From: SAR116 cluster bacterium AG-335-B03
GTDB taxonomy: Bacteria > Pseudomonadota > Alphaproteobacteria > Puniceispirillales > Marisalimonadaceae
Assembly (NCBI GenBank): GCA_003282435.1
Contig: QBZG01000009.1
Coordinates: 1 to 46,698 of the forward strand
Direction of reading: 5' to 3'
DNA length: 46,698 nt
The translations under genes were made by a program, and so were the position numbers. A model generated the notes under the pieces. The model made no database searches. It was not told the origin of the DNA and was given only the letters and a program-made list of their open reading frames with translations. Every line of letters begins with the position of its first letter. Positions within the stretch are counted from its first letter, which is position 1. Below, in pieces: positions 1 through 46,698 of this stretch.

Positions 1-67
1 ATTTCAAGCTGTGGCTATTTTAATATTTGTGTGTCTTTTAATGTATAAGAGATATTCTAATGGTTAA
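1..67 (+). CDS. C-terminal end of a probable twin-TM HIG1-type membrane protein (partial)
   Basis: A reading frame enters from the left edge (first full codon at base 2) and stops with TAA at 65-67. It encodes a hydrophobic stretch (FQAVAILIFVCLLMYKR) followed by four residues. This looks like the last membrane helix of a small membrane protein. In many alphaproteobacteria a twin-transmembrane HIG1-domain protein precedes the corrinoid adenosyltransferase and etfBA genes, so that is the best guess from context. The frame overlaps the ATG of the next gene by 8 bases, which suggests translational coupling. Only about 21 residues are visible, so the family assignment is inference. Confidence 0.45.
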   Translation, partial: FQAVAILIFVCLLMYKRYSNG

Positions 68-653
68 ACTAAATAAAATTTACACTCGAACTGGTGACGA
101 TGGATCAACAGGCTTGACTGATGGGAGTCGAGTTCCTAAACATTCATCAAGGCCGCAGGCATATGGATCTGTAGATGAATTAAATTCGTCGTTGGGTCTG
201 GTTTATTTTTGTCTAAATAAAGATAATTCAAATCCCTTATCAGTTGAAATTAAGGATTTAATTAAAGAAATTCAAAATGACCTGTTTGATTTAGGTGCAG
301 ATCTTTCAACTCCTAAACTAAAAGGTAAACAAAAATATCCACCACTTAGAATTAAAAAAAGTCAAATTGATAAACTTGAAAAAAGAATAGACCACTATAA
401 TGCCGATTTGACAGCATTAAATTCATTTATTCTACCTGGTGGTTCAGAAGCTTCTTCTTTATTACATGTATCAAGAACAATTGCTAGAAGAGCTGAAAGA
501 GATACAAGTTTACTTTCAAGTGAAGAAGAAATCAACATGAAATCATTAACATATTTAAACAGGTTATCTGATTTATTGTTTGTTTTGTGTAGAGTTTTGA
601 ATGAAAATGGATTAAGAGATATATTGTGGATACCAGGTTTAAATCAAAAATAA
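60..653 (+). CDS. pduO: Cob(I)alamin adenosyltransferase, PduO type
   Basis: Transfers the 5'-deoxyadenosyl group of ATP to cob(I)alamin, making adenosylcobalamin in the cytoplasm. The 197-residue protein has the PduO-family N-terminal ATP-binding motif TRTGDDGSTGL (residues 9-19), VDELNS (38-43), FILPGG (123-128) and the helix motif SRTIARRAER (138-147). Length fits the family. It overlaps the end of the upstream membrane-protein gene and is followed 16-34 bases later by etfB, so the three probably form one transcript. The enzyme could serve either complete B12 synthesis or salvage; nothing here tells which. Confidence 0.93.
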   Translation: MVKLNKIYTRTGDDGSTGLTDGSRVPKHSSRPQAYGSVDELNSSLGLVYFCLNKDNSNPLSVEIKDLIKEIQNDLFDLGADLSTPKLKGKQKYPPLRIKKSQIDKLEKRIDHYNADLTALNSFILPGGSEASSLLHVSRTIARRAERDTSLLSSEEEINMKSLTYLNRLSDLLFVLCRVLNENGLRDILWIPGLNQK

Positions 654-687
654 TTTATAACAGATAGATGTGAAAAAGGAGTTTAAC

Positions 688-1437
688 TTGAAAGTCTTAG
701 TACCTGTAAAAAGAGTTGTTGACTATAACGTCAAGGTTAGAGTTAAAAGCGATAAATCCGGCGTGGAATTAGATAATGTAAAAATGTCAATGAACCCTTT
801 CGATGAAATTGCTGTTGAAGAAGCTTTAAGACTCAAAGAAAAGGGAATAGCTACTGAGGTAATTGCTATCTCAATTGGACCAACTCAAGTTCAAGAAACT
901 ATTAGGAATGCTCTTGCCATGGGTGCTGACTCCGGAATTTTTATAGAAGCTACAAATACTCTTGAGCCTCTTAACATAGCTAAAATTATTTCATCTGTAG
1001 CTAAGAAGGAAAGTATAGATCTAATGATTTTAGGGAAACAGGCTATAGATGATGATATGAATGCTACTGGACAAATGATTGCTGCTTTACTTGGTTGGCC
1101 ACAGGCTACTTTTGCAAGTAAAGTTGAGATTTCAGACAAAAAAGCAGTTGTAAGTCGTGAAGTTGACGGAGGTATAGAAAATATAGAAGTTGCACTACCT
1201 GCTGTGATCAGTACAGATTTAAGATTAAATGAACCAAGGTATGCAAGCCTTCCAAATATTATGAAAGCAAAGAAGAAACCAATAAATCAAATTCAAGTTG
1301 ATGAGCTGAATTTAAAAATTGAACAAAGGCTAGATATTTTGAAAGTTGAAGAACCTACAAAACGTCAATCTGGGATTATGTTAAAAACAGTTGAAGAGCT
1401 AGTTGACAAATTAAAAAACGAAGCAAAAGTAATATAA
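688..1437 (+). CDS. etfB: Electron transfer flavoprotein, beta subunit
   Basis: Beta subunit of the soluble ETF heterodimer, which carries electrons from acyl-CoA and other dehydrogenases to ETF-ubiquinone oxidoreductase. The conserved N-terminus begins [13 protein letters not shown], and the beta signature region is present with DGG-IE followed by [23 protein letters not shown] place the start at the TTG at 688, which has AAAAAGGAG (673-681) six bases upstream and gives the family's usual 249 residues. A GTG at 670 in the same frame would add six unconserved residues and lies upstream of that Shine-Dalgarno. etfA follows after 18 bases. Confidence 0.95.
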
Positions 1438-1455
1438 ATAGTATGAGGTTAAAAA

Positions 1456-2385
1456 ATGAATATTCTTGTTATAGCAGAACACAATAATACTGACTTATTG
1501 CCCGCGACTTTACATACCGTAAATGCTGCTAAACAACTTGGCAGTACAGATTTATTAGTAATTGGTTATAATTGCAAAGATGTAGTTGACGCTGGAAGTA
1601 AAATCGAAAGTGTTAATCAAGTTATATTTTCTAATGACGCTATTTATGAAAAACCCCTAGCTGAAAATACAAGTCTTTTAATTAAGTCTATTGCGAATGA
1701 TTATACGCATATTTTGTTTGCAAGCACAGCAAATGGAAAAAACACAGCACCACGCTTAGCAGCATTGTTAGACGTAATGATTATTCCAGATATAATTGAA
1801 ATTATTGATCATGAAACTTTTAAAAGACCAATATATGCAGGTAACGCTATTGCGACATGTAAAAGTAGTGATGCCTGTAAAATTATAACTGTAAGAACTA
1901 CAGCTTTTGAGAAAGCTACATTAACTAACAAACAAGCTAAAATAGTGTCTGCCGACCCTTCTAAAAACACTAACTTAGCAAAATATATAAGCTCTGAACT
2001 TTCAAAAAATGAACGTCCTGAATTAACTGCAGCTGATATCGTTGTCTCAGGCGGAAGAGGACTAGGATCCAGTGAAAATTTTAAAGTTCTTGAAAAATTA
2101 GCAGATAAACTAGGCGCGGCCATGGGGGCCAGTAGAGCCGCTGTAGACGCAGGCTATGTTCCAAATGATTGGCAGGTAGGTCAAACTGGTAAAGTTGTAG
2201 CACCTAATTTATATATTGCAGCTGGAATATCTGGTGCAATACAACATTTAGCAGGGATGAAAGATAGTAAAGTTATAGTAGCTATAAATAAAGATGAAGA
2301 AGCTCCCATCTTTACAGTGTCTGATTATGGACTTTCTAATGATTTATTTAAGGCGGTACCAGAAATGGAAAAGCTAATTAAGTAA
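1456..2385 (+). CDS. etfA: Electron transfer flavoprotein, alpha subunit (FAD-binding)
   Basis: Alpha subunit of ETF, which binds the FAD. The 309-residue protein ends with the classic FAD domain: GGRGLGS near residue 197, then ADKLGAAMGASRAAVDAG, the QVGQTGKVVAPNLYIAAGISGA stretch (broken here by description only), and an IVAINKDEEAPIF segment. A GAGG Shine-Dalgarno (around 1444-1447) precedes the ATG. Its last 12 bases overlap the end of the convergent thioredoxin-like gene, leaving no room for a separate terminator between them. Upstream etfB is its partner. Confidence 0.95.
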   Translation: MNILVIAEHNNTDLLPATLHTVNAAKQLGSTDLLVIGYNCKDVVDAGSKIESVNQVIFSNDAIYEKPLAENTSLLIKSIANDYTHILFASTANGKNTAPRLAALLDVMIIPDIIEIIDHETFKRPIYAGNAIATCKSSDACKIITVRTTAFEKATLTNKQAKIVSADPSKNTNLAKYISSELSKNERPELTAADIVVSGGRGLGSSENFKVLEKLADKLGAAMGASRAAVDAGYVPNDWQVGQTGKVVAPNLYIAAGISGAIQHLAGMKDSKVIVAINKDEEAPIFTVSDYGLSNDLFKAVPEMEKLIK

Positions 2386-2907
2386 ATTTACTATTTCTTT
2401 TACTACTTTGTCTTTTGACCATTTTAAAATGCCCTCATGCTTTGATATAACTAAGCCTGTTTTATCAACTAATATAGTTGTAGGGACTCCTCTTAACTTC
2501 ATCGCTTTAAAAATACTCATTTCTTCATCAAAAAAATGAGTTAAATTGGATGCACCATTTGTTAATAGAAATTTGACTTGATCTTTAACATTTTTTTTAT
2601 CTATTGAAATCGTTAACACATCAATTTTGTAATTTTCCAGTTTTTGGTCTAATAAACTAAGATCAGGAAGTTCTTTTTTGCAAGGAACACACCAAGTAGC
2701 CCAAAAATTTACTACATATCCATTTTTATCTAAATCTTTATTTAACTTTAAAATTATTGGTTTTTCTTTACTATTTAAAATAGTGAATGTAGGAAATTGT
2801 ATAGGATTTCTAAGTTTTTCTATATAATCAGCAGCAGAAGTATTATTACTTAAAATTAAAAAGTATAATATTAATAATATTTTTTTACTAAATTTTGATG
2901 TATTCAT
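2374..2907 (-). CDS. TlpA-family thiol:disulfide oxidoreductase (exported)
   Basis: Exported thioredoxin-fold protein of 177 residues. Residues 1-25 form a signal peptide or anchor with a plausible cleavage after NNTSA. The active site WCVPC has cysteines at 73 and 76, in the context FWATWCVPCKKELP, and a cis-proline segment RGVPTTILVDKTG follows. In related bacteria such proteins reduce disulfides in the periplasm, for example during cytochrome c maturation. The real substrate here is unknown. It is divergent from argH across a 50-base gap, a common alphaproteobacterial arrangement, and its 3' end overlaps etfA. Confidence 0.85.
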   Translation of the reverse strand: MNTSKFSKKILLILYFLILSNNTSAADYIEKLRNPIQFPTFTILNSKEKPIILKLNKDLDKNGYVVNFWATWCVPCKKELPDLSLLDQKLENYKIDVLTISIDKKNVKDQVKFLLTNGASNLTHFFDEEMSIFKAMKLRGVPTTILVDKTGLVISKHEGILKWSKDKVVKEIVNLLN

Positions 2908-2957
2908 ATTAATAGTCGTTTGAGTGATAGTTTGCAGTAGTCCAATATAGATTAAAA

Positions 2958-4352
2958 ATGAAAAAAAGTAATAGTAAAATATGGGGTGGAAGATTTTTAG
3001 CTCCTACCGATGAAATAATGGAAGAGTTTAATTCTTCTATTCAATTTGATAGAATTTTATATATTGAAGATATCGAAGGATCCATAGCCCATTCTGAAAT
3101 GCTTTCAAAACAAAATATTATTTCAAAAGATGAATTGGAATTAATTAAATCAGGCTTGAAACAAATAGAAATAGAAATATCCAATAATGAATTTAATTTT
3201 TCAGTTAAACTGGAAGATATTCATATGAACATTGAAAATAGATTAATTGAAATAATTGGTGAGGCAGGTAAAAAATTACACACCGCTCGATCACGAAATG
3301 ATCAAGTTGCCACTGATATTAAATTATGGCTAAGAAAAAGAATAGACCAAATTGAACTTAGTCTTAAAAGTTTACAAAGAACACTAATTGAAAAATCAGA
3401 AATTTATTATGATCTCCTCATGCCAGGATATACTCATCTACAAGTTGGGCAGCCAGTTACATTTGGACATTATTTGCTCGCCTATGTGGAAATGCTTGGA
3501 AGAGACAGGGGCAGATTAAGTGACTGTAGGAAAAGATTGAATGAATTGCCTTTAGGCTCTGCGGCATTAGCAGGTACAAGTTATCCGATAGATAGACATT
3601 TTGTTGCTCAAAAACTTGATTTTAGCAAACCGACAGAAAATTCCATGGATTCTGTATCAGATAGAGATTTTGCAATTGAATTTATGTCGTCTTCATCCTT
3701 GATAGCTATTCACTTATCAAGATTAGCCGAAGAGTTAGTAATCTGGTCCTCAGATAGGTTTAATTTTGTTAAACTGCCTGAAAGCTACACTACTGGATCA
3801 AGTATAATGCCACAAAAAAGAAACCCTGATGCGGCTGAATTAATAAGAGCAAAGCCTGGAAGAATATTTGGTAATTTACTTAGCTTAATGACAGTCCTTA
3901 AAGGCCTTCCAATGACCTATGGTAAAGATATGCAAGAAGATAAAGAACCAATTTTCGATTCTGCAAAAACTATTGAATTATGCATTATAAATATGGAAGG
4001 AATGATTAAAAATCTTGAACCTGTCCCTGACAAAATGATGGAAGCTCTTCAAAAAGGTTTCCCAACTGCAACAGATTTTGCAGACTATTTAGTAAGAAAT
4101 CTTGAAATACCTTTTAGGGACGCACATCATTTAACTGGTAAAATTGTTTTATTAGCTGAAAAAAAAGAAGTTACTTTAGAGAATTTAACAATAGAAGAAA
4201 TTCAAACTATAGTTCCAAATGTTGATATTTCGATATTAGATATTCTTAAAATAGAAAGTTCTGTTTCTAAAAGAACCTCATACGGCGGAACTGCACCAGA
4301 CAATGTTTTACGAGCAATTAAAAAAGCTAAACAAAGGTTCTTAAAGGATTAA
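2958..4352 (+). CDS. argH: Argininosuccinate lyase
   Basis: Last step of arginine biosynthesis: splits argininosuccinate into arginine and fumarate. The 464-residue length is normal. The fumarase/lyase superfamily signature GSSIMPQKRNPD lies at residues 280-291, HTARSRNDQ at 108-116, and the TH pair supplying the catalytic base at 159-160. The N-terminus IWGGRF is typical. lptM begins 3 bases after the stop codon and lysA follows, so the three are likely one operon. Confidence 0.97.
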   Translation: MKKSNSKIWGGRFLAPTDEIMEEFNSSIQFDRILYIEDIEGSIAHSEMLSKQNIISKDELELIKSGLKQIEIEISNNEFNFSVKLEDIHMNIENRLIEIIGEAGKKLHTARSRNDQVATDIKLWLRKRIDQIELSLKSLQRTLIEKSEIYYDLLMPGYTHLQVGQPVTFGHYLLAYVEMLGRDRGRLSDCRKRLNELPLGSAALAGTSYPIDRHFVAQKLDFSKPTENSMDSVSDRDFAIEFMSSSSLIAIHLSRLAEELVIWSSDRFNFVKLPESYTTGSSIMPQKRNPDAAELIRAKPGRIFGNLLSLMTVLKGLPMTYGKDMQEDKEPIFDSAKTIELCIINMEGMIKNLEPVPDKMMEALQKGFPTATDFADYLVRNLEIPFRDAHHLTGKIVLLAEKKEVTLENLTIEEIQTIVPNVDISILDILKIESSVSKRTSYGGTAPDNVLRAIKKAKQRFLKD

Positions 4353-4355
4353 AAT

Positions 4356-4469
4356 ATGAAGTTTAGAGCTATAATTTTATTAATTTTATTTTTTTTAGTA
4401 TTTTCATTTAATGGATGTGGAAGGAAAGACGATCCGTTAAAACCATCACAAATAATTTCAAAACAATAG
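4356..4469 (+). CDS. lptM: LptM-type small lipoprotein
   Basis: A 37-codon gene that is easily missed. It has a basic start MKFR, a hydrophobic segment of about 14 residues, a lipobox FNGC with the lipidated cysteine at position 21, and then GRKDDPLKP. The short mature peptide matches the LptM (formerly YifL) pattern of CG-x-K-x-PL-x-P. In E. coli LptM helps maturation of the LptD/E lipopolysaccharide translocon at the outer membrane. Its position between argH and lysA is common in alphaproteobacteria. It begins 3 bases after the argH stop and ends 8 bases before lysA. Confidence 0.8.
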   Translation: MKFRAIILLILFFLVFSFNGCGRKDDPLKPSQIISKQ

Positions 4470-4477
4470 ATTCCATT

Positions 4478-5740
4478 ATGCATAAAATTGGATTTTATAG
4501 AGATGGAAATGGTGAATTAAATATTCAAGGTATTAAAATTACTTCCTTGGCAGAGAAGTATGGGACACCATTTTTTATATATGATGCAGGTCTAATGAAA
4601 GAACGTTATAATACTTTTTTTGATACCATAAAGGAAGTTCAGGGAAATATTCATTATGCTGTAAAAGCAAATGACGCTTTAAGTGTTATAAGCTACTTTG
4701 CAAAATTAGGCTGTGGAGCAGATATAGTTTCAATAGGGGAATTTGAAAAATGTATTGCAGCGGGAATGCCACCACAAAAAATTATATTTTCTGGTGTAGG
4801 TAAGGATAACCACGAAATTGAGTTAGCTTTAAAAAATGATATTTTACAATTCAACATAGAGTCAGAGGAGGAATTAAACGACATTTCTGCAATTGCCTCT
4901 AGGCTTAAGCTGACTGCTAACATATGTTTGAGAGTCAATCCTGACATAGCTCCTAAAACTCATAAGAAAATATCAACTGGTGAAAAAGAAACTAAATTTG
5001 GTATAGATTTCCAAAATGTAAAATCAATTTACAAAAAGCTTCATCAATTGGACTATATAAATCCAGTTGGTTTAGGGGTGCATATAGGATCACAAATATT
5101 TGATTTTAATTTTTTTCATAGAGCATATTTAAATCTTAAAAATTTAGCTGATGAACTCAGATTAAGTGGATACACAGTGCCCACTTTGGATTTAGGCGGT
5201 GGAATTGGAATAAATTATAATAATAGTTCAGAACCTGATTTTAATAATTATAAGAAGATCATCTTAGATTTGTTTAAAGGATCTGACTACGGTCTAAGTT
5301 TCGAACCTGGAAGAAGCCTAATTGCTGAAGCAGGGATCCTAATTACCAAAGTGATAAGAAATAAAAAAACCAAAGAAAAAAATTTTATTATTGTTGATGC
5401 TGCAATGAATAATTTAATTAGACCTACTTTATATGACGCATATCATAAAATTGAAACCGTCAAGAAAACCAGTAATACTGAAATTATCGCTGACATAGTT
5501 GGACCAATTTGTGAGACTGGAGATTTTTTTGCCTTGGACAGGAAAATAGGTAAAGTTGATACAGAAGATCTGTTAGCTATTAGGACAACTGGTGCTTATT
5601 CATCAGTGATGAGATCAAACTATAATGCAAGGAAAGATGCAATAGAAGTTATGATTTATAAAGAAAAGGATTTTCAGATAAGAAAAGATGAGACTATAAG
5701 AGATATTATCACCAAAGAAGAAATAATTATCTTTGATTAG
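4478..5740 (+). CDS. lysA: Diaminopimelate decarboxylase
   Basis: Final step of lysine synthesis: PLP-dependent decarboxylation of meso-diaminopimelate. The PLP lysine sits in HYAVKAND (Lys63). GGGIGI and EPGRSLIAEAG form the phosphate-binding region, and GPICETGDFFA and GAYSSVMRSNYN complete the fold-type III active site. The frame is open from 4415, but I start at ATG 4478 (MHKIGFYRDG), giving 420 residues, because the extra upstream residues are unconserved and overlap lptM. Its last 4 bases overlap the convergent zinc-ribbon gene. Confidence 0.95.
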   Translation: MHKIGFYRDGNGELNIQGIKITSLAEKYGTPFFIYDAGLMKERYNTFFDTIKEVQGNIHYAVKANDALSVISYFAKLGCGADIVSIGEFEKCIAAGMPPQKIIFSGVGKDNHEIELALKNDILQFNIESEEELNDISAIASRLKLTANICLRVNPDIAPKTHKKISTGEKETKFGIDFQNVKSIYKKLHQLDYINPVGLGVHIGSQIFDFNFFHRAYLNLKNLADELRLSGYTVPTLDLGGGIGINYNNSSEPDFNNYKKIILDLFKGSDYGLSFEPGRSLIAEAGILITKVIRNKKTKEKNFIIVDAAMNNLIRPTLYDAYHKIETVKKTSNTEIIADIVGPICETGDFFALDRKIGKVDTEDLLAIRTTGAYSSVMRSNYNARKDAIEVMIYKEKDFQIRKDETIRDIITKEEIIIFD

Positions 5741-6609
5741 AGATCATAAATCTTTTTTAATAATGTCGCTTTTACGCTTATATTTTCTTTTTTAGTCTGT
5801 ATTTCTAAAATTTCGCTGAATTTTATCTCAGCAAGAGGAACTATTATCTTATCATTTAGAGTTAAAACCTTTTCTAAAATAATTTTTCTATCTTCCCTTA
5901 TAGCTAAAATTTTAACTTTAGGGACTAATATTGGTCTGTTAGAAGTATTTTTTATTGTTCCCACAAACCTAACTTGTTCATTTTGAACGGTTGCTACAAA
6001 GTTAATCATTTTTAAATGATTAAGATCAGCAAATATTGGTAATTTAATATAGTTTAATAATTCATTCAATTTGTATTCATAATTTTTGGTATATTTTGGA
6101 AAATATAAAAAACTGTAACTTAACAAAACAGACCTAAAAAATAATAGAGCAGAAAACAATCCTATTATTAACAATAAAATGAACGGAATAAAATTTTCTT
6201 TTGTAGAAGGATTGATGTTTTTAACTTTATTTTTCTGTTTAACTTCAATTGAGCTGTCTTTTTTAGCCTTTAAAGCTGATAATTCTGAAGCTATTTCAGA
6301 AACACTTTTATTTTTTTGTTCTAATACAGGATTATTTTTGGAAGACATGTTTTTTGTTTTATCTTCTACAACTGATTTTATTGAGGCTAGTTCATGCTTA
6401 ACTTGTTCAGACTTATTTTTAAACATAACATTTTTTAATACGAGGTTTTTTTTGTCTTTAGTGATACTCTTGTCAGATTTTTTATTAACAATTGATGAAA
6501 CACTCCATTTTTCATTACAAACACTACATCTGAGCCATCGAATCTTTTTTGATAAGATATTCTCATCAATGTCAAATACTGTTCCACATGAATTACATGT
6601 TTCAAGCAT
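5737..6609 (-). CDS. MJ0042-type zinc-ribbon single-pass membrane protein
   Basis: The N-terminal zinc ribbon has cysteines at 5, 8, 28 and 31 (CNSC...CSVC), in the MJ0042 pattern. A Lys-rich, low-complexity linker follows, then one membrane helix at about residues 140-163, and a C-terminal beta-rich domain of about 120 residues resembling DUF3426. The start at 6609 (MLETCNSC) is preceded by GAGGA at 8 bases spacing and matches the family. An in-frame ATG at 6624 would add MRNLS and contains that Shine-Dalgarno. The function is not established. In other alphaproteobacteria it often sits beside ftsE-ftsX, which are not found here. Confidence 0.75.
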   Translation of the reverse strand: MLETCNSCGTVFDIDENILSKKIRWLRCSVCNEKWSVSSIVNKKSDKSITKDKKNLVLKNVMFKNKSEQVKHELASIKSVVEDKTKNMSSKNNPVLEQKNKSVSEIASELSALKAKKDSSIEVKQKNKVKNINPSTKENFIPFILLLIIGLFSALLFFRSVLLSYSFLYFPKYTKNYEYKLNELLNYIKLPIFADLNHLKMINFVATVQNEQVRFVGTIKNTSNRPILVPKVKILAIREDRKIILEKVLTLNDKIIVPLAEIKFSEILEIQTKKENISVKATLLKKIYDL

Positions 6610-6711
6610 AGATAAATTCCTCATATTTGATTAGAAATTTTCAATTATTGTATACTAACATAGCTTTTTTTGCCAACATGTTTAAAAAATTAAATAGTAA
6701 TGATTCAATAA

Positions 6712-7320
6712 ATGTTACGCTCTATATTTAAGACCATTTGTATTGTTTTGATATCTTCGATTTTAACATATTTTTTAATCGGATTAATTGAATATAAGGA
6801 TAAGATCTTATCAAACATAACATATATAAGTGAAAAAAATTTAAATATAGTTATTTTAACTGGTGGTACCAATAGAATTAAAGATGGATTAAAAATAGTC
6901 AATAAATTTGAAAAATCGTCTACATTTAACTCTAAAATACTTGTAAGTGGAACAGGCAAAGGTTTTACGAAAATGAGCTTAGCAAAAAATATAGATTTTG
7001 ATTTTAACTTGATTGAGTGTTGTATTGAACTTGATAGTATCTCGACAAACACTTATTCAAATGCTTTTGAAACTTTGAAATGGGTTAAAAAATATAATAT
7101 CAGTGAATTTATTTTAATTACTAGCAATTATCATATGCCAAGGGCTTTTCTTGAATTCAAATATAGAATGCCTAATTTAAAAATTCTCACTTATCCAATC
7201 ACACCAAAAAAGCATAATATAAACAATTGGTTAGGTTCGTTTCAAACTTTCTCTCTTGTCTTTTCTGAGTATTGCAAATTTCTTGTTGCTAACCTTAGGA
7301 TAATTTTTCAAAAGATGTAA
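6712..7320 (+). CDS. YdcF-family (DUF218) membrane-anchored protein
   Basis: A 202-residue protein with one N-terminal membrane helix (about residues 7-27) and a DUF218 domain. Visible motifs are VILTGGTNRIKDGL (47-60), a STNTYSNAFET segment and the SNYHMPRAFLEF segment with the conserved H and R. Members such as SanA and ElyC are linked to envelope integrity, but the reaction is unclear. It is divergent from the zinc-ribbon gene across about 100 bases and converges on tyrA with a 7-base gap. Confidence 0.8.
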   Translation: MLRSIFKTICIVLISSILTYFLIGLIEYKDKILSNITYISEKNLNIVILTGGTNRIKDGLKIVNKFEKSSTFNSKILVSGTGKGFTKMSLAKNIDFDFNLIECCIELDSISTNTYSNAFETLKWVKKYNISEFILITSNYHMPRAFLEFKYRMPNLKILTYPITPKKHNINNWLGSFQTFSLVFSEYCKFLVANLRIIFQKM

Positions 7321-7327
7321 CATTTTA

Positions 7328-8206
7328 TTAAATTTGCCCAGCTTCAATAATTTTTTTTCGAATTGACCTAGTTCTCGAAAAAAAAGAATGTAATTTATCT
7401 CCATCCTTTTTTCTTATTGCTTTTTGTAAATCTGACAAATCTTCGTTGAACCTCTGAAGCATTTCAAGAACTGCATCTGAGTTATTAAGAAAAACATCTC
7501 TCCACATTATAGGATCTGAAGATGCTATTCTGGTAAAATCTCTAAAGCCTGACGCAGAAAATTTAATTACGTCATTTTTTAGATCAGTTTCAAGATCAGA
7601 TGCCGTTCCAACAATTGTATAAGCGATGAGATGAGGTAAATGAGAAGTGATTGCTAGAATTTTATCATGATACTCTGTATTAACGATTTCTACAATTGAG
7701 CCTAGTTTTTGAAAGAAATTAATTAACTTTTTTGTCTCATTGGTTTGTTTATCGTGAACTATCAACCAATATCTATTTTCAAAAAGAGAACTAAAACCTG
7801 ATTTTGGACCAGAATATTCGGTACCTGCTAATGGGTGTGACGGTATAAAATAGACATTATCAGGTATGTAGGGATTGACATCGTTTATAACCGACCTCTT
7901 AGTTGATCCCGTATCAGTAACTATAGTATTTTTTCTAAGAAATGGTGCTATCAAATTAGCAACTGTCTTCATTGAACCTACAGGTACAGCAAGAATTACT
8001 AAATCAGCCTCACTTACTGTATTTTCAATATCGTCACACACAAAGGTTGCAATCTTCATTTGCGAAACAATCTCTCTATGCTCAGGATTAACATCATATG
8101 CAAAAGTTACTAATTGATCCTCTTCTTTAGCCTTAATTGCGTGTAAAATTGACGTTCCAATTAAACCTAATCCTATAATTGAAACTTTTTTAAAATTTAA
8201 ATCCAT
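7328..8206 (-). CDS. tyrA: Prephenate/arogenate dehydrogenase
   Basis: NAD(P)-dependent oxidative decarboxylation of prephenate or arogenate in tyrosine synthesis. The Rossmann motif GLGLIG is at residues 12-17, IPSHPLAGTEYSGP at 121-134, and SHLPHLIAY further on. The 292-residue length fits the short monofunctional alphaproteobacterial form. Last gene of a leftward operon: chorismate mutase, hisC, tyrA. It starts 1 base after hisC ends, implying translational coupling. Which substrate it prefers, prephenate or arogenate, cannot be read from the sequence. Confidence 0.9.
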   Translation of the reverse strand: MDLNFKKVSIIGLGLIGTSILHAIKAKEEDQLVTFAYDVNPEHREIVSQMKIATFVCDDIENTVSEADLVILAVPVGSMKTVANLIAPFLRKNTIVTDTGSTKRSVINDVNPYIPDNVYFIPSHPLAGTEYSGPKSGFSSLFENRYWLIVHDKQTNETKKLINFFQKLGSIVEIVNTEYHDKILAITSHLPHLIAYTIVGTASDLETDLKNDVIKFSASGFRDFTRIASSDPIMWRDVFLNNSDAVLEMLQRFNEDLSDLQKAIRKKDGDKLHSFFSRTRSIRKKIIEAGQI

Positions 8207-8207
8207 T

Positions 8208-9296
8208 TTACTTATCTAAGAAATTTTTTAATTGTTTTATAAAAGTAATATTTTCTTCTTCATTACCTATAGAAACTCTTAAATAATTAGGTAAACTATA
8301 TGCGTTCATTCCTCTAACTAAGATTCCTTTTTCGGCTAAAAATTTTACAGCATTTTGAGCACTATAAAGGCCTTCTTTTGGAAATTTTATTAATAAAAAA
8401 TTAGTTACTGACGTTTGGAATTCTAAGTTCAATAATTTTAATTTTTTTTCAAACCAGCGCATCCACTCTAAATTATGTGAAACAGATTTTTCTTGGAATT
8501 CTATGTCTTTTATCGCTGCAATACCTGCTAACATAGCAGCAGTGTTTACACTAAATGGTCCTCTTACCTTCATAAGATTACTCAGAATATTTCCAGAACA
8601 ATATCCCCATCCTAATCTAAGAGAAGCTAAGCCGTGTAACTTAGAAAATGTCCTTAACATTATAACGTTTTCGTAGTTATCAACTAAACTACTTCCATCA
8701 ATATAATCATTGTTATTTATATATTCTGAATATGCTGCATCGTAAACCAACAATATATTAGAAGGTATTGATTTATGTAACCTAATTACTTCTTGTTTTG
8801 GAATAAAAGTACCAGTTGGGTTATTCGCATTAGCTAAAAAAATCACCTTAGTTTTTTTATTAATATTGGAAAGAATATTATCTACATTTGCTGTAAAACT
8901 AACATCTTTTGCTACAACACCCTTTGCTCCAGCAACCGAAATAGCTTGGGGAAATTGAAGAAAACCAAATTCTGTGTAGATGGCCTCATCACTGGGCTCC
9001 AAAAAAGCTTGGGAAATTATTGAAATTAACTCATCAGAACCATTTCCTAAAATAATTTTTTTCTTATCAAGGTTGTATCTATTTGCTATGGCACTTATTA
9101 AATCGTCGCTAACTTGAGGTGGATATCTATTCAAATTATGAGTGAAAGAATTTAGCACCTTTATAGCTTTCAATGATGTTCCTAACGCACTTTCATTTGC
9201 TGATAATCTAATCAGATTATTTATTTTGCTCTTACCAAAGTTTGGTTTGTAAGTCTCTAATTTTTCAATGCTTGGTTTAGCAGTAGGATTATTCAT
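8208..9296 (-). CDS. hisC: Histidinol-phosphate / aromatic aminotransferase
   Basis: PLP aminotransferase of fold type I, 362 residues. The SANES motif lies at 32-36, NNPTGTF at 158-164, DAAYSEY around 186, and the Schiff-base Lys219 in TFSKLHGLASLRLGW. The HisC family acts on imidazole acetol phosphate, and often also on aromatic keto acids. Its position between chorismate mutase and prephenate dehydrogenase suggests it does duty in phenylalanine/tyrosine synthesis, and it may be bifunctional. No other his gene is in the window. Confidence 0.9.
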   Translation of the reverse strand: MNNPTAKPSIEKLETYKPNFGKSKINNLIRLSANESALGTSLKAIKVLNSFTHNLNRYPPQVSDDLISAIANRYNLDKKKIILGNGSDELISIISQAFLEPSDEAIYTEFGFLQFPQAISVAGAKGVVAKDVSFTANVDNILSNINKKTKVIFLANANNPTGTFIPKQEVIRLHKSIPSNILLVYDAAYSEYINNNDYIDGSSLVDNYENVIMLRTFSKLHGLASLRLGWGYCSGNILSNLMKVRGPFSVNTAAMLAGIAAIKDIEFQEKSVSHNLEWMRWFEKKLKLLNLEFQTSVTNFLLIKFPKEGLYSAQNAVKFLAEKGILVRGMNAYSLPNYLRVSIGNEEENITFIKQLKNFLDK

Positions 9297-9310
9297 TGAT
9301 TACCCTATAA

Positions 9311-9838
9311 TTAATCATTTTTAAGTTTAATAATATTATATTCTTTTTGATTAGCACTTTTGTAAAGTGGAACGTTTGCTAATATATCAAAATTAACTTT
9401 AATTTCTGACTGATTTTTCAATTTGTTAGCACTTTGACTATCTATAAATCCTAACTCAATATCTTTTTTTTCTAATGCAGCCAATAAACTTACAACACTC
9501 AAAAAATAAGTGGTTTTGAAATAGTTACCAAAATGTGCAGAATAAGCAGATTGAATTTCATCATCATTTCCTGCGACTCCAATTTTAAGAACCTTTTGCA
9601 TTGACAAATTAGATGAGATAATTTGGCGCCATACTTTTTCAACTAGAAACTTGTCTAAACCCAAATTAACTAATTTTTTGATTAATTCTTCTTCTCTTTT
9701 AGGATCAAAAGGGAAGCCACCTTTTTTTGCGTTCATTATCTTTGAGGCTAAAGATTGTCTTTCTTTTATTAATTGGCATAAATTAGCATCAATTTTGTCA
9801 ATCTTTGATCTAAGATCATCTAAATCAGTTTCACTCAT
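9311..9838 (-). CDS. Chorismate mutase (AroQ type) with short C-terminal extension
   Basis: Residues 4 to about 85 are an AroQ helical chorismate mutase: LDDLRSKIDKIDANLCQLI, then the catalytic-helix residues R, K and the FDPKREEELI segment. It makes prephenate for the two genes downstream. The tail (about 95-175) begins LKIGVAGNDDEIQSAYSAHFG and includes a DIELGFID segment. It weakly resembles the start of a prephenate dehydratase domain but is too short to be complete. At 175 residues it is shorter than the roughly 280-residue relatives I recall from this operon. AAGGA lies 6 bases before the ATG. Confidence 0.85.
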   Translation of the reverse strand: MSETDLDDLRSKIDKIDANLCQLIKERQSLASKIMNAKKGGFPFDPKREEELIKKLVNLGLDKFLVEKVWRQIISSNLSMQKVLKIGVAGNDDEIQSAYSAHFGNYFKTTYFLSVVSLLAALEKKDIELGFIDSQSANKLKNQSEIKVNFDILANVPLYKSANQKEYNIIKLKND

Positions 9839-9895
9839 ATTAATCCTTTAATATTTATTGATATATATATACTTTAATAAAATAAAATAAACTTT

Positions 9896-9926
9896 TTGAT
9901 TATACTAATAAGTGAAATAATATAAT
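9896..9926 (+). promoter_or_regulatory. Possible promoter for gloB
   Basis: A perfect -10 TATAAT lies at 9921-9926, with TTGATT at 9896-9901 as a -35 candidate. The 19-base spacer is longer than ideal. It sits in the 120-130 base AT-rich gap between the divergent chorismate mutase and gloB genes. In DNA this AT-rich such matches arise by chance, so this is tentative. Confidence 0.28.
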
Positions 9927-9970
9927 TTAATATATTAAGTTCTCGAATATTTTAATTTATGTGGGTAAAA

Positions 9971-10735
9971 ATGCTTGAAATCAACATAATTAATGCTTTT
10001 TCAAATAATTATATCTATTTAATACGAAATGAAGCAAAAAACATTACAAGTGTAGTTGATCCTGGAGAATCAACTCCTGTAATAAAGTTTTTAAATGCTA
10101 GAGGTTGGAATTTAGATGAAATAGTAAATACTCATCACCATCATGATCATATTGGAGGTAATACTGAACTTTTAGAAATTTACAAATCAAAGTTAATAGC
10201 ACCTATATATGATCAAAATCGTATTTCTAACATTGACGTTTTAGTTTCAGATAACGAATTTATTAATGTCGCAGGAGTAAAAACGAAAGTTATTCATACC
10301 CCCGGTCATACACTAGGTCATGTTTGTTTTTATATGGAAGACGAAAAATGTTTATTTTCTGGTGATACAATGTTTTATCTTGGTTGTGGAAGAGTTTTTG
10401 AGGGTACTATGGATCAAATGTGGTCAAGCCTACTAAAACTTAGATTTTTACCTAATGATACATTAGTATATTGCGGCCATGAATATACATCTTCAAATGC
10501 AAAATTTGCCAAACACATTGATCCTAATAATAAATTGTTAGATGACGCCATCGTAGAAATAAATAATAAACGAGAAAAAGGCTTGCGAACAATTCCTTTT
10601 GAATTAGGTGCTGAAAAAAAAATTAACCCTTTTTTGAGGGCGGATGACCAAAAATTTATAGATTCTATTAATTTAAAAACAAGTAAACCTGAAAAGTTTT
10701 TTAGCACCATGAGGTTGAAGAAGGATAACTTTTAA
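9971..10735 (+). CDS. gloB: Hydroxyacylglutathione hydrolase (glyoxalase II)
   Basis: Hydrolyses S-lactoylglutathione to lactate and glutathione, completing methylglyoxal detoxification. Metallo-beta-lactamase fold with the metal motif THHHHDH at residues 54-60, HTPGHTLGH, the GDTMFYLGCGR segment with the bridging Asp, and CGHEYT. The C-terminal GloB substrate domain includes NPFLRADD. I prefer ATG 9971 (MLEINIINAFSNNYIYLI) because conservation begins there; an in-frame ATG at 9959 would add four residues. Its 3' end overlaps folB by 4 bases (convergent). Confidence 0.93.
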   Translation: MLEINIINAFSNNYIYLIRNEAKNITSVVDPGESTPVIKFLNARGWNLDEIVNTHHHHDHIGGNTELLEIYKSKLIAPIYDQNRISNIDVLVSDNEFINVAGVKTKVIHTPGHTLGHVCFYMEDEKCLFSGDTMFYLGCGRVFEGTMDQMWSSLLKLRFLPNDTLVYCGHEYTSSNAKFAKHIDPNNKLLDDAIVEINNKREKGLRTIPFELGAEKKINPFLRADDQKFIDSINLKTSKPEKFFSTMRLKKDNF

Positions 10736-11100
10736 ATACTAGATAATTCATACGCAACTTCACAATTATCAAAGATGTCTGGTTTGGATATATTTACCTT
10801 TACTCCAAGGACGAATTTATTTTTTGAAATAGTGCTGTGTATTTTCTTAGTTAAAATCTCAAGTAAATCAAAGTGTTTACTCTCAACTACATCAGTTACG
10901 CATTTTCTAAACTGACTATAATCTTGGGTTTGTTGCAAATTGTCACTTTGAGGTTCTGTATCATTAGTAAGTAATATTTCTAAGTTGACTATTATTTTTT
11001 GTTTATTTTTTTTTTCTTGTTCATACACACCAATTGAAGCAATAAGGTTCAAGTTATTTATAAATATTTTTCTTTTTCTAATTTTCATTTTGTAATCCAT
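10732..11100 (-). CDS. folB: Dihydroneopterin aldolase
   Basis: Cleaves 7,8-dihydroneopterin to 6-hydroxymethyl-dihydropterin in folate synthesis. The conserved GVYEQEK with the substrate-binding Glu is near residues 24-30, a QKIIVNLEI strand follows, and the late VNISKPDIF segment carries the catalytic Lys. The true start is ATG 11100, one base after the SDR stop codon, giving 122 residues. The frame stays open upstream to 11151, but that part lies inside the SDR gene. Last gene of a four-gene operon. Confidence 0.88.
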   Translation of the reverse strand: MDYKMKIRKRKIFINNLNLIASIGVYEQEKKNKQKIIVNLEILLTNDTEPQSDNLQQTQDYSQFRKCVTDVVESKHFDLLEILTKKIHSTISKNKFVLGVKVNISKPDIFDNCEVAYELSSI

Positions 11101-11101
11101 A

Positions 11102-11875
11102 TTATAAACCAACATCCCTTCTAGGTGGAGCAAGATGTGCTCCTCCATCAAGTAAGGTTACGTGTCCAGTCATTGATTTAGAATGAATTATAAGTTGAAT
11201 AGTATTTAAAATTTCTTCAACGGTGGACGATGACTTTAACAAATTTTTCATATGTGATTTTTTAAATGCCTTTTCATCCTGTCCTGGGGCTAATAATGTA
11301 ATGCCAGGAGCTATACCGTTTACTCTTAAACAAGTTGAATATGACAGGGCAGACATTTTTGTGAGACCATACATTGCTTGTTTTGACAACGTATAAGTAT
11401 AATAATCTGGATTAAGTCCAAAAATTTTTGCGTCAATTATATTAATAACAAAACCTTGTGCATTCTTGTTCTTTTTTTTTAAGTTTGAGGTATATTTAGC
11501 TAGAGCCTGAGTCAAAATTGTTGGTGCAGTAAAATTTACTGACATGTGATTGTAAAGTGATGCACTATCAAAATTAACACCATCATCATAATTGAAATAG
11601 CCAGCATTGTTTATTAATCCAGACCAGATTAAATCCTGTTCTTCTAGATCTTTAATCAATTTATTAATATCTGAAGTAATTGTTAGATCGGCTTGATGTA
11701 ATGTTACTTTGCCTCCCATTTTCAATAGTTCATCTACAGTCTCTTCTGCTAATTGTTTTGATTTATTATAATGAACAGCTACACCCCACCCTTCTCTAAC
11801 TAAATGATGCGCTATTAATTTTCCTAATCTTTTTGCGGATGCAGTAACTAAAATTGTTTTATTTTTTTTTGTCAA
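11102..11875 (-). CDS. SDR oxidoreductase, probable pteridine reductase (FolM/PTR1-like)
   Basis: Short-chain dehydrogenase of 257 residues with the NADP-binding motif TASAKRLG at 11-18 and INNAGYF at 88-94. The catalytic residues appear as Asp148 (INIIDAK), Tyr161 and Lys165. Asp in place of the usual SDR serine, 13 residues before Tyr, matches the Asp-Tyr-Lys triad of pteridine reductases such as PTR1 and FolM. The immediately following folB gene supports a pterin role. Likely reaction: NADPH reduction of dihydropterin or dihydrofolate to the tetrahydro form. It follows the ABC ATPase gene after 2 bases. Confidence 0.8.
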   Translation of the reverse strand: MTKKNKTILVTASAKRLGKLIAHHLVREGWGVAVHYNKSKQLAEETVDELLKMGGKVTLHQADLTITSDINKLIKDLEEQDLIWSGLINNAGYFNYDDGVNFDSASLYNHMSVNFTAPTILTQALAKYTSNLKKKNKNAQGFVINIIDAKIFGLNPDYYTYTLSKQAMYGLTKMSALSYSTCLRVNGIAPGITLLAPGQDEKAFKKSHMKNLLKSSSTVEEILNTIQLIIHSKSMTGHVTLLDGGAHLAPPRRDVGL

Positions 11876-11877
11876 AG

Positions 11878-12675
11878 TTAAGTTTCCTTTTGTAATGCTT
11901 GGTATGACGTATCTCTTATTGATTTTAAATATTTATGAAAACATTTGTCTTCTAATGATTTTCTAAGCCCTAATTTTTGCCAAGACTCAGAGGTTTTACT
12001 TTTAGGCGGAATAAAACTTTTAATAACATTTATAGGAGCCAATCCTGTGACTAGAACTTCATCACTTAGCAATGCTGCTTCTTCAATAGAGTGTGTGACC
12101 ATAATGACCGTAACAGCTTCTTTTTTAATGATTGAGATAAGTTCTGTTGATATAATTTCTCTACTTAGATTATCCAAAGCTGCAAATGGTTCATCTAAGA
12201 GTAATAGTTTGGGATTAAATAATAATGCTCTTGCAATTGCTACTCTTTGTAACAACCCGCCGGATAATTGATAAGGGTAGAATTTTGTATATTCTTGCAA
12301 ACCTACATCTTTAATAATCTTATCAATTTTATTAAATTTTTTATTTGTTTTATTTATATTTCCTAACTCAATATTCTGGTAAACATTCAACCAAGGCATA
12401 AGAGCAGCACTTTGCTGTACTAAACTGATATCAATTGATTTTTTTTTAATTATTTCGTTTTCGAATCTAATTTCACCTTTTTTACATTTAGTAATACCAG
12501 AAATTAATTTTAGCAAAGATGTTTTTCCTGACCCAGAAGGACCTATAATACTTGTAAATTTTCCTTTTTTGATTTTATAACTAAAGTTATTTAAAATTTT
12601 ATTTGTATTAAGTTTATCATCGTAAGAAAAACAAACCTTTTGGAAACTTAAATCATCAATTGAGTAACTCTTCAT
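11878..12675 (-). CDS. ABC transporter ATP-binding protein, nitrate/taurine-type family, without nearby permease
   Basis: A 265-residue ABC ATPase. Walker A GPSGSGKTS is at 45-53, Q-loop VQQSAALMPW near 86-95, signature LSGGLLQRVAIARA at 137-150, Walker B LLLLDEP at 157-163, and the switch histidine at 195 (MVTHSIEEA). The ALMPWLNVYQNIELG region and overall size resemble the SsuB/TauB/ThiZ group of importers. No permease or solute-binding protein is in the window, so its partners are encoded elsewhere. It sits in an operon with a HAD hydrolase, a pterin reductase and folB, with gaps of only 2-3 bases. The substrate is unknown. Confidence 0.88.
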   Translation of the reverse strand: MKSYSIDDLSFQKVCFSYDDKLNTNKILNNFSYKIKKGKFTSIIGPSGSGKTSLLKLISGITKCKKGEIRFENEIIKKKSIDISLVQQSAALMPWLNVYQNIELGNINKTNKKFNKIDKIIKDVGLQEYTKFYPYQLSGGLLQRVAIARALLFNPKLLLLDEPFAALDNLSREIISTELISIIKKEAVTVIMVTHSIEEAALLSDEVLVTGLAPINVIKSFIPPKSKTSESWQKLGLRKSLEDKCFHKYLKSIRDTSYQALQKET

Positions 12676-12678
12676 TGA

Positions 12679-13674
12679 TTAGGGACTTTCGACAATATAA
12701 TCAGGAATAATATTTGTACGTTTTATCATTTTCCCAACATTCACATTTTTAAGTAAGCCATGTTTAGTCATTAAAATTGATTTTAAACCAAAACTGTTTG
12801 CGCCTAATATATCAGTATGCAGGGTGTCTCCAACCATACCAATTTTAGACAAAGGTATGTGCCTGCCTGACAATTCATTAATTCTATTCATAGCAAGTTC
12901 AAAAATTGTTGGAAAAGGTTTACCTAACCAAAATGGAAGATGAATTCCATTTTTAATTAGGTGTGACACATAATATGCAGGCTCTATACTAAACTTTTCT
13001 TCGTGAGGAGCAACCAAGTCTGGATTAGCAACAAATAATGGTCTAGGATTTTCTTTTAATGAATTAAATAATAACTCTTGCCATACAGTATCCCAATGGA
13101 GGGTGCCTAATAAAATAAATGAGTTCACTTCCTCAAACATTGAATAATCTTGTTCAAGTGGAACACAATTTAGATTGGGTATATTGAAGTCATCCCCTAT
13201 ATTGCCCATAACACCCAAAGGTCCTTCTGGCTGATTATATGATAGGAATATTTCGGCGGCTTCTCTGCTCGAGATTATTTCTTCATCTGAAAACTCTAAA
13301 CCTAAGGAAGAAAGTTGCTCTTGTTTTTTATATGAATTATTACTTGCACCATTTGTTACTACTAAAAGCGTAATGTTTTTTTCTCGAGCTATATTTAACG
13401 TTTTAACAATTCCAGGTGTCAATGTAGCGCCAGCATTTAAAACTCCAAACGCATCAAGTAACAATGCCTCAAATTCATCTAAAATATTTTTTAATTTTGG
13501 AGCTACAGTTGTATTATGACTATTTTCCTGATAATTAGGAAAAAAATTACGCATACCTTCGTAAACATTTATTACATTTTCTGCGTTCATATTCTTCACA
13601 GATGGCATTTCAAAATTCTCTTCAAATTTAAATTTTTCTAAAACAAACTCTGATTTTACAAAAAAATTATCCAT
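12679..13674 (-). CDS. HAD-superfamily class IIA hydrolase (NagD-like, TIGR01459 group)
   Basis: Probable phosphatase of 331 residues. HAD motif I is DAFGVLNAG with nucleophile Asp74; the usual second Asp is replaced by Phe, as aromatic residues are in this subgroup. Motif II is VVTNGAS, motif III GKPFPTIFELAM, and motif IV MVGDTLHTDILGANS. The substrate is unknown. About 50 N-terminal residues precede the part I recognise; an internal Met23 start would shorten it. First gene of a leftward operon ending in folB, and divergent from the next gene across 46 bases. Confidence 0.82.
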   Translation of the reverse strand: MDNFFVKSEFVLEKFKFEENFEMPSVKNMNAENVINVYEGMRNFFPNYQENSHNTTVAPKLKNILDEFEALLLDAFGVLNAGATLTPGIVKTLNIAREKNITLLVVTNGASNNSYKKQEQLSSLGLEFSDEEIISSREAAEIFLSYNQPEGPLGVMGNIGDDFNIPNLNCVPLEQDYSMFEEVNSFILLGTLHWDTVWQELLFNSLKENPRPLFVANPDLVAPHEEKFSIEPAYYVSHLIKNGIHLPFWLGKPFPTIFELAMNRINELSGRHIPLSKIGMVGDTLHTDILGANSFGLKSILMTKHGLLKNVNVGKMIKRTNIIPDYIVESP

Positions 13675-13720
13675 ATTATGTGTTAATCCTATAAGATACT
13701 ATTTTAATGAAAGGACCCAA

Positions 13721-14665
13721 ATGTCGAAAAAAATCCTAATTATTGGATCAGGAATAGCAGGAATATCTTCATCATTAAAGTTAAAATCTTTTGGTTTTGA
13801 GTCAACTATAATTGATAAGGGTAGTTTTATAGGAGGAAGAATAGGAACTAGAAACATTGAAAGTGAAGATAATTCAAATTATTTTTTTCATGGTGCACAA
13901 TTTTTTACTGCAAAATCAGATAATTTCAAAAAAGTTATCCAAAATGGAATAAACAAAGGATATATCAAAGAATATGGAAATTTTTCGCCTCCAAGATATA
14001 GGGGTTTTAAATCTATGAGAGATTTTCTAATAAATCTATCCCAAAATCTAAGTATTACTCAAAATGTCAAAGTTACCGATTTAAAACCTCATAATAATAA
14101 GATAAGTGTCCTTGACGACAAAAACAATATTTGGGAAACATACGATGCTGTAATATCAACTCTTCCAGCACCTCAAAATTTAGACTTAATGAAAAAATTC
14201 CCAATATTGAAAGAAACGCTTAAGACTTCTTCTTACGATGCATGCATTTCACTAATGTTTTTCTTTGATAAGAAACCTAAAAATATCCCATATTTTTTTG
14301 ATTATTATAATGAACAGGGTATTTTAAGTTGGATGGCTGCTGGGAGTGATTTGCGTTTTTGGACAGCACACACTAAAGGAGATTTTTCAAATAAAAATAT
14401 AAATAAAGATAAAATATTACTTAAAGATAAAATTTTCCAAGAAGTAGAGAAATCTATTTATCAACTAGAACCAACTATAAAAATTAATTTTCATAGTTTA
14501 CATATTTGGAAATATGCTAAGGTAACAAATGTTTGTTCAGGACCTCAAATTGATCCAAAACTTCCTATTGTAGTCGCTGGTGATTTTATGGAGGGAGCGA
14601 ATATTGAGTCGGCCTTTTCTTCTGGAGAAAAAGCTGCAGAATTAATTTTTGAAAGGCTTAATTGA
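13721..14665 (+). CDS. FAD-dependent amine oxidase-like protein (renalase-like)
   Basis: A 314-residue flavoprotein. The N-terminal dinucleotide motif IIGSGIAGISSSLKL (6-20) is followed by GGRIGTR, and the C-terminal FAD motif is VVAGDFMEGANIESAFSSGEKAA. The layout matches small NAD(P)/FAD-dependent amine oxidase or renalase-like proteins common in marine bacteria. The substrate is unknown. AAAGGA (around 13709-13714) gives a good Shine-Dalgarno. The rhodanese gene starts 34 bases after its stop. Confidence 0.78.
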   Translation: MSKKILIIGSGIAGISSSLKLKSFGFESTIIDKGSFIGGRIGTRNIESEDNSNYFFHGAQFFTAKSDNFKKVIQNGINKGYIKEYGNFSPPRYRGFKSMRDFLINLSQNLSITQNVKVTDLKPHNNKISVLDDKNNIWETYDAVISTLPAPQNLDLMKKFPILKETLKTSSYDACISLMFFFDKKPKNIPYFFDYYNEQGILSWMAAGSDLRFWTAHTKGDFSNKNINKDKILLKDKIFQEVEKSIYQLEPTIKINFHSLHIWKYAKVTNVCSGPQIDPKLPIVVAGDFMEGANIESAFSSGEKAAELIFERLN

Positions 14666-14699
14666 TTTAATTAATTTTGTGTAATCTGGAAAATAAAAA

Positions 14700-15056
14700 A
14701 TGATAAATCTTAAAAATTCTGTTTTCAAACTTGTCGAAATTGCAAAAATCAAAATTAATTGTGTTAAAACAGAAGATGCTATCAAAATACGCACTGATAA
14801 AATGAATATGTTCGTAGACATAAGAGATATTAGAGAAATCTCAAAAGATGGTCGAATTTTAGGGTATAAAAACGTAACAAACGTCATCTTAGAATTTTGG
14901 ATAGCTATTAAAGATCTTTATCAGAAAAAGTTTCTTAATGAAAGTTTTAACTTTACACTTTATTGCGCCTCAGATTGGCGTTCAGCTCTTGCTACTCTTA
15001 TAGCTAATAGTATTGGTCTATTAAATATACCTAACCAAAAGGGTGGCTATGAATAG
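14700..15056 (+). CDS. Rhodanese-like protein with frameshifted C-terminus
   Basis: Single rhodanese domain. Motifs are VDIRDIREISKDGRILGY (39-56), LEFWIAIKDLYQKKF and the active-site loop YCASDWRSA with Cys89, followed by a glycine pair (GGYE, 115-118). The frame stops at TAG 15054-15056, right after GGYE. Related proteins continue with GGF-x-x-W and about ten more residues. Skipping one T (15054) continues in the +1 frame as RWLELNDPLEEAR and ends at TAA 15094-15096. That tail is just what the family predicts, so there is an extra base, a sequencing error, or a frameshifting site. The catalytic cysteine is present, so the truncated protein may still fold. Sulfur transferase substrate unknown. 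Confidence 0.75.
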   Translation: MINLKNSVFKLVEIAKIKINCVKTEDAIKIRTDKMNMFVDIRDIREISKDGRILGYKNVTNVILEFWIAIKDLYQKKFLNESFNFTLYCASDWRSALATLIANSIGLLNIPNQKGGYE

Positions 15057-15130
15057 ATGGCTTGAACTAAATGATCCATTAGAAGAAGCTAGATAATATG
15101 CTTTAACCTATTTTTATCAAAGAGAATAAA

Positions 15131-15994
15131 ATTTTTAATATTATACCACTAATTTTTGTTTTCCTTTGGTCTTCAGCATTTATTACTAGCAAAATTATAG
15201 TTGACAATTCAAGCCCTTTTATGGCTCTTTCATTCAGGTTTAGTATTGTTGCGTTCTTTTTTTTCTTATTTTTTATTTTTTTTTCAAACAATAAAAAAAT
15301 TTCCTTAAAAGCCTTTAAAGATGCATCTATAAGTGGTTTATTATTTCATGGATTTTATTTAGGTGGTGTTTTTTATGCCCTTTCAAAAGGAATATCAGCT
15401 ACACTAATAGCTCTAATAGTTTCTTTACAACCAATTTTAACATCTATTCTTGCGAAAATTTTTTTGAATGAGACTTTATCTAAGTTTCAGTGGTTGGGCA
15501 TTTGTGTCGGATTTTTTGGAGCATTAATTATAATTACCTCTGACATAATAGAAGGCCTAACTATTTTTGCATTTTTTGCTGGGTTGATTGGTTTAACTGC
15601 TTCATCTCTTGGCATAATATGGCAAAAGAAAATAGGATCTGATTTGCCACTTTTAGGAAATAATTTTTTACAAGCTTCAAGTGCCTCAATCTTTCACCTT
15701 TTTCTTGCACTTTGTTTTGAAGATTACTTCATAAACTTTTCAAATAAGTTTATTATAGCTATGTCATGGCAAATATTTGCAGTTTCACTTGGAGCTTTCT
15801 TGATACTGATGTGGTTGCTAAAACACAATAAAGCTAATCAAACATCTACTTTATTTTTTTTAGTTCCTCCTGTTTCAGCCTTAATGGCATTTATAATACT
15901 AAACGAACAATTTTCTTATTGTGATCTAATTGGTTTATCTCTTTCGTGTGTTGGCGTTTTTATAGTAACAAGGTCCCAAGAAAAAATTTCATAA
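15131..15994 (+). CDS. DMT-superfamily (EamA) transporter with no standard start codon
   Basis: Inner-membrane protein with two EamA repeats and about ten helices. Motifs include FLWSSAFITSKI in helix 1, SLQPILTSILAKIFLNE at the end of repeat 1, and LVPPVSALMAFIILNEQF in repeat 2. The first ATG is at 15221, but the frame is open from 15107, and 15131-15220 encodes an intact, family-like first helix. No ATG, GTG or TTG lies in 15107-15220. The ATT at 15131, with AGAG 6 bases upstream, is one possible rare start. An ATG at 15098 in frame is followed by CTT and then TAA (15104-15106). Either the start is unusual or one base is wrong. Substrate unknown. Confidence 0.75.
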   Translation: MFNIIPLIFVFLWSSAFITSKIIVDNSSPFMALSFRFSIVAFFFFLFFIFFSNNKKISLKAFKDASISGLLFHGFYLGGVFYALSKGISATLIALIVSLQPILTSILAKIFLNETLSKFQWLGICVGFFGALIIITSDIIEGLTIFAFFAGLIGLTASSLGIIWQKKIGSDLPLLGNNFLQASSASIFHLFLALCFEDYFINFSNKFIIAMSWQIFAVSLGAFLILMWLLKHNKANQTSTLFFLVPPVSALMAFIILNEQFSYCDLIGLSLSCVGVFIVTRSQEKIS

Positions 15995-16051
15995 TATAAA
16001 TTATATTGTCTTTTTTTTATTAATTGTTATGTTTTAGATATCAAAGTCTTT

Positions 16052-16218
16052 TTGTGTGAGAGCGTTTTTTTAAACCACCGAAGGAGCAACCACCCCGGAA
16101 ACTCTCAGGTACCCGAAACATAAAAAGTTGATAATCTGGAGAGCGATGAATTTTTTCATCCACCGAAGGGGTAAGCCAATTTTTTGGTCAATCTTTCAGG
16201 TTCCGTGACAGATGGGGT
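16052..16218 (+). promoter_or_regulatory. Tandem glycine riboswitch
   Basis: Two glycine aptamers in series. Aptamer 1 (about 16054-16121) has GAGAGCG, CACCGAAGGAGCAA and ACTCTCAGGTACCCGAAACA. After a short linker, aptamer 2 (about 16136-16216) has GGAGAGCG, CACCGAAGGGGTAAGCC, CTTTCAGG and GACAGATGGGG. These blocks match the glycine riboswitch consensus in order and spacing. A weak promoter (TTGTCT 16006, TATGTT 16028) would start transcription just before it. It lies 40 bases upstream of the DadA-like gene, which it should control. Confidence 0.95.
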
Positions 16219-16252
16219 AAATTGTATTTTACAATAAATTTGTTACGGAGTT
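16199..16252 (+). promoter_or_regulatory. Predicted ribosome-binding-site sequestering helix of the glycine riboswitch
   Basis: TTCCGTGACA (16201-16210), part of the conserved 3' strand of aptamer 2, can pair continuously with TGTTACGGAG (16241-16250), which holds the CGGAG Shine-Dalgarno of dadA. That is ten pairs with two G-U wobbles. The loop between contains a second hairpin, ATTGTA-TTT-TACAAT (16221-16235, one base either side). Forming the aptamer would use up the first strand, so glycine binding should free the ribosome binding site (an ON switch acting on translation). Pairing is read directly; the mechanism is inference. Confidence 0.55.
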
Positions 16253-16256
16253 TCTT

Positions 16257-17489
16257 ATGAAAAATATAGCAATTATTGGCGCAGGAATAACTGGAATAAC
16301 TACTGCCTATCAACTTTTAGAAAGAGGATATACAGTCTCAGTTTTTGACAAAAATCGTTATGCGGCTATGGAAACGAGTTTTGCTAATGGAGGTCAATTG
16401 TCTGCATGCAATGCTGAAGTGTGGAATAGTTGGTCAACAATAGGTAAGGGTATCAAATGGATGCTCAAAAAAGACGCACCTCTGTTATTCAGTCCTAAAT
16501 TAAATTTTCATAAAATTGGCTGGTTACTGAGTTTTATTTCTAATATTCCCAATCATAAAAAAAATACAATATTAACAGCAAAAATGGCAATAGAAAGTAG
16601 AAATGAACTTAAAAGAATTCTACAAATCGAAAAAATTAATCTAGATCTTGAAGAAAAAGGTATTATACATCTGTGCGATAGTTATGATTCTTTGAAAGAG
16701 GGAAGAAAAGTGAATAAATGGCTTGCTGAAGCTGGATTAGATCGTAAAGAAGTGACATTGGACGAAATGTTATCCATTGAACCAACTTTAAATCTAGAAA
16801 ACTTTGTTGGTGGATTTTATACAAAAAGTGACATGTCTGGGGATATTCATAAATTTACTAAGTTACTTGCAGATACCTGTGAAAAAAAAGGTGTGAAGTT
16901 TTATTATGAAACAGAAATAACTAGCGTTAATCACAACAAACAACAACCTATAATAATTTTTAAAAGATCCAATCAATTACAAAAACATAATTATGACGGT
17001 ATTGTTATTTGCGCAGGGGTTAATAGCAAATTTATAGCTAATGGATTAGGTGATAACGTCAATATATATCCAGTTAAAGGTTATTCAATTACTTTATTAC
17101 TTAATGATAAAGAAAGTGTTAATTATGCTCCTTATGTTTCGTTACTTGATGACAAAGCAAAAATAGTCTCAAGCAGATTAGGAAAGGACAGACTCAGAGT
17201 TGCTGGCACTGCTGAGTTTAATGGTTATAATAGGGATATTAGAGCGGATAGGATAAACCCCTTAATTAAATGGTGTAATGAAATTTTTCCAAATGTATCT
17301 ACGGAACATGCAATTCCGTGGGCAGGATTGAGACCAATGACACCTAGTATGGTTCCAAAAGTTGGAAGCGGTAAATTACCAGGTGTATTTTATAATACTG
17401 GTCACGGACATCTTGGGTGGACCTTAAGTGCATTAACTTCTCAACAAATTTCAGATCATATTATGAGAAAAGATAACTATATTAACTAA
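16257..17489 (+). CDS. dadA: D-amino-acid dehydrogenase (DadA-like FAD amino acid oxidoreductase)
   Basis: FAD-dependent deaminating oxidoreductase of 410 residues, close to the family's usual size. The dinucleotide motif is GAGITG (8-13). ETSFANGGQLSA (39-50) is the DadA-type FAD segment, and the C-terminus carries PWAGLRPMTP and GHGHLGWTLS. The family oxidises D-amino acids to keto acids and passes electrons to the respiratory chain. Control by a glycine riboswitch suggests glycine, or an amino acid whose metabolism meets glycine, as the physiological substrate. CGGAG lies 6 bases upstream of the ATG. The stop is 3 bases from the convergent gyrB stop. Confidence 0.9.
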   Translation: MKNIAIIGAGITGITTAYQLLERGYTVSVFDKNRYAAMETSFANGGQLSACNAEVWNSWSTIGKGIKWMLKKDAPLLFSPKLNFHKIGWLLSFISNIPNHKKNTILTAKMAIESRNELKRILQIEKINLDLEEKGIIHLCDSYDSLKEGRKVNKWLAEAGLDRKEVTLDEMLSIEPTLNLENFVGGFYTKSDMSGDIHKFTKLLADTCEKKGVKFYYETEITSVNHNKQQPIIIFKRSNQLQKHNYDGIVICAGVNSKFIANGLGDNVNIYPVKGYSITLLLNDKESVNYAPYVSLLDDKAKIVSSRLGKDRLRVAGTAEFNGYNRDIRADRINPLIKWCNEIFPNVSTEHAIPWAGLRPMTPSMVPKVGSGKLPGVFYNTGHGHLGWTLSALTSQQISDHIMRKDNYIN

Positions 17490-17492
17490 AGA

Positions 17493-19928
<2,436 letters not shown>

Positions 19929-21152
19929 CTAAGTTTCTCCATATTGAAAATCGTATTTACCTTTGAATTGAAACATTATTTCAGGAAGATTAATTCTATC
20001 AATTAAAGTTGGGTAATCTGCAAAAGCTTCTTTACTTGTACTAGTAAACCATGACTGACCTTCATGCCTAGATATCTCTAAAAACAACGCACATCTATGT
20101 TTTTTATCTAAATGCTCTACAATATCGTCTAACAATAAAATAGGCGCCATATTAAAATTTTTATTTAGCATCCGTGCGTGTGATAAAATAATTGAAATTA
20201 ATAAAAGTTTCTGTTCACCAGTTGAAGCGTAATTAACATTCTTGTTATTTTTTCTATTAAGTATTTCAATTATTGTCTTATTGGGTCCTAAAATATTTTC
20301 TTCTTCAGAAAAACGCGATTTTTTTAAGTTGTCTTTTATAATACCTTCTACTTCTGAAGCTGGTTTTTTAGTGAGAAGCTCTTCAATTTTTCCTATCAAC
20401 CTTATAACTGCAGGAGGAAAATTGTCTATTAAATAATTATCATTTAACTCTTTATTATATAAATCGTTTAATGCCTCCACCATCTCTAATCTACTAGCTG
20501 TGATAGCAACAGAAAGTTCAGAAATTTGACTTTCAATAGCATCCAACCACGTTTTATCACTTTTTGATTGCATCAAAATTTTGCTTCTCTGTCTTAGCAG
20601 TTTTTCGCATTTGTATACTCTATTTAAATGAAAACTATCTAACGATGAAGTAAGCCTATCTATGAAACGTCTTCTTTCACTCATACCATTCTGGAATAAA
20701 ATACACATTTGAGGAGTAATCCATGAGATTTTTAAAATTTTTCCTAGTGAGCTTAAGGAACATTTATGAGTATTAACTTTAGCTACTCTCGAATTTTTGA
20801 ACGTATCTTTTTTGAGTCCTGTACCAATGTTAAATTTTCCCTTGGGGCACATAAAGTCCGCATTTATTCCCCAAGTATTATAACTACCTTGAAGCAAAAT
20901 CTTCTGATTCAAATAATCTTCAATGTTTGACTTTCTAAGGCCTTTACCTTGATTTAATAAAGAAATAGCTTCAAGAATATTAGTCTTACCACAACCATTA
21001 TCTCCATAAATTAATAAAGAATCCTTCCTAATATTTAAATTCAAATCAACATGATTTCTAAAATTTTTTAAATTTAATTTTTTTATATAAAATTTGTTTG
21101 AGTTTTCATCTGTTTGAATTTCACCTTTGAAGTCTAAAATATTATTTTTCAT
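19929..21152 (-). CDS. recF: DNA replication and repair protein RecF
   Basis: SMC-like ATPase that helps load RecA on gapped DNA. Walker A GDNGCGKT is at residues 50-57. The late ABC-type signature is STGEQKLLLISIILSHA, and Walker B is LLLLDDIVEHLD. At 407 residues it is longer than most RecF proteins; the first 21 residues (before FYIKKLNLKNFRNH) look like an unconserved extension, but I see no other start codon closer in. It abuts gyrB and follows dnaN by 38 bases. Confidence 0.93.
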   Translation of the reverse strand: MKNNILDFKGEIQTDENSNKFYIKKLNLKNFRNHVDLNLNIRKDSLLIYGDNGCGKTNILEAISLLNQGKGLRKSNIEDYLNQKILLQGSYNTWGINADFMCPKGKFNIGTGLKKDTFKNSRVAKVNTHKCSLSSLGKILKISWITPQMCILFQNGMSERRRFIDRLTSSLDSFHLNRVYKCEKLLRQRSKILMQSKSDKTWLDAIESQISELSVAITASRLEMVEALNDLYNKELNDNYLIDNFPPAVIRLIGKIEELLTKKPASEVEGIIKDNLKKSRFSEEENILGPNKTIIEILNRKNNKNVNYASTGEQKLLLISIILSHARMLNKNFNMAPILLLDDIVEHLDKKHRCALFLEISRHEGQSWFTSTSKEAFADYPTLIDRINLPEIMFQFKGKYDFQYGET

Positions 21153-21190
21153 TTTTATTCCAGATTTGCTTATTTGAACTTATAAATAAA

Positions 21191-22300
21191 TTAAACTCTC
21201 ATAGGCATTAAGACAAAAATAACACCGTCTTGATCTGGATCAGTAATCAAAGCGGGTGATGCTGAATCTGATAATAAAATTTCTATGTCTTTTCCTTGGA
21301 TTTGAGACGCTATATCTAGTAGATATTTTGCGTTAAACCCTATATCTAAATCATTATGATTATAGTTTATTTCTAAATCTTCAGAAGCAATGCCTAAATC
21401 ATGGCTATTAACATTTAACGATAATAAGTTTTTATTTAACGAAAGTTTTACAGCTCTTGATTTTTCCATAGATACAGTGGAAACTCGATCAATTGCTTTT
21501 GAAAAATCAGAGTTTAAGACTGTTAACTTATTTAGATTTTCTTTTGGGATAACTCTTTGATAATCTGGGAATGAACCATCTATCAGTTTTGTTGTCAAAA
21601 CGGAATTTGGAAAAATAAATTTAGCTTTAGTATTAGAAATAATGATTTTAATTTTACCATCAGTTCCATCAGTTAATTTTCTAATTTCTCCAACAGCTTT
21701 TCTTGGCAAAATTATACTTGGCATAGTTTCAGCTCCTTGCGGAAGTGGAATTTCAGCTTGGGCTAAACGATGCCCATCCGTTGCAACAGCCCTTAACTTG
21801 TCTTTGTTTAGTTCAGGAATATGAAAAAAAATGCCATTTAAGTAATATCTTGTTTCTTCTGAAGAAATTGCAAATCTAGTGTTATCAATTAAACTCGCAA
21901 GATCAACAGATTCTATAGAAAATTCATTACCTTTTTCAATTTCTGTCATTACAGGAAAATCGTCTACTGACAAAGTTGGAAGAATAAATTTAGATTTACC
22001 CGCTGAAACTTGAACATTATAATCAACCTGCTCAATTTTAATTTCAGCTCCATCAGGGAGCTTTCTAACAATATCATAAAGAGTATGGGCTGCTAGTGTT
22101 ACTTTCCCTTGGTTTAAAACAACACAGGCTGTAACTTCCACAATATCCATATCCATATCTGTAGCTGTAAATGAGACTTTTGACGAATTTGTTTCTATTA
22201 GTACATTAGACAAAATTGGAATTGTGTTTCTTCTTTCAACAACAGAATATATATGTCCAAGTGGTTTAAGAAGTGCGTTTCTATCAATTGTAAAATTCAT
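21191..22300 (-). CDS. dnaN: DNA polymerase III sliding clamp (beta)
   Basis: Ring-shaped processivity clamp, 369 residues, the normal length for three clamp domains. Recognisable segments are MNFTIDRNALLKPLGHIYSV at the start, YYLNGIFFH, ATDGHRLA and the C-terminal VFVLMPMRV ending typical of DnaN. GAGG lies 7 bases before the ATG. A separate promoter candidate sits in the 115-base gap after dnaA. Confidence 0.97.
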   Translation of the reverse strand: MNFTIDRNALLKPLGHIYSVVERRNTIPILSNVLIETNSSKVSFTATDMDMDIVEVTACVVLNQGKVTLAAHTLYDIVRKLPDGAEIKIEQVDYNVQVSAGKSKFILPTLSVDDFPVMTEIEKGNEFSIESVDLASLIDNTRFAISSEETRYYLNGIFFHIPELNKDKLRAVATDGHRLAQAEIPLPQGAETMPSIILPRKAVGEIRKLTDGTDGKIKIIISNTKAKFIFPNSVLTTKLIDGSFPDYQRVIPKENLNKLTVLNSDFSKAIDRVSTVSMEKSRAVKLSLNKNLLSLNVNSHDLGIASEDLEINYNHNDLDIGFNAKYLLDIASQIQGKDIEILLSDSASPALITDPDQDGVIFVLMPMRV

Positions 22301-22345
22301 AATTTAACCTCAATCGCTTGCAAATAAACATAAATATTATGGTTT

Positions 22346-22375
22346 ATTATAACATGTTTAGACTTGTTTCAGCAA
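22346..22375 (-). promoter_or_regulatory. Probable dnaN promoter
   Basis: On the minus strand, TTGCTG (22375-22370) and a perfect TATAAT (22351-22346) are 18 bases apart in the dnaA-dnaN gap. Transcription would begin about 22339, leaving a leader of about 40 bases before the dnaN ATG. This would let dnaN-recF-gyrB be expressed independently of dnaA. Confidence 0.45.
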
Positions 22376-22415
22376 GCAATTACATATAAGTAATCTTCCT
22401 TAAATGAGAGCATCA

Positions 22416-23852
22416 TTAAGTAGAAATAATGGATATTTTTATTTCGGAAAGTTGTTTTTTTAATTTTTGATCTACAAGTAATAATGCTTCAATTTTTTTT
22501 ACTGCATGCATTACTGTAGTATGATCTTTTCCTCCAAAGGCTTTCCCTATCTCAGGATAAGAAAAACTAGTTATAGCCTTACAAATATACATAGCAATCT
22601 GCCTAGGTCTGGCAATATTAATTGAACGTCTTGAGGAAGTCATATCGGATAACTTCAAATTATAAAATAAAGAAACTTGCTCTTGTATAAAATTAATAGA
22701 TATATTTTTTTCGTTGACTAATAAAATATCAGATAATAAGCGTTCAGAGTTTTCTAGAGTTATATCATTACCTGTAAGTTCGTGATTTGCCCAAATTCGA
22801 TTTAAAGCACCTTCTAATTCTCTGATATTACTTATAATTTTATCAGCTAAAAATTGAAGGACATTTAACGGTATATTTATCCCAGATAAATTAACTTTTT
22901 TTCTAAGTATATCCAGTCTTAATTCATAATTAGTTGGAAGAAAATCAACGACTAGACCTCCTCCTAATCTTGATTTTAATTTCTCTTCCAAGTCAACTAA
23001 TTCAAAGGGTGATTTATTTGATGAAATTATAATTTGTTTGCCATCATCTATCAAGTTATTGAATGTATAAAAAAACTCCTCCTGAGTTGAGCCTTTACCA
23101 CCAATAAATTGAATATCATCAATAATTAAAACATCGATAGATCTAAATTGATCCTTAAACTTTAGAGTATCTTTTTGTCTTATAGATTTTATAAACTGGT
23201 ACATAAAACGTTCTGCAGACATTAATAGAAGTTTAATGTTTGGAATTTTATGCTTTAATTCTATTGCAATTGCATTTAATAAGTGAGTCTTTCCCATCCC
23301 TACATTGCCATGGATATATAGTGGATTATAAATAAAAGAGCTTACATCACATATCCTTTTGGAAGCTGCGTAGGGCATTTGATTAGTGGTGCCAACTACA
23401 AAATTATCAAAAGTAAATTTTGTATTAATTTTCATAGACATAGTGTCTACAAATGAAAGGTCATTGTGTATTAAAGTATCAACCTTGGGGTTATAGTTTT
23501 TTTCAATCTTGAAAGAATTAGTAGCCTTGACCCTATCTGTTGTGTGAAAAATAATTCTTGTTAATCCTTCAAAATATTTTGACGCCTCAAAAAAAATATT
23601 TTCATAATACTGCGTTTCAGCTCTGTTTGAAATTAATTGAGATTCCGTAGACAAATGAAGTATTTTTTTTTCATATTCAATAAATTTGAGTGGTTCTATC
23701 CATGCTTTCCATACTACTTCCTTAATATTCTTTGAAATGAGATATTTAGTTTTTTTCCAATTGTCATCTTGTAAGGATCTAAAAACTTTTAAATCCTGAT
23801 TTATCTCGATTTTAGTTTTTTTTGTCTCAGAATATGATCTAATTTTGCTCAT
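22416..23852 (-). CDS. dnaA: Chromosomal replication initiator protein DnaA
   Basis: AAA+ initiator that melts the replication origin. An N-terminal helicase-loading domain is at residues 30-100, a variable linker follows, then Walker A GNVGMGKT (182-189), Walker B VLIIDDIQFIGG, and the C-terminal DNA-binding signature GGKDHTTVMHAVKKIE. The 478-residue length is normal. The ATG context is AT-rich with no strong Shine-Dalgarno. The 490-base gap upstream is the best place in the window for the origin. Confidence 0.97.
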   Translation of the reverse strand: MSKIRSYSETKKTKIEINQDLKVFRSLQDDNWKKTKYLISKNIKEVVWKAWIEPLKFIEYEKKILHLSTESQLISNRAETQYYENIFFEASKYFEGLTRIIFHTTDRVKATNSFKIEKNYNPKVDTLIHNDLSFVDTMSMKINTKFTFDNFVVGTTNQMPYAASKRICDVSSFIYNPLYIHGNVGMGKTHLLNAIAIELKHKIPNIKLLLMSAERFMYQFIKSIRQKDTLKFKDQFRSIDVLIIDDIQFIGGKGSTQEEFFYTFNNLIDDGKQIIISSNKSPFELVDLEEKLKSRLGGGLVVDFLPTNYELRLDILRKKVNLSGINIPLNVLQFLADKIISNIRELEGALNRIWANHELTGNDITLENSERLLSDILLVNEKNISINFIQEQVSLFYNLKLSDMTSSRRSINIARPRQIAMYICKAITSFSYPEIGKAFGGKDHTTVMHAVKKIEALLLVDQKLKKQLSEIKISIIST

Positions 23853-24342
23853 TAAAATAAATACTTCTTAAAACAGATGGTTTAATACTTTTGGGTTTTG
23901 GCTTGTTCTATTAAAAGTAATTTTGATTTTATATAGCTTATTGTCATCTGCAATATGCATAATGCATAATAAATAAAAAAAAATTATTGATTTTTGTTTT
24001 TCACAAAAAAACAACTATAAAACAATGGATTAAAAAAATTGAAAAATTTGTTTATCATTTAAATTTTTTATAATTTTAAATATTTAAGTATTTATTTTTT
24101 AGATAATTTTCTAATAATTTAAGTTACTTCATTGAAATTATTATGATTCTTAAGAAGAAATATTTTTTCTAATCTTAAAATTTTTTCACGTAATATATTT
24201 ACTAATAACTAGATTTTAAAATTTTTTTAATAATGGAATATTACTGATTGCCACGAATCGTTAATTTTATTATTTTTTTAATATTAAATTTATAAAAAAA
24301 GATACCATAGTGTTCTTCAGGTTATAATATCAGATCTCGAAA
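23853..24342. other. Candidate replication origin region between dnaA and rpsT
   Basis: The longest gene-free stretch in the window, 490 bases and extremely AT-rich. It contains degenerate DnaA-box-like 9-mers: TATGCATAA at 23954-23962 and TTTTTCACA at 23997-24005, each one mismatch from the TTATNCACA consensus or its complement. Weaker copies are AATGCATAA at 23961-23969 and TTTTTCACG at 24182-24190. A run of nearly pure A/T follows (24006-24240), suitable for unwinding. No perfect DnaA box, CtrA site (TTAA-N7-TTAA) or complete parS site was found. The dnaA promoter must also lie here. Origin function is inference from context. Confidence 0.4.
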
Positions 24343-24606
24343 TTAAGCTATATTTTTGATTCTTGCTGATAATCTAGATAACTTTCTCGAAATAGTATTT
24401 TTTTTAAAAACACCTTTGGTCACAGATCTATGCATCTCTGGCTGTGCGACAATGAAAGCTTTTTCGGCTAATTTTTTATCATCTTTTTCTATGGCTAGCT
24501 CAACTTTTTTTATAAATGACCTAACTCTGTTTTTTCTTACTTTATTGACAATTTCCATTTTGGAATTACGTCTTATTCTTTTTTTAGCTGAAATATGATT
24601 AGCCAT
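24343..24606 (-). CDS. rpsT: Small ribosomal subunit protein bS20
   Basis: An 87-residue, strongly basic ribosomal protein that binds 16S rRNA. It begins MANHISAKKRIRRNSK, has KGVFKKNTISRKLSRLSARI near the end, and is helical throughout, as expected for S20. AGGA lies about 8 bases before the ATG. It sits next to dnaA, as in many alphaproteobacteria. Confidence 0.97.
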   Translation of the reverse strand: MANHISAKKRIRRNSKMEIVNKVRKNRVRSFIKKVELAIEKDDKKLAEKAFIVAQPEMHRSVTKGVFKKNTISRKLSRLSARIKNIA

Positions 24607-24635
24607 TATTGTATCCTACTAAAATTATTATCAGT

Positions 24636-24664
24636 GAATTAGTTTTTTTTAATTTAAATGTCAA
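24636..24664 (-). promoter_or_regulatory. Possible rpsT promoter
   Basis: On the minus strand a perfect -35 TTGACA (24664-24659) is followed after 17 bases by TAATTC (24641-24636), a poor -10. It lies in the 92-base mutM-rpsT gap and would give a leader of about 25 bases. The -35 is convincing; the -10 is not. Confidence 0.33.
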
Positions 24665-24698
24665 GTTAAATAAGAAATTTTGTTTGTTTCTGGTGATC

Positions 24699-25532
24699 CT
24701 AAATTTGACAATTATTGCAATAAAATGTTGAACGATTACTTATTATGCTAACTGAGATTAAGCACTTGCATTGATTACAAGTTTTATTTTTTTTACCATA
24801 AACTTCAAGGTTTTGAATAAAGTAACCAAGTTTGCCATTGGGTTGCAAGTGATTTTGAAGAGTTGTTCCACCCACATTAATTGATTTTTTTAAAATTTCT
24901 ATTGTAGCTCCAATAATTGATTTTATTTCTTCATTATTTAGAGTTTTTGCGCTCCTGTAGGGATTCACTTTTGCTTTAAACAAAATTTCGCTAGCATAAA
25001 TATTCCCTATACCTGCAATAACACGTTGGTCCATAAGAGTATCTTTTATACATTTTATCTTTTTACCAAACATTGTCTGTAAATAACCAACATTAAAATT
25101 TTTTTCAAAAGGTTCAACGCCTAACTTTTTTAATAAGAAATGCTCATTAATTTCTTTTTTATGAAACAGGTCAATGAATCCAAATCTTCTTGGATCATTG
25201 TAGGTAATAAAATGCCTCTTATCATTCTCAGATTTTATTGTCACTCTTACATGATCATGTTTAAAAGTACTTTCACAATTGTCTCTAATTTTTATTTGTC
25301 CACTCATACCTAGATGAATAAGAAAAATATTATCTTTAATGGTAGGTATTAATATATATTTTCCTCTTCTAAAGGGTTGTTTGAAATAATCATTTTCTAA
25401 GTCATGTTTCAAAGATTTTTTTATTTCCCATCTTAAATCACTTCTAAGCACATCTACGTCTTCAATTTTTGAGTTATAAACAATTTTAGATAAACCCAGA
25501 CGTACTGTTTCTACTTCTGGTAATTCTGGCAT
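24699..25532 (-). CDS. mutM: Formamidopyrimidine-DNA glycosylase
   Basis: Base-excision repair enzyme that removes 8-oxoguanine and formamidopyrimidines and cuts the abasic site. N-terminal PELPEVETV carries the catalytic Pro2 and Glu3. HLGMSGQ and NDPRRFGF are present, DQRVIAGIGNIYASEIL marks the helix-two-turns-helix, and a C-terminal zinc finger has four cysteines (CNQC...CNNC). The 277-residue length is normal. AAGGA lies 6 bases before the ATG. Divergent from ubiE. Confidence 0.96.
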   Translation of the reverse strand: MPELPEVETVRLGLSKIVYNSKIEDVDVLRSDLRWEIKKSLKHDLENDYFKQPFRRGKYILIPTIKDNIFLIHLGMSGQIKIRDNCESTFKHDHVRVTIKSENDKRHFITYNDPRRFGFIDLFHKKEINEHFLLKKLGVEPFEKNFNVGYLQTMFGKKIKCIKDTLMDQRVIAGIGNIYASEILFKAKVNPYRSAKTLNNEEIKSIIGATIEILKKSINVGGTTLQNHLQPNGKLGYFIQNLEVYGKKNKTCNQCKCLISVSIISNRSTFYCNNCQI

Positions 25533-25609
25533 CTTTTATCCTTTTTTGTGTATCTTTAAATAAATTAAAAAAGTATATTCGATTTTATCATATAGTAATT
25601 GGAATTATA

Positions 25610-26350
25610 ATGTTAAATAAAGATGATCTAAAAATTGACTTTGGATACAAAACTGTAAAAAGATCTGATAAACAGAAATTAGTTAATAAAGTATTTGATT
25701 CAGTTGCTAGTAAGTACGATTTAATGAATGACCTTACTAGTTTTGGAATACATAGATTATGGAAAAATGATCTGATTAATTGGTTGGCGCCTCAGAGAAA
25801 TCAAAAATTAGCTGATATTGCAGGAGGTACTGGAGACATAGCTAAAAAATTTTTGAATGCAGGTGGAGGCAGTGCCTATGTGTATGATATAAACCAAGAA
25901 ATGTTGAACACAGGTCAGAACAAAAGTAATACATCACAAAAAATAATATGGACTATTGCTAGTGCTGAAAATATTCCTGCAACTGAGGGTTATTTTGAAA
26001 GAGCGACTATTGGATTTGGCTTAAGAAATATTACTGATAGAATTGAATGTTTAAAAGAAATATATCGTATATTAAAGCCTGGAGGTCGATTAATCTGTCT
26101 GGAATTTAGCCATGTAGAAAATGATGCGATCAAAAAATTGTATGATACGTGGTCATTTATTTTTATGCCCTCTATAGGCAAGAAAATTACAGGGGATAAA
26201 GATGCATATAATTATTTGGTTGAATCCATAAGACAATTTCCTACACAACCTGAGCTTGCTCAAATGTTTTCAGATGCTGGTTTTTCAAGAGTTAAATACA
26301 GGAATCTGTCAAATGGTATAGTTGCACTTCATTCTGGATGGAAAATTTAA
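25610..26350 (+). CDS. ubiE: Ubiquinone/menaquinone biosynthesis C-methyltransferase
   Basis: SAM-dependent C-methylation of the benzoquinol ring in ubiquinone synthesis. 246 residues. YDLMNDLTSFGIHRLWK and the SAM-binding ADIAGGTGDIA (about 67-77) are followed by IGFGLRNITD, LKPGGRLICLEFS and a YNYLVESIRQFP segment, all UbiE hallmarks. ubiB starts at the next base after its TAA, so the two are coupled. Confidence 0.97.
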   Translation: MLNKDDLKIDFGYKTVKRSDKQKLVNKVFDSVASKYDLMNDLTSFGIHRLWKNDLINWLAPQRNQKLADIAGGTGDIAKKFLNAGGGSAYVYDINQEMLNTGQNKSNTSQKIIWTIASAENIPATEGYFERATIGFGLRNITDRIECLKEIYRILKPGGRLICLEFSHVENDAIKKLYDTWSFIFMPSIGKKITGDKDAYNYLVESIRQFPTQPELAQMFSDAGFSRVKYRNLSNGIVALHSGWKI

Positions 26351-27799
26351 ATGCAAATAAAACAAAGGTTAGAGTATCCTATATGGAAAACGCCATACTT
26401 TTGTGTATTAGGTCTTTTTGTATTTTTTAAATTGGTGAGAGCAGGTACTTTAACGCTTTTAATTGATAAACCGTTTTTTAATAAAAAACTAAATTTTACT
26501 TTAAAATTTTTAAATTTGCTCATTTATTCAGGAAATAAAGATGAAATAGGAAAAAAACTTCTCCGTTGTTTAATTAATTTAGGCCCAGGGTACATTAAGT
26601 TTGGGCAAGCTTTATCAACAAGGCCAGACCTAGTTGATATAAAAACATGCGAGCATTTAAAAAAATTACAAGATGATATGGAACCTTTTTCTAGTTCTAT
26701 TGCAAAAAACATAATTGAGAAAGAAAATCATGACTCAATAGATAATATTTTTTCTTCTTTTAATGAAAAACCTATTGCAAACGCTTCTGTTTCTCAGGTA
26801 CATACTGCTATTTTAAAAAGTGGTGAAACTGTTGCTATTAAAATACTTAAGCCAAATATAAAAGAAAGATTATTTAAAGACTTTATCCTTTTTTACTGGT
26901 TATCGAAATGTCTTGAGATAGCTATCCCAAGTATTAAAAGACTAAAGCTTTCAAAAAATGTTGAGGTATTGTCAGAAGTTTCATTAAACGAACTTGACTT
27001 AACATTAGAAGCATCCGCAGCAGAAGAACTTTCAGAAAACTTCAAAGATAATCCAAATTACAAAGTACCTAAAATTTACTGGGAATTTACTAGTAAAAAC
27101 ATACTTGTTCTCGAGTATATACAGGGAATTCGAATTGATGATATAAATGCCTTAAAGAAAGCTAATCACAATATAAAAAAAATAACTGAGATAGGCACTG
27201 AAGTTTTCTTTCTTCAAGTATTTCGTGATGGTTTTTTTCATGGTGATATGCATCCGGGTAACATTTTAATTAATCCCAAAGGCGTTCTTATACCAATTGA
27301 TTTTGGCATTATGGGAAGGCTATCAAATAAAGATCGTCAATTTTTGGCGTTATTACTTACATATCTTCTTAATAAAAATTATAGAAAAGTTGTAGAGATA
27401 CATTCAGAGGCAAATATGTTGGGAAAAGATATTTCTCATGATCATCTCGCACAAGCTATAAGAGCAATTTGCACACCAATATTAAACAAGCCTATAGGTG
27501 AAGTTTCTCTAGCCAAATTATTGGGGCAGATACTAGGTTTATCTAAAGAATTTAATATTGAAGTACAACCTCAGTTTACTTTACTTCAAAAAACTATGTT
27601 AATGGCAGAGGGTACAACAAGACAAATTAATCCTGATATTAATATGTGGGATTTATCTGCTCCTCTTATTGATAAATGGATAAATGATACTCATGATCCT
27701 TTTAAAATTTTGGAAGAGTGGTTTCATAAAAATAAGTTAGCATTGTTGAAAATACCTGAAATTATTGTTCAAATTGAAAAAATTTTAACAAAAAAATGA
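26351..27799 (+). CDS. ubiB: UbiB-type ABC1 atypical kinase
   Basis: Membrane-associated ABC1/ADCK-type kinase-like ATPase required for ubiquinone synthesis. The KFGQALSTRPD motif, the A-rich loop NASVSQVH, VAIKILKPN with the ATP lysine, FFHGDMHPGNIL (catalytic loop) and PIDFGIMGRL (metal-binding DFG) are all present. At 482 residues it is somewhat shorter than E. coli UbiB (546 residues). The C-terminal membrane helices are reduced; the last residues are charged. It is fused head-to-tail with ubiE at zero gap. Confidence 0.93.
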   Translation: MQIKQRLEYPIWKTPYFCVLGLFVFFKLVRAGTLTLLIDKPFFNKKLNFTLKFLNLLIYSGNKDEIGKKLLRCLINLGPGYIKFGQALSTRPDLVDIKTCEHLKKLQDDMEPFSSSIAKNIIEKENHDSIDNIFSSFNEKPIANASVSQVHTAILKSGETVAIKILKPNIKERLFKDFILFYWLSKCLEIAIPSIKRLKLSKNVEVLSEVSLNELDLTLEASAAEELSENFKDNPNYKVPKIYWEFTSKNILVLEYIQGIRIDDINALKKANHNIKKITEIGTEVFFLQVFRDGFFHGDMHPGNILINPKGVLIPIDFGIMGRLSNKDRQFLALLLTYLLNKNYRKVVEIHSEANMLGKDISHDHLAQAIRAICTPILNKPIGEVSLAKLLGQILGLSKEFNIEVQPQFTLLQKTMLMAEGTTRQINPDINMWDLSAPLIDKWINDTHDPFKILEEWFHKNKLALLKIPEIIVQIEKILTKK

Positions 27800-27812
27800 A
27801 AAAATTCATTTT
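27793..27812. repeat. Perfect inverted repeat upstream of coaBC
   Basis: AAAATGAA (27793-27800), four bases, then TTCATTTT (27805-27812): eight perfect pairs. It overlaps the ubiB stop codon and covers the -35 position of a promoter with -10 TATAAT at 27830. It could be an operator for a DNA-binding protein such as the HTH domain encoded just downstream, or a very AT-rich hairpin at the end of ubiB mRNA. It lacks a following T-run, which argues against a strong terminator. Confidence 0.4.
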
Positions 27813-27829
27813 AAATTCAATAATTTTGA

Positions 27830-27835
27830 TATAAT
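27830..27835 (+). promoter_or_regulatory. Possible -10 element of the coaBC promoter
   Basis: A perfect TATAAT lies 25 bases before the preferred coaBC start. No good -35 is present at 16-18 bases upstream; that position lies in the inverted repeat (27807-27812 reads CATTTT). The promoter might therefore depend on an activator or be weak. Confidence 0.3.
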
Positions 27836-27860
27836 ATCTAAATTTTTGGTAATTGATTTA

Positions 27861-29306
27861 ATGAATAATATCTCACAGCTCATTTCCTTACTTGGTGGAA
27901 CAGGATTAGTAGCTGAGAAACTAAAAATAAAGCCATCAGCAGTTTCAAACTGGAGAAAACTCAATAGAATTCCCAAAAATAAACTAAACGCTATACTGTC
28001 ACTAAGCTTACAACACAACATTAACACTGAAGATTTTTTACCAAGCCATAATTTTGATAATTTAAATTTTAAAGTACTTCTTATTATTTGTGGCGGAATA
28101 GCGTCATATAAATCGCTTGAATTAATTAGATTAGTGAAGAAAGCAAACATTGATCTTGATGTTGTAATGACTAAATCAGCGCAAAGATTCATTACTCCTT
28201 TACTGGTAACAAGCTTGAATGAAAAAAAATGTTATACTGATTTATTTTCTGTTGAAGATGAATCAAAAATGAACCACATCATGCTTGCTAGAAAACCAGA
28301 CTTGATTTTAGTAGCTCCTGCTACAGCAAATATTATGGCAAAACTTGCTAATGGAATAGCAGATGATCTTGCAAGTACAATTTTACTTGCATCATTTTCT
28401 CAAATAATTTTAGCGCCATCTATGAACCCTGTTATGTGGAGCAACTTAGCAACACAAGAAAATTATCAAAAACTTTTAGGAAGAGGTATTGGATTTATAG
28501 CACCTGATGTTGGAGATATGGCTTGTGGTGAAAGTGGAACAGGAAGATTTCCAGAACCTAAAGTTATTTATGACAGAATAATTTCAAATTTAATTAACAT
28601 AAAAAATATAGCTGACCAATTCAAAAATGTATCAATAGTAATTACAGCAGGGCCAACAATAGAGAATATTGATCCAGTTCGATTTGTTAGTAACAGGTCT
28701 TCAGGCAAACAGGGTTTTGCAATAGCATCTGAATTATCTAGAAGAGGTGCAAAGGTGACTTTAATTTCTGGTCCAGTAAATATACCATTCCCAAAATGCG
28801 CAAACATAATACAAGTTATAACCGCACAAGAAATGTTTGAGAAAACAATATCACAACTACCCGCTGATATATTAATTTGTTGTGCAGCTGTGTCTGACTG
28901 GAAATTTATTCCAAAAATATCTGATAATGAAAAAATTGATAGTAAAAATAAAATTAAAAAAACTAATGATGAATTATTATTTAAAACATTAAAAAATCCT
29001 GATATTCTAGCAACAATAGCTAAGAGTAAATTAAGGCCCAATCTTGTCATTGGGTTTTCTGCTGAAACTAATAATATAATTAAAAACGCAAAATCAAAGT
29101 TAATATCTAAAGAAGTTGATCTTATAATAGCCAATGATGTTAGTAAAAATAAAGTTTTTGGAGAAGATTCTAATAAAGTTTTTCTTATTGATAAAAATAA
29201 TTGTGAGGAATGGTGTGAGCAAAGTAAGAATTCTGTTGCCTTTAATCTAGCAGATAAAATCAACAACATTTTTACTACTGCCAATATTTGTGACACAAAT
29301 GCTTAG
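27861..29306 (+). CDS. coaBC: CoaBC bifunctional pantothenate cofactor enzyme with N-terminal HTH domain
   Basis: Makes 4'-phosphopantetheine for coenzyme A: CoaB joins cysteine to 4'-phosphopantothenate, CoaC (FMN) decarboxylates the product. From ATG 27861 it has 481 residues. Residues 1 to about 60 are a YdaS/Cro-like helix-turn-helix with GGTGLVAEKLKIKPSAVSNW. CoaC starts near 70 (KVLLIICGGIASYKS), with LVAPATANIMAKLANG, APSMNP and GDMACGESGTGRF carrying the active-site Cys. CoaB starts near 245, with ITAGPTIENIDPVRF, SNRSSGKQG, and AAVSDW. No ATG, GTG or TTG lies in frame between HTH and CoaC, so the fusion is real. A TTG at 27846 is an alternative start. Confidence 0.93.
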   Translation: MNNISQLISLLGGTGLVAEKLKIKPSAVSNWRKLNRIPKNKLNAILSLSLQHNINTEDFLPSHNFDNLNFKVLLIICGGIASYKSLELIRLVKKANIDLDVVMTKSAQRFITPLLVTSLNEKKCYTDLFSVEDESKMNHIMLARKPDLILVAPATANIMAKLANGIADDLASTILLASFSQIILAPSMNPVMWSNLATQENYQKLLGRGIGFIAPDVGDMACGESGTGRFPEPKVIYDRIISNLINIKNIADQFKNVSIVITAGPTIENIDPVRFVSNRSSGKQGFAIASELSRRGAKVTLISGPVNIPFPKCANIIQVITAQEMFEKTISQLPADILICCAAVSDWKFIPKISDNEKIDSKNKIKKTNDELLFKTLKNPDILATIAKSKLRPNLVIGFSAETNNIIKNAKSKLISKEVDLIIANDVSKNKVFGEDSNKVFLIDKNNCEEWCEQSKNSVAFNLADKINNIFTTANICDTNA

Positions 29307-30048
29307 TGATGACAATTTAAATAGATATGCAAGACAAGTAATTATTCCAAACTTTGATGAAGAAGGTCAGGAAAAGTTGCTTAGAACAAAGTGTTTAATA
29401 ATTGGGGCTGGGGGGTTAGGTTGTCCTGTTGCGCTATATGCTTCTGCAGCAGGTTTTGGACATATAGAAATTTGTGATGATGATACTATTGACCTTACTA
29501 ATCTTAACAGACAAATTGCTCATAAAAACGACAAGATTGGTCATAATAAAGCTAAAAATCTTGTACAAGAATGCTCAAATATTAACCCCAACATTACTAT
29601 AATATCAAATAAAAAAAAGTTTGATAAATCCACAGATATTAATAAATTTGACTTGATTTTTGATTGTTCTGACAATTCTGAAACAAAATATACGATTAAT
29701 CTTTTATCACATTTATATAAAAAAACTTTAATATCAGGTTCTGCTGTTCAAATGGAAGGACAGTTGGCGATTTGGAAGAGTGGAGTAGATAAAGAGTATC
29801 CTTGTTATGAATGTATTTTTCCTAAAACTGAAGAAGTTGCTCCTATTACAAATTGTAGGGAGGCCGGCATAATTGGACCAATAACGGGTTTAATTGGTAG
29901 TATGCAGGTTAATGAAGGAATAAAAGAAATAGCTTTAAAAAATTATGATTCAAGCGCAGGATATTTATTCTTATATGATGGATTAGTGCAAAGTTTAGAT
30001 AAAATAAAACTGACAAAAAATAAAAAATGTCCGGTATGCTCTATATGA
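29290..30048 (+). CDS. ThiF/MoeB/HesA-family adenylyltransferase
   Basis: E1-like enzyme that adenylates the C-terminal glycine of a ubiquitin-like sulfur carrier (ThiS or MoaD). 252 residues. N-terminal RYARQVIIPNFDEEGQEKL, ATP-binding IIGAGGLGCPVALYASAAG, NLNRQI with the adenylating Arg, and two CxxC zinc knuckles (CYEC and CPVC). Starts at GTG 29290 or ATG 29299, overlapping coaBC by 8-17 bases. No thiamine or molybdopterin partner is in the window, so MoeB versus ThiF cannot be decided. Translationally coupled to the next gene through ATGA. Confidence 0.85.
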   Translation: MTQMLSDDNLNRYARQVIIPNFDEEGQEKLLRTKCLIIGAGGLGCPVALYASAAGFGHIEICDDDTIDLTNLNRQIAHKNDKIGHNKAKNLVQECSNINPNITIISNKKKFDKSTDINKFDLIFDCSDNSETKYTINLLSHLYKKTLISGSAVQMEGQLAIWKSGVDKEYPCYECIFPKTEEVAPITNCREAGIIGPITGLIGSMQVNEGIKEIALKNYDSSAGYLFLYDGLVQSLDKIKLTKNKKCPVCSI

Positions 30049-30593
30049 TTAATATAAAATTTTTTATATTTCATAAGGATTGCAAATTTCTATTTTTTGT
30101 TATAATTTTCCTTGTAATTAATTTAATTTTTTTTTCTCAACCTACGCTTTCTGAAACTCAAAATTCAAAAAAATCTATAAATGGAAGCGGTTTAAAAGTA
30201 CCAAGAATGGCTTCTTTAAAAAAATCATTAACATACGTCAGGACTGGCCCTGGAAAAGAGTTTCCAATAAAATCTGAAATCAATCAAAAAGGATATCCTG
30301 TTGAAATAATCGCTGAGTTTAATAATTGGAGAAAAGTTAAAACTAGAGGTAATTTTTCTGGTTGGATACACACGCAATTATTGTCCTCTTTCAAAACTGG
30401 TTTAATTGTTTCAAACACTTTGCTTAAAAAAAGACCTTTAGATACAAGTAAAGATCTAGCTAAATTGCTACCGGACTTGTTAATTAACATTAAGAAATGT
30501 AAAAAAGAATGGTGTTACATTGAAGTTATTAAAAATAAAAACTTTTTTGGATGGGTAAAAATAAAAAATATTTGGGGCTTTACAAGTAAATAA
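30045..30593 (+). CDS. Exported protein with two bacterial SH3 domains
   Basis: 182 residues from ATG 30045, whose first base overlaps the previous stop as ATGA. An N-terminal signal or anchor (about residues 8-33) is followed by two SH3-like repeats: one around TYVRTGPGKEFPI to GWIHTQLLS, the second around LKKRPLDTSKD to GWVKIKNIWGF. Such SH3 proteins usually bind the cell wall or other periplasmic partners. Two further in-frame ATGs at 30027 and 30036 lie inside the ThiF gene and are less likely. Function unknown. Confidence 0.78.
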   Translation: MINIKFFIFHKDCKFLFFVIIFLVINLIFFSQPTLSETQNSKKSINGSGLKVPRMASLKKSLTYVRTGPGKEFPIKSEINQKGYPVEIIAEFNNWRKVKTRGNFSGWIHTQLLSSFKTGLIVSNTLLKKRPLDTSKDLAKLLPDLLINIKKCKKEWCYIEVIKNKNFFGWVKIKNIWGFTSK

Positions 30594-30643
30594 TTTATTA
30601 TTATTTCATTTATTCTCTTTTAGAATTGATATAGGCTTTGGAA

Positions 30644-30649
30644 TATAAT
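30644..30649 (+). promoter_or_regulatory. Possible -10 element ahead of fabA
   Basis: A perfect TATAAT in the 73-base gap before fabA. The only -35-like hexamer, TTGATA at 30626, is 12 bases away, too close. Transcription would start about 30656, leaving an 11-base leader that just includes the AAAGGTG Shine-Dalgarno. Tentative. Confidence 0.25.
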
Positions 30650-30666
30650 GTTAAAGGTGTTTTACA

Positions 30667-31173
30667 GTGGCTTTATTTAAAAATTCATTCAATTATCATG
30701 AATTAATTGATTGCGCTAAAGGACGACTAGCTGGTGTTGATTTTCCTAAACTCCCCTTACCACCTATGCTTATGTTTGATGAAATCACCAATATTAAAGA
30801 AACTGGTGGAACTTACGATAAAGGTACAGCTCATGCTCAATTTAAAATTACTCCAGATAAGTGGTTCTTTCCGTGTCATTTTGAAAATGATCCTGTAATG
30901 CCAGGATGCCTGGGAATGGACGCACTATGGCAACTTTTAGGTTTTTCATTAGGAAATATGGGTGGAAAAGGAAAAGGGAGAGCAATATCTGTTGGAGAAG
31001 TAAAATTTACTGGACAAATATTGCCAATTGCTAAGAAAGTAGAATATTTTCTTGATTTCAAAAGAATTATAATGAGAAAGCTTATATTAGGCATAGCAGA
31101 TGGAAAGGTGGTTTGTGACAATAAGACTGTTTTTGAAGCTTCTGATATTAGGGTTGGACTTTTTCAAGATTAA
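30667..31173 (+). CDS. fabA: 3-hydroxydecanoyl-ACP dehydratase/isomerase
   Basis: Introduces the double bond for unsaturated fatty acids: dehydrates 3-hydroxydecanoyl-ACP and isomerises trans-2 to cis-3-decenoyl-ACP. 168 residues. Active-site His71 is in FPCHFENDPVMPG, and Asp85 in GMDALWQLLGF; both match the FabA pair. The start is GTG at 30667, supported by AAAGGTG at 30653-30659. First gene of fabA-fabB-fabI. Confidence 0.97.
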   Translation: MALFKNSFNYHELIDCAKGRLAGVDFPKLPLPPMLMFDEITNIKETGGTYDKGTAHAQFKITPDKWFFPCHFENDPVMPGCLGMDALWQLLGFSLGNMGGKGKGRAISVGEVKFTGQILPIAKKVEYFLDFKRIIMRKLILGIADGKVVCDNKTVFEASDIRVGLFQD

Positions 31174-31200
31174 TTATTTCTCAAATAAATAGGATTTAAC

Positions 31201-32430
31201 ATGAGTAATGAAAAAAGAGTTGTTATTACTGGTATGGGAATAGTTAGCTCAATTGGTAATAATGTAGAAGAAGTTAAAGACTCTCTAGTAAGTCAAAAAT
31301 CAGGAATTGTTAAAGCCGATACTTACAAAGAAATGGGCTTTAGAAGTCAAATTCATGGTGAAGTAAAACTCAAATTAGAAGATCATGTTGACAAAAAACA
31401 ACTTAGGTTTATGGGTGCAGGTGCCGCATATTCAGTTCTTTCTATGGAGCAAGCAATTAGAAACGCTGGATTAACCCCTGAAGAAGTATCTAACCCCAAA
31501 ACAGGTCTTATTGCTGGTTCTGGTGGACCTAGTACTGTCAACTTGCTTCAATCATTTGATATCGCTAGGGAAAAAGGCCCTAAGAGGGTAGGTCCTTTTA
31601 TGGTTCCTCGGTGTATGAGCTCATCAGTATCTGCCTGCATTGCTACTTTTTTTAAAATTAAGGGTGTTAATTTTTCAATAACTTCTGCCTGTTCGACATC
31701 AGCACATTGTATTGGTATTGGAGCAGATCAAATTAAATACGGTAATCAAAATATAGTTTTTGCAGGAGGCGGTGAAGAACTTGACTGGACACTCTCTGTG
31801 CTATTTGATGCAATGGGTGCAATGTCTAGCAAATATAACGAAACACCCGAATTGGCTTCAAGACCTTACGATTTAGACAGAGATGGATTTGTAATTGCAG
31901 GAGGTGGCGGAATGCTGGTTTTAGAAGAGCTTGAACATGCAAAAGCAAGAGGTGCTAAAATTTATGGGGAAATAGTTGGCCATTGTGCAAATTCTGACGG
32001 CCATGATATGGTTGCGCCAAGTGGGGAAGGTGCGATTAGATGTATGCAACAAGCTCTAGCAAAAACTAATCAAAAGGTTGATTATATAAATGCTCACGGA
32101 ACCAGTACCCCAGTTGGAGATATGCAGGAGCTTAATGCTGTAAAAGAAGTTTTTAAAGATAAAGGTTATCTTCCAAGACTTACCAGCACTAAGTCCTTAA
32201 CAGGCCACTCTTTAGGAGCGACTGGCGTACAAGAGGCTATCTACACATTACTAATGATGAACAATAATTTTATTTCTGGATCTGCTAATATTAATAATGA
32301 TGATCCAGGAATAGGTTCTATCGACATACCTAGAAAAACCATCAAAAATATTGATATTAATTTAGCTCTTTCAAATTCTTTTGGATTTGGAGGTACAAAT
32401 GCCTGTATTGCATTATCTAAATTTAATTAA
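31201..32430 (+). CDS. fabB: 3-oxoacyl-ACP synthase I (KAS I)
   Basis: Condensing enzyme that elongates the cis-unsaturated acyl-ACP made by FabA. 409 residues. The catalytic Cys164 is in [10 protein letters not shown], with the two histidines in [11 protein letters not shown] (about 300) and SLTGHSLGA (about 336). Pairing with fabA and the length point to KAS I rather than KAS II. AGGA lies 6-7 bases upstream of the ATG. Confidence 0.96.
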
Positions 32431-32441
32431 GAAAGTATATT

Positions 32442-33245
32442 ATGTCTATAATGAAAAGTAAAAAAGGCCTTATAATGGGCGTTGCTAATGAACGTTCAAT
32501 AGCCTGGGGTATCGCAAAAGCCTTAGCTGATCATGGTGCTGAGTTAGCTTTTTCCTATCAAAATGAAGGATTTAAAAAAAGATTAATTCCCTTAATGGAC
32601 TCTATAAAAGCGAATAAATTTTATGAATGTGATGTGTCCAAAGATATTAATGAGACAAGCTCTATAGAAAATATGTTTAATAAAATTTTAGAAACTTGGC
32701 ATGAAATTGATTTTGTTGTGCACGCCCTCGCATATTCAGATAAAGAAGAATTAAAAGGAAAATACGTTAACTGTAGTAGAGAAAACTTTCTAAATTCACT
32801 TGATATATCAGCTTTTAGTTTTACGAGAACTGCTAAATCAGCTTTTCCTCTTATGTCTTCTAAAGGTGGAAGTTTGTTAACTTTATCATATCTTGGAGCA
32901 GAAAGAACTACTCCTAACTACAATGTAATGGGAGTGGCAAAGTCAGCATTGGAGGCTTCAATAAAATATTTAGCTATGGATCTAGGTAAAAATAATATCA
33001 GAGTTAATGGTTTATCAGCTGGTCCAGTAAAAACACTTGCTGGTGCAGCTATTTCTGGCGCTCGCCATGTGTATAGATACTCAGAGAGTGTTGCGCCTTT
33101 AAAATTTAATCCTGAGCTAAATGAAATCGGTAATTCTGCTTTATACCTTATCTCAGATTTATCATCTGGTGTAACAGGGAATATTCATCATGTAGATGGA
33201 GGGTTACATAGTGTAGCTATACCTAAATCTAGTGATCTAGAGTAG
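32442..33245 (+). CDS. fabI: Enoyl-ACP reductase (NADH)
   Basis: Reduces trans-2-enoyl-ACP to acyl-ACP, the last step of each elongation cycle. 267-residue SDR-like enzyme. LIMGVANERSIAWGIA (10-25) is the FabI cofactor loop, with the catalytic Tyr160 and Lys167 in NYNVMGVAKSALE and the substrate loop GPVKTLAGAAISG. It follows fabB after 11 bases. Its stop faces the crotonase stop 7 bases away, with no clear terminator. Confidence 0.96.
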   Translation: MSIMKSKKGLIMGVANERSIAWGIAKALADHGAELAFSYQNEGFKKRLIPLMDSIKANKFYECDVSKDINETSSIENMFNKILETWHEIDFVVHALAYSDKEELKGKYVNCSRENFLNSLDISAFSFTRTAKSAFPLMSSKGGSLLTLSYLGAERTTPNYNVMGVAKSALEASIKYLAMDLGKNNIRVNGLSAGPVKTLAGAAISGARHVYRYSESVAPLKFNPELNEIGNSALYLISDLSSGVTGNIHHVDGGLHSVAIPKSSDLE

Positions 33246-33252
33246 TTTAAAA

Positions 33253-34044
33253 CTATTTATTATTCCAAATAGGTTTTCTTTTTTCTGAAAAGGCTTCCAT
33301 GCCCTCAATATGATCTTCAAGTGCAAAAGTTGAATAAAACAAAGCTCTTTCAGAACGGATGCCCTCTTCAAGAGTTGTTTCATATGCAACATTAACGGCT
33401 TGTTTCGCTAATTTGGCTAAAGGTTTTGATTGATTAGCAATTTTTTGAGCAATCTCTTTTAAAGAAACGTCAAATTTGTCATTACTAATTACTTTAGCTA
33501 CTAATCCTGATTTTTCTGCTTCATCAGCAGACATCATATCTCCAGTCAAAATTGCTAACATAGCCTTTGATTTGCCAATAGACCTTGTCAATCTTTGTGT
33601 TCCTCCTGCACCAGGTATAGCGCCAATATTTATTTCGGGCTGACCAAACTTTGCGTTTTCAGAGGCAATTATGAAATCACACATCATTGCCAATTCACAA
33701 CCACCACCTAAAGCATATCCTTTAACACCTGCTATTATTGGAGTTTGAATTTTAGGTATGTCAAGCCATCCATTTTCTATGTATCTTGTTTCTGAAACTG
33801 ATGCATAATTATGCTTGACCATTTCTTTTAAATCAGCACCCGCTGCAAATGCTTTTTCAGAGCCAATCAAAACAATGCAACCTACAGATAAATCATTATC
33901 AAATTTCTCAGTAGCTTCCTTTATTGCTAATATAAAGCCCGCTGATAAGGGATTGAGTTTGTTTTCGTGGTTTAATTGAACCCATCCTACGCCATTATCT
34001 GACCAAGATTTGATAAACTCATTTTTTGGCACTATACTATTCAT
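33253..34044 (-). CDS. Enoyl-CoA hydratase (crotonase family)
   Basis: Probably hydrates trans-2-enoyl-CoA in fatty acid or branched-chain acid degradation. The two catalytic glutamates are in GGGCELAMMCD and GQPEINIGAIPGAGGTQRL, and the oxyanion hole is near SEKAFAAGADLKEM. The start is ATG 34044, with AGGAG exactly 6 bases upstream (263 residues); a TTG at 34050 is in frame but lies closer than that Shine-Dalgarno allows. It is downstream of pnp on the same strand with a short gap, so probably co-transcribed. In many alphaproteobacteria the similar gene sits between mutM and rpsT instead. Confidence 0.88.
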   Translation of the reverse strand: MNSIVPKNEFIKSWSDNGVGWVQLNHENKLNPLSAGFILAIKEATEKFDNDLSVGCIVLIGSEKAFAAGADLKEMVKHNYASVSETRYIENGWLDIPKIQTPIIAGVKGYALGGGCELAMMCDFIIASENAKFGQPEINIGAIPGAGGTQRLTRSIGKSKAMLAILTGDMMSADEAEKSGLVAKVISNDKFDVSLKEIAQKIANQSKPLAKLAKQAVNVAYETTLEEGIRSERALFYSTFALEDHIEGMEAFSEKRKPIWNNK

Positions 34045-34066
34045 AAACAACTCCTAAAATAACTTA

Positions 34067-36178
34067 CTAATCTTCTTTTTTACTTTCTATATCTTCACCA
34101 GTATCTTGGTCAACTCGTTTCATAGATAATTTGACTTTTCCCCTATCATCAAAACCTATGACCTTAACTTTAACTTCGTCACCTTCTTTACAGATATCAG
34201 TGGTTTTCTCAGTTCGTGCATTTTGCAATTCTGATATGTGAACCAATCCATCTTTTGTACCAAGAAAATTTACAAACGCTCCAAAGTCTACTGTTTTTAC
34301 TACTTTTCCAGTGTATATAACGCCTAATTCTGCTTCAGCAACAATGTCGTTGATTCTTTTTTGCGCCGCTTGCGAAGATGCTGTGTCTGAAGCAGCAATC
34401 TTAATTGTGCCGTCATCTTCAATATCTACCTTAGCTCCTGTAGTTTCGCATATTTCTCTAATCATTTTGCCACCAGGTCCAATAATATCACGAATTTTTT
34501 CTAGTTTCACTTTCATAGTGGTTATTTTTGGAGCAGAATCAGCTAAAGCTTCTCTAGAAGATCCTATAGCTTTACCCATTTCATTTAATATGTGAATTCT
34601 ACCTTCTTTAGCTTGCTGTAAGGCAATTTCCATTATTTCTTTAGTTATAGATGTGATTTTAATATCCATTTGAAGACTTGTAATACCATCTTCAGTTCCA
34701 GCAACTTTAAAGTCCATATCACCTAAATGATCTTCGTCACCTAAAATATCTGATAAAACTGAAAATTCTTTTTTTTCTTTAATCAATCCCATAGCTATTC
34801 CTGCGACAGGTTTTTTTATTGGAACACCAGCATCCATTAAAGCAAGTGAGGTACCGCATACGGTAGCCATTGAGGATGAGCCGTTTGATTCAGTCACTTC
34901 AGAAACAATTCTTACTGTATAAGGAAAATCGTCACCTGAAGGTAATAAAGGGTTAACAGCTCTCCATGCTAACTTTCCGTGGCCTACTTCTCTTCTACCA
35001 GGAGATCCTACTCTACCTGCTTCACCAACAGAGTATGGAGGAAAATTATAGTGCAACATAAACTTTGACCTATATTCACCTTCCAAAGCATCAATTATTT
35101 GTTCGTCTTGACCAGTTCCTAAGGTAGCTACTACTAAAGCTTGCGTTTCTCCTCTAGTAAATAGTGCTGAACCATGTGCTCTTGGTAAAGTTCCAACCTC
35201 AGCTACTATAGATCTAACTGTTTTAGTATCTCTACCATCAATTCTTCTTTTGGTTTTTAAGATACTACCTCTAACAATATTAGCCTCTATATCTTTTGTT
35301 AAAGATGATAAAAGTGTAGAATTAGCTAACTCACCAAATTCTAAAACTATCTCATTCCTTATATGAGATAACATTTTAGATCTATTTGACTTATCGATTT
35401 CCTTATAGGCCTTCTCAAACTTTTTTCTAAATGGCTTGATCTTTTTTAAATATTCATCTTTTTCTTTTGGCTCTTCTGGTAAAGGTCTTGGTTCTTTAGC
35501 AGCAACTTCGGCTAAGTCTATTATAGCTTTTATTACATGTTCCATTTCGCTATGACCATAATCAACTGCTCCTAACATTATTTCTTCAGATAGCTCAGAT
35601 GCTTCTGATTCAACCATTAAGACACCATCAGTTGTGCCAGCAACAACCAAGTCTAAACTTGATTCTTTAATTTGTATTGTGGTTGGATTCAAAATATAAT
35701 TATTTCCATCCCAACCAACTCGACAAGCACCAATCGGTCCTATAAATGGTAGTCCTGAGATTGTTAAGGCCGCAGAAGCACCTAAGATAGCAATTATATC
35801 GGGATCATTTTCCATATCGTGAGCAAGAACTGTCGCAATAACTTGTGTTTCATTCTTATAATTTTTATGAAATAACGGTCTAATCGGTCTGTCTATTAAT
35901 CTTGAAACTAATGTTTCTTTTTCTGAGGGTCTTCCTTCTCTTTTAAAAAAACCGCCTGGTATTCTTCCAGCAGCAAATGTTTTTTCTTGATAATTAACGG
36001 TAAGAGGGAAAAAATCTATTCCAGGTTTCGCAGTTGAAGCACCAACTGCAGTACATAAGACGGTAGTGCCGCCATAAGTAACCATAACTGCACCATCGGC
36101 TTGGCGAGCAATCTTTCCCGTTTCAAACGTTAATAATTTACCACCCCATGTGACTTCTTTTCTATAAACTTCAAACAT
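34067..36178 (-). CDS. pnp: Polynucleotide phosphorylase
   Basis: 3'-to-5' phosphorolytic exoribonuclease and degradosome component. 703 residues: two RNase PH domains (about 1-225 and 305-540) separated by a helical region, a KH domain with [20 protein letters not shown] near 560, and an S1 domain with [17 protein letters not shown] and [10 protein letters not shown] near 620-660. The length is typical. AGAGG precedes the ATG. It follows rpsO after 75 bases, as is usual. Confidence 0.98.
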
Positions 36179-36253
36179 AATAATAACCTCTACCTACTTC
36201 TTAAACTCTTTCAATTATATATTCTTAAAAACATAACTGTGTAGTTTTTTAAA

Positions 36254-36523
36254 TTATCTTCTTAAACCTAACTTTTTAATAAGGTCTAAATAACGATCTT
36301 CATTTTTATTTTTGATATATTTTAATAAATTTCTTCTTTGACCAACCATACTTAATAATCCACGGCGTGATCCAAAATCCTTCTTATGATTTTTGAGATG
36401 TTCGGTTAGATTTTTAATTCTTTCAGTCAAAATAGCTACTTGAACATCAGCTGAACCAGAGTCTGATTTGCTATTTCCATAGTCTTTAATTAATTCAATA
36501 GTTTTACTCTTTTCTATCGACAT
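36254..36523 (-). CDS. rpsO: Small ribosomal subunit protein uS15
   Basis: An 89-residue S15, binds 16S rRNA and helps subunit bridging. The [16 protein letters not shown] and [16 protein letters not shown] segments are the S15 signature, and the protein ends [10 protein letters not shown]. It starts 16 bases after truB. In other bacteria S15 represses its own mRNA; I see no obvious pseudoknot here but cannot rule one out. Confidence 0.98.
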
Positions 36524-36539
36524 CTTATTTCCCTTCTAT

Positions 36540-37469
36540 TTATATATTAATTATGCGTTTTGGCTTAACTAGGTCAGTCTCAATTTTAACAAGGGCTATA
36601 AGACTATTATTTCTAGTAGCACAAAGTTTTTCAAATTCTTGAAAATTTGGATATTTGTTAAGAAATTTATTTTTTAATTCTAAAGAATTAAATTGAATTT
36701 TTTGTCCTAGCTTTAACTTCCTCGCCTCTATTTCGTTCAGAGCTAATGCCGGGATGTCGTCTAGCACAGCTTCAATTGGTAACATTTTTTTTAAAATTGT
36801 TGGACTATGTATTATTTCTTTAAAAAAATCTATATAAATCGTATCTTTTTCACTGAAATTCCCTACCGAGTGTCTTCTAAGAGCTATAACATGTGCTTTA
36901 GTATTTAGTTTTTCAGCAATATCTTTAGCTAATGACCTTATATAGGTTCCTTTACCACACAAAACTTCAAATTCAGCACAATCTGAATTAACAATTTTTT
37001 TTAAACTTAATTTATGTATCTCCACTTCTCTAGGTATATGTTTAACAATTATGTTATTTCTAGCTAGTTTGTAAGAACGTTTACCGTCTATTTTAATTGC
37101 TGAAAAAGCAGGGGGCTCTTGAAGTACTTTACCCTTAAATGAATTTAATATATCAATCACTTGGGTTTTAGTAGGTCTTACATTTGATTTTTCTAAAACT
37201 GTTCCTTCTAAATCGTCTGTATTTGTTGTTTCACCCCATTTAACAATAAAAGAATATCTTTTAATTTTATTCTGAATTAATGAAATACATTTTGTTGCTT
37301 CTCCTACTGCTATAGGCAACACACCCGTTGCCATAGGATCAAGGGTGCCAGCATGTCCAACTTTTTTAATATTTAATATTTTTGAAATTTTGGTAACAGC
37401 TTGACGAGATGTAATTCCGGGCTGCTTATCTAGCACTATCCAACCATTAATATTATTAATAATTACCAA
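36540..37469 (-). CDS. truB: tRNA pseudouridine(55) synthase
   Basis: Makes pseudouridine 55 in the T-loop of tRNAs. NGWIVLDKQPGITS and GHAGTLDPMATGVLPIAVG (catalytic Asp44) are diagnostic, with GTYIRSLAKDIAEKL later. 309 residues. The start is unusual: the first possible codon is TTG at 37469, and AAGG lies directly against it, too close to act as its Shine-Dalgarno. No ATG or GTG occurs before the conserved region. ATT at 37463, six bases from AAGG, is another candidate. Confidence 0.95.
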   Translation of the reverse strand: MVIINNINGWIVLDKQPGITSRQAVTKISKILNIKKVGHAGTLDPMATGVLPIAVGEATKCISLIQNKIKRYSFIVKWGETTNTDDLEGTVLEKSNVRPTKTQVIDILNSFKGKVLQEPPAFSAIKIDGKRSYKLARNNIIVKHIPREVEIHKLSLKKIVNSDCAEFEVLCGKGTYIRSLAKDIAEKLNTKAHVIALRRHSVGNFSEKDTIYIDFFKEIIHSPTILKKMLPIEAVLDDIPALALNEIEARKLKLGQKIQFNSLELKNKFLNKYPNFQEFEKLCATRNNSLIALVKIETDLVKPKRIINI

Positions 37470-37492
37470 CCTTATTTATTAAAATGAAAATT

Positions 37493-37891
37493 TTATTTTT
37501 TGATCTTCTGCAAAATATTTTCTATGTTTTTAGCATACTCAAAAGTTTCATCTATTTTAAATTGTAGTTTTGGAATCTGCCTTAAATTAATATTACTTGA
37601 AATTAATTTTTTTATGCGTCCATTTGATTTGTTAAGACTATCTAATACTCCAAGCTTATTTTCACCACCTAAAGGCATTATATAAACTATAGCATTTTGC
37701 AAATCAGGACTTACATTTACTTCTGTAACAGTTATAGTGTTATTCTCAATGATTTGATCATAAAAGGATTCCCGAAGTAATGCGTTTGATATTAAATGTC
37801 TAAGTTCTTCTCCAACTCTAAGTTGTCTTTGTGACTTAGTAGAATTATTTTTAGATTTACTATTTATTTTATAGTCAAAGTTATTAACCAT
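37493..37891 (-). CDS. rbfA: Ribosome-binding factor A
   Basis: Binds the 30S subunit late in maturation and is needed for 16S rRNA processing. 132 residues. SQRQLRVGEELRHLISNAL (about 20-38) and the segment VTEVNVSPDLQNAIVYI are typical of RbfA, with PKLQFKIDETFEYA near the end. The first 18 residues are a polar, Lys-rich extension. Located between infB and truB, as usual. Confidence 0.94.
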   Translation of the reverse strand: MVNNFDYKINSKSKNNSTKSQRQLRVGEELRHLISNALLRESFYDQIIENNTITVTEVNVSPDLQNAIVYIMPLGGENKLGVLDSLNKSNGRIKKLISSNINLRQIPKLQFKIDETFEYAKNIENILQKIKK

Positions 37892-37899
37892 TAGAGCAT

Positions 37900-40473
37900 T
37901 TATCCAACTTTTTTACCCACTGACTCCAAACTTCGAGCAACCTCCTTAACTTCAAAACATTCCATTACGTCACCTTCTTGAATATCATTATAATTTTCGA
38001 AGCCCATTCCACATTCTGTTCCTTCACGAACTTCTTTTACTTCATCTTTGAATCTTCTTAACGTTTTGAGCATTCCTTGATGAACCACTGTGTTATCTCT
38101 TAATAATCTAAAACTACACCCTTTCTTTACAATTCCTTCATTAACAAAACAACCAGCAATCTTGCCAATTTTAGATACAGAGAATATCTTTCTAATTTCA
38201 GCATAACCAATAAATGTTTCTTGCAAATCAGGGTCTAGCATACCCGTAAGAGCCAATTTTGCGTCTTCAATCAATTCGTATATTATAGAATGATATCTTA
38301 TCTCTATATTATCTCTTCTGGACAGTTCCCTTGCCTGCGGAATAGCTCTTACATTAAAAGCAAATACAAGTGCTGAAGAGGCAGAGGCTAAAGTTATGTC
38401 GGATTCACTAATAGCTCCTACTGCTCCAGATAAAACTCTTATTTTAACTAGTGAGTTACCTAACTTATCTAAAGCAACTTTTATAGCTTCTAGGGATCCA
38501 TGAACATCAGTTTTAATAATAACAGGTAGTTCAGTTGATTCACCAGCTTGTATATTAGCTAACATTTGTTCAACAGAACCTCTTGCTGATAAAGTTGCTT
38601 CTTTTTGTTTAAATTTTCTAGATCTATATTCTGCAATTTCTCTAGCTCTTGATTCTGACTCTACCACATGGGCTAAATCACCGGCATCAGGAGTGCCTGA
38701 CAAACCCAGAACTTCAACTGGCATAGAAGGGCCTGCGTTGGTTATTCTTTTTCCTACATCATTGAGTAAAGCTCTTACTTTACCTGATTCACTTCCAACA
38801 ACTATAATGTCTCCGACTTTTAAAGTACCAGATTTAATAAGCAAGGTTATTACAGAACCTTTTCCTCTCTCTACCTTAGATTCAATCACAACACCATTAG
38901 CATTTATTGTAGCATCACTCTTTAGCTCCATTAGGTCTGATTGTAATTCAATTGCTTCAAGCAGATTATCAAGTCCTGTTTTATTTTTTGCAGAAACATC
39001 AATACATTGAATATCTCCACCCATTTCTTCAGGTATAAGTTCATATTGGAGTAATTCAGTTCTTACTTTTTGTGGGTTTGCCTCAAGCTTATCGCATTTA
39101 TTCACAGCAACTATAATAGGACAAGAAGCAGCTTTAGCATGTTTAATTGCTTCGATAGTTTGAGGTTTAATTCCGTCATCGGCCGCAACAACTAATATAA
39201 CGATGTCTGTAACATTAGCTCCCCTTGCTCTCATTTCAGTAAATGCTTCGTGACCAGGGGTATCTATAAATGAGATTTGAGTCCTTGATTTTGTGGTAAT
39301 TTGGTAAGCGCCTATATGTTGAGTTATTCCTCCAGCTTCGCCGTCTGCAACCTTGCTTTCTCTTAAAGCGTCTAATAAAGAAGTTTTACCGTGATCCACA
39401 TGCCCCATTATTGTTACAATAGGCGGTCTCAAAGTAAGATTTTTGGGATTACTTTCTTCAATTATTAGATCTAATTCTACATCAGACTCTGAAATTCTTT
39501 TTGGTTTATGACCAAATTCTGTTGTAATAAGCTCTGCTGTTTCCGCATCTATAACTTCAGTGGCTGTAGCCATAATACCATTTTTCATTAACTCTCTTAC
39601 AACATCAGCTGTTTTTTCAGTCATTCTATTGGCTAATTCTGAGACCGTAATTGTATCAGGTATTGTAACTTCTCTAAACTGTTTTACAGCAGGTGTTTGA
39701 TCAGCTTGCATCCTCGCCTTTTCACGTCTTCTTTTGATTGACGCTAATGATCTAACCCTTACATTGTCTGAGTCTAAAGCTCGGGCTATTGTCATTTTTC
39801 CTTGTCTTTTTTCTTGAAATCCTCTGTTAAATGATGTTTTTTTAACATTTTCCCTGAATATTTCCTTTTCTTGAACTTTGTTTCCTGTCCATAATTTATT
39901 ATTTGGCAATAATTCAGTATCAGATAATTTTTGCCTGTCCCTTTCAGCTAGAAGAGCAGCTTCTTCAGACTTTTTTGTGTCAATCTGAACTTGTTTTTGC
40001 TCTTCTTCAATTTTTTTGATTTCAAGAATCTCTTCAGTTTCTGATTTTCTTCTAGCAAGCATCTTATCCTTTGGCGCAAGGGACGATGCAGCTTCTAAAG
40101 CTTCTAATGCATTAGCAGCTATACGTGCTTCTTCTAATTTAGCCTTTTCAACCTTTTCGGCGGCAATTATTTCAGCTTCAGCTGCTGTCTTTGCTAGACC
40201 CTCCTGTAACATCTTACTTCTTGATTGGATTTCTTTAGCACTTAGTCCAGAACTGTTTTCAGTATTTCTTTCAATAATTTTTTCATTGATGTTAAGTCTA
40301 GTTGATGGTCTCTTTGTTCTTTTAACTTCAACCTGTACCGTACCTCTTCCAGCTCTAGAGTTTGTAGTAATGCTATTGGAAGACTTAGATGATGAAACAG
40401 AATTCTTTAGTGTTAATTTTCCACCTGAGGAAAGACTTAACTTTTTTCTTTCACCCTTTGTATTTTCTTCCAT
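37900..40473 (-). CDS. infB: Translation initiation factor IF-2
   Basis: GTPase that delivers initiator tRNA to the 30S subunit. 857 residues. A charged, repetitive N-terminal region (about 1-270) with an IF2-associated segment is followed by the IF-2 N domain (VSELANRMTEKTADVVRELM), the GTPase motifs GHVDHGKT (about 360), DTPGH and NKCDK, then domains II-IV ending ECFEVKEVARSL. AAGGA lies 9 bases before the ATG. Only 24 bases separate it from nusA. The small ylxR (DUF448) gene that often lies there is absent. Confidence 0.98.
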   Translation of the reverse strand: MEENTKGERKKLSLSSGGKLTLKNSVSSSKSSNSITTNSRAGRGTVQVEVKRTKRPSTRLNINEKIIERNTENSSGLSAKEIQSRSKMLQEGLAKTAAEAEIIAAEKVEKAKLEEARIAANALEALEAASSLAPKDKMLARRKSETEEILEIKKIEEEQKQVQIDTKKSEEAALLAERDRQKLSDTELLPNNKLWTGNKVQEKEIFRENVKKTSFNRGFQEKRQGKMTIARALDSDNVRVRSLASIKRRREKARMQADQTPAVKQFREVTIPDTITVSELANRMTEKTADVVRELMKNGIMATATEVIDAETAELITTEFGHKPKRISESDVELDLIIEESNPKNLTLRPPIVTIMGHVDHGKTSLLDALRESKVADGEAGGITQHIGAYQITTKSRTQISFIDTPGHEAFTEMRARGANVTDIVILVVAADDGIKPQTIEAIKHAKAASCPIIVAVNKCDKLEANPQKVRTELLQYELIPEEMGGDIQCIDVSAKNKTGLDNLLEAIELQSDLMELKSDATINANGVVIESKVERGKGSVITLLIKSGTLKVGDIIVVGSESGKVRALLNDVGKRITNAGPSMPVEVLGLSGTPDAGDLAHVVESESRAREIAEYRSRKFKQKEATLSARGSVEQMLANIQAGESTELPVIIKTDVHGSLEAIKVALDKLGNSLVKIRVLSGAVGAISESDITLASASSALVFAFNVRAIPQARELSRRDNIEIRYHSIIYELIEDAKLALTGMLDPDLQETFIGYAEIRKIFSVSKIGKIAGCFVNEGIVKKGCSFRLLRDNTVVHQGMLKTLRRFKDEVKEVREGTECGMGFENYNDIQEGDVMECFEVKEVARSLESVGKKVG

Positions 40474-40497
40474 GGCTGCAATTCCTTAAATTATAAC

Positions 40498-42018
40498 TTA
40501 ATTTTCTATATTTTCGTCAGAGAACCAATGCTGTCTTGCCTTCATAATCACTGAGCCAGCATCATCCTCATTTAGAAAAACACTTGCACCTAATATATTA
40601 AATAATTCCTCACTATCTAACTCTGCAAGATCGTCCAAAGTTTTTATATTATTTTCAACTAGTTTTAGAAGGCTTAACTTACTAAGATCTTCAAAATTAT
40701 ATAAATCATCATTTATTTTATGTTTTCTAAGTGAACTTTCAATACGTTCATTTTCAATTGTAACAAAGTTCTTAGCTCTTTCACTTAATTCAGCAGCAAT
40801 TTCATCATCAAAACCTTCGATAGCAACTAATTCTTCTATTGAGGCATCTGCTATATCGGGTACTGATACAAAACCTTCACTTACCATTAAATGGGCTATG
40901 ACGTCATCAATATCTAAAGCTTCAATAAAAATCTTACTTCTTTCACTAAATTCTTCTTGTCGTTTTTCTGTTTCTTCTGCTTCAGTTAATATGTCAACAA
41001 ACCAATTAGTTAGCTGAGAAGCTAATCTTACATTTTGACCTCTTCTCCCTATTGCTAAAGATAGCTGATCATCAGGGACAACTACTTCCATTCTACCTGC
41101 ATCCTCATCCATAACAACTTTTGAAGGCACAGCAGGCGCTAAAGCATTAATAACAAATGATACAGGATCGTCTGACCATGGAATAATTTCAATTTTTTCC
41201 CCTTGAAGTTCGTTTACGACAGCTTGGACCCTGGATCCTCTCATTCCAACACATGCACCAACAGGATCAATACTAGGGTCATTTGAGAATGCCGAAATTT
41301 TAGCTCTGCTACCAGGTTCCCTCGCAACACCCTTGACTTCAATGATTCCATCATAAATTTCAGGTACTTCTTGAGTAAAGAGAGCTGATAAAAACTCGTT
41401 AGATGCTCTTGATAAGAAAATTTGTGGACCTTTTATTTCTTGAGTTACTTGAATTATAAAACATCTTAATCTTTCTCCAGGTTTAAGTTGCTCTCTAGGT
41501 ATCATTTGATCTTTTTTAATTATTGCCTCAGCTCTTCCAAGATCAATTGTAATTGAGTGATTTTCAACTCTCTTAATTGTACCAACAACAATCTCGCCAA
41601 CACGATCTTTGTATTCATGATATTGTCTTTGACGTTCAGCTTCTCTAACTTTTTGAGATATAACTTGTTTAGCTGTTTGGGCCGCAATTCGTCCAAAATC
41701 AATAGGTGGAAGAGATTGCTTATAAAACTCACCTATAGTGAGATTAAGATTTTTTCTTTCAGATTCCTGAAGTGTCATTTGGGTCAATTCGTTTTCAATA
41801 ATTTCAACTATTTCTGTGAACTGAGAAATATCAATTGATCCGTTTTTTCTGTCTATATTAGCTCGAATATCTCTTTCAAGACCATATTTTGACCGTGCTG
41901 CTTTTTGTATAGCTTCTTCCATAGCAAGAATAACTTCTTCCTTATCAATTGATTTCTCTCTTGAAACAGCCTCAGCAACTTGTATTAGTTCTAATCTAGG
42001 TATGGATTTTACTTCCAT
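40498..42018 (-). CDS. nusA: Transcription termination/antitermination factor NusA
   Basis: RNA polymerase-binding factor that modulates pausing, termination and antitermination. 506 residues: N-terminal polymerase-binding domain (1-130), S1 (about 135-200), two KH domains with VGACVGMRGSRVQAVVNEL and SLAIGRRGQNVRLASQL, then acidic helix-hairpin-helix repeats (from about 360) of the proteobacterial C-terminal extension. AAGGA lies 6 bases before the ATG. Cotranscribed with rimP and infB. Confidence 0.98.
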   Translation of the reverse strand: MEVKSIPRLELIQVAEAVSREKSIDKEEVILAMEEAIQKAARSKYGLERDIRANIDRKNGSIDISQFTEIVEIIENELTQMTLQESERKNLNLTIGEFYKQSLPPIDFGRIAAQTAKQVISQKVREAERQRQYHEYKDRVGEIVVGTIKRVENHSITIDLGRAEAIIKKDQMIPREQLKPGERLRCFIIQVTQEIKGPQIFLSRASNEFLSALFTQEVPEIYDGIIEVKGVAREPGSRAKISAFSNDPSIDPVGACVGMRGSRVQAVVNELQGEKIEIIPWSDDPVSFVINALAPAVPSKVVMDEDAGRMEVVVPDDQLSLAIGRRGQNVRLASQLTNWFVDILTEAEETEKRQEEFSERSKIFIEALDIDDVIAHLMVSEGFVSVPDIADASIEELVAIEGFDDEIAAELSERAKNFVTIENERIESSLRKHKINDDLYNFEDLSKLSLLKLVENNIKTLDDLAELDSEELFNILGASVFLNEDDAGSVIMKARQHWFSDENIEN

Positions 42019-42041
42019 TGCATTTCCTTATATCAGTAAAA

Positions 42042-42524
42042 TTATATAATTTGATTATTTTTAATAGACCAATCCGGATCAATATTTGCCTTTTCAATTT
42101 CTAAAAAGTCAACTTTCATTTCATAGTCTTCAGTCTCTAATAAAATATATCCATTTTCGTCGATCCCCTGTAAAAATCCTTTGTATGTTTTCTTACCATT
42201 GAATTTTTCTTTTAAAACAATTTTAGCTTTATTCTGTGCAAACAATTTGTAATCTTCAAGTACTGTCAGTGGCCTCGATAGACCGCCTGATGAGACTTCC
42301 AATATGTAAGATGAACTAATTGGATCATCAACTTCTAAAAATGATGAAATTTCTTTGCTAAGAAAAGTGCAGTCCTCAAGATTCATTTTTCTATCCTTAG
42401 TGCGCTCAGCCATTATCTGCAACGTTTTTTTTGGACCAGCTTTGGTAGTTTTAACACGTATAATGTGATAACCAAGTTTTTTTAATCTTAAATATAATAA
42501 ATTTCTAATATGTTCATCAAGCAA
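42042..42524 (-). CDS. rimP: Ribosome maturation factor RimP
   Basis: Cytoplasmic factor for 30S assembly, 160 residues. The N-terminal domain has GYHIIRVKTTKAGPKKTLQI and DPISSSYILEVSSGGLSRPL, the RimP signature. An SH3-like C-terminal domain follows. The start is TTG at 42524, the only usable start codon in frame: no ATG occurs for over 30 codons. GAGGA lies 10 bases upstream. The T-run of an intrinsic terminator ends only 19 bases before this start. Confidence 0.93.
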   Translation of the reverse strand: MLDEHIRNLLYLRLKKLGYHIIRVKTTKAGPKKTLQIMAERTKDRKMNLEDCTFLSKEISSFLEVDDPISSSYILEVSSGGLSRPLTVLEDYKLFAQNKAKIVLKEKFNGKKTYKGFLQGIDENGYILLETEDYEMKVDFLEIEKANIDPDWSIKNNQII

Positions 42525-42543
42525 TTAAACTAATTCCTCAAAT

Positions 42544-42572
42544 AAAAAAAAAAAGTGAGCCAAAAGACTCAC
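42544..42572 (-). terminator. Intrinsic terminator after trmB, just before rimP
   Basis: Read on the minus strand: GTGAGTC-TTTT-GGCTCAC (42572-42555), seven pairs including one G-U, with a tetraloop, followed by eleven consecutive T (42554-42544). This is a textbook rho-independent terminator and by far the clearest one in the window. It ends the corC-lnt-metK-trmB transcript about 70 bases after the trmB stop. Because rimP starts 19 bases later, it may also act in the rimP operon leader. Confidence 0.9.
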
Positions 42573-42578
42573 AGGTTG

Positions 42579-42607
42579 AATATAATTTTAATTTTAAAAT
42601 AAATCAA
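42579..42607 (-). promoter_or_regulatory. Possible rimP operon promoter upstream of the terminator
   Basis: On the minus strand, TTGATT (42607-42602) and TATATT (42584-42579) are separated by 17 bases. Transcription would begin near 42572, at the first base of the terminator stem. There is no room for a promoter between terminator and rimP, so the operon either starts here or depends on read-through. Sequence match is moderate. Confidence 0.35.
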
Positions 42608-42643
42608 TAACTTTGACTATGATTATAAAAATTCATGGATATT

Positions 42644-43321
42644 TTATTTTTTTTTAAAGACAAACCAACTTGGTATTCTCTTTTCATTAACTGCTTTTTC
42701 TTCATACTTTGTTAGAAAGCAATCTTCAGGTCTATTCTGCCAATCTTTTGAGATCTCTACTAACCATTCAAATTTTTTATTTGCTTGGAACTTTTCTAAA
42801 ATCCAACTTTTTAAAATTTTGTGGTCTGTTCCAACCGTAACTGTTCCATTTGTTTTTAAAATTTTATAAATACTATTGATGAAATTAATCTGTATTAATC
42901 TTCGATTTTGATGTTTTAATTTAGGCCATGGATCTGGAAACAATAACTTTACTTCTGAAATACTTTTTGATGGAAAAAGATCTAAAATCTTTCTAATGTC
43001 ATCTGGCCAAATTTTAATGTTATTTATATTATTTTCTAATATTTGTTTTATACACTTTATAGTTGTGTTTAAAAACGGATCTGCGCCTAAGTAAAGAGTT
43101 TCAGGATTTTGTTTTGCTGAATTTATTAAATTTTTGCCATCACCAAAACCAATTTCAAGAACTTTTTTTTTGTTAAAATTCAAAAAATCTTCTGAAAATT
43201 TATCATATTGTAAAATATATTTAGACCCTGCTTTCAGAGCCAAAATACCTGATTTAGATAGTTTTCTACCTATTCTTCTTCCATAAAACCTTGGAAACTC
43301 TTTAGATGAGAGCACACTCAA
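42644..43321 (-). CDS. trmB: tRNA (guanine-N7)-methyltransferase
   Basis: Methylates G46 in the variable loop of tRNAs. 225 residues. SAM-binding [11 protein letters not shown] (54-64), then [16 protein letters not shown], the TrmB fingerprint, and a VGTDHK segment. The start codon is TTG at 43321, which overlaps the metK stop as TTGA; GTG at 43315 is also possible. Followed by an intrinsic terminator, so it ends the operon. Confidence 0.94.
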
Positions 43322-44502
43322 CTTTTGTTTAGTTCATCAAGAATAAGGTCAACAAGATCAGTTTTTTCCCAAGTAAATGAACCTTCAACACCTTCATTGG
43401 GATCCCTACCAAAATGTCCATAGGCAGATGTAGGCACATATATAGGTTTATTTAGTTTCAAATGTTCTCTAACACCTCTTGGAGACATGTCAATCAAGTT
43501 AGTAAGAATTTTTTCAATCCTATTATCGTTAATTTTTCCAGTACCGTCAGTGTTAACATATAATGAAAGAGGTTTAGATACTCCTATTGCATATGCAATC
43601 TGTATTGTACATCTTGACGCCAAGCCAGAGGCAACAATATTTTTAGCTAAATATCTTGTTAAATACGCAGCTGATCTATCAACTTTTGTTGGGTCTTTAC
43701 CTGAGAAAGCTCCTCCTCCATGAGGTGAAGCACCACCATAGGTATCTACAATAATTTTTCTTCCGGTTAAACCTGCGTCACCGTCTGGCCCACCAATTTC
43801 AAAAATACCCGTTGGATTAACATAAAACTCTTCTTCTGGACACATCCAACCTTCTGGTAATACTTTTTTCACAACATCTCTTACAATATTTTTAATATCT
43901 TGTTGGGAACAGTCTTTAACATGCTGAGTAGAAACAACTATGGAACTAGTCTTGACGGGAAAACCGTCTTTATATTCTAAAGTTATTTGAGATTTACTAT
44001 CAGGAAGTAAAATACTATTTTCATTCATATGTCTAATTATAGACATTTCTTTCAATATTTTATGAGAATAAAATATAGGAGCGGGCATCAAAGCTTCTGT
44101 TTCATTACATGCATAGCCAAACATCAATCCCTGATCACCAGCACCCTCATCCTTATTACCTGATTGATCTACTCCAACAGCAATATCTGAAGATTGTGCA
44201 TGAAGATGACATTCAAAATGCATTTTTTCCCAGTGGTATCCGTCTTGTTCATATCCAATATCTCTAACCGCTTTTCTAACATGATCTTCAATTTCTTGAT
44301 TTTCTATATATATGCCGTCTGGCAGTCTATATTCTCCAGCAATAATTGTCCTGTTGGTAGAAACCATTGTCTCACAAGCAACTCTTGCTTCAGGGTATTT
44401 TTTTAACATTAAATCAACAACAGTATCAGAAATTCTGTCACAGACCTTATCAGGGTGCCCCTCAGATACCGACTCTGATGTAAACAAATAACTATTTCTC
44501 AT
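43318..44502 (-). CDS. metK: S-adenosylmethionine synthetase
   Basis: Makes S-adenosylmethionine from ATP and methionine. 394 residues. GHPDK (15-19), [15 protein letters not shown] and [19 protein letters not shown] are the three family signatures. It overlaps lnt by 11 bases and trmB by 4. SAM made here feeds trmB and ubiE, both in this window. No SAM riboswitch was seen upstream; the gene lies inside the operon. Confidence 0.98.
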
Positions 44503-46030
44503 TTTTTAAATCTCTACTAAATTTATAATCATACACTTTGTTTATAAATATTAAAAATAAAATTGAAACAATAAAAATAATTTCACCGTAGCTTCTGTAA
44601 ATAGTATTTTTTAAAGGTAAAGTTAATTTGGCGGTTCTTACACCGCTTTCGTAGAGAGGTATTTTAGTAATTTCTTCTCCATACGGTGAAATTAAAGCCG
44701 ATATCCCTGTATTAGCGACTCTAGCTAATGGAATTCCCAATTCAACAGCCTTAATTTTAGCAAGTGCTAAATGTTGGTAAGGGCCTATTGTTTTTCCAAA
44801 CCAAGCATCATTGGTAATATTAATTAATAAATTTGTGTTTTTAGATAATCTGGAAATAACCTCTTCAGTAAATAAGATTTCGTAGCATATAAGAGTTAGT
44901 ATGTTTCCAAACCCTTTTAGAGTGAGGTTTGGTTTTATATTTCCACTAGAGAAGTCTTTCAAACTTAAAAAATTTGCAATTGTGGTAAATTTATTCCTTA
45001 GTGGTATGTACTCACCGAAAGGAACTAAGTGTATTTTATCGTATTGATGTATTATATTTCCTTTTGAGTTTAAAAAGACAAGTGAGTTGAACAAATTGTT
45101 TTTATCAACTCTTAATAACCCAACTACTAAAATTGCTTTTTGATCTGTTAATATTCGTTTGCTAATAACAGATAACAATTCCATTTCGTTTGGTATTGTA
45201 CCTTCAAAACTTGTTTCAGGCCAAATAATTATTCTATTAACACCTATATACTCATTAACATTTTGAATGGAAAATTGTGATAGTTTATTTAAATTAGCGT
45301 TTCGTTTTTCAAGATTCCATTTATCTTTTTGTTCTATGTTGGGCTGCACAAGTGTAATTAAGTTCTTATCTGATACCTTATTATCTTTATTGTAGAGACG
45401 GACAAAGCTTGAAAAAAGTAAAATTGTAATAGGAATCGATAACAAACCAAAAATAATGTACTTACTCCTAAAGTTAAAAATTAAAATAAAAGGTAAAATT
45501 GAAAAACTAAAGACAAATAAATTAGCCGTAAAGCTTCCTACTAATGCAAATATTTGAATTAAATAATCATTTGATGACAAGATTATTGAAGGCATTAACC
45601 ATGGAAAACCTGTTAACAACTTTGCTCTTAAATATTCAAATAAAGTTAAAAAAACTATAATTAAAAATAAAGAAGATTGATTTTTTTTTGTTAGTAATTT
45701 AGCAAAAACACATGCAATTCCCCAAAAGATTGCTAATACACTTGGTAAAATAACAACAGCTAAAGGCATCAGCACTTTGTGATAGGTATCGGCTACCATA
45801 AAGGCTGAACCAATCCAATATAGACCGAATCCAAACCAACCAAACCCCAAAACCCACCCTGCTATAAAAGTTTGCTTCAATGAAGAGAGTAGAGTAATTA
45901 GATAGATCCCAAAGCCCAAGAAAAAGATAAGAAAGAAAAAGGAGAAAGGGGGGATTGAAAAAGTTGCAATTGAAGCTGAACAAAAAATTAAAATATTACG
46001 TAAAAATTTAGATTTATAGTATTTTTTCAT
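44492..46030 (-). CDS. lnt: Apolipoprotein N-acyltransferase
   Basis: Adds the third acyl chain to lipoproteins at the inner membrane. 512 residues. Six or so membrane helices in the first 200 residues are followed by a nitrilase-fold periplasmic domain. The catalytic triad is visible: Glu in [10 protein letters not shown], Lys in [14 protein letters not shown] and Cys in [19 protein letters not shown] is also diagnostic. A final membrane helix is near the C-terminus. Upstream corC is 8 bases away. LptM in this window would be one of its substrates. Confidence 0.95.
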
Positions 46031-46038
46031 TGAAATAT

Positions 46039-46698
46039 TTATAAATTTTGTTTTTCAAATGAGAATATTTTGTTTAAGCCTCTTATCTTAACTAATATAA
46101 CTTTCCGAGGATCTGCCTCTAATATTTCAAATTTAAACCCTGATGGAGAATATTTTATTACTTGACCCTTTACCGGAACTCTACCAGCTATGCTAATTAT
46201 AAAACCTCCAAGTGTCTCGATTTCATCATTTAGATCTTCCTTTCTTATAGATGAGAAAAGATCTTCAAGCTGATCAATTGTTATCCTGGCATCTACAATT
46301 ATAGAGCCGTCTTCCAATTTATCTTGGCGATATTCTGAAGATAAATCATGTTCATCTTCTATTTCTCCAACTAATTCTTCTACTAAGTCTTCAATAGTTA
46401 CTAGGCCGTCAATGCCACCATATTCATCGACCACTAGTGCTAGATGACGTCTTTTAACTCTCATTTCATAAAGTAGGTCTAACAAACTTATTGAAGGAGA
46501 AACAAATATGGGTTTTTTAATAAGATTTTTTATATCTTGTTTTTCTTTTAAAAATAAATTAGCTAACACGTCTTTAATGTGAAGTATCCCAACTATATCA
46601 TCTAAGCTTTCATTTCTTACAGGCACTCTACTATGATTTGTTTTAATTAATTGCTTTACTATTTCATCAAAATCATCCGACATTGCGACTGAAACAAT
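46039..46698 (-). CDS. corC: CorC/HlyC-family CBS-domain protein (5' end beyond the window)
   Basis: Two CBS repeats (first around [25 protein letters not shown], cut here into HSRVPVRNE and GILHIKDVL, second around [26 protein letters not shown]) are followed by the CorC/HlyC C-terminal domain with [20 protein letters not shown]. The family is linked to Mg/Co efflux and magnesium homeostasis. An ATG at 46683 exists, but the frame stays open to the edge of the window (codons for IVSVA precede it) and the family has about 70 more N-terminal residues, so the gene is cut off here. It sits 8 bases before lnt, the usual neighbour. Confidence 0.9.

Follow-up and report, generated by a model that had tools for sequence, protein, structure and literature searches.

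The 5′ leader of a dadA-like gene from SAR116 cluster bacterium AG-335-B03 is most likely a tandem glycine riboswitch that turns dadA translation ON, a reading to which our folding models and comparisons lead us to assign a probability of roughly 0.75. Its central element is a helix formed between the second glycine aptamer and the Shine-Dalgarno (SD) sequence of dadA. This anti-SD helix is real, is well conserved in the host family, and is mechanistically plausible. The window, by which we mean the whole stretch of 46,698 nucleotides that was analyzed, carries on its + strand a gene for an EamA-type transporter (15221-15994), the 5′ leader, and the dadA-like gene (16257-17489), in this order. 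On the 3′ side of dadA lie gyrB and then a recF-like gene, both on the − strand. The nearest named relatives in the public collection are 92-97% identical in DadA and are mostly labelled SAR116 cluster. The features of the locus are collected in Table 1.

Table 1. Features of the dadA locus, in positions of the window
Feature	Position	Strand	Evidence or remark
P0 leader strand, partner 16129-16133 (linker between aptamers)	16039..16043	+	A-U to G-C at 16040/16132 in 13/52 leaders
Glycine aptamer 1 (Rfam RF00504)	16045..16130	+	57.8 bits, gathering 32
C-tract in P3b loop of aptamer 1, 5′ strand of P5 pseudoknot	16092..16096	+	pairing in 52/52 leaders
Glycine aptamer 2 (Rfam RF00504)	16126..16221	+	55 bits, gathering 32
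P0 linker strand	16129..16133	+	pairs with 16039-16043
P1 of aptamer 2, 5′ strand AUCUG	16134..16138	+	invariant, 52 leaders
Switch strand (P3 end, joining strand, and P1 3′ strand of aptamer 2), 5′ arm of anti-SD helix	16198..16213	+	core 16201-16212
P1 of aptamer 2, 3′ strand CAGAU, common to anti-SD strand	16209..16213	+	invariant, 52 leaders
G-tract right after aptamer 2, 3′ strand of P5 pseudoknot	16214..16218	+	pairing in 52/52 leaders
3′ arm of anti-SD helix	16238..16253	+	core 16239-16250
Shine-Dalgarno ACGGAG, 6 nt 5′ of start codon	16245..16250	+	read directly; ATG at 16257
dadA-like FAD-dependent amino acid dehydrogenase, 410 aa	16257..17489	+	Pfam DAO 1.4e-63; NCBIfam NF009074 D-amino acid dehydrogenase 627 bits, cut-off 494

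Each aptamer passes the RF00504 gathering threshold separately. The two abut at 16126-16130 and a single gene begins 36 nt past aptamer 2, an arrangement of tandem aptamers with a single expression platform. No further RF00504 site was found in the genome to which the window belongs (∼66% complete), and a phage search with the leader as query gave no matches. Membership in the glycine-GGAnGA variant (RF03166), which has the same clan and tandem layout, was considered and rejected: the score of 60.7 bits lies under the gathering value of 110, and both aptamers fit RF00504.

Among 58 genomes of the host family, 53 carry dadA, and each of these 53 also has RF00504 matches directly upstream of the gene. 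Two aptamers are seen in 52 of these leaders; the remaining one (G035) shows a single aptamer, its contig starting inside the riboswitch, and was excluded from the 52-leader alignment and from the covariation, P0/P1, P5, and forced-P1 counts given below. The five family genomes that lack dadA (completeness 57-78%) also lack the riboswitch. A GGAG lies no more than 20 nt from the start codon in 49/53 leaders. One of the dadA genes, that of G022 (L049), is interrupted by a single in-frame TAA and is otherwise conserved; the leader of this genome is without GGAG and its anti-SD helix is broken.

Two further structures are conserved along with the aptamers. The P0 helix between leader and linker is present, with 92.2% of its cells paired and two pairs changed on both sides across the 52 leaders. 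The P5 pseudoknot forms 5-7 uninterrupted pairs in 52/52 leaders, whereas shuffled tails reach five in 19% of cases, and its two tracts occur in compensatory sets (ACCCC/GGGGU, GCCCC/GGGGC, CCCUA/UAGGG). On MAFFT columns, where the tract of genus g4 is split, 89.6% of P5 cells are paired. As in the duplex and window tests described below, the P5 shuffles preserve single-base composition only. According to the available part of PMC13104608, which cites Torgerson 2020 on this point, P5 is often found in glycine riboswitches of the ON type and is missing from those of the OFF type. The presence and covariation of P5 in the aligned dadA leaders are counted in favor of the ON reading.

A sequence-only reading of this DNA had proposed that ten nucleotides of aptamer 2 can pair without interruption with a segment that includes the dadA SD. 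This pairing is exact: TTCCGTGACA at 16201-16210 and TGTTACGGAG at 16241-16250 form ten pairs, two of them G-U. The minimum-free-energy fold enlarges the helix to 12 pairs (16201-16212/16239-16250), and the longest uninterrupted run comprises 16 (16198-16213/16238-16253), covering the whole of ACGGAG. The same reading had placed the strand in the aptamer core, and the Rfam alignment agrees, pairing 16209-16213 with 16134-16138 in P1 of aptamer 2 and 16200-16201 with 16162-16163 at the base of P3. Since the switch strand is drawn from P1 and P3 of aptamer 2, the aptamer and the full anti-SD helix are mutually exclusive, as had been claimed. In the minimum-energy fold of the window leader, UAGAU (16035-16039) captures the 5′ P1 strand of aptamer 2, a pairing that would favor the OFF state; by eye, conservation of this competing strand is not apparent in the leader alignment.

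An invariant aptamer strand might match an SD purely by chance, and the window by itself gives this explanation some room. With the switch strand fixed and the spacer shuffled, a run of at least 12 pairs arises in 15/5000 trials; when the whole leader is shuffled, the SD region finds such a run in 44/2000, which makes the evidence from a single sequence only moderate. The dadA run of 16 is nonetheless the longest among the 24 window genes that have an SD-like motif and enough upstream DNA, the next being 10. Conservation of the helix in 53 related leaders removes the doubt. In every one of them (53/53) the duplex is equalled by at most 15 of 300 shuffled spacers, even though the arms lie anywhere between 11 and 27 nt apart. 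Over the 12 core pairs, 585/636 cells (92%) are paired in the 53 leaders, compared with 37-48% when the partner is slid by 1-3 positions, and all 12 pairs form in 31/53. Given this retention, the contrast with slid partners, the length of the run among window genes, and the compensating changes described next, we reject chance complementarity, which has hardly any probability left.

The clearest compensating change is at 16205/16246, where the letters are G-C in 34 leaders, G-U in 3, A-U in 14, U-U in 1, and N-U in 1. An A at 16205 faces U in 14/14 leaders, and a G faces C (34) or U (3). At the neighboring positions, 16207/16244 is G-C in 34, G-U in 17, and G-A in 2, and 16206/16245 is U-A in 43, U-G in 8, and U-U in 2. 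On the MAFFT alignment of 52 leaders, 93.5% of cells are paired and one of the 12 pairs has changed on both sides. The covariation score of the helix is reached by 0/500 shuffles, but the numbers of changed pairs and of changed pair types do not exceed those in shuffles. On a tree of 72 DadA proteins, position 16205 needs three changes; two independent lineage pairs are available, and in 1.8 of them, on average, the partner changes in the same direction (in this count the arms of G001 and G002 are out of register). The anti-SD covariation is genuine and comprises few independent events. This scarcity is expected of a helix that joins invariant aptamer core to a ribosome site. The covariation check that had been suggested for 16201-16210/16241-16250 is thus positive, if sparse: pairing is held in 92% of cells with a G-C to A-U exchange at 16205/16246, and the events behind it are few, at two lineage pairs.

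The helix is not uniform within the family. All four letters at 16247-16250 are paired in 41/53 leaders. The ten leaders of genus g4 pair just a single one of these letters (7 leaders) or two (3 leaders), and the SD lies partly outside the 12-pair core. Their loop is 11 nt long (e.g., L022 and L069), and in this genus the switch may be weaker or may operate in another way. In six genomes (G003, G009, G015, G022, G044, and G045), the helices are broken into runs of 5-7 pairs. Three of these form a lineage (G015, G009, and G044; leaders L006, L008, and L023, respectively) in which pairs away from the SD are lost, while the spacer letters that face AGG are CC and not UU, converting two G-U pairs to G-C. 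The anti-SD helix of these three leaders seems to be shifted in the direction of the start codon.

The mean unpaired probability of the SD in the window leader is 0.13 in the unconstrained ensemble, 0.81 with both aptamers enforced, and 0.00 with the anti-SD helix enforced. The value of 0.81 comes from a model in which aptamer 1, P0, and aptamer 2 are enforced and the joining and P5 strands are barred from pairing. The rise from 0.13 to 0.81 is the outcome that the sequence-only reading had anticipated for folds with and without the aptamer, and it makes a translational ON switch the best reading of the data. The two aptamers, their exclusive pairings, the conservation of both, and the predicted change in SD access in the window leader are computed results.

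The effect is smaller across the family when only P1 of aptamer 2 is forced. SD openness then rises in 49/52 leaders, from a mean of 0.15 to 0.41, and reaches at least 0.5 in 18/52. It barely changes in most g4 leaders (e.g., from 0.25 to 0.26 in G049 and from 0.31 to 0.31 in G048). An SD equally open in both states had been named beforehand as evidence against the switch; such equality is clearly avoided in the window leader and only weakly in many relatives. The ensemble energy is −42.1 kcal/mol for the aptamer-formed state and −68.3 kcal/mol for the free fold, by a nearest-neighbor model that leaves out glycine, the pseudoknot, tertiary contacts, and co-transcriptional folding. With the aptamer state so far above the free fold in a ligand-free model, the balance of the switch is an assumption.

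This gap of 26 kcal/mol between the free fold and the fold with both aptamers enforced, along with the weak opening predicted for the SD of many relatives, is what one would expect if the helix were a constant damper that sets a low basal level of translation, the OFF fold being so much more stable that glycine hardly shifts it. A mere damper, however, would not need two aptamers, P0, and P5, all of which are conserved with covariation. The order of synthesis also speaks against it, as the aptamer would be complete before the 3′ arm is transcribed. We consider a constant damper improbable.

A somewhat stronger, though still unlikely, alternative is that the controlled step is transcription. 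The anti-SD helix followed by a U-rich spacer would then be an intrinsic terminator before the start codon whose formation is prevented by glycine, and the output would still be ON. Of the 8 nt that follow the 3′ arm, at least five are T in 46/53 leaders, compared with 6/25 window genes (dadA included). Terminator-like hairpins are also found in two of three scanned gcvT riboswitch leaders of the host order, one in each against 0.4 and 0.2 in shuffles. In contrast, a scan of the dadA leader, which covers loops of 3-8 nt and would miss a long loop, found no terminator-like site. The U-rich spacer is itself partly occupied: at least three further spacer letters pair with the aptamer in 31/53 leaders, and beyond the helix so extended 14/53 keep at least five T residues. 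The spacers vary by lineage (CCTATG, AGAATT, GTTGTG, TAAATTTT), and all four core letters of the SD are inside the helix in 41/53 leaders.

We therefore favor control of translation, with the following mechanism. Without glycine, 16198-16213 would pair with 16238-16253 and bury the SD in a helix of 12-16 base pairs. With glycine, aptamer 2 would retain the switch strand in its own P1 and P3, leaving the ribosome site open. The P5 pseudoknot (16092-16096/16214-16218), together with aptamer 1 acting through P0, may help aptamer 2 to keep this strand. We infer that glycine is bound, that translation and not transcription is the controlled step, and that the direction is ON. A catabolic target gene also fits an ON switch. 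The translational ON switch predicted by the sequence-only reading thus gains support from the modeled change in SD openness, the exclusive folds, and the family conservation, and its mechanism retains the character of a model.

The pairing becomes less regular beyond the family. Another 19 dadA genes occur in the host order, bringing the total to 72/136 genomes. RF00504 reaches threshold in 18 of these 19 leaders, and both aptamers do so in only four. Four of the 19 do not contain the searched motif and thus fall outside the duplex test; among the 15 testable leaders, six are at or below 15/300 shuffles and nine miss that mark. At wider alphaproteobacterial dadA loci (outside SAR116), 16 of 20 scanned have RF00504, seven of them twice. 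The duplex test is passed there by 13 of 38 testable leaders (43 in all), including those of Phyllobacterium and relatives and some Acetobacteraceae, and 25/38 miss the mark. Two Acetobacteraceae leaders (L134 and L156) have A-U against U-A at the same helix step. Leaders of the g12 clade mostly fail the test and by eye seem to be in another register. In some g12 leaders (e.g., L083 and L090), a hairpin of the type GAGGUGUAU/AUACACUUU after aptamer 2 adjoins the SD, and the L090 spacer 3′ of the SD is able to base-pair with the aptamer strand (CAAAGAC/GUCUUUG), so that the switch may have a register of its own there.

Related leaders that keep the aptamer and lose the pairing, which the earlier reading had listed as telling against its proposal, are not found in the host family, where 53/53 keep the duplex. 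They do appear farther out, in the 9/15 order-level and 25/38 wider leaders noted above. The exact anti-SD helix is a family-level feature with scattered counterparts and not a universal property of dadA leaders.

The choice of dadA as a target can be viewed against the glycine metabolism of the host family. No match to gcvT exceeds the curated cut-off in any of the 58 family genomes, including 6/6 that are at least 90% complete, whereas 10/14 control genomes do exceed it. Weaker gcvT matches are present in 55/58, the best at 233.2 bits (G016) against a cut-off of 235.85. Four of these, that of G016 among them, were checked as candidates for GcvT and rejected, their best scores being to other families: trimethylamine N-oxide demethylase (over cut-off), DMSP demethylase (two, below cut-off), and sarcosine oxidase alpha (part of the protein). 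From their sequences, the weak matches look like relatives of GcvT, not GcvT. Likewise, gcvP is over cut-off in none of the 58 genomes, with one weak match in G044, the only family genome among the 48 genomes with any gcvP match; the controls for gcvP gave matches in 10/14, of which 3 were over cut-off.

Across the order, gcvP is over cut-off in 41/136 genomes, divided between 3/72 with dadA at E 1e-100 (G066, G067, and G123) and 38/64 without it. This split was counted by hand, and the clustering of lineages means that its members do not represent independent events. A further three genomes with dadA (G097, G106, and G109) have gcvP fragments below the cut-off. Six riboswitch loci from dadA-less genomes of the order were inspected, each followed by a GcvT-like open frame; three were checked and all three were confirmed with NCBIfam.

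Malate synthase G is over cut-off in 40/58 family genomes, including the six nearly complete ones. At E 1e-10, DadA matches only two solved structures, both of glycine oxidases (7cyx and 4ysh), whereas its NCBIfam equivalog is D-amino acid dehydrogenase. Protein comparison suggests that DadA may handle glycine. Because neither gcvT nor gcvP is over cut-off in the 58 genomes, DadA may be the glycine catabolic enzyme there. We tentatively propose, at a little under even odds, that this SAR116 family has lost glycine cleavage and carries its only glycine riboswitch on DadA, which would then be responsible for glycine catabolism (glycine to glyoxylate, and on to malate via malate synthase G). By this proposal, many Alphaproteobacteria would have dadA as a target of the glycine riboswitch, and SDs particular to each lineage would have captured the aptamer-2 strand.

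The dadA target, together with what looks like a loss of the customary glycine system, is a reason for follow-up. The gene is probably glycine-controlled in a marine lineage where the search for glycine cleavage genes came back empty. This has a bearing on glycine use by SAR116 bacteria and makes the true substrate of DadA directly testable. The leaders also offer a natural series for a translational glycine switch, in which one strand is fixed by the aptamer and the ribosome site has tracked that strand across dozens of genomes.

The switch is of a known kind, and dadA is a little-noticed target for it. Neither a glycine riboswitch nor any riboswitch was found together with a D-amino acid dehydrogenase in the open-licence literature (supplements excluded), a search that does not prove absence from print; one match of "dada" with glycine riboswitch was discarded because it is the name Dickeya dadantii, not dadA. 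In the part of PMC12452182 available, gcv genes are enriched under paired glycine aptamers in Pseudomonadota, thiO is under TPP only, and an entry for dadA was not found. The glycine riboswitches of SAR11 (Pelagibacter) likewise belong to marine alphaproteobacteria and have glycine- or glyoxylate-linked targets, but the available portions of the reports place them before glcB and gcvT, not dadA (PMC2704228, PMC5069720, PMC2211319). Closer to the host, the gcvT riboswitches of its own order (L201-L206) share with the dadA leader the aptamer family, the GACAG strand, and the G-tract. They differ in that GcvT-like frames follow and, in two of the three scanned (L202 and L205), a terminator-like hairpin comes after the G-tract. 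The host order may thus use two different platforms on two glycine riboswitch targets, gcvT and dadA.

The closest precedent for the SAR116 dadA leader, judged from the available part of PMC13104608, is the tandem gcvT riboswitch of Neisseria gonorrhoeae. That riboswitch controls gcvT and gcvH and not dadA, and it is also an sRNA target. Its P0 and kink-turn are apparently absent, whereas the SAR116 leader has P0. It was tested with mutants and immunoblots, whereas the SAR116 switch is predicted from sequence and folding. The two nevertheless share tandem aptamers, a single platform, and an aptamer-2 segment whose pairing partner lies immediately 5′ of the start codon. Translational ON control, described for N. 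gonorrhoeae, is the likely mode in SAR116 as well, and a P5 pseudoknot is possible in the N. gonorrhoeae riboswitch.
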